DNA from: Bacteroidaceae bacterium
GTDB taxonomy: Bacteria > Bacteroidota > Bacteroidia > Bacteroidales > Bacteroidaceae
Length of the DNA: 62,305 nucleotides
Assembly (NCBI GenBank): GCA_017398805.1
Contig: JAFQEZ010000054.1
Coordinates: 1-62,305 of the forward strand
Direction: 5' to 3'
Shown here one piece after another: positions 1 through 62,305 of this stretch. Position numbers and translations under genes: made by a program. The notes below the pieces were generated by a model. The model was not told the origin of the DNA, made no database searches, and saw only the letters and a list, made by a program, of their open reading frames with translations. Within the stretch, counting starts at the first letter, position 1, and each line of letters begins with the position of its first letter.

Positions 1-575
1 AAAGGCGAATTTCTGCGTTACGCTAGCCCGCTAAATCCTCATTTACACAAAAGTAAACTGCGGTTTAGCGAGCGTCGCAAGCCTTGAACTTCATCCTTTT
101 TATCTCATTTAACTTGAGACAGCAATAATAATGTAGGGGCGCCCCTTGTGGGTGCCCAAACAGTGGAAAGTTGAAAGATGAAAGTGGAAAGTTGATTGAG
201 ATTCTTCGCTTTGCTCAGAATGACAAGTTCGCGGTTTATATTCTGTAGGGGCAGACCGATGTGTCTGCCCTTTTGTGTGCGCGGTGTTGCGCGTGGTTTT
301 TAAAAGGGCTTTAAGGGCTCTAAAGGCTCTAAGGGCTTTAAGGGCCACTAAGGGCACTAAGGTTGTGCGAGTGTGTTCAAGTTCTCCCTCTCCTGAGTTG
401 CTTTCGCAACTTTGATCTTTTATCTTTTCCCTTTTGCTTGGTTTTTTTCTTTTTTGAGTTGGCATTTTCCTATTTCAAAACCAAAACCTTTTTTCCTCTA
501 AAATTTGTTTACGATACCGTAGAAACGTGATAATTTTGCTTTGAAAACTTTTTAACACTCGAAAGTTTTGTAAAA
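1..575. repeat. Gene-free repeat-rich region
   Basis: I see no credible gene here. The stretch is a patchwork of short interspersed repeats also found elsewhere in the window: an inverted pair GCTAAA/TTTAGC near 28-80, a GTAGGGGC...GTGGGTGCCC module (132-158) and its variant GTAGGGGCAGACC...GTCTGCCC (245-271), a GGAAAGTTGAAAG tract (165-195), a module reading GATTCTTCGCTTTGCTCAG (199-217), and imperfect iterations of CTAAGGGC (305-362). Just before the next gene there is a -7-like box TAATTTTG at 531-538 with TTTG at 504-507, but the spacing of 23 is longer than the usual 19-21. Confidence 0.6.
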
Positions 576-1334
576 ATGAAGCTAATTGTCAATCCTGAAT
601 ATGAGTATCTGCGCGATGACATTCTCCGTGTCATCGATGGTGATTATGTCGCTACAGAGGTGTACTGCCACAAGCGTAATGTGGTGGAGCGCTTTAGTAT
701 GCAGGGCAAGGAGTATGTGATAAAGGTATTCAAGCAACCGAATATCTTCAACCGTTTCGTATATACCTATCTGCGCAAGACAAAGGCGGAGCGTGCCTAC
801 AGGAATGCGCAGCGTTTGTTGGAACTTGGAATAGATACGCCGCGTCCTGTGGCTTATGCCACAAGGCGAAAAGGCCTTCTTTTCTCTACAGGATATCTTA
901 TATCGGAATATATGCCGTATGACCTTGTAAGGAATGTGTACAGTGATATTGAGGATGATGCCGACAAGGGTAATTTTTCAAAGGATTTCCTGGATTTTAC
1001 CCTCTCTATGCACAATAAAGGGGTGTTGCCTCTTGATTTCAACTCAAGCAACATCTTCTTCCACTATGACAAGGAGGCTGGTATGTATCGCTTTGCACTC
1101 ACCGATATAAACCGTATGCGATTCGGGAAGGTGCCATCTACGGCAAGGGTGATGCGTTCTTTCGAGCAGTTGGGTGTCTCTGTCGAGGCAATGTACAAGT
1201 TGGCTGTATATTATTGCTCGCGCAGGAAGAATGATGTGGAGTTCTCGCTGTTCGTGTTCCTCTTCTACAGGATAAGAAGCCGCATAAAACGCACCTTCAA
1301 ACGCAAGGCAAAAGAGAAGATGCGGATGTTGTAA
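576..1334 (+). CDS. LPS kinase, Kdo/WaaP-like family
   Basis: A 252-residue protein-kinase-fold protein of the lipopolysaccharide kinase group, expected to phosphorylate core sugars (Kdo or heptose) of lipid A-core at the inner membrane face. Seen: an ATP-lysine candidate K50 in EYVIKVF, a catalytic-loop motif HNKGVLPLDFNSSNI with H146, D154 and N159, and a DFG-like D177 in LTDINRMRF. The C-terminus is strongly basic (RIKRTFKRKAKEK), which suits membrane association. It stands alone between repeat tracts. The exact sugar acceptor cannot be read from sequence; the family assignment rests on the HxxG...DxNxxN arrangement and Bacteroidales context. Confidence 0.7.
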   Translation: MKLIVNPEYEYLRDDILRVIDGDYVATEVYCHKRNVVERFSMQGKEYVIKVFKQPNIFNRFVYTYLRKTKAERAYRNAQRLLELGIDTPRPVAYATRRKGLLFSTGYLISEYMPYDLVRNVYSDIEDDADKGNFSKDFLDFTLSMHNKGVLPLDFNSSNIFFHYDKEAGMYRFALTDINRMRFGKVPSTARVMRSFEQLGVSVEAMYKLAVYYCSRRKNDVEFSLFVFLFYRIRSRIKRTFKRKAKEKMRML

Positions 1335-1498
1335 AGGGGGCTCGCGGTTTTGCGCGCGAGCTTAAAGGGATATTAAGGGCTCTAAGGGTCACTAAGGGCT
1401 CTAAGGGGGCGCGAGTGTATTCTTGCTGTGAGGGAGTTGGTGTTATTGCAAGCCGCGCGGGTAAACGTAGGGGCATCCCTTGTGGGTGCCCTGAAATG
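1335..1498. repeat. Intergenic short repeats
   Basis: Between the LPS kinase and the convergent phosphoesterase. It contains several imperfect TAAGGGCTC iterations (1373-1408) followed by a GTAGGGGCATCCC...GGGTGCCC inverted module (1468-1493), the same two repeat classes as at the window start and end. No gene or clear terminator is visible. Confidence 0.6.
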
Positions 1499-1987
1499 CT
1501 ATCTTAGCTCAATGACTTCGAGATCTTTTATCTCTTTGCCGTCGATTACGAACTTCACAAGGGTGCGCACTTGTTGCCAGCCTTGGCGTCCTGCGGCACC
1601 GGGATTGATATGCAGGCATCCGACGATATTGTCGTACATCACCTTTAGGATATGCGAGTGCCCTGAGATGAAGAGATGTGGACGCTCATGATATAGATCT
1701 TTTTTTATGTATGGGTCGTACTTCCCGGGGTAACCGCCGATATGGGTCATTATGACATTGCACTCCTCGACCTTGAATTTGAGAACATCGTCGAAGCGGA
1801 TGCTGAGCTCGCGCCCGTCGATATTGCCGCAGACAGCACGCACGGGACAGTGGGCTTCCAGCTGCCTGATGATGATTTCGCTGCCTATGTCCCCGGCATG
1901 CCATATCTCGTCGCAGTCGGCAAAATGGGTGAGGTATCTGTCGTCCCACCAGCCGTGGGTGTCCGAAAGGAGGCCTATCTTTTTCAT
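1499..1987 (-). CDS. YfcE-type metallophosphoesterase
   Basis: A 162-residue calcineurin-like phosphodiesterase of the YfcE/MJ0936 class, a two-metal enzyme hydrolysing phosphodiester bonds; the natural substrate of this family is poorly defined. All metal ligands are visible: D9 and H11 in SDTHG, D33 in AGD, N55 in GNID, H82 in MTH, H110 and H112 in GHSH. Length is typical for the stand-alone family. It overlaps the end of the preceding cytidylate kinase-like gene by an ATGA (start and stop share bases), so the two are translationally coupled within one minus-strand operon that also includes the MATE transporter. Confidence 0.9.
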   Translation of the reverse strand: MKKIGLLSDTHGWWDDRYLTHFADCDEIWHAGDIGSEIIIRQLEAHCPVRAVCGNIDGRELSIRFDDVLKFKVEECNVIMTHIGGYPGKYDPYIKKDLYHERPHLFISGHSHILKVMYDNIVGCLHINPGAAGRQGWQQVRTLVKFVIDGKEIKDLEVIELR

Positions 1988-2604
1988 AACAAGAAACGTT
2001 GCCTTATATAGTTGCAGATGAACTCTGTTGTTCCTTCAAGCCCCATGTGCGAGGCGTTGATGCAGAGGTCGTAGCAACGTGCTTCGCCCCAACGTGTGGT
2101 GGCATAATAGTCGTGGTACTGGCGGCGGCGCTTGTCGCCTTTTTCAATGGTCTCCTCGGCCTCGCTGTGGCTTTTGCCTTCGTTCTCCATTATGTACCTT
2201 ATACGTTCCTTGTGGTGGGCAGTGATGAAGATGCTTGCCATACGTGGGTGGTCGCGCAGTACGTACTCGGCACAACGGCCAACTATTATGCAGTTCTCCT
2301 TCTCGGCAATGGTGCGTATTGCCTCGCTCTGTATCTTGAAAAGCTGGTCGCTGTCCATGCAGCTGCTGCCCGAGAGTACATTGGCGAATGAGCCGTGGAT
2401 ACTGAACATGCTGCCGATGAAACCGCTTGTCTCGCGCTCGTCGGCATTCTGGAAAACGGTGGTGTCGAGTCCGCTCTCGCTTGCTGCAACCTCAAGCAGT
2501 TTCTTGTCGTAGAACTTGAAGCCAAGACGTGATGCAACCATTTCGGCAATCTCCTTGCCTCCGCTGCCGAGCTCGCGGCCGATGGATATTACTATGTTGT
2601 CCAT
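1984..2604 (-). CDS. Cytidylate kinase-like family protein
   Basis: A 206-residue P-loop kinase of the cytidylate kinase-like group (distinct from canonical Cmk), probably a nucleoside-monophosphate kinase; the substrate is not established for this family. The P-loop lies at the very N-terminus as SIGRELGSGGKEIA (G9-K17), and a lid-like basic segment KGDKRRRQYHDYY occurs near residue 160. I start at the ATG at 2604 because an upstream extension would read into the end of the MATE gene and lacks family character. It lies 28 bases after the MATE gene and overlaps the phosphoesterase by an ATGA, indicating an operon. Confidence 0.8.
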   Translation of the reverse strand: MDNIVISIGRELGSGGKEIAEMVASRLGFKFYDKKLLEVAASESGLDTTVFQNADERETSGFIGSMFSIHGSFANVLSGSSCMDSDQLFKIQSEAIRTIAEKENCIIVGRCAEYVLRDHPRMASIFITAHHKERIRYIMENEGKSHSEAEETIEKGDKRRRQYHDYYATTRWGEARCYDLCINASHMGLEGTTEFICNYIRQRFLL

Positions 2605-2632
2605 AATTATGGTTTTTATAAGTTGTTTATAA

Positions 2633-4012
2633 TTATGCCTCGATGCCTTCGCGTTTCCACTCACGGAACTGTATCACGAGCATTATTACTGTAAGCAGGG
2701 CGGCAATCGAGTCCGAAATTGGCATGCTGTACCATACGCCATTCTCGCCAATGAACATGGGGAGTATGACGAGCAAAGGAATGAGCAACAGCACCTGACG
2801 GGTAAGCGACAGGAATATGGATTTGTTTACCTTGCCTATGCTCTGGAAGAAGTTGGTGGTGACCAGCTGGAAACCGATTATAGGCATGAAAATTGACATT
2901 ACGCGCATTGCCCATGCCGAGTGTTCAATGAGTTTCGGATCCGTGGTGAATGCATGCGCCACAATCTCGGGCATGAACTCGCATATGACGAATCCTATCG
3001 TTGTTACGAGTGTTGCCCAATATATTGTAAGCATGAGTGTGCTCTTTACCCTTGCAAACTGCTTTGCACCGTAGTTGTATCCCACAATGGGCTGCATGCC
3101 TTGCGTGAGGCCGAGAACAACCATTACAAAGATGAACTGCATGCGGTTGGCTATACCGTATGCCGCAATGGAGGTGTCGCCGTTGTCGCTGTAGCTGCGC
3201 AATCCCTTGTTGATGATGATTACCACAATGCAGGCGGCTGCATTTATGAAGAAAGGTGACATTCCTATCTTGAGTATGCTCTTGACGATGCTTTTCCTGA
3301 GCCTGTATATTCCCGGCTGCAGGTGTAGCAGTTCATTGGGGTTGCTGAGCAACCTTATCTGCCATGTGAGCGTGATGCACTGTGCAAGTATTGTGGCAAG
3401 TGCTGCACCCTTGATTCCCCATCCGAAGACGAAAATGAAGATCGGAGCCAGAATGATGTTCATTATCACGGTGATGATTGTCGCCTGCATTGCCTGTTTG
3501 GGGTGTCCCGATGAACGTAGGGCGGCATTTATACCGAAATAGAGATGCGTTACAACATTTCCAAGGAGTATCACTATCATGAAGTCGCGTGCAAAGGGTA
3601 GTGTGTTCTCGCTTGCACCGAAGAAGAAGAGCACCTCGTCGAGGAACAAGAGTGATACTGCTGCAAATAGTACTCCCACTATGACATTGAGAGTGACAAG
3701 GTTGCCCAGTATGGTCTTGGCTGAGTCGTAGTCCCTTTGCCCAAGGCGCACCGAAAGCTGTGTGGCTCCACCTACACCCACCATTGCACCGAATGCGGCG
3801 GAGAGGTTCATGAATGGGAATGTTGTGGCAAGGCCCGAAATGGCATCGGCACCTACACCCGGGATGTGCCCGATGAATATGCTGTCAATCATGTTGTAGA
3901 GCGATGCTGCAGTCTGTGCAATGATTGCCGGAATGGCATATTGCATGAGCAACTTGCCCACTTTTTCTGTCCCGAGTTCGGTGGGGACCTTACGTCCTGT
4001 GTTATTACTCAT
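2633..4012 (-). CDS. MATE family efflux transporter
   Basis: A 459-residue inner-membrane multidrug/sodium antiporter of the MATE family, with about twelve hydrophobic segments arranged as two similar halves. The start MSNNTGRKVPTELGTEKVGK is followed by the typical first-helix region LLMQYAIPAIIAQTAASLYN with MIDSIFIGH, and the second half opens with GMSPFFINAAACIVVIIIN. Length is normal. It is first of a three-gene minus-strand operon (MATE, cytidylate kinase-like, phosphoesterase). Substrate cannot be predicted. Confidence 0.93.
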   Translation of the reverse strand: MSNNTGRKVPTELGTEKVGKLLMQYAIPAIIAQTAASLYNMIDSIFIGHIPGVGADAISGLATTFPFMNLSAAFGAMVGVGGATQLSVRLGQRDYDSAKTILGNLVTLNVIVGVLFAAVSLLFLDEVLFFFGASENTLPFARDFMIVILLGNVVTHLYFGINAALRSSGHPKQAMQATIITVIMNIILAPIFIFVFGWGIKGAALATILAQCITLTWQIRLLSNPNELLHLQPGIYRLRKSIVKSILKIGMSPFFINAAACIVVIIINKGLRSYSDNGDTSIAAYGIANRMQFIFVMVVLGLTQGMQPIVGYNYGAKQFARVKSTLMLTIYWATLVTTIGFVICEFMPEIVAHAFTTDPKLIEHSAWAMRVMSIFMPIIGFQLVTTNFFQSIGKVNKSIFLSLTRQVLLLIPLLVILPMFIGENGVWYSMPISDSIAALLTVIMLVIQFREWKREGIEA

Positions 4013-4065
4013 AAAAATATAAAAAACGACTTATGTAATTGCAAAATTCGCTATTTTTGCGAATG

Positions 4066-4090
4066 TAAAAGGTTGCGTGAAACCTTTTGC
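4066..4090 (+). promoter_or_regulatory. Small palindrome in the mnmA leader
   Basis: The arms AAAGGTT and AACCTTT surround a short loop between the divergent MATE and mnmA genes. A -7-like TATTTTTG sits just upstream at 4051-4058 but without a good -33 box at the expected distance. This could be an operator or a leader hairpin; it is too small to decide. Confidence 0.3.
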
Positions 4091-4133
4091 AAAATTAGGG
4101 ATTTTTTTTGACAGAACGGTCTGTTGCGTGATT

Positions 4134-5345
4134 ATGTTTGAAGAAAAAAGTGTTCTTGTTGGAATGAGCGGAGGCATTGACAGCAGTGCGGTATGCTGTA
4201 TGCTTCTTGAGGAGGGCTACAGGGTCGAAGGACTTACCTTTGTCACCTGTGACGCAGGACTCAAGGCAGTGGAAGCGGCTGCAGCACTTGCGGCGCGCCT
4301 GGGTATTCCGCATCATGTTGCCGATGTGCGCGAGGAGTTCCGCAGGACGGTTGTGCAGTCGTTCATCGACAGTTATCTGGGCGGACGCACTCCTAATCCT
4401 TGTGTCAACTGTAATCCTCTTGTGAAGTTCCGCCTGCTTGAGGAGTGGGCCGACAGGCTCGGCTGCACTTATATTGCTACAGGACACTATGTGAAAGTGG
4501 AAAGTGAAAAACGGAAAACTGAAAGCGGAAAGCTGAAAGCTTGTGCCAGCGAGTGTGTGGACGCTTGCTTGCACACTCAACGAGCGCAGCCAAGGTTCGA
4601 CGAAGTCAAAGCGGAAAGAGTACAGAGAACAGATAACAGCGAGCATAGATATTACATTGTAACAGGGGATGATGACCGTAAGGATCAGAGTTATTTCCTT
4701 TGGAGGCTTACGCAAAAGCAGCTTTCGAGGGTGATTTTCCCTCTTGGAGGAATGGAGAAACAGCAGGTGGTTGAGTATCTCAGGGAACGTGGCTTTGAAT
4801 ATGTGGCTTCAGGGGGTGAGAGCATGGAGGTGTGCTTTATTCCTGGCGATTACCGTGATTTTCTGAGGGAGAATGTCCCGGACATTGATCTCCGTTTCGG
4901 CGGAGGTTCGTTCGTGGACAGCGAGGGGCGTGTGCTTGGCAAGCATGCCGGTTTCCCTTTTTATACTATAGGTCAGCGCAAGGGGCTTGGCATTGCTCTT
5001 GGGTATCCTGCTTATGTCCTTAAGATAAACGCTGCAAAGAATACGGTGATGCTGGGCAAGGAGGAACAGTTGCTTGTGCGTCATATGCTGATAGATGAAC
5101 CCCGGTGGGTGGATGGTGTCCCCGAGGATATTACTGTCAGAGTGCGTTACCGCAGCCGTCCTGTTCCGTGCGATGCTCCCGTGGCAACCGGTGACGGACG
5201 TTGGCTGGTTAGGCTGCATGAGACAGTCTCTGCGATAACTCCGGGGCAATCGGCGGTGTTCTACTGTGGGAATGTCGTTGTCGGCGGTGCTTTCATTGCC
5301 GACCAGCGAGGTATAAACCAATGGATAAACGAGACTTCAAGATGA
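4134..5345 (+). CDS. mnmA: tRNA 2-thiouridylase MnmA with repeat insertion
   Basis: A 403-residue tRNA-specific 2-thiouridylase, which thiolates U34 of Lys/Glu/Gln tRNAs in the cytoplasm. Seen: the PP-loop GMSGGIDSS (residues 10-18), the first catalytic cysteine C90 in [17 protein letters not shown] at 115-119, KDQSYFLW at 183-190 and the second cysteine C234 in ESMEVCF. Start chosen at the ATG at 4134, just before the PP-loop strand; upstream codons are non-homologous. Odd: residues about 123-171 are an extra stretch encoded by an interspersed repeat of this genome (A-rich tract plus GCGCAGCCAAGGTTC module), inserted in frame between ATGHYVKVE and RYYI. E. coli MnmA is about 368 residues. 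The stop overlaps the xseA start (ATGA). Confidence 0.93.
4500..4646 (+). repeat. Interspersed repeat copy inside mnmA
   Basis: About 147 bases inside mnmA match the composite repeat found upstream of mrp and between umuD and umuC: an A-rich tract of the GAAAACTGAAAGC type, then a module ending GCGCAGCCAAGGTTCGACG and a second A-rich tail. The shared segment around 4583-4610 is nearly identical to 9137-9163. The insertion keeps the reading frame open and lies between conserved MnmA motifs. Confidence 0.8.
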
Positions 5346-6592
5346 ACAGCATAGAAGAACCGCTTACATTATATGCCCTCAACAACATGGTGCGTGGTGT
5401 CATAAATGATGGGATGCCGTTGCGCTATTGGGTGACAGGCGAACTGAGCGAGGTGCGCGAGGCGTCGAACGGTCACTGTTATATTGAGCTGGTGCAGCGC
5501 GATGAGGTCACTAATGAACTTGTGGCAAAGGCGCGCGGAACTGTGTGGTCGCGCATATATACTCTGCTGCGTCCTTACTTCCTTGAACAGACGGGGCAAC
5601 CGTTTGCTGCAGGGTTGAAGGTGCTGCTGCAGGTGACTGTGGGCTTCCATGAACTGTACGGCTATGCACTCGATGTCTGTGACATTGAGCCTGCATATAC
5701 CGTGGGTGACATGGCACGCCAAAGGATGCTTGTAATCAAGCGTCTTACCGAGGAGGGTGTAATCGACCTCAACAAGGAACTGCCGTTTCCGCTGCTTCCG
5801 CAGCGTGTGGCTGTTATTTCCTCCTCTACAGCAGCCGGTTATGGTGATTTCTGTGACCAGCTGCAGGGTAATCGCTACGGTTTTGTATTCTATCCTCATC
5901 TGTTCCCTTCGCCAATGCAGGGCAGTGGAGTGGAGCAGGGTATAATTGATGCGCTTGACTGCATTGCACAGGATGTTGATATGTGGGATGTGGTGGTGAT
6001 AATACGCGGTGGAGGTGCCACGAGCGAACTCAGTTGCTTCGATACGTATGATCTGGCAAACAACTGTGCGCAGTTCCCTCTGCCCATAATAACAGGAATT
6101 GGTCATCAACGCGATGAGAGTGTGCTGGACATTGTTGCGCATACAAGGGCAAAGACCCCCACAGCGGCAGCCGAACTGCTGATACATGCGATGCTTGAGC
6201 AGGGTGCATTCGTTGAGAATGCAAGGCAGGAGATAGCAACGGCAGTGCGTATGCGCATAGATGCTGAGAAGCAGCGTATGAGCGGTATATCGGCGCGTAT
6301 ACCGGTGAGCGCGACTCTTTGCCTGCAGAACGAGAAGATGCGTATGCAACCGCTTGCACAGAGGCTGTCGACAGCCGCGGAGTTTTTCTTGAAAGAGCAG
6401 CATCATAGAGTGGAACTGTTGAAGGAGAAGGCGGACGCCGCATCTCCGCAACATATACTCTCGTTGGGCTATAGTATAACCCGTGTAAACGGGAAGGCTG
6501 TGCGAACGGTGGATGAGATAGTCCCCGGCGATGAGGTGGTGACTGTTGTTGCCGGCGGCGAGTTTACAAGTATTGTAAAAAAGGAAAAATAA
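5342..6592 (+). CDS. xseA: Exodeoxyribonuclease VII large subunit
   Basis: A 416-residue large subunit of exonuclease VII, which with XseB degrades single-stranded DNA in both directions during repair. The N-terminal OB-fold ([21 protein letters not shown] near residues 22-42) is followed by the nuclease domain with [15 protein letters not shown], the conserved [17 protein letters not shown] and [12 protein letters not shown], then a coiled-coil region and a C-terminal [13 protein letters not shown]. Start placed at the ATG at 5342, which overlaps the mnmA stop as ATGA; a further upstream ATG would lengthen the overlap. xseB follows 10 bases later, so mnmA-xseA-xseB form an operon. Confidence 0.95.
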
Positions 6593-6602
6593 AGAATACA
6601 AT

Positions 6603-6806
6603 ATGGAGAATATGAGTTACACACAGGCGGTTGCACGTCTTGAGGAGATTATGGGCATTGTGCAGGGCGGCAAGATTGATGTCGATGAACTGTCGGGGCT
6701 TTTGAAGGAGGCTACGGAACTGCTCCGCTTCTGCAATGCAAAACTTTACAAGGTCGACGAGGAGGTGAAGCGCTTGCTTGACGAAATGAACGGCGAGAAT
6801 GGTTGA
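6603..6806 (+). CDS. xseB: Exodeoxyribonuclease VII small subunit
   Basis: A 67-residue partner of XseA. The family signature is visible as SYTQAVARLEEIMGIVQGGK, followed by a second helix DELSGLLKEATELLRFCNAKL and a charged C-terminal helix; together these make the small helical hairpin that binds the XseA coiled coil. It lies directly downstream of xseA, as expected. A second in-frame ATG three codons downstream is an alternative start. Confidence 0.95.
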   Translation: MENMSYTQAVARLEEIMGIVQGGKIDVDELSGLLKEATELLRFCNAKLYKVDEEVKRLLDEMNGENG

Positions 6807-6905
6807 TATGTTTGCTTTTACCACTTAGAGTGCATTACATTCTTTTTGTTGTGTTTTCTCTTTTCATTCAAAATGTGTATCTTCGCGCAACGAAAAGAAA
6901 ACTAT

Positions 6906-7931
6906 ATGGAAATGGAAACATTGGATTGGTCAAATCTTGGTTTCGGTTATCGCAAGACCGACTGCAACGTGCGCTGTGTATATAAGGACGGTGCATGGGG
7001 CGAGGTTCAGGTATGTACCGAAGAAAACATATCGCTGCATATGGCAGCAACGTGTCTGCACTACGGTCAGGATGCCTTTGAGGGCTTGAAAGCCTTCCGT
7101 GGCAGGGATGGCAAGGTGCGTATCTTCCGCCTCGAGGCAAACGCCGAGCGTCTGCAGAGCAGCTGCGACGGCATAATGATGCCACGTGTGAGCACAGAAC
7201 TCTTCCGCGAAATGGTGACAAAGGTGGTTGCGTTGAACGAACGCTTTGTGCCTCCTTATGAGAGCGGTGCATCGCTTTATATACGTCCGCTGCTCATAGG
7301 CACGAGCGCGCAGGTGGGTGTGAACCCGTCGAAGGAGTATCTGTTTGTGATATTCGTTACTCCTGTAGGCCCTTACTACAAGGCTGGCTTTGCTGTGAAC
7401 AACTGCGTGATATTCCGTGACATTGACCGTGCTGCACCGCTCGGTACAGGACGTTTCAAGGTGGGCGGAAACTATGCTGCCGGAATGAGAGCGAGCTACG
7501 CCGCGCATGATCAGGGATATGCGTGCGAGATATATCTTGATGCAAAGGAGAAAAAGTATATCGATGAGTGCGGTGCAGCCAACTTCATTGGAATAAAGGA
7601 TAATTGTTACATAACACCAAAGTCTACCTCGATTCTTCCGTCGATAACAAACAACAGTCTTATGCAGATTGCACGCGACATGGGCTTGACCGTGGAGCAG
7701 CGTCCTGTGCCCGAGGAGGAACTCTCTACATTTGAGGAGGCAGGTGCATGCGGTACTGCGGCAGTGATTTCGCCCATAGGCCGCATTGACGATGTGGAGC
7801 AGGGCAAGAGCTATGTGATTGCCAAGGATGGGAAACCCGGTCCGGTGCTTACTTCGCTCTACGAGAGATTGCGTGCGATACAGTATGGCGATGTAGCAGA
7901 TAGTTATGGTTGGGTAACTATTGTAGAATAA
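6906..7931 (+). CDS. ilvE: Branched-chain amino acid aminotransferase
   Basis: A 341-residue PLP-dependent class IV aminotransferase that makes or degrades Leu, Ile and Val with glutamate/2-oxoglutarate. Seen: [16 protein letters not shown] (residues 51-66), substrate loop YIRPLLIGT, the PLP lysine candidate K185 in [13 protein letters not shown], and the C-terminal [10 protein letters not shown] loop. Start set at the ATG at 6906 ([15 protein letters not shown]); the in-frame sequence before it reads as leader. A -7-like TATCTTCG is seen at 6878-6885. trmB follows eight bases after the stop. Confidence 0.95.
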
Positions 7932-7938
7932 TCTTGTT

Positions 7939-8697
7939 ATGGGAAAAGGAAAACTGAAGAAATTTGCCGATATGGCATCATACCCCAATGTCATCGAGCA
8001 TCCTTATTCGGTGATTGATGATGTTGAGTTCCCCTTGCAGGGCAACTGGAAAAGGGATTTTTTCAAGAATGACAATCCGATAGTGCTGGAACTGGGTTGC
8101 GGAAGGGGCGAATATACCGTTGCGCTTGCACGCCGTTTCCCCGAGAAGAACTTCATTGGAGTGGACATTAAGGGTGCGCGTATGTGGACCGGTGCCACAG
8201 AGGCAATGGAGGCAGGGCTTACAAATGTAGGTTTCCTGCGTACCAATATTGAGATAATCGACCGTCTCTTCTCGGCAGGAGAGGTGAGTGAGATTTGGCT
8301 CACATTCCCCGACCCGCAGATGAAGAAATACACCAAACGCCTTACTTCATCGCTCTTCCTGGCGCGTTACAGGAATATACTTGCAAGTGACGCAGTGGTG
8401 CACCTGAAAACCGACAGTAACTTCATGTTTACATATACAAAGTATATAACCGAGGTTAATGCCCTTCCGGTAGTCGAGTGCATCGAGGATGTACATGGCC
8501 GGGATGAGGTTAGCGACGTGCTGCAGATACGTACATACTACGAATCGCAGTGGATTTCACGCGGCATAACTATCAAGTATATCGCCTTTAACCTGCCTGC
8601 GAAGGAGCAGTACGAAGAACCTGATGTTGAAATTGAAATGGATGAGTACCGCAGCTACGGACGTAGCAAGCGAAGTTGTCTGGAAAAAAGCAAATAA
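7939..8697 (+). CDS. trmB: tRNA (guanine-N7)-methyltransferase
   Basis: A 252-residue SAM-dependent enzyme that methylates G46 in the tRNA variable loop. The SAM motif [11 protein letters not shown] lies at 49-59, motif II as [13 protein letters not shown], and the catalytic-region motif [20 protein letters not shown] is intact. The C-terminal tail ([22 protein letters not shown]) is longer than in E. coli TrmB. It follows ilvE closely on the same strand and is followed by a Dabb protein gene with a 10-base gap. Confidence 0.95.
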
Positions 8698-8707
8698 TTG
8701 TTGATTT

Positions 8708-9010
8708 ATGTTCAAGCATATTGTAATGTGGCGCTTCATTGACGGCGCAAACGGAAAGAGCAAGAAGGAACATGCTCTTTGGGTAAAGGAGAACCTTGAG
8801 GCTCTTGTGGGCGTGGTTCCCGAGATACGTTCGCTTGAGGTGGGCGTGAATGTTTGTGTGGCAGGTACTGCATATGATGCGGTGTTAGTTTCGGCTTTTG
8901 ATGATGCCGAGGCTATGGAACGCTACAAGGTGCATCCTGCACATGTAGCTGTGGCTGCATATTTCAAAGGTATAACAGAAGGCCGCGCCGAGGCGGACTA
9001 TGAAAGTTGA
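8708..9010 (+). CDS. Dabb (stress A/B barrel) family protein
   Basis: A 100-residue ferredoxin-like dimeric alpha/beta-barrel protein. The family hallmark MFKHIVMWRF at the start, EIRSLEVGVN in the middle and YKVHPAHVAVAAYF near the end are visible. Bacterial members are mostly of unknown function. It is last in a co-directional run ilvE-trmB-dabb and its final codons run into an interspersed A-rich repeat. Confidence 0.85.
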   Translation: MFKHIVMWRFIDGANGKSKKEHALWVKENLEALVGVVPEIRSLEVGVNVCVAGTAYDAVLVSAFDDAEAMERYKVHPAHVAVAAYFKGITEGRAEADYES

Positions 9011-9180
9011 AAGCTGAAAACTGAAAGCTGAAAGCGAAGCTTGAAGTTTCGGCAACCCCGTCAGCAGTTGGTTGCAGGCAGCGCAGACACCGTTTGCGCG
9101 AGCGAAAGTCAAGTTTACTTGAACTTTTACAGCGAGCGCAGCCAAGGTTCGACGAAGTCAAAACGAAAAACAGAAAACTA
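9004..9180 (+). repeat. Composite interspersed repeat before mrp
   Basis: An A-rich tract (GAAAGCTGAAAACTGAAAGC), a linker, then the module GCGAGCGAAAGTCAAG...CAGCGAGCGCAGCCAAGG and a tail of CAAAACGAAAAACAG abutting the mrp ATG. The same module recurs in mnmA, between umuD and umuC and, inverted, at the window end. An open frame runs through it into mrp, but that is not evidence for an N-terminal extension. Confidence 0.75.
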
Positions 9181-10287
9181 ATGGCATTATATCCTAAACT
9201 TATACTTGATGCACTGGAGAAGGTGCGCTATCCGGGTAATGGCAAGAATCTTGTCGAGGCAGAGATGGTTGATGACAATATACGCATTGACGGCAACAAG
9301 GTGAGTTTCTCGCTCATCTTCGACAAACCGACAGATCCTTTCATGCGATCGGTTGTGAAGTCGGCCGAGGCGGCAATACTCACTTATGTGGGCAAAGAGG
9401 TTGAGATTGTGGGCAACATCAGTGTGGTGAGCCGTCAGGCGGCACGCCCCGAGGTCGGGAAGTTCCTGCCACAGGTGAAGAATGTGATTGCGATATCTTC
9501 GGGTAAGGGTGGTGTAGGAAAGTCTACAGTGTCGGCAAACCTTGCCATTGCACTTGCCCGTTTGGGCTACAAGGTGGGTCTGCTGGATGCCGATATCTTC
9601 GGACCTTCTATACCAAAGATGTTCAGCGTTGAGGATGAGCGTCCCTACAGCGAGAATATCGATGGACGTGACTTGATACTCCCGATAGAAAAGTATGGTG
9701 TCAAGATTCTTTCGATAGGTTTCTTTGTGGACCCCGACCAGGCAATCCTGTGGCGTGGCGGTATGGCAAGCAATGCATTGAAACAGCTTATCGCCGATGC
9801 GGCCTGGGGTGAACTTGACTACTTCCTCATTGACCTTCCCCCGGGAACAAGCGATATACATCTGACCATTGTGCAGTGTCTTGCATTGACAGGTGCAGTG
9901 GTGGTGACTACTCCTCAGGAGGTATCTCTTGCTGCGGCAATCAAGGGTGTGAATATGTTTATAAACGAGAAAGTGGGTGTGCCCATTCTCGGCCTTGTGG
10001 AGAATATGGCATGGTTCACTCCTGCCGAACTCCCTGAAAACAAATATTACATCTTCGGCAAGGAGGGTGGCAAGCGTATGGCCGAGGCATACAATATTCC
10101 GCTAATCGGACAGATTCCGCTTGTGCAGAGCATTTGTGAGAGCGGTGACGAGGGTGTGCCCATTGCCATGAAGGCAGGAAGCCCTGACGGCCAGGCTTTC
10201 ATTCAGGTTGCGGCAGCGTTGGTCGAAAAGACCGAGAAACGCAATGCCGAACTTCCCGAAACTAAGATTGTGGGGACACACAGATAA
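9181..10287 (+). CDS. Mrp/ApbC-type iron-sulfur carrier ATPase
   Basis: A 368-residue P-loop ATPase of the Mrp/ApbC/NBP35 family, thought to load Fe-S clusters onto apoproteins. N-terminal MIP18-like domain (residues 1-85, [20 protein letters not shown]), then the deviant Walker [12 protein letters not shown] (107-116), [16 protein letters not shown] and the [12 protein letters not shown] motif. Odd: the CxxC that binds a cluster in many homologues is absent; the corresponding region reads [17 protein letters not shown]. Start taken at 9181 because the upstream open frame is interspersed repeat. A strong hairpin terminator follows. Confidence 0.9.
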
Positions 10288-10300
10288 CAGCTTCTGTAAT

Positions 10301-10341
10301 AAATGACAACAGAGCGACCTGTGGTCGCTCTGTTGTCATTT
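10301..10341. terminator. Bidirectional terminator
   Basis: A perfect 18-bp inverted repeat (AAATGACAACAGAGCGAC and its complement) with a 5-base loop lies between mrp and the convergent Imm17-like gene, whose last codons fall inside the right arm. It ends in AAAT/ATTT on both sides, so it can serve both strands. Confidence 0.85.
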
Positions 10342-10557
10342 AAGTGAATCTATGCGGTAATAGAAATAGATTGCAGCTGCAATGAATATGGCTCCAATCG
10401 CTCCGTAGACCCATCGGGCACCGTTGCGTCCTAACCGCTTGACAAGGAATCTTGCATTGTCGGCGGTGAAGAACCAGTCCCAGTCAAGCAGCGATGCAAA
10501 CAGGGATATGATGCCTGCAAGCATGAATGTCGCCTGAACGAAATTGTGCAGTATCAT
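10336..10557 (-). CDS. Imm17-family small membrane protein
   Basis: About 73 residues with two hydrophobic helices (FMLAGIISLFASL and YGAIGAIFIAAAIYFYY) separated by a basic loop containing WDWFFTADNARFLVKRLGRNGARW. This pattern resembles the Immunity-17 family annotated in Bacteroidales, but no toxin gene is adjacent, so an immunity function is doubtful here. I start at the ATG at 10557, 11 bases after the thiL stop; a longer start at 10590 would overlap thiL by 22 bases. It appears to be last in the lpxK-punA-thiL run. Family assignment is from memory of the motif, hence moderate confidence. Confidence 0.6.
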   Translation of the reverse strand: MILHNFVQATFMLAGIISLFASLLDWDWFFTADNARFLVKRLGRNGARWVYGAIGAIFIAAAIYFYYRIDSLK

Positions 10558-10568
10558 ATTGGCTGCAA

Positions 10569-11606
10569 TCACTTCTCCTGTGGTGTCCATCCCTGTGCCT
10601 TGAGTTCCATCTCTGCTCCGTCACGGGTGATGAGTGCAAGACCCATGTTTTCGCCCACAATGTGGCCTATGACACGTACATCCTTCATGGCTGAAACCTT
10701 CTCGTGGTCGGCAATGGGCACTGTAAAGAGGAGTTCGAAGTCCTCGCCGCCGTTCAAGGCGCAAGTGATTACGTTCATATTCAGTTCTTCGGCCATGATT
10801 GCTGTCTGGTAGTCGATGGGGATACGCTCTTCATAGATGCGGCAGCCTACTTCGCTCTGTTTGCATATGTGCATAAGCTCCGATGAGAGTCCGTCGCTGA
10901 TGTCAATCATTGAGGTGGGTATTATTCCCTCCTCGCGCAGTTTCTCCACAACTTCCTTGCGTGCCTCAGGTTTCAATTGGCGCTCAAGGATATACTCCTT
11001 GCCCTGGAAATCGGGCTGGATATCCTTTCCTGCCGTGGCAAGCTTCTCGCGCTCAAGCAACTGCAGTCCCATGTATGCTGCACCGAGGTTGCCTGTTACG
11101 CATATGAGGTCGGTCTCCTTTGCTCCGTTGCGTTTTACGGCTGTGCCTTTGGGGGCTGTACCTATGGCGGTGATGCTTATGGCAAGGCCTGTGAGAGATG
11201 AGGATGTATCGCCGCCGATGATGTCAACGCCGTATTGCTGGCATGCAAGCCTCATTCCTGCATAAAGTTCCTCGACATCCTCGATGCAGAACTTGCGGCT
11301 CAGAGCAAGCGAGACTGTAATCTGCCTGGGAGTCCCGTTCATGGCATAGATGTCCGATATGTTTGCGACAACGGCTTTGTAGCCAAGGTGCTTCAATGGG
11401 AAGTAGGTTAGGTCGAAATGTACGCCTTCCATGAGCAGATCGGTGCTGACGAGTACCTCCTCGTCGCTACCGAACTGCAGTATGGCTGCATCGTCACCAA
11501 CACCCTTGACGATCTCCTTGTTGGTGGTTGCTATATCTTTGGTAATCCTCTCGATGAGGCCGAATTCGCCGAGGGTGGATATCTCTGTGCGTTTTGTCGT
11601 ATTCAT
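10569..11606 (-). CDS. thiL: Thiamine-monophosphate kinase
   Basis: A 345-residue ThiL of the PurM/SelD fold, phosphorylating thiamine monophosphate to thiamine diphosphate. Family motifs visible: GEFGLIERIT near the start, VKGVGDDAAIL (residues 33-43), STDLLMEGVHFDL, AVVANISDIYAMNG, DIIGGDTSSS, VTGNLGAAYMGLQLL, and MIDISDGLSSELMHI. Length matches the family. It lies four bases after punA on the same strand. No TPP riboswitch is seen upstream. Confidence 0.95.
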   Translation of the reverse strand: MNTTKRTEISTLGEFGLIERITKDIATTNKEIVKGVGDDAAILQFGSDEEVLVSTDLLMEGVHFDLTYFPLKHLGYKAVVANISDIYAMNGTPRQITVSLALSRKFCIEDVEELYAGMRLACQQYGVDIIGGDTSSSLTGLAISITAIGTAPKGTAVKRNGAKETDLICVTGNLGAAYMGLQLLEREKLATAGKDIQPDFQGKEYILERQLKPEARKEVVEKLREEGIIPTSMIDISDGLSSELMHICKQSEVGCRIYEERIPIDYQTAIMAEELNMNVITCALNGGEDFELLFTVPIADHEKVSAMKDVRVIGHIVGENMGLALITRDGAEMELKAQGWTPQEK

Positions 11607-11610
11607 CTTC

Positions 11611-12420
11611 TTATGATCTGTTGATGATTTCGCGGAAGATTGTTGTCATCTTGGGCTGTGCCTCGTCGGCAGCCTTCTGTACCTCCTCGTGACTGCATTC
11701 TACAACGATACCCTCAACACCGAGGTCGGTGATTACGGAGATACCGAACACGCGGATGCCGCAGTGGCGTGCGACAATGACTTCGGGTACAGTAGACATG
11801 CCAACAGCATCACCGCCCATGCGGTGGAACATGCGGTACTCGGCCGGCGTCTCGAAGGTTGGGCCCTGTGTACCAAGGTATACGCCCTCGACAACGCGGA
11901 TGCCCTTCTCGGCTGCAATCTCCTTCGCCTTTGCTATGAGGCCCTTGTCATAGGCTGCGCTCATGTCGGGGAAACGGTCGCCGTAAGGGATGTTCTTGCC
12001 GCGCAATGGATGCTCGGGGAAGAAGTTGATGTGGTCGTTGATGATCATGAGGTCACCGATGATGAAGTCGGGGTTCATGCCACCGGCTGCATTTGATACA
12101 AAGAGTGTCTTGATGCCCAGCTCACGCATTACGCGTACGGGGAAAGTTACCTCCTTCATTGAGTAGCCCTCGTAGAAGTGGAAACGACCCTGCATGGCCA
12201 TAATCTCCTTGTTGCCGAGCTTGCCGAAGATGAGCTTGCCCGAATGACCCTCTACAGTGGAGAGCGGGAAGTTGGGGATGTCCTTGTACTCGATTTCGTA
12301 CTTGTCTGTTATTTCATTCACGAGGCTGCCGAGACCTGTACCCAGGATAATGGCTGTCTCGGGTGCCGTAGTCATTTTTCCTCTTAGGAATTCAGCTGTT
12401 TCTTGAATCTTCTGTAACAT
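11611..12420 (-). CDS. Purine nucleoside phosphorylase
   Basis: A 269-residue trimeric-type (PNP/MTAP family) phosphorylase of inosine and guanosine. Motifs: ILGTGLGSL with the phosphate-binding serine region, VEGHSGKL, MQGRFHFYEGY, VSNAAGGMNP, GDLMIINDHINF and the base-binding EYRMFHRMGGDAVGMSTVPE. The start overlaps the end of lpxK by 29 bases; an internal ATG (MTTAPETA) would avoid the overlap but would remove conserved N-terminal residues MLQKIQETAEF, so I keep the longer form. Confidence 0.93.
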   Translation of the reverse strand: MLQKIQETAEFLRGKMTTAPETAIILGTGLGSLVNEITDKYEIEYKDIPNFPLSTVEGHSGKLIFGKLGNKEIMAMQGRFHFYEGYSMKEVTFPVRVMRELGIKTLFVSNAAGGMNPDFIIGDLMIINDHINFFPEHPLRGKNIPYGDRFPDMSAAYDKGLIAKAKEIAAEKGIRVVEGVYLGTQGPTFETPAEYRMFHRMGGDAVGMSTVPEVIVARHCGIRVFGISVITDLGVEGIVVECSHEEVQKAADEAQPKMTTIFREIINRS

Positions 12421-13459
12421 AGTTCTCTATTATTTGGTTAAACATTTTCTCTTCTCCACCGATGAAACCGATCTTTATGGGCAGGGCAAAAATATTCTGC
12501 TTTATAACCTCGGGCAAGTCATCGCGCTGCATAAGGCGTGTCGCGTCCTTCTCGGTCGTGATGATGGCTTTGCTTCTGCTTTCCATTGCAAGGAATTTCC
12601 CTGAAACCTTTTCAAAATCCTCTGTCGTGAAGTTGTGGTGGTCGCCGAACTGCATCATAGTCACCTTTGTACCGCGTCGCTCAATCTCCTGCCTAAGCGG
12701 AGTGGGGTTTGCTATGCCGGTCACAAGCAGAATCTCTCCGGCATCGGGCAGTGCGGTGCACTCCTTGAACAATGGGCGGCAATCCCCGTACTCCATCTTT
12801 GAGAAAAAGACCGGAATATCTTTCCATTCCTTTATATAACTGCGACACCACTCCTGTTGTTCGGGAGTGATTCCGTCGCATTTTGTCATTATTACAATGT
12901 CGGATCTTCTGATTCCGCCAATGCTCTCGCGCAAACGTCCGAATGGCAATACACGGTCCTGCCATACGGGGCGGTTGCAGTCGATGAGCAGGATATAAAG
13001 CCCTGCCTTTACATGACGGTGCTGATAGGCGTCGTCAAGCAGTATGACATCTATATCTCTGTTCTCTGCCATGAGACGCTCGATGCCTGTCACACGCTTC
13101 TCGCATACTGCAACATCTATGTCGGGGAATTTGTTCTTTATCTGGAAGGGCTCGTCTCCTATTATAGGCATTTGGCTGTCATGTGTAGCCTTGACATATC
13201 CTTTGCTCTTGCGCCCGTAACCGCGACTGAGCATAGCAACCTTATGATTTTTGCGGAGCAGTTCAATAAGATATTCGGTGTGAGGAGTCTTTCCGGTGCC
13301 GCCTACCGATATGTTCCCGACGCAAATGGTGGGCACGGAGAAACTGCGGCTCTCCATGATGCCCTTGTCGAACATCAGGTTTCTTGCCTCCATTATCCAG
13401 CGGTAGGGGTTAATGGCGTCGGGAAGAATCTCTTTTACTCCTCTTTTCTTGTCAAGCAT
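12392..13459 (-). CDS. lpxK: Tetraacyldisaccharide 4'-kinase
   Basis: A 355-residue membrane-associated kinase that phosphorylates the lipid A disaccharide at the 4' position. The Walker A region is VGNISVGGTGKTPHTEYL (about 47-64), followed by MLSRGYGRKSKGY, GDEPFQIKNKFPDIDVAV, and VILLDDAYQHRHVKAGLYILLID carrying the Walker B/DD motif. Upstream a -7 box TACATTTG is present on the minus strand (13482-13489), about 22 bases before the ATG, without a clear -33. It heads the lpxK-punA-thiL-Imm17-like run. Confidence 0.95.
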   Translation of the reverse strand: MLDKKRGVKEILPDAINPYRWIMEARNLMFDKGIMESRSFSVPTICVGNISVGGTGKTPHTEYLIELLRKNHKVAMLSRGYGRKSKGYVKATHDSQMPIIGDEPFQIKNKFPDIDVAVCEKRVTGIERLMAENRDIDVILLDDAYQHRHVKAGLYILLIDCNRPVWQDRVLPFGRLRESIGGIRRSDIVIMTKCDGITPEQQEWCRSYIKEWKDIPVFFSKMEYGDCRPLFKECTALPDAGEILLVTGIANPTPLRQEIERRGTKVTMMQFGDHHNFTTEDFEKVSGKFLAMESRSKAIITTEKDATRLMQRDDLPEVIKQNIFALPIKIGFIGGEEKMFNQIIENYVTEDSRNS

Positions 13460-13713
13460 TGTCGGTATATCTACTCTTTTGCAAATGTAACCATTTATTT
13501 AATAATGTGGAGTAGTGTGAATGGCTCTTTATGTTTTTTTTAATGCAGACAAATGTTAAAAAAGATTATTTTTCAAATATTTTTGTTTTGCATGAATCAT
13601 TTTCGGTGTAAAAGTTCAATCATTTGAAAAAAAAAGTTACTTTTGCCGTGAAATAGAGTGCGGTTTACAAAAATTGTTGTAAATTGCACCCGATAAACTG
13701 CACGCTCATGTGG

Positions 13714-13801
13714 GGAAAGATGCTCGAGTGGTTGAAGAGGCACGCCTGGAAAGCGTGTATACGTCAAAAGCGTATCGGGGGTTCGAATCCCCCTCTTTCC
13801 G
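13714..13801 (+). tRNA. tRNA-Ser (GGA anticodon)
   Basis: Class II tRNA of 88 bases. The acceptor arms GGAAAGA (13714-13720) and TCTTTCC (13794-13800) pair perfectly, with discriminator G at 13801. The D arm has GCTCGAGTGGTTGAAGAGG, the anticodon loop reads CTGGAAA with GGA, there is a long serine-type variable arm (TACGTCAAAAGCGTA), and the T arm GGGGGTTCGAATCCCCC is canonical. CCA is not encoded. A -7-like TACTTTTG lies upstream at 13638-13645, without a good -33 box. Confidence 0.97.
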
Positions 13802-13851
13802 CTGATATTGAATGAATTAACTTAAAAATATTAATCTAAAATCTACACGAA

Positions 13852-14748
13852 ATGAAAAAGTTTTTTGCAATTTTGGCTATTTTGGGCTTGTTCTGTACAG
13901 TACAGTTGAATGCGGCTCCAAAGAATGAGTCATCTAAGGATGCTAAAAAGACAGAGGTAAAGACACCGGAGGCACTTGCTCAGGACTCTATTGCTCAGGA
14001 CTCTATTGCTCAGGATTCTATCATGAAGGCAGAGGAACTGAAGAAGGCAGAAGTTAAAACGGCTGAACCAAAGAAGGCTGAAGTTAAAGAGGAGGTTGAA
14101 GAAGGTGGCTTGGCCGGTATACACAAGGAGATAAAGAAGAAATTTATTGAGGGTGGTGCCGAGTTTATGGCTCTTGTTGCCATCGCAATGGTTATCGGTC
14201 TTGCTTTCTGTGTTGAGCGTATTATCTATTTGAGTATGGCTCAGGTGAATACAGAGAAACTTATGGCTGCAATTGCTGATGCTTTGGCTAACAATGATGT
14301 TGAGGCTGCAAAGGAGATCTGCCGCAATACAGCAGGTCCTGTTGCATCAGTTTGCTATCAGGGTCTTCTCCGTATCGATGAGGGTGTTGATACTGTAGAG
14401 CGTTCAATCGTTTCTTATGGTAGCCTCCAGGCTTCAATGCTCGAGAAGAACTGTTCATGGATCACATTGTTCATCGCGATGGCCCCATCACTCGGATTCT
14501 TGGGTACTGTGATCGGTATGGTGCAGGCGTTCGACGATATCCAGAAGGCTGGTGATATCTCTCCAACTATCGTTGCCGGTGGTATGAAGGTCGCTCTTAT
14601 CACAACTCTTTACGGTATTATCGTTGCTTTGATTCTTCAGGTATTCTATAACTTTATCCTTACCAAGATTGAGTCTTTGACAGCAGATATGGAGGATTGC
14701 TCAATCACACTCTTGGACTTGATTGCAAAGTTCAATATCAAGAAGTAA
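13852..14748 (+). CDS. ExbB/TolQ-family proton channel subunit
   Basis: A 298-residue inner-membrane protein of the MotA/TolQ/ExbB family. A signal-like hydrophobic N-terminus (ILAILGLFCTVQLNA) is followed by a charged Ala/Lys/Glu-rich linker containing three exact AQDSI repeats (encoded by three 15-bp units at 13979-14023), then a TM at FMALVAIAMVIGLAFCVE, and the conserved channel pair WITLFIAMAPSLGFLGTVIGM and TTLYGIIVALILQVFYN. It would energise TonB-dependent uptake with the ExbD proteins that follow. The periplasmic linker extension is common in Bacteroidales. Confidence 0.93.
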   Translation: MKKFFAILAILGLFCTVQLNAAPKNESSKDAKKTEVKTPEALAQDSIAQDSIAQDSIMKAEELKKAEVKTAEPKKAEVKEEVEEGGLAGIHKEIKKKFIEGGAEFMALVAIAMVIGLAFCVERIIYLSMAQVNTEKLMAAIADALANNDVEAAKEICRNTAGPVASVCYQGLLRIDEGVDTVERSIVSYGSLQASMLEKNCSWITLFIAMAPSLGFLGTVIGMVQAFDDIQKAGDISPTIVAGGMKVALITTLYGIIVALILQVFYNFILTKIESLTADMEDCSITLLDLIAKFNIKK

Positions 14749-14782
14749 TTCAGATAGGTTGTAACATCTAAACTATTGTGTT

Positions 14783-15436
14783 ATGAAAGCTGGATTGGAA
14801 ATTAAAATTTCAAATTATACATTGTATGCAATGATTGCTGCAGTGTTGATTGTTCTGGCTATGTTCTTCTTTGTCGGATTTGGCAACAATGTGGCAGTGC
14901 TGAAGAAGATAGCTCCGAACAGTAAGGTGGAGTACCAGGATGCTTCCGGTAATAAAATCAAATGTGCTGATGGCGATTTTGTACCTCATGAGGCTGCCAA
15001 GAAGATTCAGGAAGAGTCTGGTGCGAATGCGGAATTCGAACTTAACGCTGACAAGTCTTTTAAGCTATTGAGTAGCCCTGAGTATACTGATAAATTGATT
15101 TATTTGATGTATATTCTCACTATCGTTCCAATTGTGATTATAGTAATCTATGCGATTTGGAACCTGGCGCTTAGGATTATTGACAACCCGTCAAAGGCAT
15201 TCAAGAGTCTTATTCCTTTATTGTTGTTCATTGCACTTGTGGGCATATGTTATGCATGTGCCGGTACAGATTCAGTGATAGTCAACGAGAAACCCTATGA
15301 AGATTCTTTCTGGTTGAAGTGGACTTCTGCATTCCTATTGATTCAATACGTATTGTTGGTGCTTTGTGTAGTGCTTACAATCGTGAGTCTTTCAGGTGTT
15401 GTTAAGTATTTGATTAACAAAGTTAAATACTCATAA
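14783..15436 (+). CDS. Membrane protein of the ExbB-ExbD operon
   Basis: A 217-residue protein I cannot assign to a named function. It has an N-terminal TM (LYAMIAAVLIVLAMFFFVGF), an extracytoplasmic segment of about 75 residues (SKVEYQDASGNKIKC onward), a TM at YLMYILTIVPIVIIVIYAIW, then two more at LIPLLLFIALVGICYAC and SAFLLIQYVLLVLCVVLTIV. It is placed between exbB and two exbD genes with gaps of 34 and 3 bases, so it is probably a fourth component or accessory of that energising complex. Confidence 0.75.
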   Translation: MKAGLEIKISNYTLYAMIAAVLIVLAMFFFVGFGNNVAVLKKIAPNSKVEYQDASGNKIKCADGDFVPHEAAKKIQEESGANAEFELNADKSFKLLSSPEYTDKLIYLMYILTIVPIVIIVIYAIWNLALRIIDNPSKAFKSLIPLLLFIALVGICYACAGTDSVIVNEKPYEDSFWLKWTSAFLLIQYVLLVLCVVLTIVSLSGVVKYLINKVKYS

Positions 15437-15439
15437 TCT

Positions 15440-16144
15440 ATGGCAAAAGGTAAAAGAAAAGTACCAGGCATCAATGCAAGTTCAACAGCCGATATTTCTT
15501 TTATCCTGTTGATTTTCTTCCTTGTCGTGACTTCGATGAATTCACAGGTGGGTCTGCATGTTACGCTGCCCAGAAAGAATAAAGATGAAAACAAGGACGA
15601 TATGCCGGTGATCAAGCAGAATAATATCCTTATGGTGCTTATCAACAGTAAGAATCAGATAAGGGTAACTGCAGGTGAATTTGAGCATGATGATATTGGA
15701 ATGAAGTATGAACTTACCAAAGACCCGATGACAGGTGAGTATGTTGTTGAACCGGAGCATCTGAGGAAAATTGCTAAGGACTTCATCGTCAATAAAGATA
15801 TGTCGCCCAAACTCCCTAACTTGAAGAGTGTATCTTATTCTTTCAAGGAGTTTGATGATGCCGGAGTGTTGTTGAAAGAGCATTGGTTGCCAAGTGGAAA
15901 GCAGTATGATATTGCAGATAACCATGTGATATCACTTACTACTGACCGCGAAACAAGCTACGCATTGTATTTCAGAGTCTTGAATGAGTTGTATGCTGCA
16001 TACAACGAGTTGAGGGATGAAATGGCGGAAGCTGAATATGGCAAGAAATTTGCGGAACTTGAGACTGGTCAGAAGGGCTTGATCAACGAGTACTACAAGT
16101 ACAGAGTATTTGAGGCAGAGCCTGTTTCTGGTAAGGATTATTAA
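15440..16144 (+). CDS. ExbD/TolR-family protein (first copy)
   Basis: A 234-residue ExbD-type protein. The single TM near the N-terminus carries the essential aspartate in STADISFILLIFFLVVTSMN, followed by a periplasmic domain. It is longer than the usual ~140 residues, with a C-terminal extension (LNELYAAYNELRDEMAEAEYGKKF, predicted helical) unlike the second copy. Three bases separate it from the preceding membrane protein gene. Confidence 0.92.
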   Translation: MAKGKRKVPGINASSTADISFILLIFFLVVTSMNSQVGLHVTLPRKNKDENKDDMPVIKQNNILMVLINSKNQIRVTAGEFEHDDIGMKYELTKDPMTGEYVVEPEHLRKIAKDFIVNKDMSPKLPNLKSVSYSFKEFDDAGVLLKEHWLPSGKQYDIADNHVISLTTDRETSYALYFRVLNELYAAYNELRDEMAEAEYGKKFAELETGQKGLINEYYKYRVFEAEPVSGKDY

Positions 16145-16180
16145 GTATAGAAGTGTTTAAACTGTTATTTGAATTGAATT

Positions 16181-16678
16181 ATGGGAAAATTTAATAATAA
16201 TGAAAAGGCAGAAATGCCTGAATTGAATACTTCTTCTTTGCCCGACTTGATTTTCTCTATTCTTTTCTTCTTTATGATTGTTACATCAATGCGTGAAGAG
16301 GAGGTTAAGGTGGAGTTCAAGGCTCCAAAGGGTACTGAACTTAATAAACTTGAGAAGAAGACCGCAGGTGTCAATGTGTACATTGGTGAATCAAAAGCCG
16401 GTGAGAGCAATGGCAAACCGGTTATCCAGATTAACAATACCACTATTGACAATACAAACCTTAATCTTGTTTCTGAAGGCCTGAGAAAGGGTATCAATGC
16501 AATGGACGAGGAGGATAGAAAGTATCTTCGTATTGTTCTCAAGATTGACTCAGGTGATGAGATTACAGGCCGTAAGGGTGCCAATATGGAGGTTGTGAAT
16601 GACGTTAAGGAGGTTTTGCGTGATCTTGATGCTTTGCGTATCATGTATTCAGCAGACGAAAAGAACGCCAACAAATAA
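16181..16678 (+). CDS. ExbD/TolR-family protein (second copy)
   Basis: A 165-residue ExbD protein with the conserved TM aspartate in SSLPDLIFSILFFFMIVTSM and a periplasmic domain containing KAPKGTELNKLEKKTAGVNVYIG and the terminal VNDVKEVLRDLDALRIMYSA. Paired ExbD paralogues behind one ExbB are usual in Bacteroidales; heteromeric stators are likely. The operon ends at the double hairpin immediately downstream. Confidence 0.93.
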   Translation: MGKFNNNEKAEMPELNTSSLPDLIFSILFFFMIVTSMREEEVKVEFKAPKGTELNKLEKKTAGVNVYIGESKAGESNGKPVIQINNTTIDNTNLNLVSEGLRKGINAMDEEDRKYLRIVLKIDSGDEITGRKGANMEVVNDVKEVLRDLDALRIMYSADEKNANK

Positions 16679-16684
16679 TATTGG

Positions 16685-16745
16685 AAAAGCCGCAAACATA
16701 TTGCGGCTTTTCTTTTTTTATATGCCGCAATAACACTTGCGGCAT
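16685..16745 (+). terminator. Tandem terminator hairpins after exbD
   Basis: First hairpin AAAAGCCGCAA/TTGCGGCTTTT (16685-16711) is followed by a run of T (16713-16719). A second hairpin ATGCCGCAA/TTGCGGCAT (16722-16745) follows at once. The two share the GCCGCAA stem core, which suggests local duplication. Confidence 0.88.
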
Positions 16746-16852
16746 ATTTTTGGAACAATTTATTTTCTCACACAAGCTTCTGTCCTTCTTTGTTCTTCCC
16801 ATATCTGGTGGTCGGAGCAGGTATGTTCCAGAATTTTCTATGGACAACGAAA

Positions 16853-16873
16853 AAGCCGCGCGATGCGCGGCTT
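16853..16873 (-). terminator. folA terminator
   Basis: A 9-bp stem AAGCCGCGC/GCGCGGCTT with a 3-base loop; on the minus strand it is followed by TTTTTC. It lies 26 bases beyond the folA stop. Confidence 0.85.
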
Positions 16874-16898
16874 CTGTAATGTTATATACCTGAATGTA

Positions 16899-17390
16899 TT
16901 ACTTTTTTCTGATATACGTTGTGAAGCTATAGGTATATGCATGTTTCTCGTCAGTGGCGAAAGTCTCTTTTTCTGCAATGCTCCATTCTTCATTGCTCAC
17001 CTCGGGAAAGAAGGCATCGGCATTCGCCGGCGTGTCGTGTATCTCGGTCAGACACAGTATGTCGGCCATTGGCATGGCAGCGCGGTAAAGTCTCTCTCCG
17101 CCTATAATATATACAATCTCTTCGTTTGCGCAACCGGCAAGCGCCTCTTCGAGGGATCGGAATGTCTCTGCTCCGGGGAATCCATTCTCTTTGCGCGAGA
17201 GGACAATGTTCCTGCGGTTTGGTAACGCGCCCTTAGGCAGTGAACGGAAGGTGTTGCTGCCCATGATTATTGTGTGTCCTGTCGTCAACGCCTTGAAGCG
17301 TTTGAGGTCGTTGGGTAACCAATATATAAGCTTATTCTCAAAACCTATGGCGTTGTTTTCGGCAATGGCCGCTATAAGTGCTAATTTCAT
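16899..17390 (-). CDS. folA: Dihydrofolate reductase
   Basis: A 163-residue NADPH-dependent DHFR that regenerates tetrahydrofolate consumed by ThyA. Motifs: LIAAIAENNAIGFENKLIYW at the N-terminus, with the acidic active-site position in LPNDLKRFKALTTGHTIIMG (D28 region), TFRSLPKGALPNRRNIVLS, and IVYIIGGERLYRAAM. It lies 86 bases downstream of thyA on the same strand, separated by an A-rich interspersed repeat, consistent with a thyA-folA operon. Confidence 0.96.
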   Translation of the reverse strand: MKLALIAAIAENNAIGFENKLIYWLPNDLKRFKALTTGHTIIMGSNTFRSLPKGALPNRRNIVLSRKENGFPGAETFRSLEEALAGCANEEIVYIIGGERLYRAAMPMADILCLTEIHDTPANADAFFPEVSNEEWSIAEKETFATDEKHAYTYSFTTYIRKK

Positions 17391-17476
17391 GTGACTTAAA
17401 GCTGAAAGGTGAAAACTGAAAACGGAAACTGAAAGTTGCGGGCAAAGCCCACGCGTGTTTGTTTCAACGTTTTGTG
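17391..17476. repeat. A-rich interspersed repeat between thyA and folA
   Basis: A run of GAAAACTGAAAACGG-type sequence (17402-17433) followed by GCGGGCAAAGCCCACGCG (17438-17455), a compact inverted repeat. It belongs to the A-rich class seen at eight or more places in the window and sits inside an otherwise tight operon. Confidence 0.65.
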
Positions 17477-18271
17477 TTATACAGCCACTACTCCCTTTAT
17501 GTGTGGGTGTGCATCGTAGTCCTGGAGTGAGAAATCCTCGAACTTGAACGAGAAAATGTCCTTTACGTCGGGGTTGATGACCATCTTCGGCAGTTTCTTT
17601 GGCTCTCGTGTGAGCTGCAGTTTTGCCTGCTCAATGTGGTTGAGGTAGAGATGTGCATCGCCCAAAGTATGGATAAACTCTCCGGCCTTGAGGCCTGTAA
17701 CCTGTGCCATCATCTGTAACAGAAGGGCGTAGGATGCGATGTTGAAAGGTACGCCAAGGAAGCAGTCTGCGCTGCGTTGGTAGAGCTGCAGGCTCAATTT
17801 GCCGTCAGCGACGTAGAACTGGAACATTGCATGGCATGGTGGCAGGTTCATGTTCTTGATGTCTGCAACGTTCCATGCGTTGACGATGATGCGGCGCGAA
17901 TCGGGGTTGTTCTTGATTGTCTCCACAACCTCCTTTATCTGGTCTATGTGCTCTCCGTCATATCCCGGCCATGAGCGCCACTGGTAGCCGTATATATGTC
18001 CGAGGTCGCCGTTCTCATCGGCCCACTCGTTCCATATACGTACTCCGTTCTCCTGTAGGTATTTTACGTTGGTGTCACCGTTAAGGAACCAAAGGAGCTC
18101 GTGGATTATGGACTTGAGGTGCAGTTTTTTTGTTGTGAGGCATGGGAAACCATCTTCCAGATTAAAACGCATCTGATGTCCGAACACGCTTATTGTTCCT
18201 GTACCGGTCCTGTCATCTTTCCTTGTGCCTTCGGTCAATATTCTGTCAAGCAGATTCAAGTATTGTTTCAT
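17477..18271 (-). CDS. thyA: Thymidylate synthase
   Basis: A 264-residue ThyA converting dUMP to dTMP with methylene-tetrahydrofolate. All hallmarks are present: [41 protein letters not shown], the catalytic cysteine in [34 protein letters not shown] and [10 protein letters not shown] variant promoter is visible upstream on the minus strand: TTCG (18319-18322), 19 bases, TATCTTCG (18292-18299), that is the Bacteroidota consensus with one C for T in each box. folA follows downstream. Confidence 0.97.
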
Positions 18272-18514
18272 TGCTGTTTGTATTGTTTCTGCGAAGATAG
18301 TGTTTTTGTGATAAAAAGCGAAATCTATGACGCGTTAAACTGTTGATTTTTTTTGTCTGATAATTGGTTTTGGACTATTGCATTTATGCCTCTTTTATAT
18401 TATCTTTGTGAAATGTACGTTGCCTCGTTCCGCGCTGTTTGCTGTGGTGGCAGGCGCGTAGTGCAGAGAAAGAATAGAAAACAGAATATTATCAACCTTT
18501 AAACGTTTACTGAA

Positions 18515-19747
18515 ATGGGTAAAGTTTTGCTTATTGGCGCCGGAGGTGTGGCTACTGTTGCGGCGCATAAGGTGTGCCAGAATACCGATGTGTTTACCGA
18601 AATCATGATTGCCAGCCGCACAAAAAAGAAGTGCGATGCATTGGCTGATGTGCTGAACAAGGAGTATGGAACAAACGTGCAGACGGCACAGGTGGATGCT
18701 GACAGTGTGGAACAACTTGTAGAACTGCTTGGCGCGTACAAGCCCGATATCGTAATGAACCTGGCCTTGCCATATCAGGACCTTACCATCATGGAAGCCT
18801 GTCTGCAGACAGGTTGCAACTATTTGGATACCGCCAACTATGAACCTAAGGACGAAGCTCACTTCGAATACAGCTGGCAGTGGGCTTTTCGCGAACGTTT
18901 CGAGAAGGCCGGTCTTTGCGCCATTTTGGGTTGCGGATTCGATCCGGGCGTGACCAGCGTTTTTACAGCCTATGCTGCAAAGCACCATTTCGATGAGATT
19001 CACTATCTTGATATCGTTGATTGTAACGCCGGAAATCATCATAAGGCATTCGCCACCAACTTCAATCCCGAAATCAATATCCGTGAAATCACCCAAAAGG
19101 GACTTTATTACGAGAATGGAAAGTATATCGAGACTGAACCGATGGAGATACATCAGCCATTGAACTACCCGAACATCGGCCCCCGCGAAAGCTATCTCTT
19201 GCATCACGAGGAGATTGAAAGTCTTGTCATCAACTTCCCGACCATCAAGCGTGCCCGTTTCTGGATGACCTTTGGCCAGCAGTATTTGAACTATCTTGAT
19301 GTGATTCAGAACATAGGCATGAGCCGCATTGACGAGGTGGAGTACAAGGCGCCCAAGGCCGACGGTACCGGCGAAGAGGTTGTGAAGATTGTTCCTTTGC
19401 AGTTCCTCAAGGCGGTTCTTCCTAATCCTCAGGATCTTGGTGAGAACTATGAGGGCGAGACCTCTATCGGTTGCCGTATCCGTGGTATCAAGGATGGCAA
19501 GGAGCATACATACTATGTATACAACAACTGCAGCCACCAAGAGGCTTACAAGGAGACCGGTATGCAGGGTGTGAGCTACACAACAGGTGTTCCTGCAATG
19601 ATTGGTGCGATGATGTTCCTCAAGGGTATCTGGCGCAAACCGGGTGTTTGGAACGTTGAGCAGTTCGACCCGGATCCATTCATGGAACAGTTGAACAAGC
19701 AGGGTCTGCCCTGGCACGAGGAGTTTGACAAAGACTTGGAACTTTGA
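18515..19747 (+). CDS. Carboxynorspermidine synthase, saccharopine dehydrogenase family
   Basis: A 410-residue NAD(P)-dependent enzyme of the saccharopine dehydrogenase fold. Rossmann motif VLLIGAGGVATVAAHK at residues 4-19, then IVMNLALPYQDLTIMEAC, YLDTANYEP, and LGCGFDPGVTSVFTAYA, which typify carboxynorspermidine dehydrogenase rather than lysine-pathway enzymes. It would condense diaminopropane or putrescine with aspartate semialdehyde in the alternative spermidine pathway; its decarboxylase partner is not in this window. A -7 box TATCTTTG lies at 18411-18418, but no -33 box at the usual distance. Confidence 0.88.
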   Translation: MGKVLLIGAGGVATVAAHKVCQNTDVFTEIMIASRTKKKCDALADVLNKEYGTNVQTAQVDADSVEQLVELLGAYKPDIVMNLALPYQDLTIMEACLQTGCNYLDTANYEPKDEAHFEYSWQWAFRERFEKAGLCAILGCGFDPGVTSVFTAYAAKHHFDEIHYLDIVDCNAGNHHKAFATNFNPEINIREITQKGLYYENGKYIETEPMEIHQPLNYPNIGPRESYLLHHEEIESLVINFPTIKRARFWMTFGQQYLNYLDVIQNIGMSRIDEVEYKAPKADGTGEEVVKIVPLQFLKAVLPNPQDLGENYEGETSIGCRIRGIKDGKEHTYYVYNNCSHQEAYKETGMQGVSYTTGVPAMIGAMMFLKGIWRKPGVWNVEQFDPDPFMEQLNKQGLPWHEEFDKDLEL

Positions 19748-19807
19748 TCCTTGCTCCAATATAATTATCTTAGTAATCTTAGTTACCTTACTAACCTTAG
19801 AAAATAA

Positions 19808-20845
19808 ATGGCAAAGAAAGAAGAATTGGAAAACATTGCAGGCAATGAGAAACTGCGTGCTTTGCAGGCTGCAATGGACAAGATAGAGAAGAACTTCGGT
19901 AAGGGTTCTATCATGAAACTCGGTGATGACAACTTCGAGGAGGTTGAGGTTATTCCTACAGGTTCTGTAGGCCTCAATGCTGCACTTGGTGTGGGCGGTT
20001 TCCCTCGTGGCCGTATAATCGAGATTTACGGTCCGGAGTCATCCGGTAAGACCACGTTGGCAATACATGCGATTGCAGAGGCGCAGAAGATGGGAGGCAT
20101 TGCGGCAATTATCGATGCAGAGCATGCGTTTGACCGTTTCTATGCGCAGAAGCTCGGTGTGGATATCGATAATCTGCTTATCTCTCAGCCCGATTGTGGC
20201 GAGCAGGCACTTGAAATTGCAGAGCAGCTTATCCGCTCATCTGCTATCGACATCATCGTGATTGACTCTGTTGCGGCTCTTACTCCTAAGGCGGAGATTG
20301 AGGGCGAGATGGGCGACAATAAGGTGGGTCTTCAGGCACGTCTTATGTCACAGGCGCTCCGCAAACTCACTTCTGCTATCAGCAAGACAAAGACGACATG
20401 TATCTTCATCAACCAGTTGCGTGAGAAAATCGGTATCATGTTCGGTAACCCCGAAACTACAACCGGTGGTAACGCGCTCAAGTTCTATGCTTCGGTACGC
20501 CTTGATATCCGTCGCGTGAGCCAGTTGAAGGATGGTGAAGAGGCAATCGGTAACTCAGTGCGTGTCAAGGTTGTGAAGAACAAGGTTGCGCCTCCATTCC
20601 GTAAGGCTGAGTTCGATATCATGTTCGGTGAGGGTATTTCACGTACCGGTGAAATCGTGGACCTCGGTGTGCAGTACGGTGTCATCAAGAAGAGCGGCTC
20701 GTTCTTCAGCTATAACGAGACAAAACTCGCCCAGGGTCGCGACCGTACAAAGGCTCTCATCGCGGACAATCCGGAACTTGCCGAGGAACTTGAGATGAAG
20801 ATTGCCGAGGCTATGAAAGGAAATGTCGAGGAGAGTGCCGAGTAA
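19808..20845 (+). CDS. recA: Recombinase RecA
   Basis: A 345-residue RecA. Walker [14 protein letters not shown] (around residue 76-88), MAW-like loop replaced by [20 protein letters not shown], Walker [13 protein letters not shown], loop L2 region [21 protein letters not shown] and the acidic C-terminus are intact. It drives homologous recombination and would trigger self-cleavage of the UmuD encoded at 40.5 kb. The 60-base gap before it contains short ATCTTAGTTACCTTACT iterations of the repeat type seen in other intergenic regions. The secreted peptidase gene follows at 40 bases. Confidence 0.98.
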
Positions 20846-20885
20846 AGTGTGAATATTTGAAAATAACTATTTATAAAGTAAAACT

Positions 20886-22076
20886 ATGAAGAAAACTATT
20901 TTGTTTGCAGCGCTGGCATTTGTCGGTATCGGCGCTTTTGCACAGGAGGCGGAGAAAGAGCCCGACTTTACTGTGGTTAAGGAGAATAAGATCACAAGTA
21001 TAAAGAACCAGAACCAGGCAGGTACTTGCTGGTGCTACTCTTCACTCGCTTTCATCGAGTCAGAGTTGCTCCGCATGGGCAAGGGTGAGTATGACTTCTC
21101 TGAGATGTTCATCGTTCACAATACATACCTTGACCGTGCCGATAAGGCAGTCCGCACTCATGGTGATATATCTTTCTCTCAGGGCGGTTCTTTCTATGAT
21201 GTCATCTATGGCATGGAGACATTCGGTCTCGTTCCGGAGTCAGAGATGCGTCCGGGTGTGATGTACGGCAAGGAGCTCAGTGTCCATAATGAGCTTTCTG
21301 CAGTGAGCGATGCTGTTGTTGCAGCAATCGCTAAGGGTAAGCACCGCAGTCTGCAGGTGGGTCCTGACGGTCAGCCTCTTTGGAAGAAGGCTATCGAGGC
21401 TGTTCATGACATCTACCTTGGCGAGCGTCCCGAGAAGTTTACATACAACGGTAAGGAGTATACTCCAAAGTCATTCTATGAGTCATTGGGACTTAAGGCT
21501 GAGGACTACATCTCTTTGACATCTTATACTCACCACCCATTCTATGAGCCGTTCGTTCTTGAGATTCAGGACAACTGGCGTTGGGCTCAGTCATATAACC
21601 TTCCTATCGACGAGTTGATGCAGGTGTTTGACAATGCCATCATGGAGGGTTACACAATTGCATGGGGTAGCGACGTGAGCGAGGCCGGTTTCAACCGTCA
21701 TGGCAAGGCGACAATGCCTGACAATGCAAAGAAAACAGACCTTGAGGGCTCTGACATGGCAAAGTGGCTCAACTTGAGCGAGGAGGAGAAGAAGAGCACT
21801 CCTAATCCATCGGAGAAATGGTGTACACAGGAGGAACGTCAGATTGCTTATGACAATTGGGAGACAACCGACGACCACGGTATGCAGATCTTCGGTATCG
21901 CAAAGGACAAGGACGGTGTAGAGTACTACATGGTGAAGAACTCTTGGGGTGAGGCCGGTGACTATAAAGGCATCTGGTATGCTTCAAAGGCGTTTGCGCG
22001 TTACAAGACAATGAATATCGTTGTTCACAAGAACGCTATTCCTAAGGATATCCGCAAGAAACTCGGTATCAAGTAA
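20886..22076 (+). CDS. Secreted C1-family cysteine peptidase
   Basis: A 396-residue papain-fold peptidase of the bleomycin hydrolase/aminopeptidase C type. Signal peptide MKKTILFAALAFVGIGAFAQ (residues 1-20) indicates export. The catalytic triad is visible: Cys in NQAGTCWCYSSLAFIESE, His in TDDHGMQIFGIAKD, Asn in MVKNSWGEAGDYKG. Cytosolic PepC lacks a signal peptide, so this is the periplasmic or surface variant found in Bacteroidales. It is followed by a strong terminator. Confidence 0.9.
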   Translation: MKKTILFAALAFVGIGAFAQEAEKEPDFTVVKENKITSIKNQNQAGTCWCYSSLAFIESELLRMGKGEYDFSEMFIVHNTYLDRADKAVRTHGDISFSQGGSFYDVIYGMETFGLVPESEMRPGVMYGKELSVHNELSAVSDAVVAAIAKGKHRSLQVGPDGQPLWKKAIEAVHDIYLGERPEKFTYNGKEYTPKSFYESLGLKAEDYISLTSYTHHPFYEPFVLEIQDNWRWAQSYNLPIDELMQVFDNAIMEGYTIAWGSDVSEAGFNRHGKATMPDNAKKTDLEGSDMAKWLNLSEEEKKSTPNPSEKWCTQEERQIAYDNWETTDDHGMQIFGIAKDKDGVEYYMVKNSWGEAGDYKGIWYASKAFARYKTMNIVVHKNAIPKDIRKKLGIK

Positions 22077-22092
22077 GGCATCTTACAAATAT

Positions 22093-22138
22093 AAAGGAGC
22101 CGTGTCCAAAAAATCAGACACGGCTCCTTTTTGTTTGT
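22093..22138 (+). terminator. Terminator after C1 peptidase
   Basis: 14-bp perfect stem AAAGGAGCCGTGTC/GACACGGCTCCTTT with a 10-base loop followed by TTTGTTTGTTT. The 230 bases between here and recJ are AT-rich and hold no gene I can support. Confidence 0.92.
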
Positions 22139-22368
22139 TTAAAAAATCTTATTTGTTCAAAAAAATATACCGATATCTCCAAAAATTACAATCCGTTTTT
22201 GTATTTTTACAAATTGAAGAGATTTTGCTTTATCTTGCCCGTAATGTATGGTTTGTAATTTACAGAGCAGTTGACAGGTAATGGGCATGCCTGATATGTT
22301 GGCAGGGTTTTCTCTGTGCCGGTAAAGCGACTCTTCCACTTGCTGTGCAAAAATAAAAATAATATATA

Positions 22369-24093
22369 ATGGGTCAGAAATGGAAATATCAACCTCCTAC
22401 ATACGAGCAGACCTTGGCGGCCAATACGCTGTCGGCAGAGTTGGATATGAATCCGATACTCTGCAATCTGCTGTTGAAACGAGGTATTGCCACTGTAGCT
22501 GAGGCAAGGAATTTCTTTCGACCGAAGCTCAATAACCTCCATAATCCGTTCCTGATGAACGATATGGATGTTGCGGTCAAGCGCCTGAACAAGGCCTTGG
22601 GCAAAAAGGAACGCATACTCGTCTATGGCGATTATGACGTTGACGGCACTACTTCCGTGGCTTTGGTATATAAGTTCCTGCAACAGTTCTCATCAAATAT
22701 CGACTATTATATTCCCGACCGCAACGAGGACGGATACGGAATATCAAAACGTGGAGTTGACTATGCTAACTCTACAGGTGTGAAACTTATAATTGTGCTC
22801 GACTGTGGAATAAAGGCGGTGGAGGAGATTGCCTATGCCAAGTCCCTTGGTATCGATTTTATCGTATGCGACCATCATGTACCCGATGAGGAACTTCCAT
22901 GTGCTGTCGCAATCCTCAATCCCAAACGTACCGACTCGACATACCCTTATCCTCATCTTTCGGGCTGTGGAGTAGGTTTCAAGTTCATGCAGGCATTTGC
23001 AATGGACAATGGAATACCCAATGAGCAACTCTATTCGTTGCTCGACCTTGTGGCTGTCAGCATAGCATCGGACCTCGTACCGATAATGGGTGAGAACCGT
23101 ATCCTTGCTTATCATGGCATAAAGCAGATAAACCATAGCCCGAGCATCGGCCTCAAGGCTATCATACAGGTGTGCGGCCTTACAGAGAAAGAGATAAGCA
23201 TAAACGATATAATATTCAAGATCGGTCCACGTATCAACGCTTCGGGACGTATCCAGCAGGGTAAGGTCGCTGTTGACCTCTTGATTGAGAATAATCTGGA
23301 TGCAGCCCTTGAAATGGGCTATCAGGTGAACGAGTTCAATGAGGCACGTAAGGAACTTGACAAGAGTATGACCGAAGAGGCCAATGCCATTGTCGAGGGA
23401 CTTGAGAGCTTTGACGAGCAGCGTGCCATCGTTATTTTCAATGCCGACTGGCATCGTGGCGTGATAGGTATCGTGGCGTCACGTCTTACCGAGGTGTATC
23501 ACCGTCCTGCTGTTGTTATAACCTGTAGCGGTGATATCGCTACAGGATCGGCACGTTCAGTCACCGGTTTCGACCTATACAAGGCTATGGAGAGTTGCCG
23601 CGACCTGCTTGAGAACTTCGGTGGACATACATATGCGGCAGGTTTCTCCCTCAAGGTGGAGAATGTGGATGCTTTTGCCGAACGTTTCAAGGAGTATGTA
23701 TCGGAGAATATCCTTCCTGAGCAGATGGCTCCGTCGATAGAGATTGATGCAGAGATTGACTTCCATCAGATAACACGCAAGTTCTTCAACGACCTCAAGA
23801 GGTTCGCACCTCATGGTCCTGATAATCCCAAACCGGTGTTCTGTACACGTGGGGTGTGTGATTATGGTACAAGCAAGGTCGTGGGCCGCCGTCAGGAGCA
23901 TATAAAACTGGAACTTGTAGACAATAAGTCCAATGCTATACTCAATGGTATAGCATTCGGTCAGAGTGCCCAGGCAAAGTACATCAAGTCGAAGCAACTG
24001 TTCGATATATGCTACACTCTTGAGGATAATGCATACAAGCATGGTGAGGTACAGCTTCAGATAGAGAGTATAAGGACAAAAGCCTCCCGATAA
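22369..24093 (+). CDS. recJ: Single-stranded-DNA exonuclease RecJ
   Basis: A 574-residue 5'-3' ssDNA exonuclease of the DHH superfamily. Motif [18 protein letters not shown], motif [11 protein letters not shown], the DHH signature [12 protein letters not shown], motif [14 protein letters not shown] and the DHHA1 domain with [11 protein letters not shown] are intact. The gene is followed after 7 bases by recQ: RecQ unwinds duplex and RecJ resects the 5' strand, so the pair forms a natural RecFOR-pathway resection unit, then cstA follows after 11 bases. Confidence 0.96.
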
Positions 24094-24100
24094 AAGTTGC

Positions 24101-25990
24101 ATGACATACAGCGAAATCCTTAAACAGTATTGGGGGTACGATGATTTCCGTGGAATACAGCGCGAAATAATCGAGAGCATAGGGGCCGGGCGTGACACGC
24201 TCGGCCTTATGCCCACAGGTGGTGGCAAGAGCATAACCTTTCAGGTGCCTACACTCGCCTCCGATGGTCTCTGTATTGTCGTTACTCCGCTCATAGCCTT
24301 GATGAAGGACCAGGTTGCCAACTTGCGGTGCAGGGGTATCAAGGCTACGGCAATATATTCGGGCATGAAGAGCAGCGAAATCGTGACTGCACTCGAGAAC
24401 TGCATTTTCGGTGATTACAAGTTCCTCTACATCTCTCCCGAGCGAATTGCATCGGAACTTTTCATAAAGAAGATAAGGCGCGTCAAGGTTTCTTTGATTA
24501 CAGTAGACGAGGCACACTGCATATCACAGTGGGGGCACGACTTCCGTCCTGCCTACCGTGAGATAAAGGCATTGCGCGATATGTTCCCAGCCGTGCCGGT
24601 ACTTGCGCTGACAGCGACAGCTACTCGCGAAGTCGCTAAGGATATACAGCAACAGCTCGGTTTCAAGGAGGAGAATTGCTATAGCATGAGTTTCGGGCGC
24701 AAGAATCTTGTGTATGTCGTGCGTCGTACCGAGAACAAGGCACAGGAACTGTTGCATATACTCGGACGCATGAGCGGTTCTGCCATAGTTTATACGCTCA
24801 ACCGCAAGAAAACAAAAGAGGTGTGTGACCTGCTTGTGGCAAACGGTATAACGGCGGAGTATTATCATGCGGGTCTCTCACCGGAGAGCAAGGATGCCAA
24901 AGAAGAGGCATGGAAGAGCGGCAGAGCGCGTGTTATGGTCTCGACGAATGCCTTCGGTATGGGTATTGACAAGCCCGATGTGCGTTTGGTTGTGCATGTC
25001 GACCTTCCAAGTTCCATTGAAGCATACTTCCAGGAGGCCGGGCGTGCTGGACGTGACGGAAAGGATGCCTATGCGGTCACACTCTACAGCCGTGCCGACA
25101 ATGGAGTTGTTGCACGCAGGCTATCGGACAACTATCCCTCGCAGGATTTCATCCGTGAGATATATGATGAGATATGCTATTACTACAGCATGGCGCTTGG
25201 CGACGGTCTTGACTGCACTTTCGAGTTCTCATTGGGCGATTTCTGCAAACAGTATCATCGTCCGACATTGCAGACCGACAGTGCCCTCAGAATGCTTACC
25301 CGAATGGGTTATCTTGAGTATGTCGAGGAGATGGAATACTCGTCGCGCGTGCGTTTTATTGTGGGCAAGGATTCGCTCTACCGCTTTCGTGGACTGCAGG
25401 CCGATTATGAACTGCTGTTGAATGCGTTGCTACGCAATTACAGCGGTCTGTTCAACGATACGGTATTCATTGATGAGCGTTATCTTTCCCGTATAACAAA
25501 GCTTTCGCGTCACCGCATGTACGAGATTTTTGTCTCTCTTAGTAACCTTGGACTTGTCGCATATGCGCCATCGAAGAAATGTCCGATAATAACCTTTACA
25601 CGACGCCGGGTACTTGGAAGTGAGTTGCGTTTCACTCGCGAGGTGTATGATGAACGTAAGGCGGCATTCGGTGATCGCCTGAAGTCTGTAATACATTACG
25701 CCACGAGCGATGACGATTGCCGCAGCCGCATGCTGCTTGAGTATTTCGGAGAAAAGGGCAGCGATGATTGCGGACGTTGCGATGTATGTATAAAGAAACA
25801 TGCGCAAAAAGACAGTATGCCCTCGTCCTCGGCTGTTGATGCAATAATGCAACTGCTTGCCGATGGAAAAGAACACTCTCTTGACGAACTGACTGCTATA
25901 AAATCGCCTGAGTCCACAAGAAAAAAAGTCCTCCGCCAGCTTTGCGATGAGGAGCGGATAAAGATTATTGACGGAAAAATAATGAAATAA
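24101..25990 (+). CDS. recQ: ATP-dependent DNA helicase RecQ
   Basis: A 629-residue 3'-5' superfamily-2 helicase. Seen: Walker [19 protein letters not shown] box [49 protein letters not shown], the arginine-finger motif EAGRAGRDG, the zinc site with CGRCDVC near residue 560, and a winged-helix region. A canonical HRDC domain is not evident; the C-terminus ends in a short helical segment ([20 protein letters not shown]). It starts 7 bases after recJ. Confidence 0.95.
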
Positions 25991-26001
25991 AGTATTATAC
26001 T

Positions 26002-27459
26002 ATGATAACATTCCTATTATGCCTTGCGGCACTTGTGATTGCCTATTTTACCTATGGCAAGTATCTTGAGAAAGTATGCGGAATAGATGAAACCAATCCG
26101 GTTCCGTCACAGACCATGTATGACGGTGTCGATTATATACCGATGCCCCGTTGGAAGGTCTTCCTTATCCAGTTGCTCAACATTGCAGGTCTCGGACCTA
26201 TTTTCGGTGCTCTGCTTGGTGCAGCCTATGGTCCTGTGGCATTCCTGTGGATTACATTGGGTGGCATATTCATGGGCGCCATGCATGACTTTATCGCAGG
26301 TGTTATATCGCTTAAAAGCAACGGACAGAGCCTGCCTGAGATAATAGGTACATATCTTGGCAATGGCACAAGGGGTTTTATGCGTATCTTCTCTGTGTTG
26401 CTGATGGTGCTGGTGGGTGCTGTATTCATGTCTCAGCCTGCTGAACTCATTGCGTCAAACGTGAATCTCCCTTCTCTTGAGGTGCAGGCTTTCAGCGGCA
26501 TGTCCTGGGAACTTATATCCGTGCTTGCCGTGATTCTTGTATATTACATTATGGCAACGCTGCTTCCTATTGACAAACTCATAGGCCGCATATATCCGCT
26601 TTTCGGTATTGCGTTGCTTGTGATGGCTGTCAGCATCCTTTGTATACTGCTTGTACACAGCGACACATATATAATCCCCGAACTAACCTCTATTGATAAC
26701 CAGATAACCAACCCTGAAAAGTTCCCGATTGTGCCTATGCTCTTCACTACAATAGCATGCGGTGCGATATCGGGCTTCCACGCAACTCAGTCGCCAATGA
26801 TGGCGCGTTGCATGAAATCGGAGAAGCAGAGCCGCAGCATATTCTACGGTGCAATGATTTCCGAGAGTATTGTCGCGCTCATCTGGGCCGCAATAGGCAT
26901 GGCCTTCTGGGGTGGAGTAGAGGGACTTAACGCTGCCATTGCCGAACATGGCGGCAGTGCGGCGAAACTTGTGAACGTCATCACAAGCACCACTATGGGG
27001 CCTCTCATTACATCTTTTGTGCTTGTGGGTATAATAGGCTGTGCAATAACATCGGGCGATACGGCATTCCGCTGTGCAAGGCTCATCGTGGCAGATATGT
27101 TCGGCATCGGGCAGAAGAAATTTATCAAGCGTCTGCTTGTATCGCTGCCTTTATTCGCAGGTGCTCTGTTCATTATCTTTGCCTTGCCGTTCCAGACAAT
27201 ATGGAGCTATTTCGCATGGTGTAACCAGACTTTGGCGGTAATTACTTTGTGGTGTATAACGGTATATCTTTTCAAGAAGGGTAAGCCTGTTGCCATTGGT
27301 ATGCTGCCTGCGCTAATAATGACCTATGTCTGTTCTTCATATATCTTCATCTCGCCGATGATGTTCGGCATGGAGAACCGCATGCTGGCATATATCCTTG
27401 GCGGTGTACTGACGTTGGTTATTGCTGCTGCGGTACATTTCAAAGCAAGGAAAGGCTGA
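26002..27459 (+). CDS. cstA: Carbon starvation protein CstA-type transporter
   Basis: A 485-residue multi-spanning inner-membrane protein of the CstA family, implicated in peptide or pyruvate uptake during starvation. Seen: family motifs NPVPSQTMYDGVDYIPM, GLGPIFGALLGAAYGPVAFLWI, FMGAMHDFIAGVIS, FHATQSPMMARCMKSE and CAITSGDTAFRCARLI. It is shorter than E. coli CstA (701 residues), as is normal for this branch. Co-directional with recJ-recQ with an 11-base gap; no functional link with DNA repair is apparent. Confidence 0.92.
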   Translation: MITFLLCLAALVIAYFTYGKYLEKVCGIDETNPVPSQTMYDGVDYIPMPRWKVFLIQLLNIAGLGPIFGALLGAAYGPVAFLWITLGGIFMGAMHDFIAGVISLKSNGQSLPEIIGTYLGNGTRGFMRIFSVLLMVLVGAVFMSQPAELIASNVNLPSLEVQAFSGMSWELISVLAVILVYYIMATLLPIDKLIGRIYPLFGIALLVMAVSILCILLVHSDTYIIPELTSIDNQITNPEKFPIVPMLFTTIACGAISGFHATQSPMMARCMKSEKQSRSIFYGAMISESIVALIWAAIGMAFWGGVEGLNAAIAEHGGSAAKLVNVITSTTMGPLITSFVLVGIIGCAITSGDTAFRCARLIVADMFGIGQKKFIKRLLVSLPLFAGALFIIFALPFQTIWSYFAWCNQTLAVITLWCITVYLFKKGKPVAIGMLPALIMTYVCSSYIFISPMMFGMENRMLAYILGGVLTLVIAAAVHFKARKG

Positions 27460-27683
27460 TAAAGGGCTCTTGTACCGCGTTCCTTAACTCCTTTAGTCTA
27501 TATTCAGACATGGAGTACCGGAAATCCCTCTGCTACGCTCGTTACTATTTGAAAAGGAAGACAGTCTGAATTTGCTTTTCAAACCTGTCGGTATTGTCAT
27601 GCTGGAGCGTAGCGGAGCATCAGAAATGCCGGTATTGTCATGCTGGGAGTATTAGAGATTCTTCGCTGCGTTACTCTCTGCTC
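27460..27683. repeat. Intergenic repeat patchwork after cstA
   Basis: No gene. A direct repeat GGTATTGTCATGCTGG occurs at 27591-27606 and 27632-27647, and the GATTCTTCGCTGCGTTACTC module (27657-27676) is a variant of the class seen at the window start and end. This is part of a 500-base gene-free stretch between cstA and the convergent GH109-like gene. Confidence 0.6.
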
Positions 27684-27945
27684 AGAATGACAAAACATAA
27701 GTTTTGTTATCGGCGAGTTCATTAGCGGTAGGTCGCACGAGGCATGGGTGAAACTCATGCCGTGCGGGCCGCGAAAGGATGAATGAGCCAATGACTCTGC
27801 AAATATAGAATGACAAAACAACGTTTTGTTATCGACGAGTTTTGCAGCAACAGGTCAAACGCAGCATAACCGCAGGTTATGCTGCGTTTGGGTTGCTAAA
27901 AGTAAAACGAGTCAATGACAGTGCAAATATAGAATGACAAAGCTC
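27684..27945. repeat. Tandem pair of 123/124-bp structured repeats
   Basis: Two diverged copies begin at AGAATGACAAAAC (27684 and 27807), and a third start occurs at 27931. Each has an outer hairpin (ACAAAAC/GTTTTGT), a shared box TTATCGRCGAGTT, a long inner hairpin, and the end box ATGACTCTGCAAATATAG (or ATGACAGTGC...). The inner stems differ in sequence (GGCATGGGT/ACTCATGCC versus GCAGCATAACC/GGTTATGCTGC) yet both pair well, which points to conserved structure rather than conserved sequence. Identity is unknown: structured RNA element or palindromic mobile repeat. Confidence 0.7.
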
Positions 27946-27972
27946 AAGATGACTACAATGACAGAACAACTG

Positions 27973-29193
27973 TCAAGAGAAGATTTTCTTGCTGTCCGGA
28001 CAATTTTGTCCACGTGTGAAGTCGGGGATTTCGACGGGTGTTCCGCCGTTGCTTGCCGATATGTCGGTCAGCTCCACAAGACAACTCCACAGAGCTGCAT
28101 CATAGACATTCATATCGAGCGGCAATCCGTTTCTAAGGCAGTGTATCAAGCGGCTGTCCATAGCATAGTCTATCCAGCGGCGGCCGCACAGTTCCTCGCC
28201 ACGCTGTTTGTACATTGCAACAAACGGGTGGCGGTGTTGTTCCATAAGCCTTGTGCACTCCTCGCCCATAGCCATATTGTCGCTGTCGGGGGCAAAGGCA
28301 AATGAGGGTACAGGATATTTCTGTGCGAATCCCTCGGTGCCGCTCACAAGGAACGAACGGCTGTATGGGCGTGGCAGGGTTATACAGTGTTGTACAAGAA
28401 TAGTATGTCCCTTTTCTGTGGTGATAATAGAACTGTTCATATTCCCTTGCAGGCTGTTGTCGCCAACGGTCTTGGAGGAGCAGGAGACGATACTCTTCAT
28501 CCGGTCACCACGGTTTATGCCCATTGCCAATGCTACAGGGCCAAGGCCATGTGTGGGGTAGGGGTTGCCGTTGTGGCTGTTCATGAATTCTACCTGCCAG
28601 TTGCTCCACTTGCGTCCGCCGTCATCGTTGGTGGCTATACGTTCGCGCAGGTCATGAAGGTATGAACCTTCGGCATGTATTATCTCTCCAAGCATGCCCT
28701 GCTGAACCATGTTCAGCGTGCATAGCTCAAACTCGTCATAACAGCAGTTCTCAAGCATTATGCAGTGGCGCTGCGTCTCCTCTGCTGTGTCAACAAGTCT
28801 CCAGCAATCTGCGACGGTGGTTGCAGCAGGCACTTCTGTTGCTACGTGCTTGCCCTGTTGCATGGCATATACTGCTATGTCGGCATGGCTTGCCCAATCG
28901 GTACATATATACACAAGATCGATATCGCTCTGCCGGCAAAGTTCTTTCCAACCTTCATTGCCGCTGTATGTTTCGGGAACTTTACCGCCCTGTTCTGCTA
29001 TGATGTTTCTTGCTTCGGCAATATTCTCTTCAACAAGGTCGCACAAAGCGGTTATGCAGCACCCTTCGATGTGCATCATCCTGTGTACAGCACGTTTGGC
29101 ACGTACGCCAAGACCCACAAAGCCTATGCGTACGCACTCGATGGGTTCGCACTGCAACTGCAACACATTGCTTTTTATATCGCTTCTGCTCAT
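27973..29193 (-). CDS. GH109-like Gfo/Idh/MocA oxidoreductase
   Basis: A 406-residue NAD-binding protein. Rossmann motif VRIGFVGLGVRAKRAV near residue 21, EVPAATTVADCW (glycosidase-type EVP motif), then EGSYLHDLRERI and NPYPTHGLGPVALAMGINRGDR, which match GH109 alpha-N-acetylgalactosaminidases that use an NAD-dependent redox mechanism. Unlike many GH109 members it has no Tat or lipoprotein signal at its N-terminus, suggesting a cytoplasmic enzyme. A promoter candidate is TTTG (29240-29243 complement), 19 bases, TTATTTTG (29213-29220 complement). Substrate is inferred, not shown. Confidence 0.8.
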   Translation of the reverse strand: MSRSDIKSNVLQLQCEPIECVRIGFVGLGVRAKRAVHRMMHIEGCCITALCDLVEENIAEARNIIAEQGGKVPETYSGNEGWKELCRQSDIDLVYICTDWASHADIAVYAMQQGKHVATEVPAATTVADCWRLVDTAEETQRHCIMLENCCYDEFELCTLNMVQQGMLGEIIHAEGSYLHDLRERIATNDDGGRKWSNWQVEFMNSHNGNPYPTHGLGPVALAMGINRGDRMKSIVSCSSKTVGDNSLQGNMNSSIITTEKGHTILVQHCITLPRPYSRSFLVSGTEGFAQKYPVPSFAFAPDSDNMAMGEECTRLMEQHRHPFVAMYKQRGEELCGRRWIDYAMDSRLIHCLRNGLPLDMNVYDAALWSCLVELTDISASNGGTPVEIPDFTRGQNCPDSKKIFS

Positions 29194-29307
29194 TCCTTAT
29201 CCCTTTCTTGTGCAAAATAACAAAAAATGTATCTGCTTTCAAAGCATTTAAAGGTAATTATGATTCAGCCGCTATTATGTAGGGTTTGTATACATTGTTT
29301 TTTGTTT

Positions 29308-29338
29308 GTTGTTTATTCAGCTTTTTTATATAATTTTG
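29308..29338 (+). promoter_or_regulatory. Bacteroidota-type promoter
   Basis: GTTG (29308-29311), 19 bases, TAATTTTG (29331-29338), 39 bases upstream of the ATG of the membrane-anchored unknown gene. This fits the TTTG-N19-21-TAnnTTTG consensus with one mismatch in the -33 box. Confidence 0.6.
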
Positions 29339-29377
29339 TGTTGTGCAAACAAGTTTATTCAACTCTATGCTTTTTTT

Positions 29378-30511
29378 ATGAAGAAATTGCTTAAGAAATA
29401 TCTGTTGTTGCTGACAAACAGTGCCAGCTTTGCTTTGCTTTTATCGATAATTTTTTTCTCATACGAAACAATAGAGAACAGTCGGGAAACAGAGGAGGTG
29501 ATTGACAACCTGACAAGTATTCAGGAGTCATTCAATCCGCTCGTCGACAATCTGAAGGAGATTGAAGGTTCTCTTTCGACCCGTTATCTTGGAATATTCC
29601 CTGAATATATTGATAATATAAATGATCTTTTTGCTGAGGCCAAGAGTGGAGGTATGCACGAAGGTGATTCTGTCATAGTCTTCGAGGATGTGTTGCATTA
29701 TGGTGTCATCAGTGATCCTAAGGGCTTCAGACTCATGGTAAGGAACCTGCTCGAGCTCTCGCAGAATGGCGGAAAGATTACAATTGTCCATTATAATAAG
29801 GATGGACGTATGTTCAAGCAGATGGTTACGGATGAACTTGTTTCAGACAGACTGCTTCCGGAATACCGTAATGACATCCGTGCGTTGTTTGATTTTAGGA
29901 ACAAGAGGACCGGCCGTACTTTCAATGATTATGCCAAGCATGTTCCTGATATATTGTATAAGTATTTCGGTAAGTATGATTTTAACGACACAGAGGTGCA
30001 GAAGAAGGTTGTAGCCATTCTTGATTCGGCAGCGATGCGTGAGGAGGTTATGCTTGAACATAATTTCCGGCTTTCCATGGCTGCAGATAAGGCACCTTAC
30101 GAGCGTTCGTGGGAAAAGATGAATAAGAAGATTCCTACAAATGATTTTCAGGATGATGAACTGACGAGGCGTATTAACAGATTATGCCATGATATCGACA
30201 GTATGAAGATGCATTATATGGACAAACCGCTTGCCGATGTATGCTACATGGATTACCTTAACCTTTACAAAGGTATGACAGCTCTTATTTCGGATATGTT
30301 CAAGGAAAACGGTATTGAGATAGTACCGATAAATGAGAGCATAATGATGTGTTGCTGGATGGTAGACATTGGTGGTTTGAAGAAGGCAATTTTTGCCTTC
30401 CCGAGCAAATATTCTACTGATGAAATAGGTTTCGTTTCAAAGGATGCAGCGATAATAAAATATATCAATACAATGTTGCGTGGCGTGAAGAATAACTTGA
30501 ACCTGGAGTAG
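29378..30511 (+). CDS. Membrane-anchored protein of unknown function
   Basis: A 377-residue protein I do not recognise. One N-terminal TM (YLLLLTNSASFALLLSIIFF, residues 7-26), then a soluble region that begins with a helical coiled-coil-like stretch (ENSRETEEVIDNLTSIQESF). A segment SVIVFEDVLHYGVISD followed by GGKITIVHYNKDGRMFKQM has alternating strand/helix character. Orientation suggests one TM and an extracytoplasmic or cytoplasmic domain; no catalytic motif is clear. Start at 29378 chosen because the promoter lies 39 bases before it and the upstream codons overlap that promoter. Convergent with the giant gene downstream. Confidence 0.8.
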   Translation: MKKLLKKYLLLLTNSASFALLLSIIFFSYETIENSRETEEVIDNLTSIQESFNPLVDNLKEIEGSLSTRYLGIFPEYIDNINDLFAEAKSGGMHEGDSVIVFEDVLHYGVISDPKGFRLMVRNLLELSQNGGKITIVHYNKDGRMFKQMVTDELVSDRLLPEYRNDIRALFDFRNKRTGRTFNDYAKHVPDILYKYFGKYDFNDTEVQKKVVAILDSAAMREEVMLEHNFRLSMAADKAPYERSWEKMNKKIPTNDFQDDELTRRINRLCHDIDSMKMHYMDKPLADVCYMDYLNLYKGMTALISDMFKENGIEIVPINESIMMCCWMVDIGGLKKAIFAFPSKYSTDEIGFVSKDAAIIKYINTMLRGVKNNLNLE

Positions 30512-30520
30512 AACGTTCCG

Positions 30521-33500
30521 CTATTTCCTTATTCTTCTCAGAGCCTCCTTTGCCTCTTCGTTGCCGGCATTTGCTGCCTTCATGTAAAGGTCCATTGCAG
30601 TGCTCTTGTCGCGTCCTATGCCTTTACCTTCGTAGTAGCAGTCTGCCATACGTTTTGTACCGCGGTGGTCGCCCAGCATATGAAGCTCTTGGGCAATTCT
30701 GTATGCTGCCTTGTAGTTCTTATTGTTGAATTCGTGGTCTGCAATCCACGCCATCGCGTCAAGATACTTTTTCTCAGCTGCCGCTCTGATATAATCAGCG
30801 CCATCCTTGCCCTCATCAATCAGAGTCAAGCCATAGGCATACAGTCCCTCGGGGTACTGCTGCTGAGCCGCTTTTGTTATAAGTTCCTTAGCCTCGGTAT
30901 ACATACCCTCGTCACGGTAGTGGTATGCGGTCTCCATCAGTGCGCGTGGTTCGTTGTTAGCCAGCGCCTTATTGTTCCATTCTTGCGAAAGATTCAGGTT
31001 TTTTTCGATGATTCTACCCTCTCTGAGCATAACTGAAAGATCGTATTGTGCTCTCGGTTCTCCCCTTTTTGCAGCCTCTATCATGAACTTGCATGCCAGC
31101 TGGTTGTTCTTTGCCAATCCGGTACCGTTTATGTAGCATAATGCTATGTAATACAATGCCGGTGCATACCTGTATTGGGCAAGTTCCGCAAAAATTACGA
31201 TTGCGTCCTGATATCGCCGCATGTTGTAGTATGTGAGACCCTTCTCATACTGGTAGGCGCATGCCGCGAGTGTCGCAGAGTCCAGCGGGGCTTCTTCTAC
31301 GTTCTGTATGCTATCTTTTCCTGCAGTTCTGACGTTTTTGACCGTTATAACAGGAATCCTTGTCCTTGTCAGGTTGTCATTGCTTAGTATTGTGCTACCG
31401 TCACGTCCCTCAACTTCCACGATAATGTTTTTACATGTGCTGCTGTTGTAGAGTTCTATCATTGCCTCTCCATTCTCAATCTTTACGGTCGGTTCCCACA
31501 GGAGCGTGCGTCTGTAATCCTTCTCCTGAGGTTTCATCTTGCCATAGTCGGGAGAATAGAACTTCTTGCTCTCGCTGTATCCCTGTATCGCGGTGTATCG
31601 CATGCTGCTTGTTGCCAGGTAATCAGGTACAACACCCTGGTTTTTCTCTTCTTCGGTAAACGGTATCATGCATGCTACATAGTTGGGGTTTATGGGGTAA
31701 TCTACTCCGGTTCCCGAGAATATTCTGCGTGCAAAAATCTCAATGTCGGGGCAACCGTCCAAGCCGTTCGGGGCATGAAGGTATGAATGCGAAAGGAAAC
31801 CGCGGTAGAATCTTTGTACAGGAATTTTTCTCTCCATCGCGAACGAGAGCGGTTCCCAATGTGTCTGACGGTTCTCGAACTGCTTACGGGTCTTCTCGTC
31901 GCTGCGTATCACAAACTCCTTGAAACTTGTCATCTTCTCGGCATCTCCAACTCCCCTCAGGTACTCCTTGTCACGTTCCGGAACATTTTTGTGGTTATAT
32001 TCTCCAAGCACTACCATAAGCTGTACCCAGTATGCCCAGTTGTAGTTGTGACGGCGCATCGCACTCAATACTACATCCTCTGCCGTAAGCACGTTGTCAT
32101 ATTCATGTCCGGAAGGTACGTTGAACGCATTATCTGTACTGCTGGTAGAAATGCGCAGACCTCCAAGATATTTTGTCTTTGGTATCGAATCCACCTCAAG
32201 TTTGCTGAATGTGTAGTGTCCGATATTTGCACTTTCTCTTGACGATAACTCCTGGCTGTGATTAACGAACCCGTCAATCTTTCCATCTCTTATGGCGCGG
32301 TAGAGTGCATCCTCGTATGTGTTCCACATGTTAAGATATGTCATGTCATTGGCATATTCCCACTCCTCAAGGTAGTTGAAACGCATCTCGCTGTGAGGTG
32401 GGCGCGAGTATGTCTCTTTCTCCTTTTTTGCAACAACCTCAACTGTTGAGAGCATGTAATCAAAGGGGTTCAGCTTCACGAGGCTGTCGGCCTCATTCTT
32501 GCTCATCGGTTCTCCAAGATGCCGCTCCCAATGGTCATATTGTCTGAACTCAGGTGAATAGTAGCGGTCAAGGATATAATGGTATGATATATGCTCCGAA
32601 TTTTTCATGACTTCCTGTGGCTTTAGCGATGCGACAGTGCTGCCATAGAAATCCGGAAGTTCAATAATGAAAGTTCCTGTACTGTCTGTGCGGAAGGTCG
32701 ATGTCTTGACGTTCTTTTTGTCAGTTGAGATATCCATCCTTGTAAGAGTGTACTGCTGCGGTATCAGTGAGAACTCACCTCCATGCCCGAAACGGCGGTC
32801 AAGATGCTTTCTGACAAATCTGCCTTTTAATGTAATGCCTCTTTCTACAAGCTGGAAATCCTCAATCTCGGGGCGTGTCAGCAGTTCCCAGTCATATGAT
32901 GTCCATCCATGTGTCAGCATAACAAGGTCGAGATGCGCCTTGCGTTTCTTGTTCTCTATGTCGAAGTACTGGGCGGCATCGGGTATGAATCCCTTGAGTT
33001 CCGACCCCAATAGCATATATGTATACATATTGTGGCTGTACGATGTCTTTTGGTTTGCAATGGCATCCCTCACGCTAAGTGAAATATTGCTTCCTTCAGT
33101 TATCGGTTTGCCGTCCTCGCGTTTCACCTTGATTGTTATCTTTTGGTTAGGTGTGAGTGATGCGTTATGTACATGATAACCGTTTGCCGTGACGTGCAGC
33201 TTTGCAGTGCTTATGTCCTGTGGCATTATGCTGTCGTGCTCCACAAAGAACTGGCGTTCGGCAAGCGGAGTTATACTGTCGGCGAAGATTACAGCACGGT
33301 TCACTCCCTCACGCAGGCTATCCTTGGCAAATGCAAGAGTGTTGACACTGTTGTCCAGTTTCCTATAGTAACCCATTGTACCGCGGTTGAGTATCACGAA
33401 TCCGAGTTCCTGCCCTGCCGGGAGTGTATTGCCGATGCTTATGCAAATGTTGCTGTCATTTTCGCTTATTCTCATCACAACGCCTCTCTCTTCAACCTCC

Positions 33501-34294
33501 GGCAGGTCAAACTTATGCTTCTTCATCTTTCCCTTGCTATTCTCCATTGTGACCTCTGCATGGTACTTTACACCGGTTTTCGGTGTAAAGAGGAAAGAAC
33601 CTTTTCCCATATGTTCAGGGGTTGTCTCCAGAATAGGCCTCTTCTCTTCGAAAATTGTAATCTTCTCTTCTCCGAACAGTCCGTCAACACCACGCAACTC
33701 ATATGCCACGCGGCTCTCTATCCCGGCTACAAGGTGTCCGCTTTCAGGGAAAAAGTCAAGCGAGGCCTCAGGCAACTCTGCCGATATCCACTCTCCGTTC
33801 TTCGCGAACGCCCTCTTTCTGTCGAGCATGTTCTTGAAATCCCAGTTGTCTATGTTCACCTTATCGAATATAGGCAGTACCCTACTGAAAATGGCACTCT
33901 TGTCCCAGTTCAGCATGTATCTTGTGTATGCCCTTACCTCATAGTATCCCGACAGCAGCGAGGGATTCAGTTCAAACTCTCCATGACATGTTCCGTCATC
34001 ACCTATCTTGTACTTGTTGGTCTTTACGACATATCCTTCGGGTGCAACAAGTTCTACATAGAGCACTTTGCTGAGTTGGCTGGGGCGCAGGTTGTCACCG
34101 AACGAGACATACGCCTTGAACCACATGGTCTCGCCAAGATAATATGCTGTATTGTCGAAATGCAGGTATACACGTTCCTGTTGCATTACCTTGCCCACTT
34201 GAAGAGCCCTGAGTGCAACGCTGTCGATAGCACTCTGCGCATTTACGTAAGCAAAGGTGCACAATATTGCAAGTATGGTAAACAGTCTTTTCAT
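30521..34294 (-). CDS. Macroglobulin-like secreted protein with Sel1/TPR tail
   Basis: A 1257-residue exported protein. Signal peptide MKRLFTILAILCTFAYVNAQ, then an MG2-like domain (QERVYLHFDNTAYYLGETMW, FKAYV) of the alpha-2-macroglobulin type widely found in large Bacteroidetes surface proteins, further beta-rich domains with a carboxypeptidase-like segment, and a plug-like tag (LNPFDYMLSTVEVVAKKE near residue 610). The last ~260 residues are Sel1/TPR repeats (YAPALYYIALCYINGTGLAK; RAQYDLSVMLREGR; GTKRMADCYYEGKGIGRD). No thioester CxEQ motif was seen. Function unknown; probably envelope-located. Start at 34294 because the signal peptide begins there. Confidence 0.8.
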   Translation of the reverse strand: MKRLFTILAILCTFAYVNAQSAIDSVALRALQVGKVMQQERVYLHFDNTAYYLGETMWFKAYVSFGDNLRPSQLSKVLYVELVAPEGYVVKTNKYKIGDDGTCHGEFELNPSLLSGYYEVRAYTRYMLNWDKSAIFSRVLPIFDKVNIDNWDFKNMLDRKRAFAKNGEWISAELPEASLDFFPESGHLVAGIESRVAYELRGVDGLFGEEKITIFEEKRPILETTPEHMGKGSFLFTPKTGVKYHAEVTMENSKGKMKKHKFDLPEVEERGVVMRISENDSNICISIGNTLPAGQELGFVILNRGTMGYYRKLDNSVNTLAFAKDSLREGVNRAVIFADSITPLAERQFFVEHDSIMPQDISTAKLHVTANGYHVHNASLTPNQKITIKVKREDGKPITEGSNISLSVRDAIANQKTSYSHNMYTYMLLGSELKGFIPDAAQYFDIENKKRKAHLDLVMLTHGWTSYDWELLTRPEIEDFQLVERGITLKGRFVRKHLDRRFGHGGEFSLIPQQYTLTRMDISTDKKNVKTSTFRTDSTGTFIIELPDFYGSTVASLKPQEVMKNSEHISYHYILDRYYSPEFRQYDHWERHLGEPMSKNEADSLVKLNPFDYMLSTVEVVAKKEKETYSRPPHSEMRFNYLEEWEYANDMTYLNMWNTYEDALYRAIRDGKIDGFVNHSQELSSRESANIGHYTFSKLEVDSIPKTKYLGGLRISTSSTDNAFNVPSGHEYDNVLTAEDVVLSAMRRHNYNWAYWVQLMVVLGEYNHKNVPERDKEYLRGVGDAEKMTSFKEFVIRSDEKTRKQFENRQTHWEPLSFAMERKIPVQRFYRGFLSHSYLHAPNGLDGCPDIEIFARRIFSGTGVDYPINPNYVACMIPFTEEEKNQGVVPDYLATSSMRYTAIQGYSESKKFYSPDYGKMKPQEKDYRRTLLWEPTVKIENGEAMIELYNSSTCKNIIVEVEGRDGSTILSNDNLTRTRIPVITVKNVRTAGKDSIQNVEEAPLDSATLAACAYQYEKGLTYYNMRRYQDAIVIFAELAQYRYAPALYYIALCYINGTGLAKNNQLACKFMIEAAKRGEPRAQYDLSVMLREGRIIEKNLNLSQEWNNKALANNEPRALMETAYHYRDEGMYTEAKELITKAAQQQYPEGLYAYGLTLIDEGKDGADYIRAAAEKKYLDAMAWIADHEFNNKNYKAAYRIAQELHMLGDHRGTKRMADCYYEGKGIGRDKSTAMDLYMKAANAGNEEAKEALRRIRK

Positions 34295-34373
34295 GGGGGT
34301 GTTTTTATATATATGACGGCTGAAAATGGCAAACGTTACAAAAAAACGATTATTTTTTGCTAAAATAACAAAA

Positions 34374-34406
34374 ATGGTCCAAGTGCGCAAATTGCACCCG
34401 GACCAT
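34374..34406 (-). terminator. Terminator downstream of the decayed tail gene
   Basis: Stem ATGGTCC/GGACCAT with an inner GTGC/GCAC pair; on the minus strand it is followed by TTTTTGTTATTTT. It lies 20 bases beyond the stop of the tail fragment at 34426. Confidence 0.75.
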
Positions 34407-34425
34407 CTTTGTTTGGGCTCTTTAT

Positions 34426-34611
34426 CTATTTGACAAGTCTCTTTTTACCGTCAATGATGTAGAGCCCTGGAGCTGTAATCTTCTCTATCTTGCGGCCTTG
34501 CAGGTCATAAACACCTTTAACCTTTTCGCTTTCACATTTCAGTTCGTCAATGCCTGTCTCAATATCACTTTCGGGCATTGAGTATGCGCCTTTAGTAAAC
34601 CTTAATACTCC
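34426..34611 (-). pseudogene. Remnant C-terminal tail of a secreted protein
   Basis: A short minus-strand frame ending at 34426 encodes, from an ATG at 34578, about 50 residues: a linker (ETGIDELKCESEKVKG) then VYDLQGRKIEKI and PGLYIIDGKKRLVK. This is the C-terminal tail typical of many exported Bacteroidales proteins. The frame stays open upstream only to about 34611 (GVLRFTKGAYS), with a stop before that. There is no body gene: it is followed by its own terminator and preceded by the terminator of the beta-galactosidase. I read it as the end of a deleted or truncated exported protein gene. Confidence 0.7.
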
Positions 34612-34655
34612 TTAGTTCCCTTAATTGTTCCCTGCACTAATCATTTATAAAAAAT

Positions 34656-34682
34656 GACGGGATGGCTGTTGGCCACCCCGTC
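34656..34682 (-). terminator. Terminator after the GH2 gene
   Basis: Stem GACGGGGTGGC/GCCATCCCGTC on the minus strand followed by ATTTTTT, 20 bases past the GH2 stop. Confidence 0.85.
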
Positions 34683-34702
34683 AAGGAATATAAAGTTGTG
34701 TT

Positions 34703-38719
<4,017 letters not shown>

Positions 38720-38917
38720 TTATTTATTGTTTCTTCTTATCAACCTACAAATATAACGATATATTTAGAAATTGTTTAGATTTCTTTCAAAAATTTTGCT
38801 CGGGTGTGGTTTTATGAGGTTTTTTATGGATAAAGGAGATTGTTCAGTGCCTAAAAATGTAGAGGGAGGCCATCGGTTGAATTTCAGAATGAATTGTTAT
38901 ATCGAATACTTGTCAAT

Positions 38918-40177
38918 CTACACTTTCACCACAAGTATCTCATCCCAGCGTGTTGTGTACCGGGGCGAGAGATGTTCGCGGTTTGTGTGTCCGGTTATTG
39001 TTCCTTGTGAGACGAGTTTCACACTTTCGCGTCCGATCTGGTTGTTTATGCGGTCTATGGCTGCCATAAGTTTCTTGTGCTTGGGACGGTCGACTGTGTC
39101 GAACAGTGTTCCCTGCACTGCAGATGATGGAGTGATGTGGCTCAGACGCACACCACTTTTCTTGTATCCGTATCCGTTACGGTAAATCCTCTTGAGTGCA
39201 TCTGTTGCTGCTTTTACTATCTCGAGGGTGCTGTCCGTCGCTGTGTCGAACTGCACCTGAGCACACTCGAAATGCTGGGGCCTGTCCTCGCGGTGGCGGT
39301 TGGTGAAGATGAAAACCTGCAACTCTTGCGCTACGCTCTTTTGCCTGCGCAGTTTTTCTGCTGCAATACTCGAGAATGTGGTTATGGTTTCATGCAATTC
39401 TTCAAGCGTGTACAGCTCCTTTGAGAATGAACGTGAAACGGTTATCGACTGTTTGTCGGCCTGATCGTGGCTGAATTCGATACATGGTGTTCCTTTCAGT
39501 TCCAACCATGTGCGTTTGCCGGTGATGTTCAGGCGATTGTCTATCCACTCTTCGGGCAGGTCGCACAGTTGTGCAGCAGTCTCGATGTGGCACTCATTGA
39601 ACATCTTTGCCTGCTTGCGCCCGATGCCCCAGACATCTGCAACAGGGATCTTTTCAAGGACTTTGCGTATATCCTCGGGGCGTTGCATAAGGCATGCGCT
39701 GTTGAGCTTAGGATACTTCTTGCACAGTTTGCTTGCAATCTTGGCAAGTGTCTTTGTGTGAGACATTCCTATGCTTACCGGTATGCCCGTATTACGTCTT
39801 ACCGTGCGTGCGAGTCTTTCGCCGAACTCCTTGAGCTTGTCGATGGGGTAGCCTTCGAGCAACAGGAAGGCTTCGTCTATCGAGTATATCTCGATTTCGG
39901 GAACATGCTGTTTGAGAGTGGTCATTACACGCCCTGACATGTCACCGTATAGTTGGTAATTGCTCGACCGTACAGCAACATCATACTTCTTTATGAAATC
40001 CTGTATCTGATAAAGTGGTTGCCCCATCTTTATGCCAATGGCCTTGGCTTCGTTGCTTCGCGAGACAATGCATCCGTCGTTGTTGCTAAGTACAACGACA
40101 GGGCGTCCTTCGAGCGAAGGGTCGAATACCCTTTCACACGAAACGAAGAAATTATTACAGTCGCAAAGGCCAAACAT
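38918..40177 (-). CDS. umuC: DNA polymerase V catalytic subunit UmuC
   Basis: A 419-residue Y-family translesion polymerase. Motifs: [17 protein letters not shown] at the N-terminus with the first catalytic Asp, [31 protein letters not shown] with the SIDE catalytic acid pair, and the helix-hairpin-helix region [15 protein letters not shown]. The C-terminal little-finger domain is intact. Start placed at 40177; the in-frame sequence upstream is interspersed repeat (it translates as [12 protein letters not shown]). umuD lies upstream, but separated by 302 bases of tandem repeat rather than directly abutting. Confidence 0.95.
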
Positions 40178-40479
40178 ATACAAACTGAAAACTGAAATGT
40201 GAAAACGGAAAACTGAAAGCTTGTGCAAGCGAGCGAAAGCCAAGTTTACTTGAGCTTTTGCAGCGAGCGCAGCCAAGGTTCAAGCCCACGCAGTGGGGTT
40301 AAAGTGTGCAAGCGAGCGAAAGCCAAGTTTACTTGAACTTTTGCAGCGAGCGCAGCCAAGGTTCGAAGGAGTCAAAACGGGAAACGGACTACCCTTAAGG
40401 ACCTTAGAGACTTAAGTATCCTTTTAGCCCTTTCTGCCCCTTTAGCCTCCTTTATAAACATTAAACACTAAACAACTCA
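40178..40479. repeat. Tandem composite repeats splitting umuD and umuC
   Basis: A 302-base gene-free spacer. After an A-rich tract (40183-40218) come two tandem copies of the module GCGAGCGAAAGCCAAGTTTA...GCGCAGCCAAGGTTC (about 40229-40281 and 40313-40364), separated by CCCACGCAGTGGGG. Next are a tail GTCAAAACGGGAAACGG and CCTTTTAGCCC-type iterations (40395-40452). These are the most complete tandem copies of the interspersed family in the window. Confidence 0.8.
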
Positions 40480-40908
40480 TTATACTTTCTTTATCAGATA
40501 AGTCACAATGCCCCAGATGCAGAAGTCGTTTTCGGCGGTAACCTTGATCGGGCGGAACTCCTTGTTTGCCGGTACCAATATGCCATATTCTGCATGCTTC
40601 TCGAAATGTTTCAGTGTAAACTCCCCGTCAATATAACAAACAGCCAGGCAACCGTTATAAGGCTCAATGCTCTTGTCAATTACAAGCAGGTCGCCGTCGT
40701 TGATTCCCTCGTCAATCATGGAGAGACCGCTTACCCTGGCATAGAAGGTTGATGCAGGGTTTTTGATAAGCTCTCTGTTGAGGTCGAGGCTCAGCGATGC
40801 GTAATCCTCGGCAGGGGAGGGGAATCCTGCTGCAACGCGTTCTCCTGACAGCGGCAGTTCAAACGTGTTCTCATCGTTAGGGGTGAAGATAGCTATGTTG
40901 TTGCTCAT
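40480..40908 (-). CDS. umuD: UmuD/LexA-family self-cleaving protein
   Basis: A 142-residue S24 peptidase-fold protein that, after RecA-stimulated self-cleavage, partners UmuC in polymerase V. The cleavage site Ala-Gly is visible in GERVAAGFPSP (A27-G28 region), the nucleophile Ser in RVSGLSMIDEGI and the Lys base in EFTLKHFEKH. It lacks a DNA-binding domain, so it is UmuD rather than LexA. umuC is downstream after a repeat-filled gap. No SOS box was recognised upstream. Confidence 0.93.
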   Translation of the reverse strand: MSNNIAIFTPNDENTFELPLSGERVAAGFPSPAEDYASLSLDLNRELIKNPASTFYARVSGLSMIDEGINDGDLLVIDKSIEPYNGCLAVCYIDGEFTLKHFEKHAEYGILVPANKEFRPIKVTAENDFCIWGIVTYLIKKV

Positions 40909-41006
40909 GTTTACAAACGGAAAACTGAAAACGGAAATGTGAAAACTGAAAAACGGTAAGCTGAAAGTTTCGACAATGCCGGCGTTGTTAAGGTTGCCTT
41001 AACTGC
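40909..41006. repeat. A-rich interspersed repeat upstream of umuD
   Basis: A GGAAAACTGAAAACGG-type tract at 40918-40958 between umuD and the hydrolase gene, followed by about 45 bases with no feature I can name. Confidence 0.55.
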
Positions 41007-41951
41007 TTACCTGTTCAACAGAAAACGTGCAATGTGCTCTATTAGTTCATCCTTTATCGGCAGTTTGGGGTTCTGGTATGTATCCAGTTGCCCGAGCATT
41101 TCGTTGCTCTCGCAGTGTTTGAGCACATGGTTCATTCCCTCAATAATGTAGAACGATGAGAATATGCGTGCGGAATATAGTTTCTCTGCATCCTTGAGAC
41201 TGACCTGAAGGTCCTTGTCGCCCTGCAGAATGAGCACAGGAATCTTCAGTTTTGCAATCTCTTTTGCAGGGTCGTAACGGAACCACGAAATAAGGTAGGG
41301 CTGAACGCTTTTGCGGTAGAGCGCTGCAAGATAGCCGGGAACATTCTCTACTGTGCGCCCCTCGCAAAGTTCCTTGTTTATTGCCGCAGCCTCACGCTGT
41401 ACCTGTTCGGGCTGTCTTTCCAACTGCTCCTCAAGAACTTCATATGCCGGTCTTCCGCAACCGGCTATTGATATGTATGCTTTGACAGCACTGCTCTTCT
41501 GTGCCGCAACCATGCCTATTAGTGAACCTTCGCTATGTCCTGCAATGGCTATAGTGCAGAACCTTTCATCACCGCTGAACATGTCGGCCCATGCTGCGGC
41601 GTCGTCAATGTAGTGCTCAAAGCGCAGTTCCTCCTCGCTTGTTACTGCTGCCTGACTCTTTCCGATTCCGCGTTTGTCATATCTAATGCTTGCAATGCCC
41701 TTCTCTTTCAATCCTTCGGCAAGCAACTTTAACGAGTTGTTCCGTATGTTACTGCCGATTGTGTTGCCGTCCATGTCGGTAGGTCCGCTGCCTGCAATTA
41801 TAATTACGAGCGGGCAGGGGTGTTTCACGTCGGGCATAGACAGTACGCCATAGATGTCACCTGAGGGGGTGGCGAGAGTAATGTTTTTCTCAACTGCCCA
41901 CGCGGTTGAGAAAAACATTATTGTGAGTATTGTTAGAAGCGCTCTTCTCAT
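41007..41951 (-). CDS. Exported alpha/beta hydrolase
   Basis: A 314-residue serine hydrolase with an N-terminal signal sequence (ALLTILTIMFFSTAWA). The oxyanion region reads VIIIAGSGPTDMDGN, the nucleophile elbow IAIAGHSEGSLIGM (GHSEG), an acid candidate in VLILQGDKDLQV and a His in EGMNHVLKH. This resembles Bacteroidetes acyl esterases or peptidases of the dienelactone hydrolase type. It begins five bases after ddl on the same strand, so is likely co-transcribed. Start at 41951 since the upstream frame reads into ddl. Substrate unknown. Confidence 0.82.
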   Translation of the reverse strand: MRRALLTILTIMFFSTAWAVEKNITLATPSGDIYGVLSMPDVKHPCPLVIIIAGSGPTDMDGNTIGSNIRNNSLKLLAEGLKEKGIASIRYDKRGIGKSQAAVTSEEELRFEHYIDDAAAWADMFSGDERFCTIAIAGHSEGSLIGMVAAQKSSAVKAYISIAGCGRPAYEVLEEQLERQPEQVQREAAAINKELCEGRTVENVPGYLAALYRKSVQPYLISWFRYDPAKEIAKLKIPVLILQGDKDLQVSLKDAEKLYSARIFSSFYIIEGMNHVLKHCESNEMLGQLDTYQNPKLPIKDELIEHIARFLLNR

Positions 41952-41955
41952 TATC

Positions 41956-43164
41956 TTAGAACTTTCCGCCCATCTTGCCACCGAATTTGCCACCGGTCTT
42001 TGCACCGCCTGCGCTTTTGGCTGCAAATATGTTCTCACCGTAATTTACAGCCTTGAATCCTGCATCCTGCTTGCGGCGGAGTGCTATCTCGATAAGCCTG
42101 TCTACAAGTGCGGTGAAGTTGATTCCGCTGTATTCCCAGAGGTAGAAGGATAGTGAGCCTGGAATTGTGTTTATCTCATTAACGAAGATCTCGTCAGTAG
42201 CCTCGTCAATGATGAAGTCGATGCGTGCCACACCGTCGCATGATAGGGCGCGGAAAGTGTCGCAAGCTGCCTTTTGGATAAAATCGGTGCTCTCTTTTGG
42301 CAGGTTGGCCGGGATTTCGCGCACTGTTGACTGCATTCCCTGTGACTGCTTTCCACCGCCGTTCATGTACTTGTCCTGATAAGAGAGTATCTCGCCGCTG
42401 CGTACCGGTACTTCACATACCGATGGTTGGCACTCGTAGTAGTTGCCGAGGACGGCACAGTTCACCTCTTTGAGCTTCTGCACATATTTCTCTATGATTA
42501 CACGGCTTGTGAACGAGATTGCATACTCCACGGCATCGAGGAACTCTTCGCGGTTGTGTGCAGCGCGTATGCCGACACTTGAACCGCTGTTCGCAGGCTT
42601 CACGATGACGGGATAGCCCAGTTTCTTCTCAACAGCGGCAACTGTATCCTCCTGCTTGTCGGCCCACTCCTTGTCGCTGAACCAGCAGTAGTCGATTACC
42701 GGTATGCCGCACTCCTTGAGAATCATCTTCATGGTAATCTTGTCCATACCGTTTGCCGATGCAAGGGTGTTGCATCCTGTGTAAGGTATACCGCAGAACT
42801 CCATTACTCCCTGGAATGTGCCGTCCTCGCAGTTTGTGCCGTGAAGTGCCGGCATCATAACGTCGAGTTTGGTGACAACATCCTTCTGGAACATGCCCTT
42901 CTTGGTGCGGTAGAGGTTTGTGTCGCCATAGATTGGCTTCATATACACCTCCTCGCACATCTCCAGGAGTCTCTTTGTGTCGCGGTAGTTCGCTACATTC
43001 AGAAGCGCCTCACCTGTGTACCACTTACCCTCTTTTGTGATATATATCGGGGTAATTTCATACTTTTCTCTGTCCATTGCTGCCATCGCCTGGTTTGCGG
43101 TGATGACTGAAATTTCATTCTCGACGGAGCGACCGCCGAATACTACTCCTACGTTGGTTTTCAT
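41956..43164 (-). CDS. ddl: D-alanine--D-alanine ligase
   Basis: A 402-residue ATP-grasp ligase making the D-Ala-D-Ala dipeptide for peptidoglycan. Motifs: VGVVFGGRSVENEISVIT at the start, LHGTNCEDGTFQGVMEFCGIPYTG, YPVIVKPANSGSSVGIRAAHN, and VARIDFIID...EIFVNEINTIPGSLSFYLWE. Odd: a C-terminal Gly/Lys/Phe tail (GGKFGGKMGGKF) beyond the catalytic domain, possibly an RNA-like or flexible appendage. It follows the MurF-like gene after a repeat-filled 216-base gap, so the dipeptide-making and dipeptide-adding enzymes are neighbours. Confidence 0.95.
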   Translation of the reverse strand: MKTNVGVVFGGRSVENEISVITANQAMAAMDREKYEITPIYITKEGKWYTGEALLNVANYRDTKRLLEMCEEVYMKPIYGDTNLYRTKKGMFQKDVVTKLDVMMPALHGTNCEDGTFQGVMEFCGIPYTGCNTLASANGMDKITMKMILKECGIPVIDYCWFSDKEWADKQEDTVAAVEKKLGYPVIVKPANSGSSVGIRAAHNREEFLDAVEYAISFTSRVIIEKYVQKLKEVNCAVLGNYYECQPSVCEVPVRSGEILSYQDKYMNGGGKQSQGMQSTVREIPANLPKESTDFIQKAACDTFRALSCDGVARIDFIIDEATDEIFVNEINTIPGSLSFYLWEYSGINFTALVDRLIEIALRRKQDAGFKAVNYGENIFAAKSAGGAKTGGKFGGKMGGKF

Positions 43165-43380
43165 TTTATTATTAAGGGTTGCTAAGGGTTACTAAGGGTA
43201 ATTAAGGGCCACTAAGGGCTATTAAGGGCACTAAGGGTATTTATGCTCGTTTATAACCTACTTGAAGTTATCAGGCAAATCATTGACTCACTTTGCTTTT
43301 TGCGACCCGCACGGCGTGAACTGCGTCCACGCTTCGTGCGACCAATCGCTGCAAAGCTCGTCTATAATTTGCCTGACAAT
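43165..43380. repeat. Short iterations and hairpin between murF-like and ddl
   Basis: Region 43169-43231 is iterations of TAAGGGTTACTAAGGG. Then comes TTATCAGGCAAATCATT (43268-43284), a partial direct repeat of the murF 3' end, a hairpin around GACCCGCACGGCGTG...CACGCTTCGTGCGAC, and TTTGCCTGACAATTT (43368-43382), which pairs with the last codons of the murF-like gene. No gene is seen. Confidence 0.65.
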
Positions 43381-43402
43381 TTATTTAAAATTGTCAGGCA
43401 AA
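43368..43402 (-). terminator. Hairpin formed by the murF-like gene 3' end
   Basis: TTTGCCTGACAATTT and its complement AAATTGTCAGGCAAA flank a 5-base loop containing the stop codon. On the minus strand the coding sequence of the last residues (PDNFK) forms one arm. There is no strong T-run, so this may be a partial terminator or an mRNA-stabilising end. Confidence 0.5.
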
Positions 43403-44931
43403 TCATTTTCATAAAGCACTACATCGCCGGGACGGAGTATCTGCGACAGTTGTGCATGCGCATGGTTCAGCGAGTCAGCAAGGAAATATTTCTCTGCCGG
43501 CATGCCACTCTCTTCAATACCGCTCTTTATGGCATCGCGGTTGGTTGCATTCACCACAATCGCGTAGTCACAACTCTTTGCTATCGTTGCTCCAAGCTCC
43601 TTGTTGGCCTCGGCCTGGCGTGTGCCCATTTCCACAAATCCCGGGGTAATCACTATGCGCTTGTTGCCTTCGCCTACAGCAAAATTCTTTAGCACCTCAA
43701 GCGCCATCTTTGCACCCTGAGGGTTTGAGTTGTATGCATCGTCAAGCACAGTGATACCGCCCGAAACCTTCATCGAGAGTCGGTGCTCCACCGGTTGCAG
43801 GCGCGCAATGGCGTTGCGCTGCTTGTTGACGGGAACATCGAGGTGGTCGGCAACCGCAATGGATGCAAGAATGTTCAACAGGTTTCCTGCTCCAAGCAGA
43901 CGGCTGTTGTACTGCTCGCCGCCATTCAGAGTGAACGATACGCCACCGGCTCCGTATACCACATCATTTGCCTTGTATTCTCCCTCGCCTTCGACCGCAT
44001 ATTTTATTATGCGGCATTGGCTTGTTATGCCTTTGTAATTCTTGATGTACTCAGAATCGAAGTTTATCACTCCAAGACCGTTTGCAGGCAGTGAATTGAT
44101 AAGCTCGAACTTTGTATCCTGTATATTCTCCACACACTTGAATGTCTCAAGATGCATTTCGCCAACTGCTGTCACTATTCCTATCGTTGGGCGCACAAGG
44201 TCGCATATCTCCTTGATGTCATTCTTCTGCTTTGCGCCCATCTCCACGATGAACACCTGATGATAGGGGCGCAGATGTTCACGGATGGTGCGTATCACAC
44301 CAAGCAGGGTGTTGAAGTTACCCGGAGTAACCAGTACATTGTACTTCTCGGCGAGTACGCTTGCCAGGTAATTCTTTGTGCTTGTCTTGCCGAAACTACC
44401 GGTTACACCTATTATAATTAGATTCTTGTTGCTTTCGATTATGCGTTTTGCGTCGTTGTAATAGTGGCGGTTGATAGCCTTCTCAATCGGGGTGTTCACG
44501 AGGTTGGCAAGCAACATGAGCATGTTCGATAACAGCAGTACCGCGCCTATGATTGCAGGTGCCCACTCATCGGCAACGGCAGTCGCTACCACTGCGATTA
44601 TGGCGAACAGTATGATATCTGCGGCAAACAGACGTTTTACGCGCATTGTGTATACCAACGGTGTCTTGAACTTCTCACGCCATGCATGCACCCATGCAAC
44701 AGTCGTTATTCCTGCCAGGAATCCCAAACCATAGAAACCGGGCATGAATGCCGCGGCAAATGCAAGCAGGGCAAACGCTCTCTTTATCGATGCGATGTTA
44801 TCCGGTACGAGCCAACGGAAATATCTGCTATATCGGTACGAACTGAGTTGGAACATATGTATGTCGTACTTTGCTATCACCAGAAATGCAAGCGTATATA
44901 TTATGGCATATTGTATCGCGAGTGAATCCAT
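43381..44931 (-). CDS. MurF-like Mur ligase with N-terminal membrane domain
   Basis: A 516-residue protein. Residues 1-150 contain about four or five TM helices (LAIQYAIIYTLAFLVIA; FALLAFAAAFMPGFYGLGFLAGI; LFAADIILFAIIAVVATAVA; AIIGAVLLLSNMLMLLANL). The rest is a Mur ligase: ATP loop IGVTGSFGKTSTKNYLA, IVEMGAKQKNDI, the H-containing TAVGEMHLETF, and VLDDAYNSNPQGAKMAL, matching MurF (UDP-MurNAc-tripeptide:D-Ala-D-Ala ligase). Classical MurF is cytosolic. It starts one base after the alpha/beta hydrolase gene and lies upstream of ddl, so a peptidoglycan role is likely; whether it is the main MurF or a specialised paralogue is not known. Confidence 0.85.
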   Translation of the reverse strand: MDSLAIQYAIIYTLAFLVIAKYDIHMFQLSSYRYSRYFRWLVPDNIASIKRAFALLAFAAAFMPGFYGLGFLAGITTVAWVHAWREKFKTPLVYTMRVKRLFAADIILFAIIAVVATAVADEWAPAIIGAVLLLSNMLMLLANLVNTPIEKAINRHYYNDAKRIIESNKNLIIIGVTGSFGKTSTKNYLASVLAEKYNVLVTPGNFNTLLGVIRTIREHLRPYHQVFIVEMGAKQKNDIKEICDLVRPTIGIVTAVGEMHLETFKCVENIQDTKFELINSLPANGLGVINFDSEYIKNYKGITSQCRIIKYAVEGEGEYKANDVVYGAGGVSFTLNGGEQYNSRLLGAGNLLNILASIAVADHLDVPVNKQRNAIARLQPVEHRLSMKVSGGITVLDDAYNSNPQGAKMALEVLKNFAVGEGNKRIVITPGFVEMGTRQAEANKELGATIAKSCDYAIVVNATNRDAIKSGIEESGMPAEKYFLADSLNHAHAQLSQILRPGDVVLYENDLPDNFK

Positions 44932-44932
44932 T

Positions 44933-45691
44933 TTATGCTATTTTAAAGAAGTTCTTCATTACTGCAGTAAACAGTCCGGGGTTCTCAAGGAACGAGAAGT
45001 GACCTGTGCCATGTGCTACTACAAGCCCTGCGTCGGGTATCAGCTTTCCCATTGTCTTTGCATCGCTCAATGGAGTAGCGGTGTCCATGTTGCCCCAGAA
45101 GAGCAGTGTGGGTGCTTTGATTTTTGGCATCAGGTGTTTGAGGTCCTCGTTTACCACCTTTGAGAGTATCGCACGCATCATCGGTGATGCATTGTTGTAG
45201 TCGCTCGACCCGGTACCTTTGCGGCGTTTGTCGATGATTGCCTGTGCCTTTGCCTTTGGCAGGAATGTGTTGCACAGCCACTTCATGGTCTTGAATGTAT
45301 AAACTTTCCAGTAATATTTGAACGGGCGTTTGGGTTTTATTCCGGCAGCATCAACGAGCACCACGCGACTCACCTCGTTGCGCGATGCGAAAACAATGCT
45401 CACCCTGCCGCCGAAAGAGTGTCCCATGAGTGCAGGACGCTCAATGCCGTTCTCCTTAACGAATGCCTCCACCATGCGTGTATATTCTTCAACGCCCCAT
45501 ACTTCAGTAGGCTCGCCCGATGCTCCGAAACCCGGGAAATCGAAACTGTATGTCTTGTAACTTGTGGCAAGTACCGCCTGTATGTTCTTGAAAATCTCTC
45601 CAGTGCAGCCCCAACCATGCAACAGCAGAATCGATTCTCCCTCTCCTGCTACGGTTATGTTTACATCTATGTTGTTATAACGGAATGTCAT
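44933..45691 (-). CDS. Alpha/beta hydrolase upstream of the MurF-like gene
   Basis: A 252-residue cytoplasmic hydrolase. Motifs: LLLHGWGCTG (oxyanion), SFDFPGFGASG, the nucleophile elbow LMGHSFGGRV (Ser in GHSFG), the acid in LLFWGNMDTATP and the His in HGTGHFSFLE. It resembles MhpC/BioH-like carboxyl esterases. One base separates its stop from the MurF-like start, so they are translationally linked; its job may concern envelope precursors, but that is inference. A -7-like TATCTTCG occurs upstream (45716-45723 complement). Confidence 0.85.
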   Translation of the reverse strand: MTFRYNNIDVNITVAGEGESILLLHGWGCTGEIFKNIQAVLATSYKTYSFDFPGFGASGEPTEVWGVEEYTRMVEAFVKENGIERPALMGHSFGGRVSIVFASRNEVSRVVLVDAAGIKPKRPFKYYWKVYTFKTMKWLCNTFLPKAKAQAIIDKRRKGTGSSDYNNASPMMRAILSKVVNEDLKHLMPKIKAPTLLFWGNMDTATPLSDAKTMGKLIPDAGLVVAHGTGHFSFLENPGLFTAVMKNFFKIA

Positions 45692-45779
45692 TTCCTTCTT
45701 GTCTATAATTCCTTGCGAAGATAGTGAATTCTGTTAGAATAATCCCGATTGTTGCGATTGAAATATTGGCTTTCTATGC

Positions 45780-45847
45780 AAAAAATCTCCGCCATTTTAT
45801 CAAAGGGCGTCTTTTTCAGTGCCCTCCATAAAAGGTGGAGATTTTTT
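45780..45847 (-). terminator. Branched terminator after the GH31 gene
   Basis: An outer inverted repeat AAAAAATCTCCGCC/GGTGGAGATTTTTT (45780-45793 and 45834-45847) encloses an inner GGGC/GCCC hairpin. Symmetric T/A runs make it usable from both strands. Confidence 0.8.
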
Positions 45848-45868
45848 ACAGGTAATTTATAGAACTAA

Positions 45869-48800
45869 TCAGAACTTCACTGTGTTCAGGTGCTTGTCTA
45901 CAATTACGCCATCAATAGCCTTGATATTGAACTTCACATTCTTTTTGGCCTTCATGGTAACCTTAACAAGCTCGATGTCACCATTTATTGTATTCTGGTT
46001 GCCCTCGTTGATGAAGGTCGGGTAAACGACTGTCTCACCGTTGGTGTGCAGGCGGTTCTTGCTGTAGTTCGCCATGTTGCCTGTTCCAATGGCCTCAATG
46101 CCTACATACTCATACTCGGCAGGGTTGTACGGGAGTGCAAGGCCGAACGCGTTGACATTTGCAAGACCTTGTCCGCTGATTGTGATTATAACCTCCTCGC
46201 CGGCCTTATAGCTCTTCTTGTCGGCAGCGATGCTGATTGTGCCAGCAACAGTGTTCTCGGGCTTCTCGTATACACCGTCACCGATGCGTGTAGCAGCAAC
46301 GGAGATATCCGATGCGTCAATGAGCCCATTCTCGTTGACGTCACCGATACTTACGTAGTCGAAGTCGCTGTCGCCCTTGCGCAAGCCGTTGTAGTTGAGG
46401 TAAGAGGTCAGGTCATTCTCATCAACCTTCTTGTCCTTGTTGATGTCGCCCGAGAGGTATGTCTCGCTGCCAGGAACCTTGAATATGTACATCTCGCGTC
46501 CTGAACCGAAGTTGCCTACAGCCTCAGATACGCTGATCTTGATGTAACGCGCCTTTGGATTACCGTCGAAAGTGAATATTTTTGTGTCTGGTGTACGTGC
46601 CCACTCAAATGGTACCGGCTCGCTCCATGTCTCCTTGTTGGTGCTGTAGCTGATGGTGGCTTTTGTGATAGTACCGTTACCTGCGTCCTCGCGGCCAAGG
46701 TAGTGTAGCTTGTCGAGTGTTGATAGCCCGTTGAGGTCTATTACGAGATCGAATGGAATGGCATTCTGTCCATAAGCGGTGTGCCATATGTTGCCCTCCT
46801 CGAAATCGAAGAGACGGTCAGGACCTTGTCCGCCCTGGTTTGCACAGCTGGTAGTTGCTTTGACACCTGTGAGTGCCCACTCAAGAGGGTTGCTCTTTGT
46901 TGTAGTCTTCACTTCGCTCCACTCGCTTGCGCCGCTCTTGTTTACCGCGCGAACAGCGAATGTGTACTCTGTTAAAGGTGTGAGGTCCTCGAACAGCAGG
47001 CTCGTACCCTTTATTGTACTATATATGCGATTCTGGAATTTTATTTCGTAATAATCGGCATTGGTAACCTTCTCCCAACTTGGGGTTATTGTGTATGCCT
47101 GACAGTTCTCTTCGGTTACAGTAGCCTTGGGGGCCTCAAGCGCTCCTTCTTTTTCAAGCAGTGTACTCTTGATGTCAAACTGGTGGCCTTTGATTGTAAC
47201 TGTTGTTGCGGCTGCTGTTACATCGCTCTTAGCAATCTTTACCATTATGACAGGGTTCTTTACAATCTCCACCTTCTCGAACTCGCTGCCCTTTGTGGCA
47301 AAACGGTTGAGATTGGGCTGTGCATCGTAGAACCATACGTTCTCGCCATTGTTGAAGTCGTTGATTGAAGACACCTCTGTCAGTTTTACGCTCTTCTTGC
47401 CAACCTTGGCTGTGACCTTCTTGGGGGCTGCGCTTGCATTGACTTTTAAAACTGTGACTTTCTCCCTTGCAAATCCGTTGAAGTCGCCTTCGGTGGGGTT
47501 GATTCTTACTGTGACATTACCTTTGGCATCACGGCTCTGCTCGATGATTGTTGTCGTGTACTCACCCGCACGGTAGAGTTCTGTTACGCCGTCATCATCA
47601 TACTCAACGAATGCTGACTCGCCCTGTGGGTAGATTTCATATATGCGCAGTGCCTTGTCTATGCCCTTCACATTGTTGTTAGGAGCAGTCATTGGAATGA
47701 TGGCGCCTGCCTTCACAAATAGAGGTAGTTTCCACAGCGGTGCGTCGAAGTTGTTTATTACACGGCCTCCCTCGTACTTCTCGCCTGTGAACCAGTCATA
47801 CCAGTCACCCTCGGGCAGGTATATGTTGTTGCGGATCTCATTGCCATTTGCATCCATTGCTGTCTCCTGGTATATTGGGGCAACAAGGAAATAAGGACCA
47901 TACATATACTGATAGCGTGTTGCAGTGCCCATTGTAAAGGCATTTGCCTCATCCTCAAGGAACATTGCTCGTATCATTGGCTTGCCGTCAACAGCCTCGC
48001 GTGCGATGCTGTAAGTGTAAGGCATGAGCTCCGATTTCATCTTCATGTATGTGCGGTTGATAGATGTTGCTGGCTCACCAAGGGCATGTGGATACTTCTC
48101 GTTGGAACCCCAACCGTCCATGTTGAGCATCATCGGTGTGTATGTCTTCCACTGATATTCGCGCACGAAAACAGGAACGTTCTTTCCGCCGAAAATACCG
48201 TCTACGTCCGATGTGATGTTCGGCTGTCCCGAAAGGCTCGCACCGATGAATGTAGGAATGTGGAAACGGATGTATTCCCACTCGCCGCCTGTCTGGTCAC
48301 CGCTCCATATTGTAGCGTAGCGTTGTGTGCCTGCCCAGCCGTCGAGGGAGATAATAAAGGGACGTGCGTTGCTGCCGTAGTATGTCATGATACCTGCAGC
48401 TTGGGTAACACCATTGAGGCCGAAAGAGTAGCCTGCACCAACCCATGCAACGTCGGTCTTGAGCACGCGTACACCGGCATCACGAACCTCTTTTGTAAGG
48501 TCGCGCTGCAAGAGTGCGCTCACACCCTCGCGTGGTAGCAGGTTTGATTCGGTCCACAGGCCAATCTCCACACCATTTGCACGTGCGTAGTCACCGAACT
48601 CCTTAAGGTTCTGTATATTGCCGTCAAGTGTCTCGGTCTGACCGTAGCCTGCACCATAGCCGTCATTAGGGAGGAACCAACCGAGTGGCATGTCCCGGTC
48701 AAGGTAACGGTCAACAGCCGCGCGTGCCGAGAACTGGTAGTTGTTCTTCTCGCCGTTGAGTGACTCCTTCGTGCCGCCGTTGTCGGTCTGGCTTTCACGG

Positions 48801-49711
48801 TAGCGTTTGCCATCTTCGTAGAGCATGCCGCTGCCATCCTTGCTTGGTGTCCAGTAGTCGCGGTTATAAGCGTTCAGGTGTCCCATGTAGAAACCGAACT
48901 TCGGCATGAGTACCGGGTTGCCTGTCAACTGATAGAAGTCGTTGAGCAGTGCAATGCCGTTCTCGTTTATCATAAAGAATACATCAAGATAGTCCTCTTC
49001 GTGCGTAAGGGTGGTTGTTCCGGTCTCGCTCGCACCGAAATCATATCTGCCCTTGCGGAATGTGTGCCACATGAAACCGTAGCCGTTTGAAGACCAGAAG
49101 AAGGGTGTAGGCGATGCCACGCCACCATCGGTCCAACTGCTCTGGTTTTCGATGTCAATGGCTTTGCCTGCGTGTGAGAAACGTCCGTTCTGCACACCGC
49201 CACCGTAAAAGAACTCATCTTTGTCGTGCTTCAAAGTAATTGTTGTCTTGGTGTTCTTGAAATGCACTGGGGCGCTCTCCTCAAAGGCAACCTTGCCAGT
49301 AACAAGGTTTGTCGCCTTGATTAGGCCTGTAGCTTTACATATGTCGAGTCGAATCTTTGCTGTAGTTATTGTGAACAACTTATCATCTTCCTCTACATCG
49401 AATTTTTCCACCGCCTTGCGTGGATTGTCGACAAGAATCTGTGCATCGGGGTAGCCGTCCATAGGCTTCGGGTCGCGCACGATTCCGCCTCCATTGTCCT
49501 GGAACATGCGGAAAATATTGTCGCTGTAAAAATCGAGTGTGATTCTTTGGTTGCCGTTCAGACGCAACTCGACTGTTGTGGGGTTAATCTGTACCACACT
49601 CTCAAGAGTCGCTTTCTGCCAACCGTCATTTAACGTGGTAGCCGGCAAATGTGCGCTGCCTGCAATGAGCATAGCAGCAAGTGCCATAGTTTTAAGGTTG
49701 TTGAATTTCAT
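45869..49711 (-). CDS. Modular GH31 glycosidase with dockerin and cohesin-like domains
   Basis: A 1280-residue exported enzyme. Signal peptide about 1-24. GH31 catalytic region about 165-620: nucleophile candidate D420 in RVLKTDVAWVGAGYSFG and acid/base candidate D472 in IWSGDQTGGEWEY. Downstream modules: FN3 (about 865-950), F5/8 type C carbohydrate-binding (955-1085), a dockerin with two calcium-loop repeats (GDINKDKKVDENDLTSY and GDVNENGLIDASDISVA, about 1090-1140), and a C-terminal cohesin-like domain (about 1156-1280). The architecture resembles GH31 alpha-N-acetylgalactosaminidases of mucin degraders, but alpha-glucosidase or alpha-xylosidase cannot be excluded. A -7 box TATTTTTG lies upstream (49764-49771 complement). 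Confidence 0.9.
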   Translation of the reverse strand: MKFNNLKTMALAAMLIAGSAHLPATTLNDGWQKATLESVVQINPTTVELRLNGNQRITLDFYSDNIFRMFQDNGGGIVRDPKPMDGYPDAQILVDNPRKAVEKFDVEEDDKLFTITTAKIRLDICKATGLIKATNLVTGKVAFEESAPVHFKNTKTTITLKHDKDEFFYGGGVQNGRFSHAGKAIDIENQSSWTDGGVASPTPFFWSSNGYGFMWHTFRKGRYDFGASETGTTTLTHEEDYLDVFFMINENGIALLNDFYQLTGNPVLMPKFGFYMGHLNAYNRDYWTPSKDGSGMLYEDGKRYRESQTDNGGTKESLNGEKNNYQFSARAAVDRYLDRDMPLGWFLPNDGYGAGYGQTETLDGNIQNLKEFGDYARANGVEIGLWTESNLLPREGVSALLQRDLTKEVRDAGVRVLKTDVAWVGAGYSFGLNGVTQAAGIMTYYGSNARPFIISLDGWAGTQRYATIWSGDQTGGEWEYIRFHIPTFIGASLSGQPNITSDVDGIFGGKNVPVFVREYQWKTYTPMMLNMDGWGSNEKYPHALGEPATSINRTYMKMKSELMPYTYSIAREAVDGKPMIRAMFLEDEANAFTMGTATRYQYMYGPYFLVAPIYQETAMDANGNEIRNNIYLPEGDWYDWFTGEKYEGGRVINNFDAPLWKLPLFVKAGAIIPMTAPNNNVKGIDKALRIYEIYPQGESAFVEYDDDGVTELYRAGEYTTTIIEQSRDAKGNVTVRINPTEGDFNGFAREKVTVLKVNASAAPKKVTAKVGKKSVKLTEVSSINDFNNGENVWFYDAQPNLNRFATKGSEFEKVEIVKNPVIMVKIAKSDVTAAATTVTIKGHQFDIKSTLLEKEGALEAPKATVTEENCQAYTITPSWEKVTNADYYEIKFQNRIYSTIKGTSLLFEDLTPLTEYTFAVRAVNKSGASEWSEVKTTTKSNPLEWALTGVKATTSCANQGGQGPDRLFDFEEGNIWHTAYGQNAIPFDLVIDLNGLSTLDKLHYLGREDAGNGTITKATISYSTNKETWSEPVPFEWARTPDTKIFTFDGNPKARYIKISVSEAVGNFGSGREMYIFKVPGSETYLSGDINKDKKVDENDLTSYLNYNGLRKGDSDFDYVSIGDVNENGLIDASDISVAATRIGDGVYEKPENTVAGTISIAADKKSYKAGEEVIITISGQGLANVNAFGLALPYNPAEYEYVGIEAIGTGNMANYSKNRLHTNGETVVYPTFINEGNQNTINGDIELVKVTMKAKKNVKFNIKAIDGVIVDKHLNTVKF

Positions 49712-49843
49712 GGTAAATGTGTCTATATTATGATAAAATTTTGCTTATGTCATAAACAGACTGCAAAAATAGTAAAATATTGTTACAGACACTAATTAAT
49801 TATCCGTTAAATGGTATTTTTAACTTGCGTAGTATCAATGAAA

Positions 49844-49867
49844 AAGGTCCCCGGTTATGGAGACCTT
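49844..49867 (-). terminator. Terminator after the SGNH hydrolase gene
   Basis: On the minus strand AAGGTCTCC pairs with GGGGACCTT (one bulge-like mismatch) followed by TTTTC, 20 bases beyond the stop at 49887. Confidence 0.75.
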
Positions 49868-49886
49868 GATAATTGCCGCTCTTATG

Positions 49887-50612
49887 TCAAGTGGTCATTG
49901 CAACACCCCGTTCCTGCAGGAACTCCATTATTGCGCCTTCAATGAGCCCATGTCCTTTCTCATTCGGGTGTATGCCGTCCTCGCAGATGTAGTCGCTGTA
50001 ATTCTTCTTTTCAAGGAATACCGATGTTATGTCAATTACCGGTACCTTCTTCATTGCTCCAAGTCTGAATACCGCCATGTTGTACATTGCGTGCCAGCGG
50101 TCAATGGAGAGTACAGTTCCACCGAGCCATTTGAGCACGTTTGCCTTGTTTAGTCCGCGTGTGACAAAATTGAAGAAGCGGTCGGGGTCGAGTACCGGCA
50201 ATGAGAGCAGTACGGGTGTCGATCCCAATGACTTCACCTTGTCAATCATTGACGAGTATGTATCCATGAACTGTTGCATGGGTGTTTTTGGCTTATGATC
50301 CTCGCCGGGGTTCTCTGCGATTGCCGCCCAATCGTGGTCGCAGTCGTTCCCGCCGAACTCGAATAGCGTGAAATCGCTTTTTTTGATTTTCTCCTCGTAG
50401 CGGCATATAAGTTTAGTTCCTTGTGAAACCACTCCGCCGAAGCGTGCGAAGTTTTCTACTCCTATGTTGAGGCTCCTGCGACATCGCTCGGCAAATCCCA
50501 TTTCGCTTATCCTGTATTTCAATCCAATTCCACTGTTTTTGTCTTTGTCGGCGACAATTCCTTTCATTACCGAATCGCCGAACGCGCATACGTTGTTTAC
50601 TTTTATTTCCAT
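49887..50612 (-). CDS. SGNH/GDSL-family hydrolase
   Basis: A 241-residue esterase-like protein without signal peptide. Block I is VCAFGDSVMKG (GDS serine), block II includes NFARFGGVVSQG, block III EFGGNDCDHDW (GGND), and block V EDGIHPNEKGHGLI (DxxH). These are the four catalytic blocks of SGNH hydrolases; substrates range from acyl esters to acetylated sugars. Start at 50612, MEIKVNNVCAFGDS, since upstream codons are not conserved in character. Divergent from mutS2. Confidence 0.85.
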   Translation of the reverse strand: MEIKVNNVCAFGDSVMKGIVADKDKNSGIGLKYRISEMGFAERCRRSLNIGVENFARFGGVVSQGTKLICRYEEKIKKSDFTLFEFGGNDCDHDWAAIAENPGEDHKPKTPMQQFMDTYSSMIDKVKSLGSTPVLLSLPVLDPDRFFNFVTRGLNKANVLKWLGGTVLSIDRWHAMYNMAVFRLGAMKKVPVIDITSVFLEKKNYSDYICEDGIHPNEKGHGLIEGAIMEFLQERGVAMTT

Positions 50613-50767
50613 CTTGTTTTTTTGTTGTTCCGGCCGCAAAGGTATCGCGAGAGTCAGGAACCCTGCAATTATAGGGTTCTGCGGCTGTTTTTCTTGGCAA
50701 AAGAGACGCATTTGGGGCGAAATCCTGTCATTTTGGGGCGAAATAGAGTGGCTTTTCGGCTTGTTTG

Positions 50768-50931
50768 CACTATCTTTGCTGATAAATCAGCGAAAATAGG
50801 CTGCGCTCGTTGCGTAACGCTCAAACAAGTTTGACGTTCCACTCGCTTGCACTATCTTTGCTGATAAATCAGCGAAAATAGGCTGCGCTCGTTGCGTAAC
50901 GCTCAAACAAGTTTGACGTTCCACTCGCTTG
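50768..50931 (+). repeat. Tandem 82-bp duplication before mutS2
   Basis: Two essentially identical 82-bp units (50768-50849, 50850-50931) begin CACTATCTTTGCTGATAAAT and are followed by a partial third start. Each carries three palindromes: GCTGATAAATCAGC, GCGTAACGC and TCAAACAAGTTTGA. The unit end provides the -33 box of a promoter whose -7 box opens the next unit, so the duplication multiplies a promoter. Confidence 0.9.
50830..50860 (+). promoter_or_regulatory. Upstream mutS2 promoter copy
   Basis: TTTG (50830-50833), 19 bases, TATCTTTG (50853-50860): an exact match to the Bacteroidota consensus. The palindrome GCTGATAAATCAGC begins right after the -7 box, where an operator would overlap the transcription start. 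Confidence 0.7.
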
Positions 50932-50942
50932 CACTATATTTG
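50912..50942 (+). promoter_or_regulatory. Proximal mutS2 promoter
   Basis: TTTG (50912-50915), 19 bases, TATATTTG (50935-50942), 26 bases before the mutS2 ATG. The palindrome found after the upstream copy is absent here. A GGAGG at 50952-50956 resembles a Shine-Dalgarno sequence, unusual in this window. Confidence 0.8.
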
Positions 50943-50967
50943 CACTATAAACGGAGGTTGAGAAAAG

Positions 50968-53481
50968 ATGATATACCCTCAGAATTTTGAATCAAGGATA
51001 GAGTTTGACGCAGTGCGCCGTATGCTCAAGGAGCAGTGCCTGTGTCAATTGGGCAGGGAACGTGTCGATGATATGCAGTTCCTTACCGACTTTACGGCAG
51101 TCGACACGCGCCTGAACGAGGTTGTGGAGTTTGTGCGTATTATGCAGGTAGAAGAGGGTTTCCCGTCGGATTTCTTCTTCGACGTGCGCGAACCGTTGCA
51201 GCGTATACGCATCGAGGGTATGTACATGGGTGCCGAGGAACTTTTTGCCCTGCGCCGTTCGCTCGATACGATAGGACGTATCCTCTCTTTGTTGCGCAAG
51301 CAGAGCGGTGATGCAGCCGATGGCGATGACAAACCGCTTTATCCATTTCTCAGGGCTTTGGCCGGTGATGTGGAGGCATTTCCACGGATAATCCGTGACA
51401 TTGATTCCATAATAGACAAGTTCGGCAGCGTCAAGGACAGTGCTTCGCCCACATTGGCACGCATACGCAGTGAACTGTCGCGTACATCGGGCAGCATATC
51501 ACGCACCCTTAACAGCATACTGCGCCGTGCGCAGGCCGAGGGACTCGTGGAGAAGGATGCATCGCCCACGATGCGCGACGGCCGTCTGGTAATTCCTGTA
51601 GCCCCCGCGCTCAAGCGCAAAATGGGCGGTATTGTGCACGATGAATCGGCAACCGGCAAGACCGTCTTCATAGAACCGGCCGAGGTTGTTGAGGCAAATA
51701 ACCGCATACGTGAACTCGAGGCCGAAGAGAAGCGCGAGATAATAGCCATTCTATCGGCATTTTCCGCCGAACTGCGTCCGCAGGTTCCTTCACTTCTGCA
51801 GGCATACGATTTTCTCGGTGAAATGGACTTTATCCGTGCAAAGGCCGAGGTTGCCATGCGCATGGATGCAATCAAACCCTCTCTTGTAAACCGTCCCTTG
51901 ATTGACTGGGGTGCAGCCTATCATCCGCTGCTCGAGTTCTCGCAGCGCAAGCACGGGCGCAGGATGTCGCCGCTTGATATTGAACTTGACGGGGAGCGCC
52001 GCATTCTGCTCATTTCAGGCCCCAATGCCGGCGGAAAGTCGGTCTGCCTCAAGACTGCAGGCCTCCTGCAATATATGTTGCAGTGCGGTATGCTCATCCC
52101 GGTCCATGAACGCAGCCGTGCAGGCCTCTTCAGGAGCCTCTTCATCGATATCGGCGACCAGCAGAGCATCGAGGATGATCTGAGTACCTATTCCAGTCAT
52201 CTGCTCAACATGAAGCATACTTTGCGCAACTGCGACAAGCAGTCACTGATACTCATCGATGAGTTCGGTGGCGGAACAGAACCGCTCATAGGTGCCGCAA
52301 TAGCCGAAGCTTTGCTCAAGCGTTTCAATGAGCGCGGAGCTTACGGAATAATCACTACACATTATCAGAATCTCAAACATTTTGCCGATTCCACTCCCGG
52401 TATTGTCAACGGAGCAATGCTCTACGACCGCGGCGAGATGCGTCCGTTCTTCCAGTTGCAGATAGGCAACCCCGGTTCGTCATTCGCTGTGGAGATTGCA
52501 CGCAAGATTGGCCTTCCCGAGGAGGTCATTGCCGATGCATCGCAGATAGTGGGCAGCGACTATATACAGTCCGACAAATACCTGCAGGATATTGTGCGCG
52601 ACAAACGCTACTGGGAGAGCAAGCGCAAGACCGTACATCAGAAGGAGAAGGAACTCGATGAGATGATTGGTACAGTGCAGGAACAGGGCGATGAACTCAA
52701 GAAGAGCCGCAAGCAGATACTCAAGGAGGCACGCGAAGAGGCAGAGCGTCTGTTGCGCGAGGCGAATGCAAAGATAGAGAACACCATACGCACGATTGTA
52801 GAGGCCAAGGCCGAGAAGGAGCGCACACGTCAGGCGCGTCAGGAACTGAGCGACTTCAGCAAACAACTTGAGGAACTTGCACGGGAGAAACAGCAGATGC
52901 AGACCGACCGTGAGATGGCAAAGATTCTTGCACGTCAGGAGCGCAAGAAGAACGGCAAGAAAGAGAAAAAAAACACGGCACAGCAGGGTGCAGAGCAACG
53001 TCCGGAACCTAAACTGCCACAGATTGAACCCGGTATGCATGTGCGCATTGCAGGGCAGCAGGTCGTGGGTGAGGTTATGTCGGTGGGCAAGTCAGGTGCG
53101 ACAGTCCGTTTTGGTGCAATAAAGTCTACGATATCACTTGACAGACTCCAGCCGTGTGAAGCGCCCAAAGCCGAAGTGCGGAAGGTCTCTTTCCTTAGCA
53201 GTGATACTCAGGAACAACTTCACCGTAAGCGCCTCGAGTTCAAATCCGATATCGACATACGTGGTATGCGCGGCGAAGAGGCTGTGCAGGCCATAGGCTA
53301 TTTCCTTGACGATGCAGTAGTTTGCAACGTACACCGGTTGCGCATACTCCATGGCACAGGCAACGGCATCCTGCGCACGCTCATACGCCAATATCTCAGC
53401 ACCATGCCGTTTGTGAAGACATTCCACGACGAGCATGTCCAGTTCGGCGGCGCAGGAATAACGATTGTGGAACTGGAGTGA
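50968..53481 (+). CDS. mutS2: Endonuclease MutS2
   Basis: An 837-residue MutS paralogue. Residues 1-300 core/lever, ATPase with Walker A ISGPNAGGKSVCLKTAGL and Walker B LILIDEFGGGTEPLIGAAIA, a long charged coiled coil (RDKRYWESKRKTVHQKEKEL onward), a KOW-like segment (PGMHVRIAGQQVVGEVMSV) and the C-terminal Smr nuclease domain (DIRGMRGEEAVQAIGYFL, RILHGTGNGILRTLIRQYL). It is proposed to suppress recombination or rescue collided ribosomes, depending on species. The hairpin terminator follows. Confidence 0.96.
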   Translation: MIYPQNFESRIEFDAVRRMLKEQCLCQLGRERVDDMQFLTDFTAVDTRLNEVVEFVRIMQVEEGFPSDFFFDVREPLQRIRIEGMYMGAEELFALRRSLDTIGRILSLLRKQSGDAADGDDKPLYPFLRALAGDVEAFPRIIRDIDSIIDKFGSVKDSASPTLARIRSELSRTSGSISRTLNSILRRAQAEGLVEKDASPTMRDGRLVIPVAPALKRKMGGIVHDESATGKTVFIEPAEVVEANNRIRELEAEEKREIIAILSAFSAELRPQVPSLLQAYDFLGEMDFIRAKAEVAMRMDAIKPSLVNRPLIDWGAAYHPLLEFSQRKHGRRMSPLDIELDGERRILLISGPNAGGKSVCLKTAGLLQYMLQCGMLIPVHERSRAGLFRSLFIDIGDQQSIEDDLSTYSSHLLNMKHTLRNCDKQSLILIDEFGGGTEPLIGAAIAEALLKRFNERGAYGIITTHYQNLKHFADSTPGIVNGAMLYDRGEMRPFFQLQIGNPGSSFAVEIARKIGLPEEVIADASQIVGSDYIQSDKYLQDIVRDKRYWESKRKTVHQKEKELDEMIGTVQEQGDELKKSRKQILKEAREEAERLLREANAKIENTIRTIVEAKAEKERTRQARQELSDFSKQLEELAREKQQMQTDREMAKILARQERKKNGKKEKKNTAQQGAEQRPEPKLPQIEPGMHVRIAGQQVVGEVMSVGKSGATVRFGAIKSTISLDRLQPCEAPKAEVRKVSFLSSDTQEQLHRKRLEFKSDIDIRGMRGEEAVQAIGYFLDDAVVCNVHRLRILHGTGNGILRTLIRQYLSTMPFVKTFHDEHVQFGGAGITIVELE

Positions 53482-53529
53482 AGTTGTTGCGGTAACGATA
53501 GATAAAGAAGATTTAATAAGGTACTTATT

Positions 53530-53559
53530 CCCAACTTGCATAGTTCGGTGCAAGTTGGG
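53530..53559 (+). terminator. mutS2 terminator
   Basis: A perfect 11-bp stem CCCAACTTGCA/TGCAAGTTGGG with an 8-base loop, followed by GCTTTCGTTCTT. It separates mutS2 from the CRISPR array that begins 10 bases later. Confidence 0.85.
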
Positions 53560-53569
53560 GCTTTCGTTC

Positions 53570-53599
53570 TTGCCAAAGTGTAATATTGTCGTATCTTTG
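53570..53599 (+). promoter_or_regulatory. Promoter inside degenerate repeat 1
   Basis: TTG (53570-53572), 19 bases, TATCTTTG (53592-53599). Expected start is about 53605, so the transcript would open with the last repeat bases and then the spacer, giving a short 5' end for the spacer crRNA. Confidence 0.55.
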
Positions 53600-53646
53600 A
53601 AATATCGGAAACAGCCCGTGGGTGAACAACTCCAGCGGTAATGTGG

Positions 53647-53676
53647 TTGTGATTTGCTTTCAATTTAGTATCTTTG
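53647..53676 (+). promoter_or_regulatory. Promoter inside intact repeat 2
   Basis: TTG (53647-53649), 19 bases, TATCTTTG (53669-53676). Same geometry as in repeat 1; transcription would run into the 70-base tail and the terminator shared with cas2. Confidence 0.5.
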
Positions 53677-53692
53677 AAATATCGGAAACAGT

Positions 53693-53763
53693 ACAATGTG
53701 TGCAAGTTATTGTGCTGTAATGATTTATCAAATGCTTTAGAATTAAAAAAAGTTTTCCGATAA
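53693..53763. other. Array tail / candidate leader next to cas2
   Basis: 71 bases between the last repeat and the shared terminator. AT-rich, with TTTCCGATA (53754-53762) that is the exact complement of TATCGGAAA at the repeat end (53680-53688), and a segment TGATTTATCAAATGCTTTAG weakly resembling the repeat start. If new spacers enter on the cas2 side, this would be the leader; that orientation is inferred from the degenerate repeat lying at the other end. Confidence 0.4.
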
Positions 53764-53795
53764 GAAAATCCAGTCTTTTGCAAGGCTGGATTTTC
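53764..53795. terminator. Bidirectional terminator between cas2 and the array
   Basis: GAAAATCCAG/CTGGATTTTC stem with an inner CTT/AAG pair; A and T runs on both sides. It can end the cas operon on the minus strand and crRNA transcripts on the plus strand. Confidence 0.88.
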
Positions 53796-53800
53796 GCGTT

Positions 53801-55062
<1,262 letters not shown>

Positions 55063-55084
55063 AAGCAATAGTCTTGATTGTATG

Positions 55085-56080
55085 TTATTTCTTATTCAGC
55101 CTTTTTTGCTCTTTCTCGAAGTTTTCTATAAAATGTAGCTCTACCGGTGACAAACTCTCGAGTGTTCGCTCCTTGAATTTATCGTACTCTGTATTTGCTT
55201 TTAGTTTTGCAACCTCGGCAGAAATAGTTCCAGCGTGTGTCAAAAGTTCTTTGCCCGATAATTTGAGGAAATCGTCCAATTTCTGAATCCAGTCCTTCAT
55301 ATACATTGGGGTGTGGCTCTTTGCCTGCAGTTCTGCAAAATCCAGATAAAGGTTCACAATGCGGTTTAGGATGTCCAGTTCTTCTGTCGTTAGATAATTC
55401 TTTGCAAATTCGGCATCGTTTTTCTTTGGGAATTGCCCTGTCCAAGTAGTAAGCCCCATAAAATCCTTGTTTGCATCGGCTCTGTCGTAAATGATTTCAG
55501 CTGCAGTGTGCCCGTGAACAGAGTAGTGCATCTTATTCTGTACTGTAGCAAAGAATCTTTTTGTGGCTTCTGTTTGTGGGTCGTAATCGATGCTTAGGGC
55601 ATATATTTCCAGGACTTTCCGATAGAAAATTTTCTCGGATGAGCGGATATCGCGTATGCGTGAAAGGAGCTCGTCAAAATAATTGCCGTTGCCTGCATTT
55701 TTCAGCAGTTCATCGTTTAGAACAAATCCTTTTATCAGATATTCTTTCAGCACTTGTGTTGCCCAAATGCGGAATTGCACTCCGCGGTGGGACTTTACAC
55801 GATAACCAACGCTAATTATCATATCAAGGTTGTAATATGCAACTTGATACACTTTGCTGTCGGTAGCAGTTGTTGCAAAAAATGCAACAACTGCATTTTG
55901 CTCTAACTCTCCATCTTCAAAGATGTTCTTTATGTGCCTTGAAATGGTAGATTTGTTACGCTGAAATAACTCTGCCATTTGGTCGGCTGTTAGCCAAACA
56001 GTGTCATTGGCAAGTGTTACTTCTATTTTGTTTTCTCCATCTTGAGTCTGGTAGAGAATGATTTGTCCTTTATGCTCCAT
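55085..56080 (-). CDS. RhuM-family protein embedded in the cas operon
   Basis: A 331-residue member of the RhuM (virulence-associated, Salmonella SPI-3) family. N-terminal winged/HTH region: ANDTVWLTADQMAELFQRNK and STISRHIKNIFEDGEL (about 27-65), then the family core VYQVAYYNLDMIISVGYRVK, SHRGVQFRIWATQVLKEYLI, and YSVHGHTAAEIIYDRADANK followed by DFMGLTTW. The C-terminus is a charged helix. Biochemical function of the family is unknown; homologues are often seen beside restriction-modification genes. It starts one base after the cas9 stop and ends 22 bases before cas1, so it is co-transcribed with the cas genes. It is not a standard II-C component. Confidence 0.92.
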   Translation of the reverse strand: MEHKGQIILYQTQDGENKIEVTLANDTVWLTADQMAELFQRNKSTISRHIKNIFEDGELEQNAVVAFFATTATDSKVYQVAYYNLDMIISVGYRVKSHRGVQFRIWATQVLKEYLIKGFVLNDELLKNAGNGNYFDELLSRIRDIRSSEKIFYRKVLEIYALSIDYDPQTEATKRFFATVQNKMHYSVHGHTAAEIIYDRADANKDFMGLTTWTGQFPKKNDAEFAKNYLTTEELDILNRIVNLYLDFAELQAKSHTPMYMKDWIQKLDDFLKLSGKELLTHAGTISAEVAKLKANTEYDKFKERTLESLSPVELHFIENFEKEQKRLNKK

Positions 56081-56081
56081 A

Positions 56082-59000
56082 TTAGTAGCCTATTTTAGTA
56101 ATGTTGCCTAATCTGTCAACTTTGACAGGAATGCATACCTCTTTAATCATTTCACCGGTTATTGCACGTTCCATTTTGTTTAAAGATGAAAATTCAACTT
56201 TGTCTATAATCGAACTTGCAACATTTGCTTTTATATAAAAGCATTGATTGCCTGATGATGATACCATTTTGTATAATTGTTCAACATCTAATGGGTTGTA
56301 GATGTATCCATTTTTCTTTTCTTCTTCTGTTGGTACATATACCAAATCATTGGGGGATAATACAAATATTGGTTTGTTGCCATCGTTGTCTGCCGGTGCA
56401 GGTGGCAATCCTTGTTTTAACCTTTCTATAACAATGTTCAATGGTATTGTTGCAAATTTCCTTTCTTTTGTAAACTCGCCAGTACACTTGTCTATTTTCT
56501 CAATTTCATAAATGGCAAAATAGAGATTGGTTCCTTTGGCTGCTTCAACGAATTTTGTTGATTTGTTATCCTTTTTGCCGATTGCAAATTTCTCGGCTTT
56601 TTCATATACTCGTACTTTATGTATTGGCTGATGGAATTTCCCATCGTTTAGCACAATGATATTTTTGTTCATTTCGTCAATACCGTCGGGCGAGAATGCC
56701 AATTTAGGATCATTATCTTTTAGCTCTAAATGGCGTAGCAATATTTTTTGTATTCCGGTATCGGTAATGCTTTCTTCAATCTTCTTTTTATCAAAACTTG
56801 TATCAATTGATTTTCTTGTTGCAAAGAACCTCTCCTTTGTCTCTTTGGTGAAATAGTAGACCTTGACTTTTGAAGGGTTAATGTCTTGCCAAACATCTTT
56901 GTTCTCTTCAAGGTATTTCTTTATTTTCTTTACATCATATCCCTCTTTTAGAAGTTCTTGTAATTTATACTTGAACTCCTTGTTGACTATTCGTGAAGGA
57001 TTCTTTATGGCTTCATTCAAAGAGACCTCTTTTATTTTGCGCAGGTTTACCTCGCCAAAAACGGTGTCTTTATGCATTGGCTTACGTATAGCCCAATTGC
57101 AACCGCTTTGTTTGGCTGGTTTCTTTTTCCCGTCCTCTATACGTGTATATGTGTTTGTCGCTTTGTTTATTATGCGTAAGTTTTGTTTGAAGCTGACAAT
57201 GATATCATTGATGGTCTGATATACATCTTGTGTGAATGTGTCCCAAGGCTTCTTTATTGTCCATTTGTAGTTGCCGGTTTCTTCTTTAATCTTGTCACAA
57301 AGTTGCTTCTGCAAATCGTGACGGGATATTTTTGATTTTACACTTGCAGCTTCATTGTTCAGGTAGTTGACTATGTTCCTGTTGGCACATGCAATGACAA
57401 TGGCGTCCATCGCGTGATGGCGGTGGTCAATACGTTTTTTGTTGAAGCCCCTTTGTGACTCCAGAGGCATCGATGGTATTTCATGCCCGTTTGCACTTTT
57501 GGTCGTAAATTGCGCTGTGTCCAGTATCTTGTTCAAACGCATGAAACGAGGTAGTATAATCCTGTTCCAAACATCGTTTATACCCCAGTCCTTTTTTAGT
57601 CTGTCGGTAATGCCACCGGTGCAGGTTATTACATTCTTGGAGATAGCCTCTTCTTCACCTTCTTCCCGTACTATGTTTGATAATAGGCTTTTTACAACCT
57701 TGCTTATGTATCGGCTGTCATTCAGTTGTCGGGCAATGAAATCTTCGGGTATTGTCTCCATCATAAGCTTGCGCATCTTTACCCTGTTCTGGCTGTAATT
57801 GTCTTTTATAAATTGCTCATATTCGCCAACAGTGAAGATCTTAACAACCTTGCCGTTTGGTAGTTCAACTTTTCGCCCACTTTCCTCTTTGATGAATTCA
57901 AAGCCTAATCGTCTATCCTTTAATTTGTTAATTTCGGACTCACAAATGACCTTGTTCGATAGGGAATCGTCGAAATAACGCGACTGTGGAATTATATGCT
58001 CTATTTCATATGCCGGCGTGAACAATTTAGCCAATGGTATCGGTTGGCCGGTGTATGGTGAACGGTATTTCTGTTCTAGCCATAGCTTATATCTTAAGAC
58101 TTCGCTCCTTGTTGGTTGTTTCTTATTGTCGTTTTCTTTGAACTTCTTTAAAATAGTTTCAATCTCTTCAGGAAGATTGCTTGTTGAGTTCAGAACTCCA
58201 TCTTCATATATGCGAAGTATTTCTTGTTGGCTTGGTGAATATGGGCGAACATTCTCAATCTCAAATTCCGGGTTTGCAAACTCCATCAGTAATGTTTTGA
58301 TGCGCAGGTTGGCATTCTCGTTCTCTAAAATCTGTTGCGTCATTTTTTTACGCTTGTCCGCAGGATTCTTCATCTCTCGTCCAAGCTCAATATGTATTTC
58401 GTCAATATTGCCGTGCTTTTTCCAAATATCCCGTACGGTGCGAAGTGTCTCAGTTATGACTTGCTCTACAATAGGGTTACGCAAGGAGTGTTGTTTAAAT
58501 GAGTCCAAATACCTTTGCAAATCTTCTGGTGTGTTCCATTTTGTAACATCCTTAGCTTCGGAATGGCGGTTGTATACAATGTAGCAGGCAAGCCAAAGCG
58601 GCAGGGCTTTGAAATCCGATATGTTTGTAAGGTTAAATGCCTTCTCCCTAACACGGTTCTTTATATTCTCGTCATATTCCCCTGTAACAATTCTATCAAT
58701 TCTTTCAAGAGTCTTCTTGTCTATGTTTGTCTGTGACCAATACTTGCCCATTCTCATTAATGGTAGCAACTTTTTAATGGCTTTGGCAGAATATGCACCA
58801 TATTCTTTCTGAAATGGTGGAAATTTCTGGAATGTAGTGGTGAAAGAATCCCCCAAACTATATGTATCTGCAAATTTTTGCAATGCTTTTGTCAGTTCCT
58901 GTTTATCTTCTACAGAGTACAAGATATGCCATAATCTTTCTTCTATTTCCGGTGTCAGGAATTCGGGCTCCACATTGGCCTTAGATAGGTGTGATAGTAT

Positions 59001-60572
59001 CTGTGCACGGGTTTCGTTACAGGGATATTTTTTATTGTCATCTTCTACATAATTCCAGCGATAGTCTTCGATGTTTTTCCTTATACCGAATGCAGGGTAT
59101 TTCAAAAATTCTTTCTGGTTTAGTTCCTTTTTCTCATTCAACCAATCGAATAAAGTTACATAATCATCTTCGTTACTCAAGAATTCTCTTGTAACATCTT
59201 CGTCATTGCTCAAGCCTTTCTTATAGATGCGTAAATTGCAGATGAATTGCCAAAGCCTGAACTCTTGATACAGAGGGTGGGATTTTGCAATACATTTTAT
59301 ACCGTAGCTCTTCTTCTCCCCTGTTTCCTTGTCAATAACGGTAGATTCTTCGTATTGACAATTGTCTATCAATGACTTTTTTGTCTTTAGAGGGCGCTGA
59401 TAGAATAATATGTCTTCAACAAACAGGTAAGTGAAATTTCTGTTTGCAATGTTCTGCCTGTAGGCTTCGTTGCTCGGATACAGTTCTTCTATACATTGGT
59501 TATATAATTCCCTGTCTTGTAGCTCGGTGTGGAACTCGGTTTGTTTTTCAATAATTTGGATTAATTCATCTTTGTAGAATTTCCGTTCTATTGTACGTAC
59601 TAATTTGCCTCGAACTTTCTGATTTGGGTTCTGGAGAATCGTATCGTATATATATGCGCCGACCGTCTTGCCGGAATGCTCGATGTCTGATTGCGTCCTT
59701 TCTTTGACAAGTGTCCAATCATCCTCCTTGGGAGAACGAAATGAACGTTTGACGTTACCCTCTTTATCCATTTTGGGCGTGCCGTCATCATTCAAATCTG
59801 TTGTGACAATAAACTCTTTGGTTTTGCCTTCCCAATCTAAATAGATGTTACTTGGGCGTCTGTATATCCAACCGTTCTCCAAATGGACGTTGTACCATAC
59901 ATCTTTTCCTTTTTTCTCTCCTGAATCTTCAACAGATACTACTTTTAAGGCAATATATTCTACTTTCTTATTGTTGTTTGTATTGTCTTCTTCGCCTCTT
60001 AACTGGTAATATCCACGTTTTTGGTTGAAATTCAATAATACCCAAGCCAACTCTTCTTTTGATATCTTTTGAGTCAGAGCTTTCTTACGTAAATAATAAA
60101 TTGTCCAATCGTATGGTATTTTCTTGTCTCTAAAGTCTGGATGTTGCGATTTGAAGTCTTGCAACATCTCATTGAAAGAACTCTGGAACAGGAAATGGTA
60201 TTTGCCTGTGCCATCCTTTGCCCAAGCTAATTTAGGCTCTTCCCCTTCTTTTATTTTTCCGTAGCGTGTTAGTGCCTGTGAATAGTGGACTGGCAGGAAA
60301 CCAATAGTGTCAAGAACTCTGTGCAGACGTTCTCTACGTTGTATGCCTCGTTCTATCAGATGCCTGACACCTCTTAGACGTGTTCTTTCGGCAGTCTGTG
60401 AAATTGTATTGCCACGGTCGAAATCGCCGAGAACAGCTGCGTCCATTGGAATGATGCGGCTACCGGCCGCCTCAATCCTCTTCAAAAGAAAACTGTCATC
60501 ATTCTTTTCTGCCAATAAAACAGCCCAGCCAATACTATTGGTACCTAAGTCCAACCCTAATATTCTTTTCAT
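56082..60572 (-). CDS. cas9: Cas9, type II-C, large Bacteroidales form
   Basis: A 1496-residue RNA-guided DNA endonuclease. RuvC-I ILGLDLGTNSIGWAVL with D8, arginine-rich bridge helix (ERTRLRGVRHLIERGIQRRE), RuvC-II IHIELGREM with E729, HNH YEIEHIIPQSRYFDDSLSN with H859 and N873/N882, RuvC-III DHRHHAMDAIVIA with H1053 and D1056. All catalytic residues are intact. Larger than most II-C proteins (~1000-1100) but near the Bacteroides form (~1436). I choose the ATG at 60572 (MKRILGLDLG): an upstream ATG at 60584 adds only four residues and would leave almost no 5' leader after the promoter. No csn2 or cas4 is present. Confidence 0.97.
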   Translation of the reverse strand: MKRILGLDLGTNSIGWAVLLAEKNDDSFLLKRIEAAGSRIIPMDAAVLGDFDRGNTISQTAERTRLRGVRHLIERGIQRRERLHRVLDTIGFLPVHYSQALTRYGKIKEGEEPKLAWAKDGTGKYHFLFQSSFNEMLQDFKSQHPDFRDKKIPYDWTIYYLRKKALTQKISKEELAWVLLNFNQKRGYYQLRGEEDNTNNNKKVEYIALKVVSVEDSGEKKGKDVWYNVHLENGWIYRRPSNIYLDWEGKTKEFIVTTDLNDDGTPKMDKEGNVKRSFRSPKEDDWTLVKERTQSDIEHSGKTVGAYIYDTILQNPNQKVRGKLVRTIERKFYKDELIQIIEKQTEFHTELQDRELYNQCIEELYPSNEAYRQNIANRNFTYLFVEDILFYQRPLKTKKSLIDNCQYEESTVIDKETGEKKSYGIKCIAKSHPLYQEFRLWQFICNLRIYKKGLSNDEDVTREFLSNEDDYVTLFDWLNEKKELNQKEFLKYPAFGIRKNIEDYRWNYVEDDNKKYPCNETRAQILSHLSKANVEPEFLTPEIEERLWHILYSVEDKQELTKALQKFADTYSLGDSFTTTFQKFPPFQKEYGAYSAKAIKKLLPLMRMGKYWSQTNIDKKTLERIDRIVTGEYDENIKNRVREKAFNLTNISDFKALPLWLACYIVYNRHSEAKDVTKWNTPEDLQRYLDSFKQHSLRNPIVEQVITETLRTVRDIWKKHGNIDEIHIELGREMKNPADKRKKMTQQILENENANLRIKTLLMEFANPEFEIENVRPYSPSQQEILRIYEDGVLNSTSNLPEEIETILKKFKENDNKKQPTRSEVLRYKLWLEQKYRSPYTGQPIPLAKLFTPAYEIEHIIPQSRYFDDSLSNKVICESEINKLKDRRLGFEFIKEESGRKVELPNGKVVKIFTVGEYEQFIKDNYSQNRVKMRKLMMETIPEDFIARQLNDSRYISKVVKSLLSNIVREEGEEEAISKNVITCTGGITDRLKKDWGINDVWNRIILPRFMRLNKILDTAQFTTKSANGHEIPSMPLESQRGFNKKRIDHRHHAMDAIVIACANRNIVNYLNNEAASVKSKISRHDLQKQLCDKIKEETGNYKWTIKKPWDTFTQDVYQTINDIIVSFKQNLRIINKATNTYTRIEDGKKKPAKQSGCNWAIRKPMHKDTVFGEVNLRKIKEVSLNEAIKNPSRIVNKEFKYKLQELLKEGYDVKKIKKYLEENKDVWQDINPSKVKVYYFTKETKERFFATRKSIDTSFDKKKIEESITDTGIQKILLRHLELKDNDPKLAFSPDGIDEMNKNIIVLNDGKFHQPIHKVRVYEKAEKFAIGKKDNKSTKFVEAAKGTNLYFAIYEIEKIDKCTGEFTKERKFATIPLNIVIERLKQGLPPAPADNDGNKPIFVLSPNDLVYVPTEEEKKNGYIYNPLDVEQLYKMVSSSGNQCFYIKANVASSIIDKVEFSSLNKMERAITGEMIKEVCIPVKVDRLGNITKIGY

Positions 60573-60595
60573 TGTAATAAGCATTTGTTCTTACG

Positions 60596-60627
60596 CAAAA
60601 ATATCTAATACTTGTTGCAAATCCAAA
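60596..60627 (-). promoter_or_regulatory. cas9 operon promoter
   Basis: On the minus strand TTTG (60624-60627 complement), 20 bases, TATTTTTG (60596-60603 complement): a full consensus match. The expected start is about 60588-60590, leaving ~16-18 bases to the chosen ATG. It overlaps the tracrRNA promoter. Confidence 0.72.
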
Positions 60628-60645
60628 TAAATATAAATACATTTG
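60615..60645 (+). promoter_or_regulatory. tracrRNA promoter
   Basis: TTG (60615-60617), 20 bases, TACATTTG (60638-60645). The expected start falls at about 60651, exactly where the anti-repeat begins. Confidence 0.72.
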
Positions 60646-60650
60646 CCGAA

Positions 60651-60733
60651 CTAAATGAAGCAAATCACAATAAGGATTATTCCGTTGTGAAAACATTAGG
60701 TTTGTCCCTCGTCCTTTAACGGGGGACTTTTTG
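60651..60733 (+). ncRNA. tracrRNA
   Basis: About 83 nt, divergent from cas9. The anti-repeat CTAAATGAAGCAAATCACAA (60651-60670) pairs with the array repeat: 11 bp perfect (GCAAATCACAA with TTGTGATTTGC), then nine more with two single-base bulges. Next comes a stem CACAA/TTGTG (60666-60670 and 60684-60688) capped by GGA/TCC, and finally a terminator stem GTCCCTCG/CGGGGGAC (60704-60711, 60720-60727; one G-U) followed by TTTTT. tracrRNA pairs with crRNA and recruits it to Cas9. The pairing fixes crRNA orientation in the array. Confidence 0.9.
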
Positions 60734-60883
60734 TTGATGCGATAAGATGTTCTTTATGTAGGTTCTGTAAATTACTCTCTCGGAGCAAGAACCACCTGAC
60801 AAATGATTATTGATTACTAATTTATAGTATCTCCATTTATATATAGCAGCTTTGGGATTTCTCCTCTTGCAATTGTTGGGCTA
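60734..60883. other. Gap between tracrRNA and pgeF
   Basis: 150 AT-rich bases with no gene. The only structure noted is a loose inverted pair GGTTCT (60761-60766)/AGAACC (60788-60793), too far apart and without a T-run to call as a terminator. Confidence 0.4.
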
Positions 60884-61672
60884 TTATGCCTTCTCCAGCA
60901 TTATGCCGTTGAATATTCTGCCGCTGTTGATGCCTAAGCGGCGGGCTGAGAAGAACTCTTTGTGTGATGTGTAGGTGCATATGCCGGCGGTGTGGATGTT
61001 GCCGGCAGGTACTCCTGTTGCTGTCAGTTGAAGGCGGTTGGCTTCCCAAAGGTCGATGTGCCATTTTTCTGCACCGTTACGGGTGGGGTAGCGCTTGGAT
61101 ATGCGCTGCATGTCGAAACCTGCCTCTTCAAACGCCCGGTATACCTCGTCGCCAATCTCGAATGCATCCATTGATATTCCCGGAGCAATAACTGCGCGTA
61201 TATCTGTGGCACTGCAGCCATGTATCTCCTGCATCTTTCTGATGCACTCCACCGCTATGCGCGCCACTGTTCCGCGCCATCCTGCATGTATGGCTGCAAT
61301 CACCCTTTTTCTTGTGTCGTGCAGCAATAATGGAATGCAGTCGGCAGTGGATACTCCAATGCATACACCGGGCAATGATGTCATCACGGCATCGACACCT
61401 TCGAGCATATGCATGCGTTCCTCTCTGTTTGCCTCCATGAACTCCTTGCCTATCTCAAGTACCTTGCACCCGTGCGTCTGGCGTGGCACTATGAGGTGAG
61501 TGTCGGGGATTTTAAGCATACTGCAAAGTTCCTCGCGGCACTTGGCTACATGCTCAGGGGTGTCACCGCAATAATGGGTAATGTTGAACCCGTCATAATT
61601 GCCGGAGCCTCCTCCACGCATGGTAGAGAAGGCTCTGGTATCAGTTCCTAAATTGTAATTTAAAGTTATCAT
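60884..61672 (-). CDS. pgeF: Peptidoglycan editing factor / YfiH-type laccase-domain protein
   Basis: A 262-residue PgeF/YfiH protein. The conserved zinc/catalytic motifs are visible: RQTHGCKVLEI, VSTADCIPLLLHD (Cys), AAIHAGWRGTVARIA (His), and the GISMDAFEIGDEV region. Members act as purine nucleoside phosphorylase/adenosine deaminase-like enzymes and, in E. coli, remove miscoded L-Ser from peptidoglycan precursors. Start set at 61672 (MITLNYNLGTDTRAFST); upstream in-frame sequence is intergenic repeat. Confidence 0.93.
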   Translation of the reverse strand: MITLNYNLGTDTRAFSTMRGGGSGNYDGFNITHYCGDTPEHVAKCREELCSMLKIPDTHLIVPRQTHGCKVLEIGKEFMEANREERMHMLEGVDAVMTSLPGVCIGVSTADCIPLLLHDTRKRVIAAIHAGWRGTVARIAVECIRKMQEIHGCSATDIRAVIAPGISMDAFEIGDEVYRAFEEAGFDMQRISKRYPTRNGAEKWHIDLWEANRLQLTATGVPAGNIHTAGICTYTSHKEFFSARRLGINSGRIFNGIMLEKA

Positions 61673-62305
61673 CTTTTTTTTGAGTTTGGCCTGTAATAGC
61701 CCACCCTTGTGGGTGCCCAAAAGAGAACAGTGCAAAGATGAAAGTGCAAAGAGTACTAACCGCGAAAACCGCAAAAAACGACTCCCTCCCGGCTAAGCCG
61801 TACTCCCTCTTCGAAGAGGGGGATTTTGAACACACTCGCCAACATTCGTTGCCCTTAATAGCCCTTAATGCCCTTTGTGCGTGGTGTTTAAAGGGCAGGC
61901 ACAAGACCAGCCCCTACATTGCACAAACCGCGATGCTGTCATTTTGAGCAAAGCGAAAAATCTCAAACTTTCATCTTTCATCTTTTAGGGCAGACACATC
62001 GGTCTGCCCCTACAGCGCACAAACCGCGGTTCTGTCATTTTGAGCAAAGCGAAAAATCTCAATTAACTTTCCACTTTGCACTTTGACAACACCGTCTAAT
62101 CGCAACCCGCAGGGCGTGACTTAAACTCCTCCCCTGCCTGAGGGGAGGTGCCAATTTACTGGCGGAGGGGTGGGAGTGCGACCTGCGACCTATTGCTGCC
62201 GGTGTCGTCGAAGTTGCTTTCGCAACTTTCAACTTTAACCCCACTGCGTGGGCTTGAACCTTGGCTGCGCTCGCTGTAAAAGCTCAAGTAAACTTGGCTT
62301 TCGCT
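61673..62305. repeat. Repeat-only region at the window end
   Basis: No gene. In order: a GCCCACCCTTGTGGGTGCCC module (61700-61719), AAAGATGAAAGTGCAAAG (61735-61752), an A/G-rich block with CTCTTCGAAGAGG (61809-61821), TAGCCCTTAATGCCC-type iterations (61858-61875), two copies of GTCATTTTGAGCAAAGCG (61939-61956; 62035-62052), GCAGACACATCGGTCTGCCC (61990-62009), a CCTGCCTGAGGGGAGG hairpin (62133-62148), and the inverse copy of the GCGAGCG module running off the end (62249-62305). Confidence 0.7.

Follow-up and report, generated by a model that had tools for sequence, protein, structure and literature searches.

Introduction

Why does a gene of the RhuM family lie between cas9 and cas1 in a CRISPR operon of a Bacteroidaceae bacterium? 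We have analysed this question on contig JAFQEZ010000054.1 of assembly GCA_017398805.1, whose full 62,305 nucleotides are called the window here. Known accessory genes of Cas9 systems are few, and passages of a 2025 classification paper state that more class 2 accessory proteins probably await discovery (PMC12669027). Our tentative answer, to which we give somewhat less than an even chance, is that RhuM may be an exchangeable anti-phage accessory, which would occupy a cargo slot that recurs between cas9 and cas1 and act as a guard or second-line effector. Such a slot would give the widespread RhuM family a tractable defence context.

Structure of the operon

The rhuM gene (55085..56080, minus strand) has an ATG start and encodes a RhuM-family protein of 331 aa with an HTH-like N-terminus and a PF13310 core. 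On the same strand it is preceded by type II-C cas9 (56082..60584; 1500 aa as listed; TIGR01865, E 3.6e-129, with RuvC_III and HNH_4) and followed by type II cas1 (54130..55062; ATG start; TIGR03639, E 7.8e-100) and cas2 (53801..54133; 110 aa; TIGR01573, E 1.6e-21). The cas9 start may instead be the ATG at 60572, MKRILGLDLGTN. The cas1 gene was listed from a TTG at 55068; the ATG at 55062 is likelier, and its ATGATAAA start recurs in four other loci (L089, L212, L213 and L214). The end of cas9 at 56082 leaves a gap of 1 nt before rhuM, the gap between rhuM and cas1 is 22 nt when cas1 is counted from the ATG at 55062, and cas1 and cas2 overlap by 4 nt. The first-pass annotation had placed rhuM between cas9 and cas1 on the same strand with gaps of 1 and 22, and these coordinates are exact.

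The operon is of type II-C in that cas9, cas1 and cas2 are present and neither csn2 nor cas4 is found among the four operon proteins, and in that a tracrRNA anti-repeat lies near cas9 and a CRISPR array with one spacer accompanies the genes. The predicted tracrRNA (60640..60735, plus strand, ends approximate) is divergent from cas9 and contains an anti-repeat at 60658-60670 and a terminator-like hairpin at 60704-60727. The array is minimal (53591..53692, plus strand; RF01362, 60.6 bits) and consists of a full 47-nt repeat (53646-53692), a partial 24-nt repeat (53591-53614) and a 30-nt spacer (53616-53645). When the same repeat was searched in 16 other loci, 15 gave 3 to 27 repeats in the examined stretch; L124, where the contig ends just past cas2, gave none. 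Two viral contigs, L216 and L217, match the spacer of the window at 30 of 30 positions, and a search for the two array repeat pieces found them in neither contig; the CRISPR system was therefore probably active against phages not long ago. In L216, the match lies inside a 598-aa ORF downstream of a 502-aa ORF, which we take to resemble a tail tape-measure protein.

The Bacteroides-type promoter consensus TTTG-N-TAnnTTTG precedes cas9 (60596..60627, minus strand) and does not occur inside the operon, between 53801 and 60584; in the whole window, the motif was observed 8 times against 2.04 expected. A sigma-70 scan was uninformative, with 21 sites against 21.0 in shuffled sequences. Considering that the single motif lies before cas9, it is likely that cas9, rhuM, cas1 and cas2 are co-transcribed. 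Directly 3' of cas2, a 14-nt inverted repeat (53764..53795, minus strand) may serve as the operon terminator, and a strict terminator scan listed no minus-strand site, this repeat included. Accordingly, the earlier statement that rhuM is co-transcribed before a single terminator agrees with the promoter pattern in its first part, and in its second part comes down to an inverted repeat that the strict scan does not return.

Two further repeats were seen in the window. A direct repeat at 50830-50942 carries TTTG-N-TAnnTTTG twice (matches at 50830 and 50912) upstream of an ORF at 50968-53481, presumably MutS2-like, and a 57-nt direct repeat at 61910-62062 is present in two copies, 96 nt apart and 93% identical.

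The RhuM protein

Residues 64-306 of RhuM align with positions 2-248 of the 252 positions of PF13310 (E 3.8e-111; 370.8 bits against a cut-off of 33.7). The gene is intact and has its family core over most of the profile, as had been proposed. The PADLOC model PDC-S05, a phage-defence candidate, matches over the full length (residues 3-327, E 1.6e-155). The HTH-like character ascribed earlier to the N-terminus is weakly supported, by three models that all stay under the Pfam cut-offs (HTH_11, E 0.015; HTH_38, E 0.019; HTH_17, E 0.11). With E values up to 10, the five Pfam matches of RhuM include neither a PIN family nor Bro-N (PF02498), and no PHROG family was returned in the PHROG scan. In a profile-profile comparison by hhalign, RhuM and Bro-N gave a collinear N-terminal alignment of 109 columns, at most suggestive, with a probability of 3.6% and E 0.012; considering this weak comparison and the unmatched profile, we rejected RhuM as a Bro-N member. 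Among solved structures, the single RhuM sequence gave no match and the RhuM profile gave one chance-level match (E 0.72), with no credible relative.

In an alignment of 82 RhuM proteins, 37 columns are invariant and 33 of these lie at residue 83 or beyond, including R143, R146, E149, D165, Q181, N182, T192, E195, K227 and N228; this distribution fits an active or ligand-binding core. In terms of average conservation, residues 83-290 reach 0.73 and the HTH segment (28-62) reaches 0.71. We therefore dropped the claim of higher conservation in the core than in the HTH part, since it is true for residues 83-200 (0.80 and 0.77) and fails for residues 201-290 (0.66) and overall; this made a defence accessory slightly less likely, and a regulator slightly more likely, in our judgement.

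With an HTH-like segment, RhuM could bind DNA and regulate the cas operon or the divergent promoters of tracrRNA and cas9, the latter being one role offered in the first-pass annotation. The segment, weakly matched as it is, is conserved to the same degree as the core, the promoter motif of cas9 and the tracrRNA candidate lie close together, and relatives of Bro-N, the other occupant of the slot, match phage anti-repressor families in PHROGs. However, the only inverted repeats found in 60540-60760 are two whose arms are separated by 116-127 nt, and no close-spaced palindrome was seen. An alignment of 19 upstream regions shows the tracrRNA as the conserved block, and loci without RhuM have it just as those with RhuM do. 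Moreover, the HTH segment is conserved in RhuM proteins of unrelated loci, indicating that it is not tuned to one operator. The regulatory role therefore found no support in the upstream region, and we consider it quite improbable. Its narrower form, an autoregulator with an operator near cas9, is disfavoured too, as neither a close-spaced palindrome nor a RhuM-specific conserved block was found.

Recurrence and frequency of the arrangement

Intact RhuM lies between cas9 and cas1 in nine loci from at least three genera, the window and eight further ones, with RhuM ORFs of 331-338 aa. These are the window, L087 and L091 of one genus (g1), L088 and L090 of a second (g9), L089 of a third (g14), L006 from a plasmid record of Phocaeicola massiliensis, and L012 and L036 from unclassified Bacteroidales MAGs. 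Accordingly, an insertion confined to one strain is rejected, and the arrangement is not restricted to this strain and its very close kin, the outcome that would have spoken against the earlier proposal.

The frequency of the arrangement was counted from a Cas1 search, in which 131 of 399 genomes of the family matched. Since L006, L012 and L036 were found via RhuM and L087-L091 were chosen for RhuM, frequencies are quoted solely from 89 of the first 90 Cas1 places listed (G253 and lower-scoring places left out), with ORFs in the slot called on the Cas1 strand only. In 76 of these 89 places, the gap between cas9 and cas1 is at most 96 nt and holds no insert, so that the expectation of type II-C loci normally lacking a gene here holds for most relatives; G172 has no Cas9 match on the examined stretch. 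An insert or remnant is present in 12 of the 89 slots, and each is either RhuM or Bro-N: RhuM is intact in five (G000, G012, G173, G186 and G277) and decayed in three (G103, G114 and G220), and Bro-N is intact in three (G273, G261 and G195) with a remnant in one (G096). In G114 (locus L116), a DDE transposase ORF adjoins the RhuM pieces.

Most close relatives of this RhuM live elsewhere, since only L012 and L036 adjoin cas genes among the best 80 loci when genome contigs were scanned for RhuM. Of 395 genomes sampled across the class, 84 carry this Cas1 and 61 carry RhuM (E up to 1e-30). Among the 84, Cas1 and RhuM occur on one contig in the genome of the window only, as counted by eye from contig numbers; cases split by a contig break and decayed copies escape such a count. 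By this sample, the arrangement seems confined to Bacteroidaceae and their near kin.

Outside the slot, RhuM matches stand in tandem at 8299-9680 of L210 (G267), roughly 1 kb upstream of cas9. L088, a locus with RhuM, carries a Bro-N fragment about 0.2 kb upstream of cas9 (7503-7820), which is 53% identical to the L093 Bro-N over residues 3-108.

In G863, which we take to be B. fragilis NCTC 9343, the slot holds a broken RhuM that belongs to a different lineage and shares 48% identity with the RhuM of the window, and this suggests that RhuM may have entered the slot between cas9 and cas1 at least twice. RhuM ORFs between cas1 and cas9 are already in print for the type II-C locus of B. fragilis, where two ORFs are described for the majority of 40 strains by Tajkarimi and Wexler (2017; PMC5704556); the legend of their Figure 2 puts two additional genes between cas2 and cas1. 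The broken gene in G863 would explain the two ORFs. Gene family and slot agree with those of the window, again in a type II-C operon of Bacteroidaceae, and the novelty claimed for RhuM in this position was accordingly overstated. In contrast to the loci analysed here, the passages of that paper mention no intact clade, no linkage to Cas9 and no sharing of the slot (PMC5704556). No other paper on RhuM in this slot was found among titles and abstract openings of mostly non-subscription literature.

Phylogeny of Cas9, Cas1 and RhuM

A quick LG tree of Cas9, with SH-aLRT support only, was built from 85 rows of at least 1000 aa out of 94 loci. In this tree, seven of the nine intact RhuM loci form one clade (SH-aLRT 100) together with L120, which has a deletion in RhuM, and L124, which has an N-terminal RhuM remnant. 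On the other hand, the intact RhuM of L036 and of L090 accompanies Cas9 proteins of two further lineages, about 31-32% identical to the main RhuM-linked type, giving three dissimilar Cas9 types in all. Six changes of the RhuM label (the nine loci and L120) are needed on the tree of Cas1, at least four of them forced by starred branches. The pair L088 and L108 is an example of a swap between cas9 and cas1, as their Cas1 proteins are practically identical, their Cas9 proteins are 32% identical, and RhuM is present in L088 only. Based on the single clade in the Cas9 tree and the six changes in the Cas1 tree, RhuM seems to have mostly stayed with one Cas9 clade while cas1 and cas2 were exchanged beneath it, and to have also reached two other Cas9 types. 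Shuffling of Cas9 in situ has already been described for II-C loci of Flavobacteriales in passages of the classification paper (PMC12669027).

The RhuM tree, built from 63 of 115 RhuM ORFs, places all nine cas-associated proteins in one supported clade of 13 rows together with four non-cas rows. The cas label needs three changes on this tree against a shuffled mean of 8.6, and none of 500 shuffles was as low. The expectation that RhuM phylogeny follows Cas9 is borne out for seven of the nine intact loci, and breaks down for L036 and L090 on their other Cas9 types and for L212, which has lost RhuM.

The linkage of RhuM to one Cas9 clade is an argument for reading it as a pro-CRISPR factor that would act with Cas9 of one clade and improve its binding, cutting or fidelity in the manner of PcrIIC1. 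PcrIIC1 is presented as a pro-CRISPR factor in a subset of II-C loci (work of Zhang et al. 2024, as cited in PMC13153721 and PMC12669027), and like rhuM it is an accessory gene there. A Cas9 helper would suit the seven intact loci, L120 and L124 in a single Cas9 clade with Cas1 varying beneath them, and the position of rhuM directly 3' of cas9. However, two intact RhuM genes sit beside Cas9 proteins only 31-32% identical to that type, L212 lies inside the clade and has no RhuM, and the family is also found beside restriction genes. PcrIIC1 itself is described as a predicted PIN-domain protein that binds a C-terminal helix of Cas9, whereas RhuM has no PIN match. An accessory role in interference, as suggested earlier, is therefore weakened in so far as it means a partner specific to Cas9, and we regard such a partner as rather unlikely.

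Loss, constraint and possible exchange of rhuM

We had predicted that a Cas9 of at least 70% identity would be accompanied by RhuM. Four new regions were fetched, and the prediction failed in the sole new complete case, L212 of G920 (71%), which weakens RhuM as an obligate partner of Cas9. L213 and L214, with Cas9 below 70%, are without RhuM as predicted, and L215 carries a partial Cas9 and is uninformative. L212 nests with L006, L089 and L120 (support 100/100), its gap between cas9 and cas1 is 26 nt, and RhuM has been lost. In L089, the motif TAATATATT stands both before and after rhuM, which makes loss through recombination between short repeats plausible. In L120, most of rhuM has been removed by an internal deletion and cas9, cas1, cas2 and the array are kept; RhuM is dispensable for operon persistence. 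Judging from the loci compared, the slot between cas9 and cas1 appears to have acquired and shed genes of this sort repeatedly. The matched operons of L006, L089, L120 and L212, with intact, deleted and missing contents, form a natural series in which the contribution of a CRISPR accessory could be assessed.

Between the window and L091, RhuM shows 42 non-synonymous and 149 synonymous differences (pN 0.054, pS 0.721). Each of the eight RhuM pairs compared has a pN far lower than its pS, although synonymous change is almost saturated in the majority of them and the values for L006 and L089 come from nine differences. By these substitution patterns, the RhuM sequence is under constraint. For the window and L091, pS is 0.41 in cas9, 0.44 in cas1 and 0.34 in cas2, and considering the value of rhuM, the rhuM allele may have been exchanged separately from the cas genes. 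The genes also appear to move together. When L006 (4350-11300) was compared with L089, identity in 150-nt bins across the operon was 92-100%, falling to 82-83% at the 3' end of cas9, and the flanks past the operon and array did not match, which points to a probable transfer of cas9, rhuM, cas1 and cas2 as one cassette.

Mobility and loss of this kind would be expected if RhuM and Bro-N were selfish or neutral cargo riding on well-expressed defence operons, with no CRISPR-related end. The patchy presence (5 intact in 89), the broken copies in G863 and G114, the near-identical operon between unrelated flanks in L006 and L089, and losses consistent with short direct repeats (L089 and L212) all agree with cargo. 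Constraint on the protein in all eight pairs speaks against it, and so do the confinement of the slot to two defence-candidate families and the link of RhuM to one Cas9 clade. Selfish or neutral cargo is, in our judgement, unlikely.

RhuM as a proposed exchangeable defence accessory

The families beside close relatives of RhuM that lie away from cas genes were tallied from the first 25 of 42 and of 45 listed, with several matches possible per protein and domains not assigned to individual proteins. The upstream tally covers 46 proteins (all 34 immediate neighbours found and 12 second neighbours, on either strand) and contains ResIII (5), SWI2_SNF2 (4), T1RH-like (4), Eco57I (4), HsdM (3), HSDR (3), HD-CE (2), Schlafen AlbA (2) and AbiH (1), together with housekeeping families. 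The downstream tally covers 35 proteins (25 of 37 immediate and 10 second neighbours, omitting 10 on the other strand and two on the same strand, L097 and L030); Fic/DOC accounts for 6 of the 35 and the remainder is mostly mixed. On an Aliarcobacter plasmid, rhuM overlaps hsdM. The remark of the first-pass annotation that RhuM-type genes often neighbour restriction-modification genes agrees with this overlap and with HsdM and HSDR upstream of the non-cas relatives.

Bro-N, the alternative occupant of the slot, corresponds to PADLOC PDC-S13, a phage-defence candidate. On plasmid pACLO of Arcobacter cloacae (L219, NZ_CP053834.1 4488-7261), a Bro-N gene whose protein is 45% identical to the Bro-N of the slot lies between cas4 and cas1b of a type I-B operon, which also has a gene for an ATP-binding protein between cas3 and cas4. 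Two other plasmid matches of Bro-N have no cas or restriction gene annotated within the examined stretch.

Based on these results, we return to RhuM as an exchangeable defence accessory. This reading draws on the fact that both families of the slot are phage-defence candidates in PADLOC and that all 12 filled slots among the 89 hold one or the other. It is also suggested by the restriction, Schlafen, AbiH and Fic/DOC neighbours of the non-cas relatives, by the low pN in eight pairs, by the company of three Cas9 types and several Cas1 lineages, by the concentration of invariant columns from residue 83 onwards (33 of 37), and by Bro-N directly before cas1 in the Arcobacter type I-B operon. Passages of Anantharaman et al. 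(2013) propose a toxin-domain role for RhuM in defence loci organised in layers (PMC3710099). On the other hand, most loci have no RhuM (76 of 89 hold no insert), and it has been deleted from some that otherwise look intact. Average conservation does not set the core apart, and the placement of seven of nine intact loci in one Cas9 clade would be explained just as well by a role linked to Cas9.

We infer a defence activity, a guard mode and each molecular step as follows. Read from the cas9 promoter, rhuM would be expressed whenever the CRISPR system is made. The HTH-like N-terminal part may sense phage or a DNA state, and the PF13310 core may perform a growth- or phage-blocking activity once first-line cutting falls short. 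A back-up effector had also been offered in the first-pass annotation, and RhuM may be one. Beside restriction-modification genes, RhuM would play the same guard part. In a bolder form, the junction of cas9 and cas1 in Bacteroidaceae II-C loci would be a docking site for interchangeable guards, RhuM and Bro-N, that sense phage once Cas9 has been blocked or evaded and then set off a second response; we regard this as a long shot. If it were true, CRISPR operons would carry plug-in back-up effectors as restriction operons do, and the principle would extend to a further CRISPR type with Bro-N before cas1 in type I-B.

Comparison with known systems and origin of RhuM

RhuM inside restriction-modification operons is already known, according to passages of PMC3710099. 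These operons share with the present one the family, the defence setting and the position directly after a core gene, but the partner there is not CRISPR-Cas9. The accessories Csx27, Csx28 and WYL of type VI, as presented in part of PMC13153721, are optional class 2 genes like RhuM, but differ from it in families, effectors and mechanisms. Accordingly, accessory genes in II-C loci, RhuM in restriction operons and RhuM once reported in the slot were known before. What we did not find in print is the intact clade linked to Cas9, the exchange of Cas1 around that clade, the repeated loss, and the slot shared with Bro-N.

A phage origin of RhuM is unsupported, as the phages collection gave no RhuM match at 60% identity or more, and a relative on the IMG/VR contig L197 does not settle the origin. 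This relative (6001-6981) is 80% identical to RhuM of the window and lies near the contig end, with a second RhuM fragment upstream of it. In the genome of the window, contig C76 carries a Bro-N match (41%) that adjoins a RhuM fragment.
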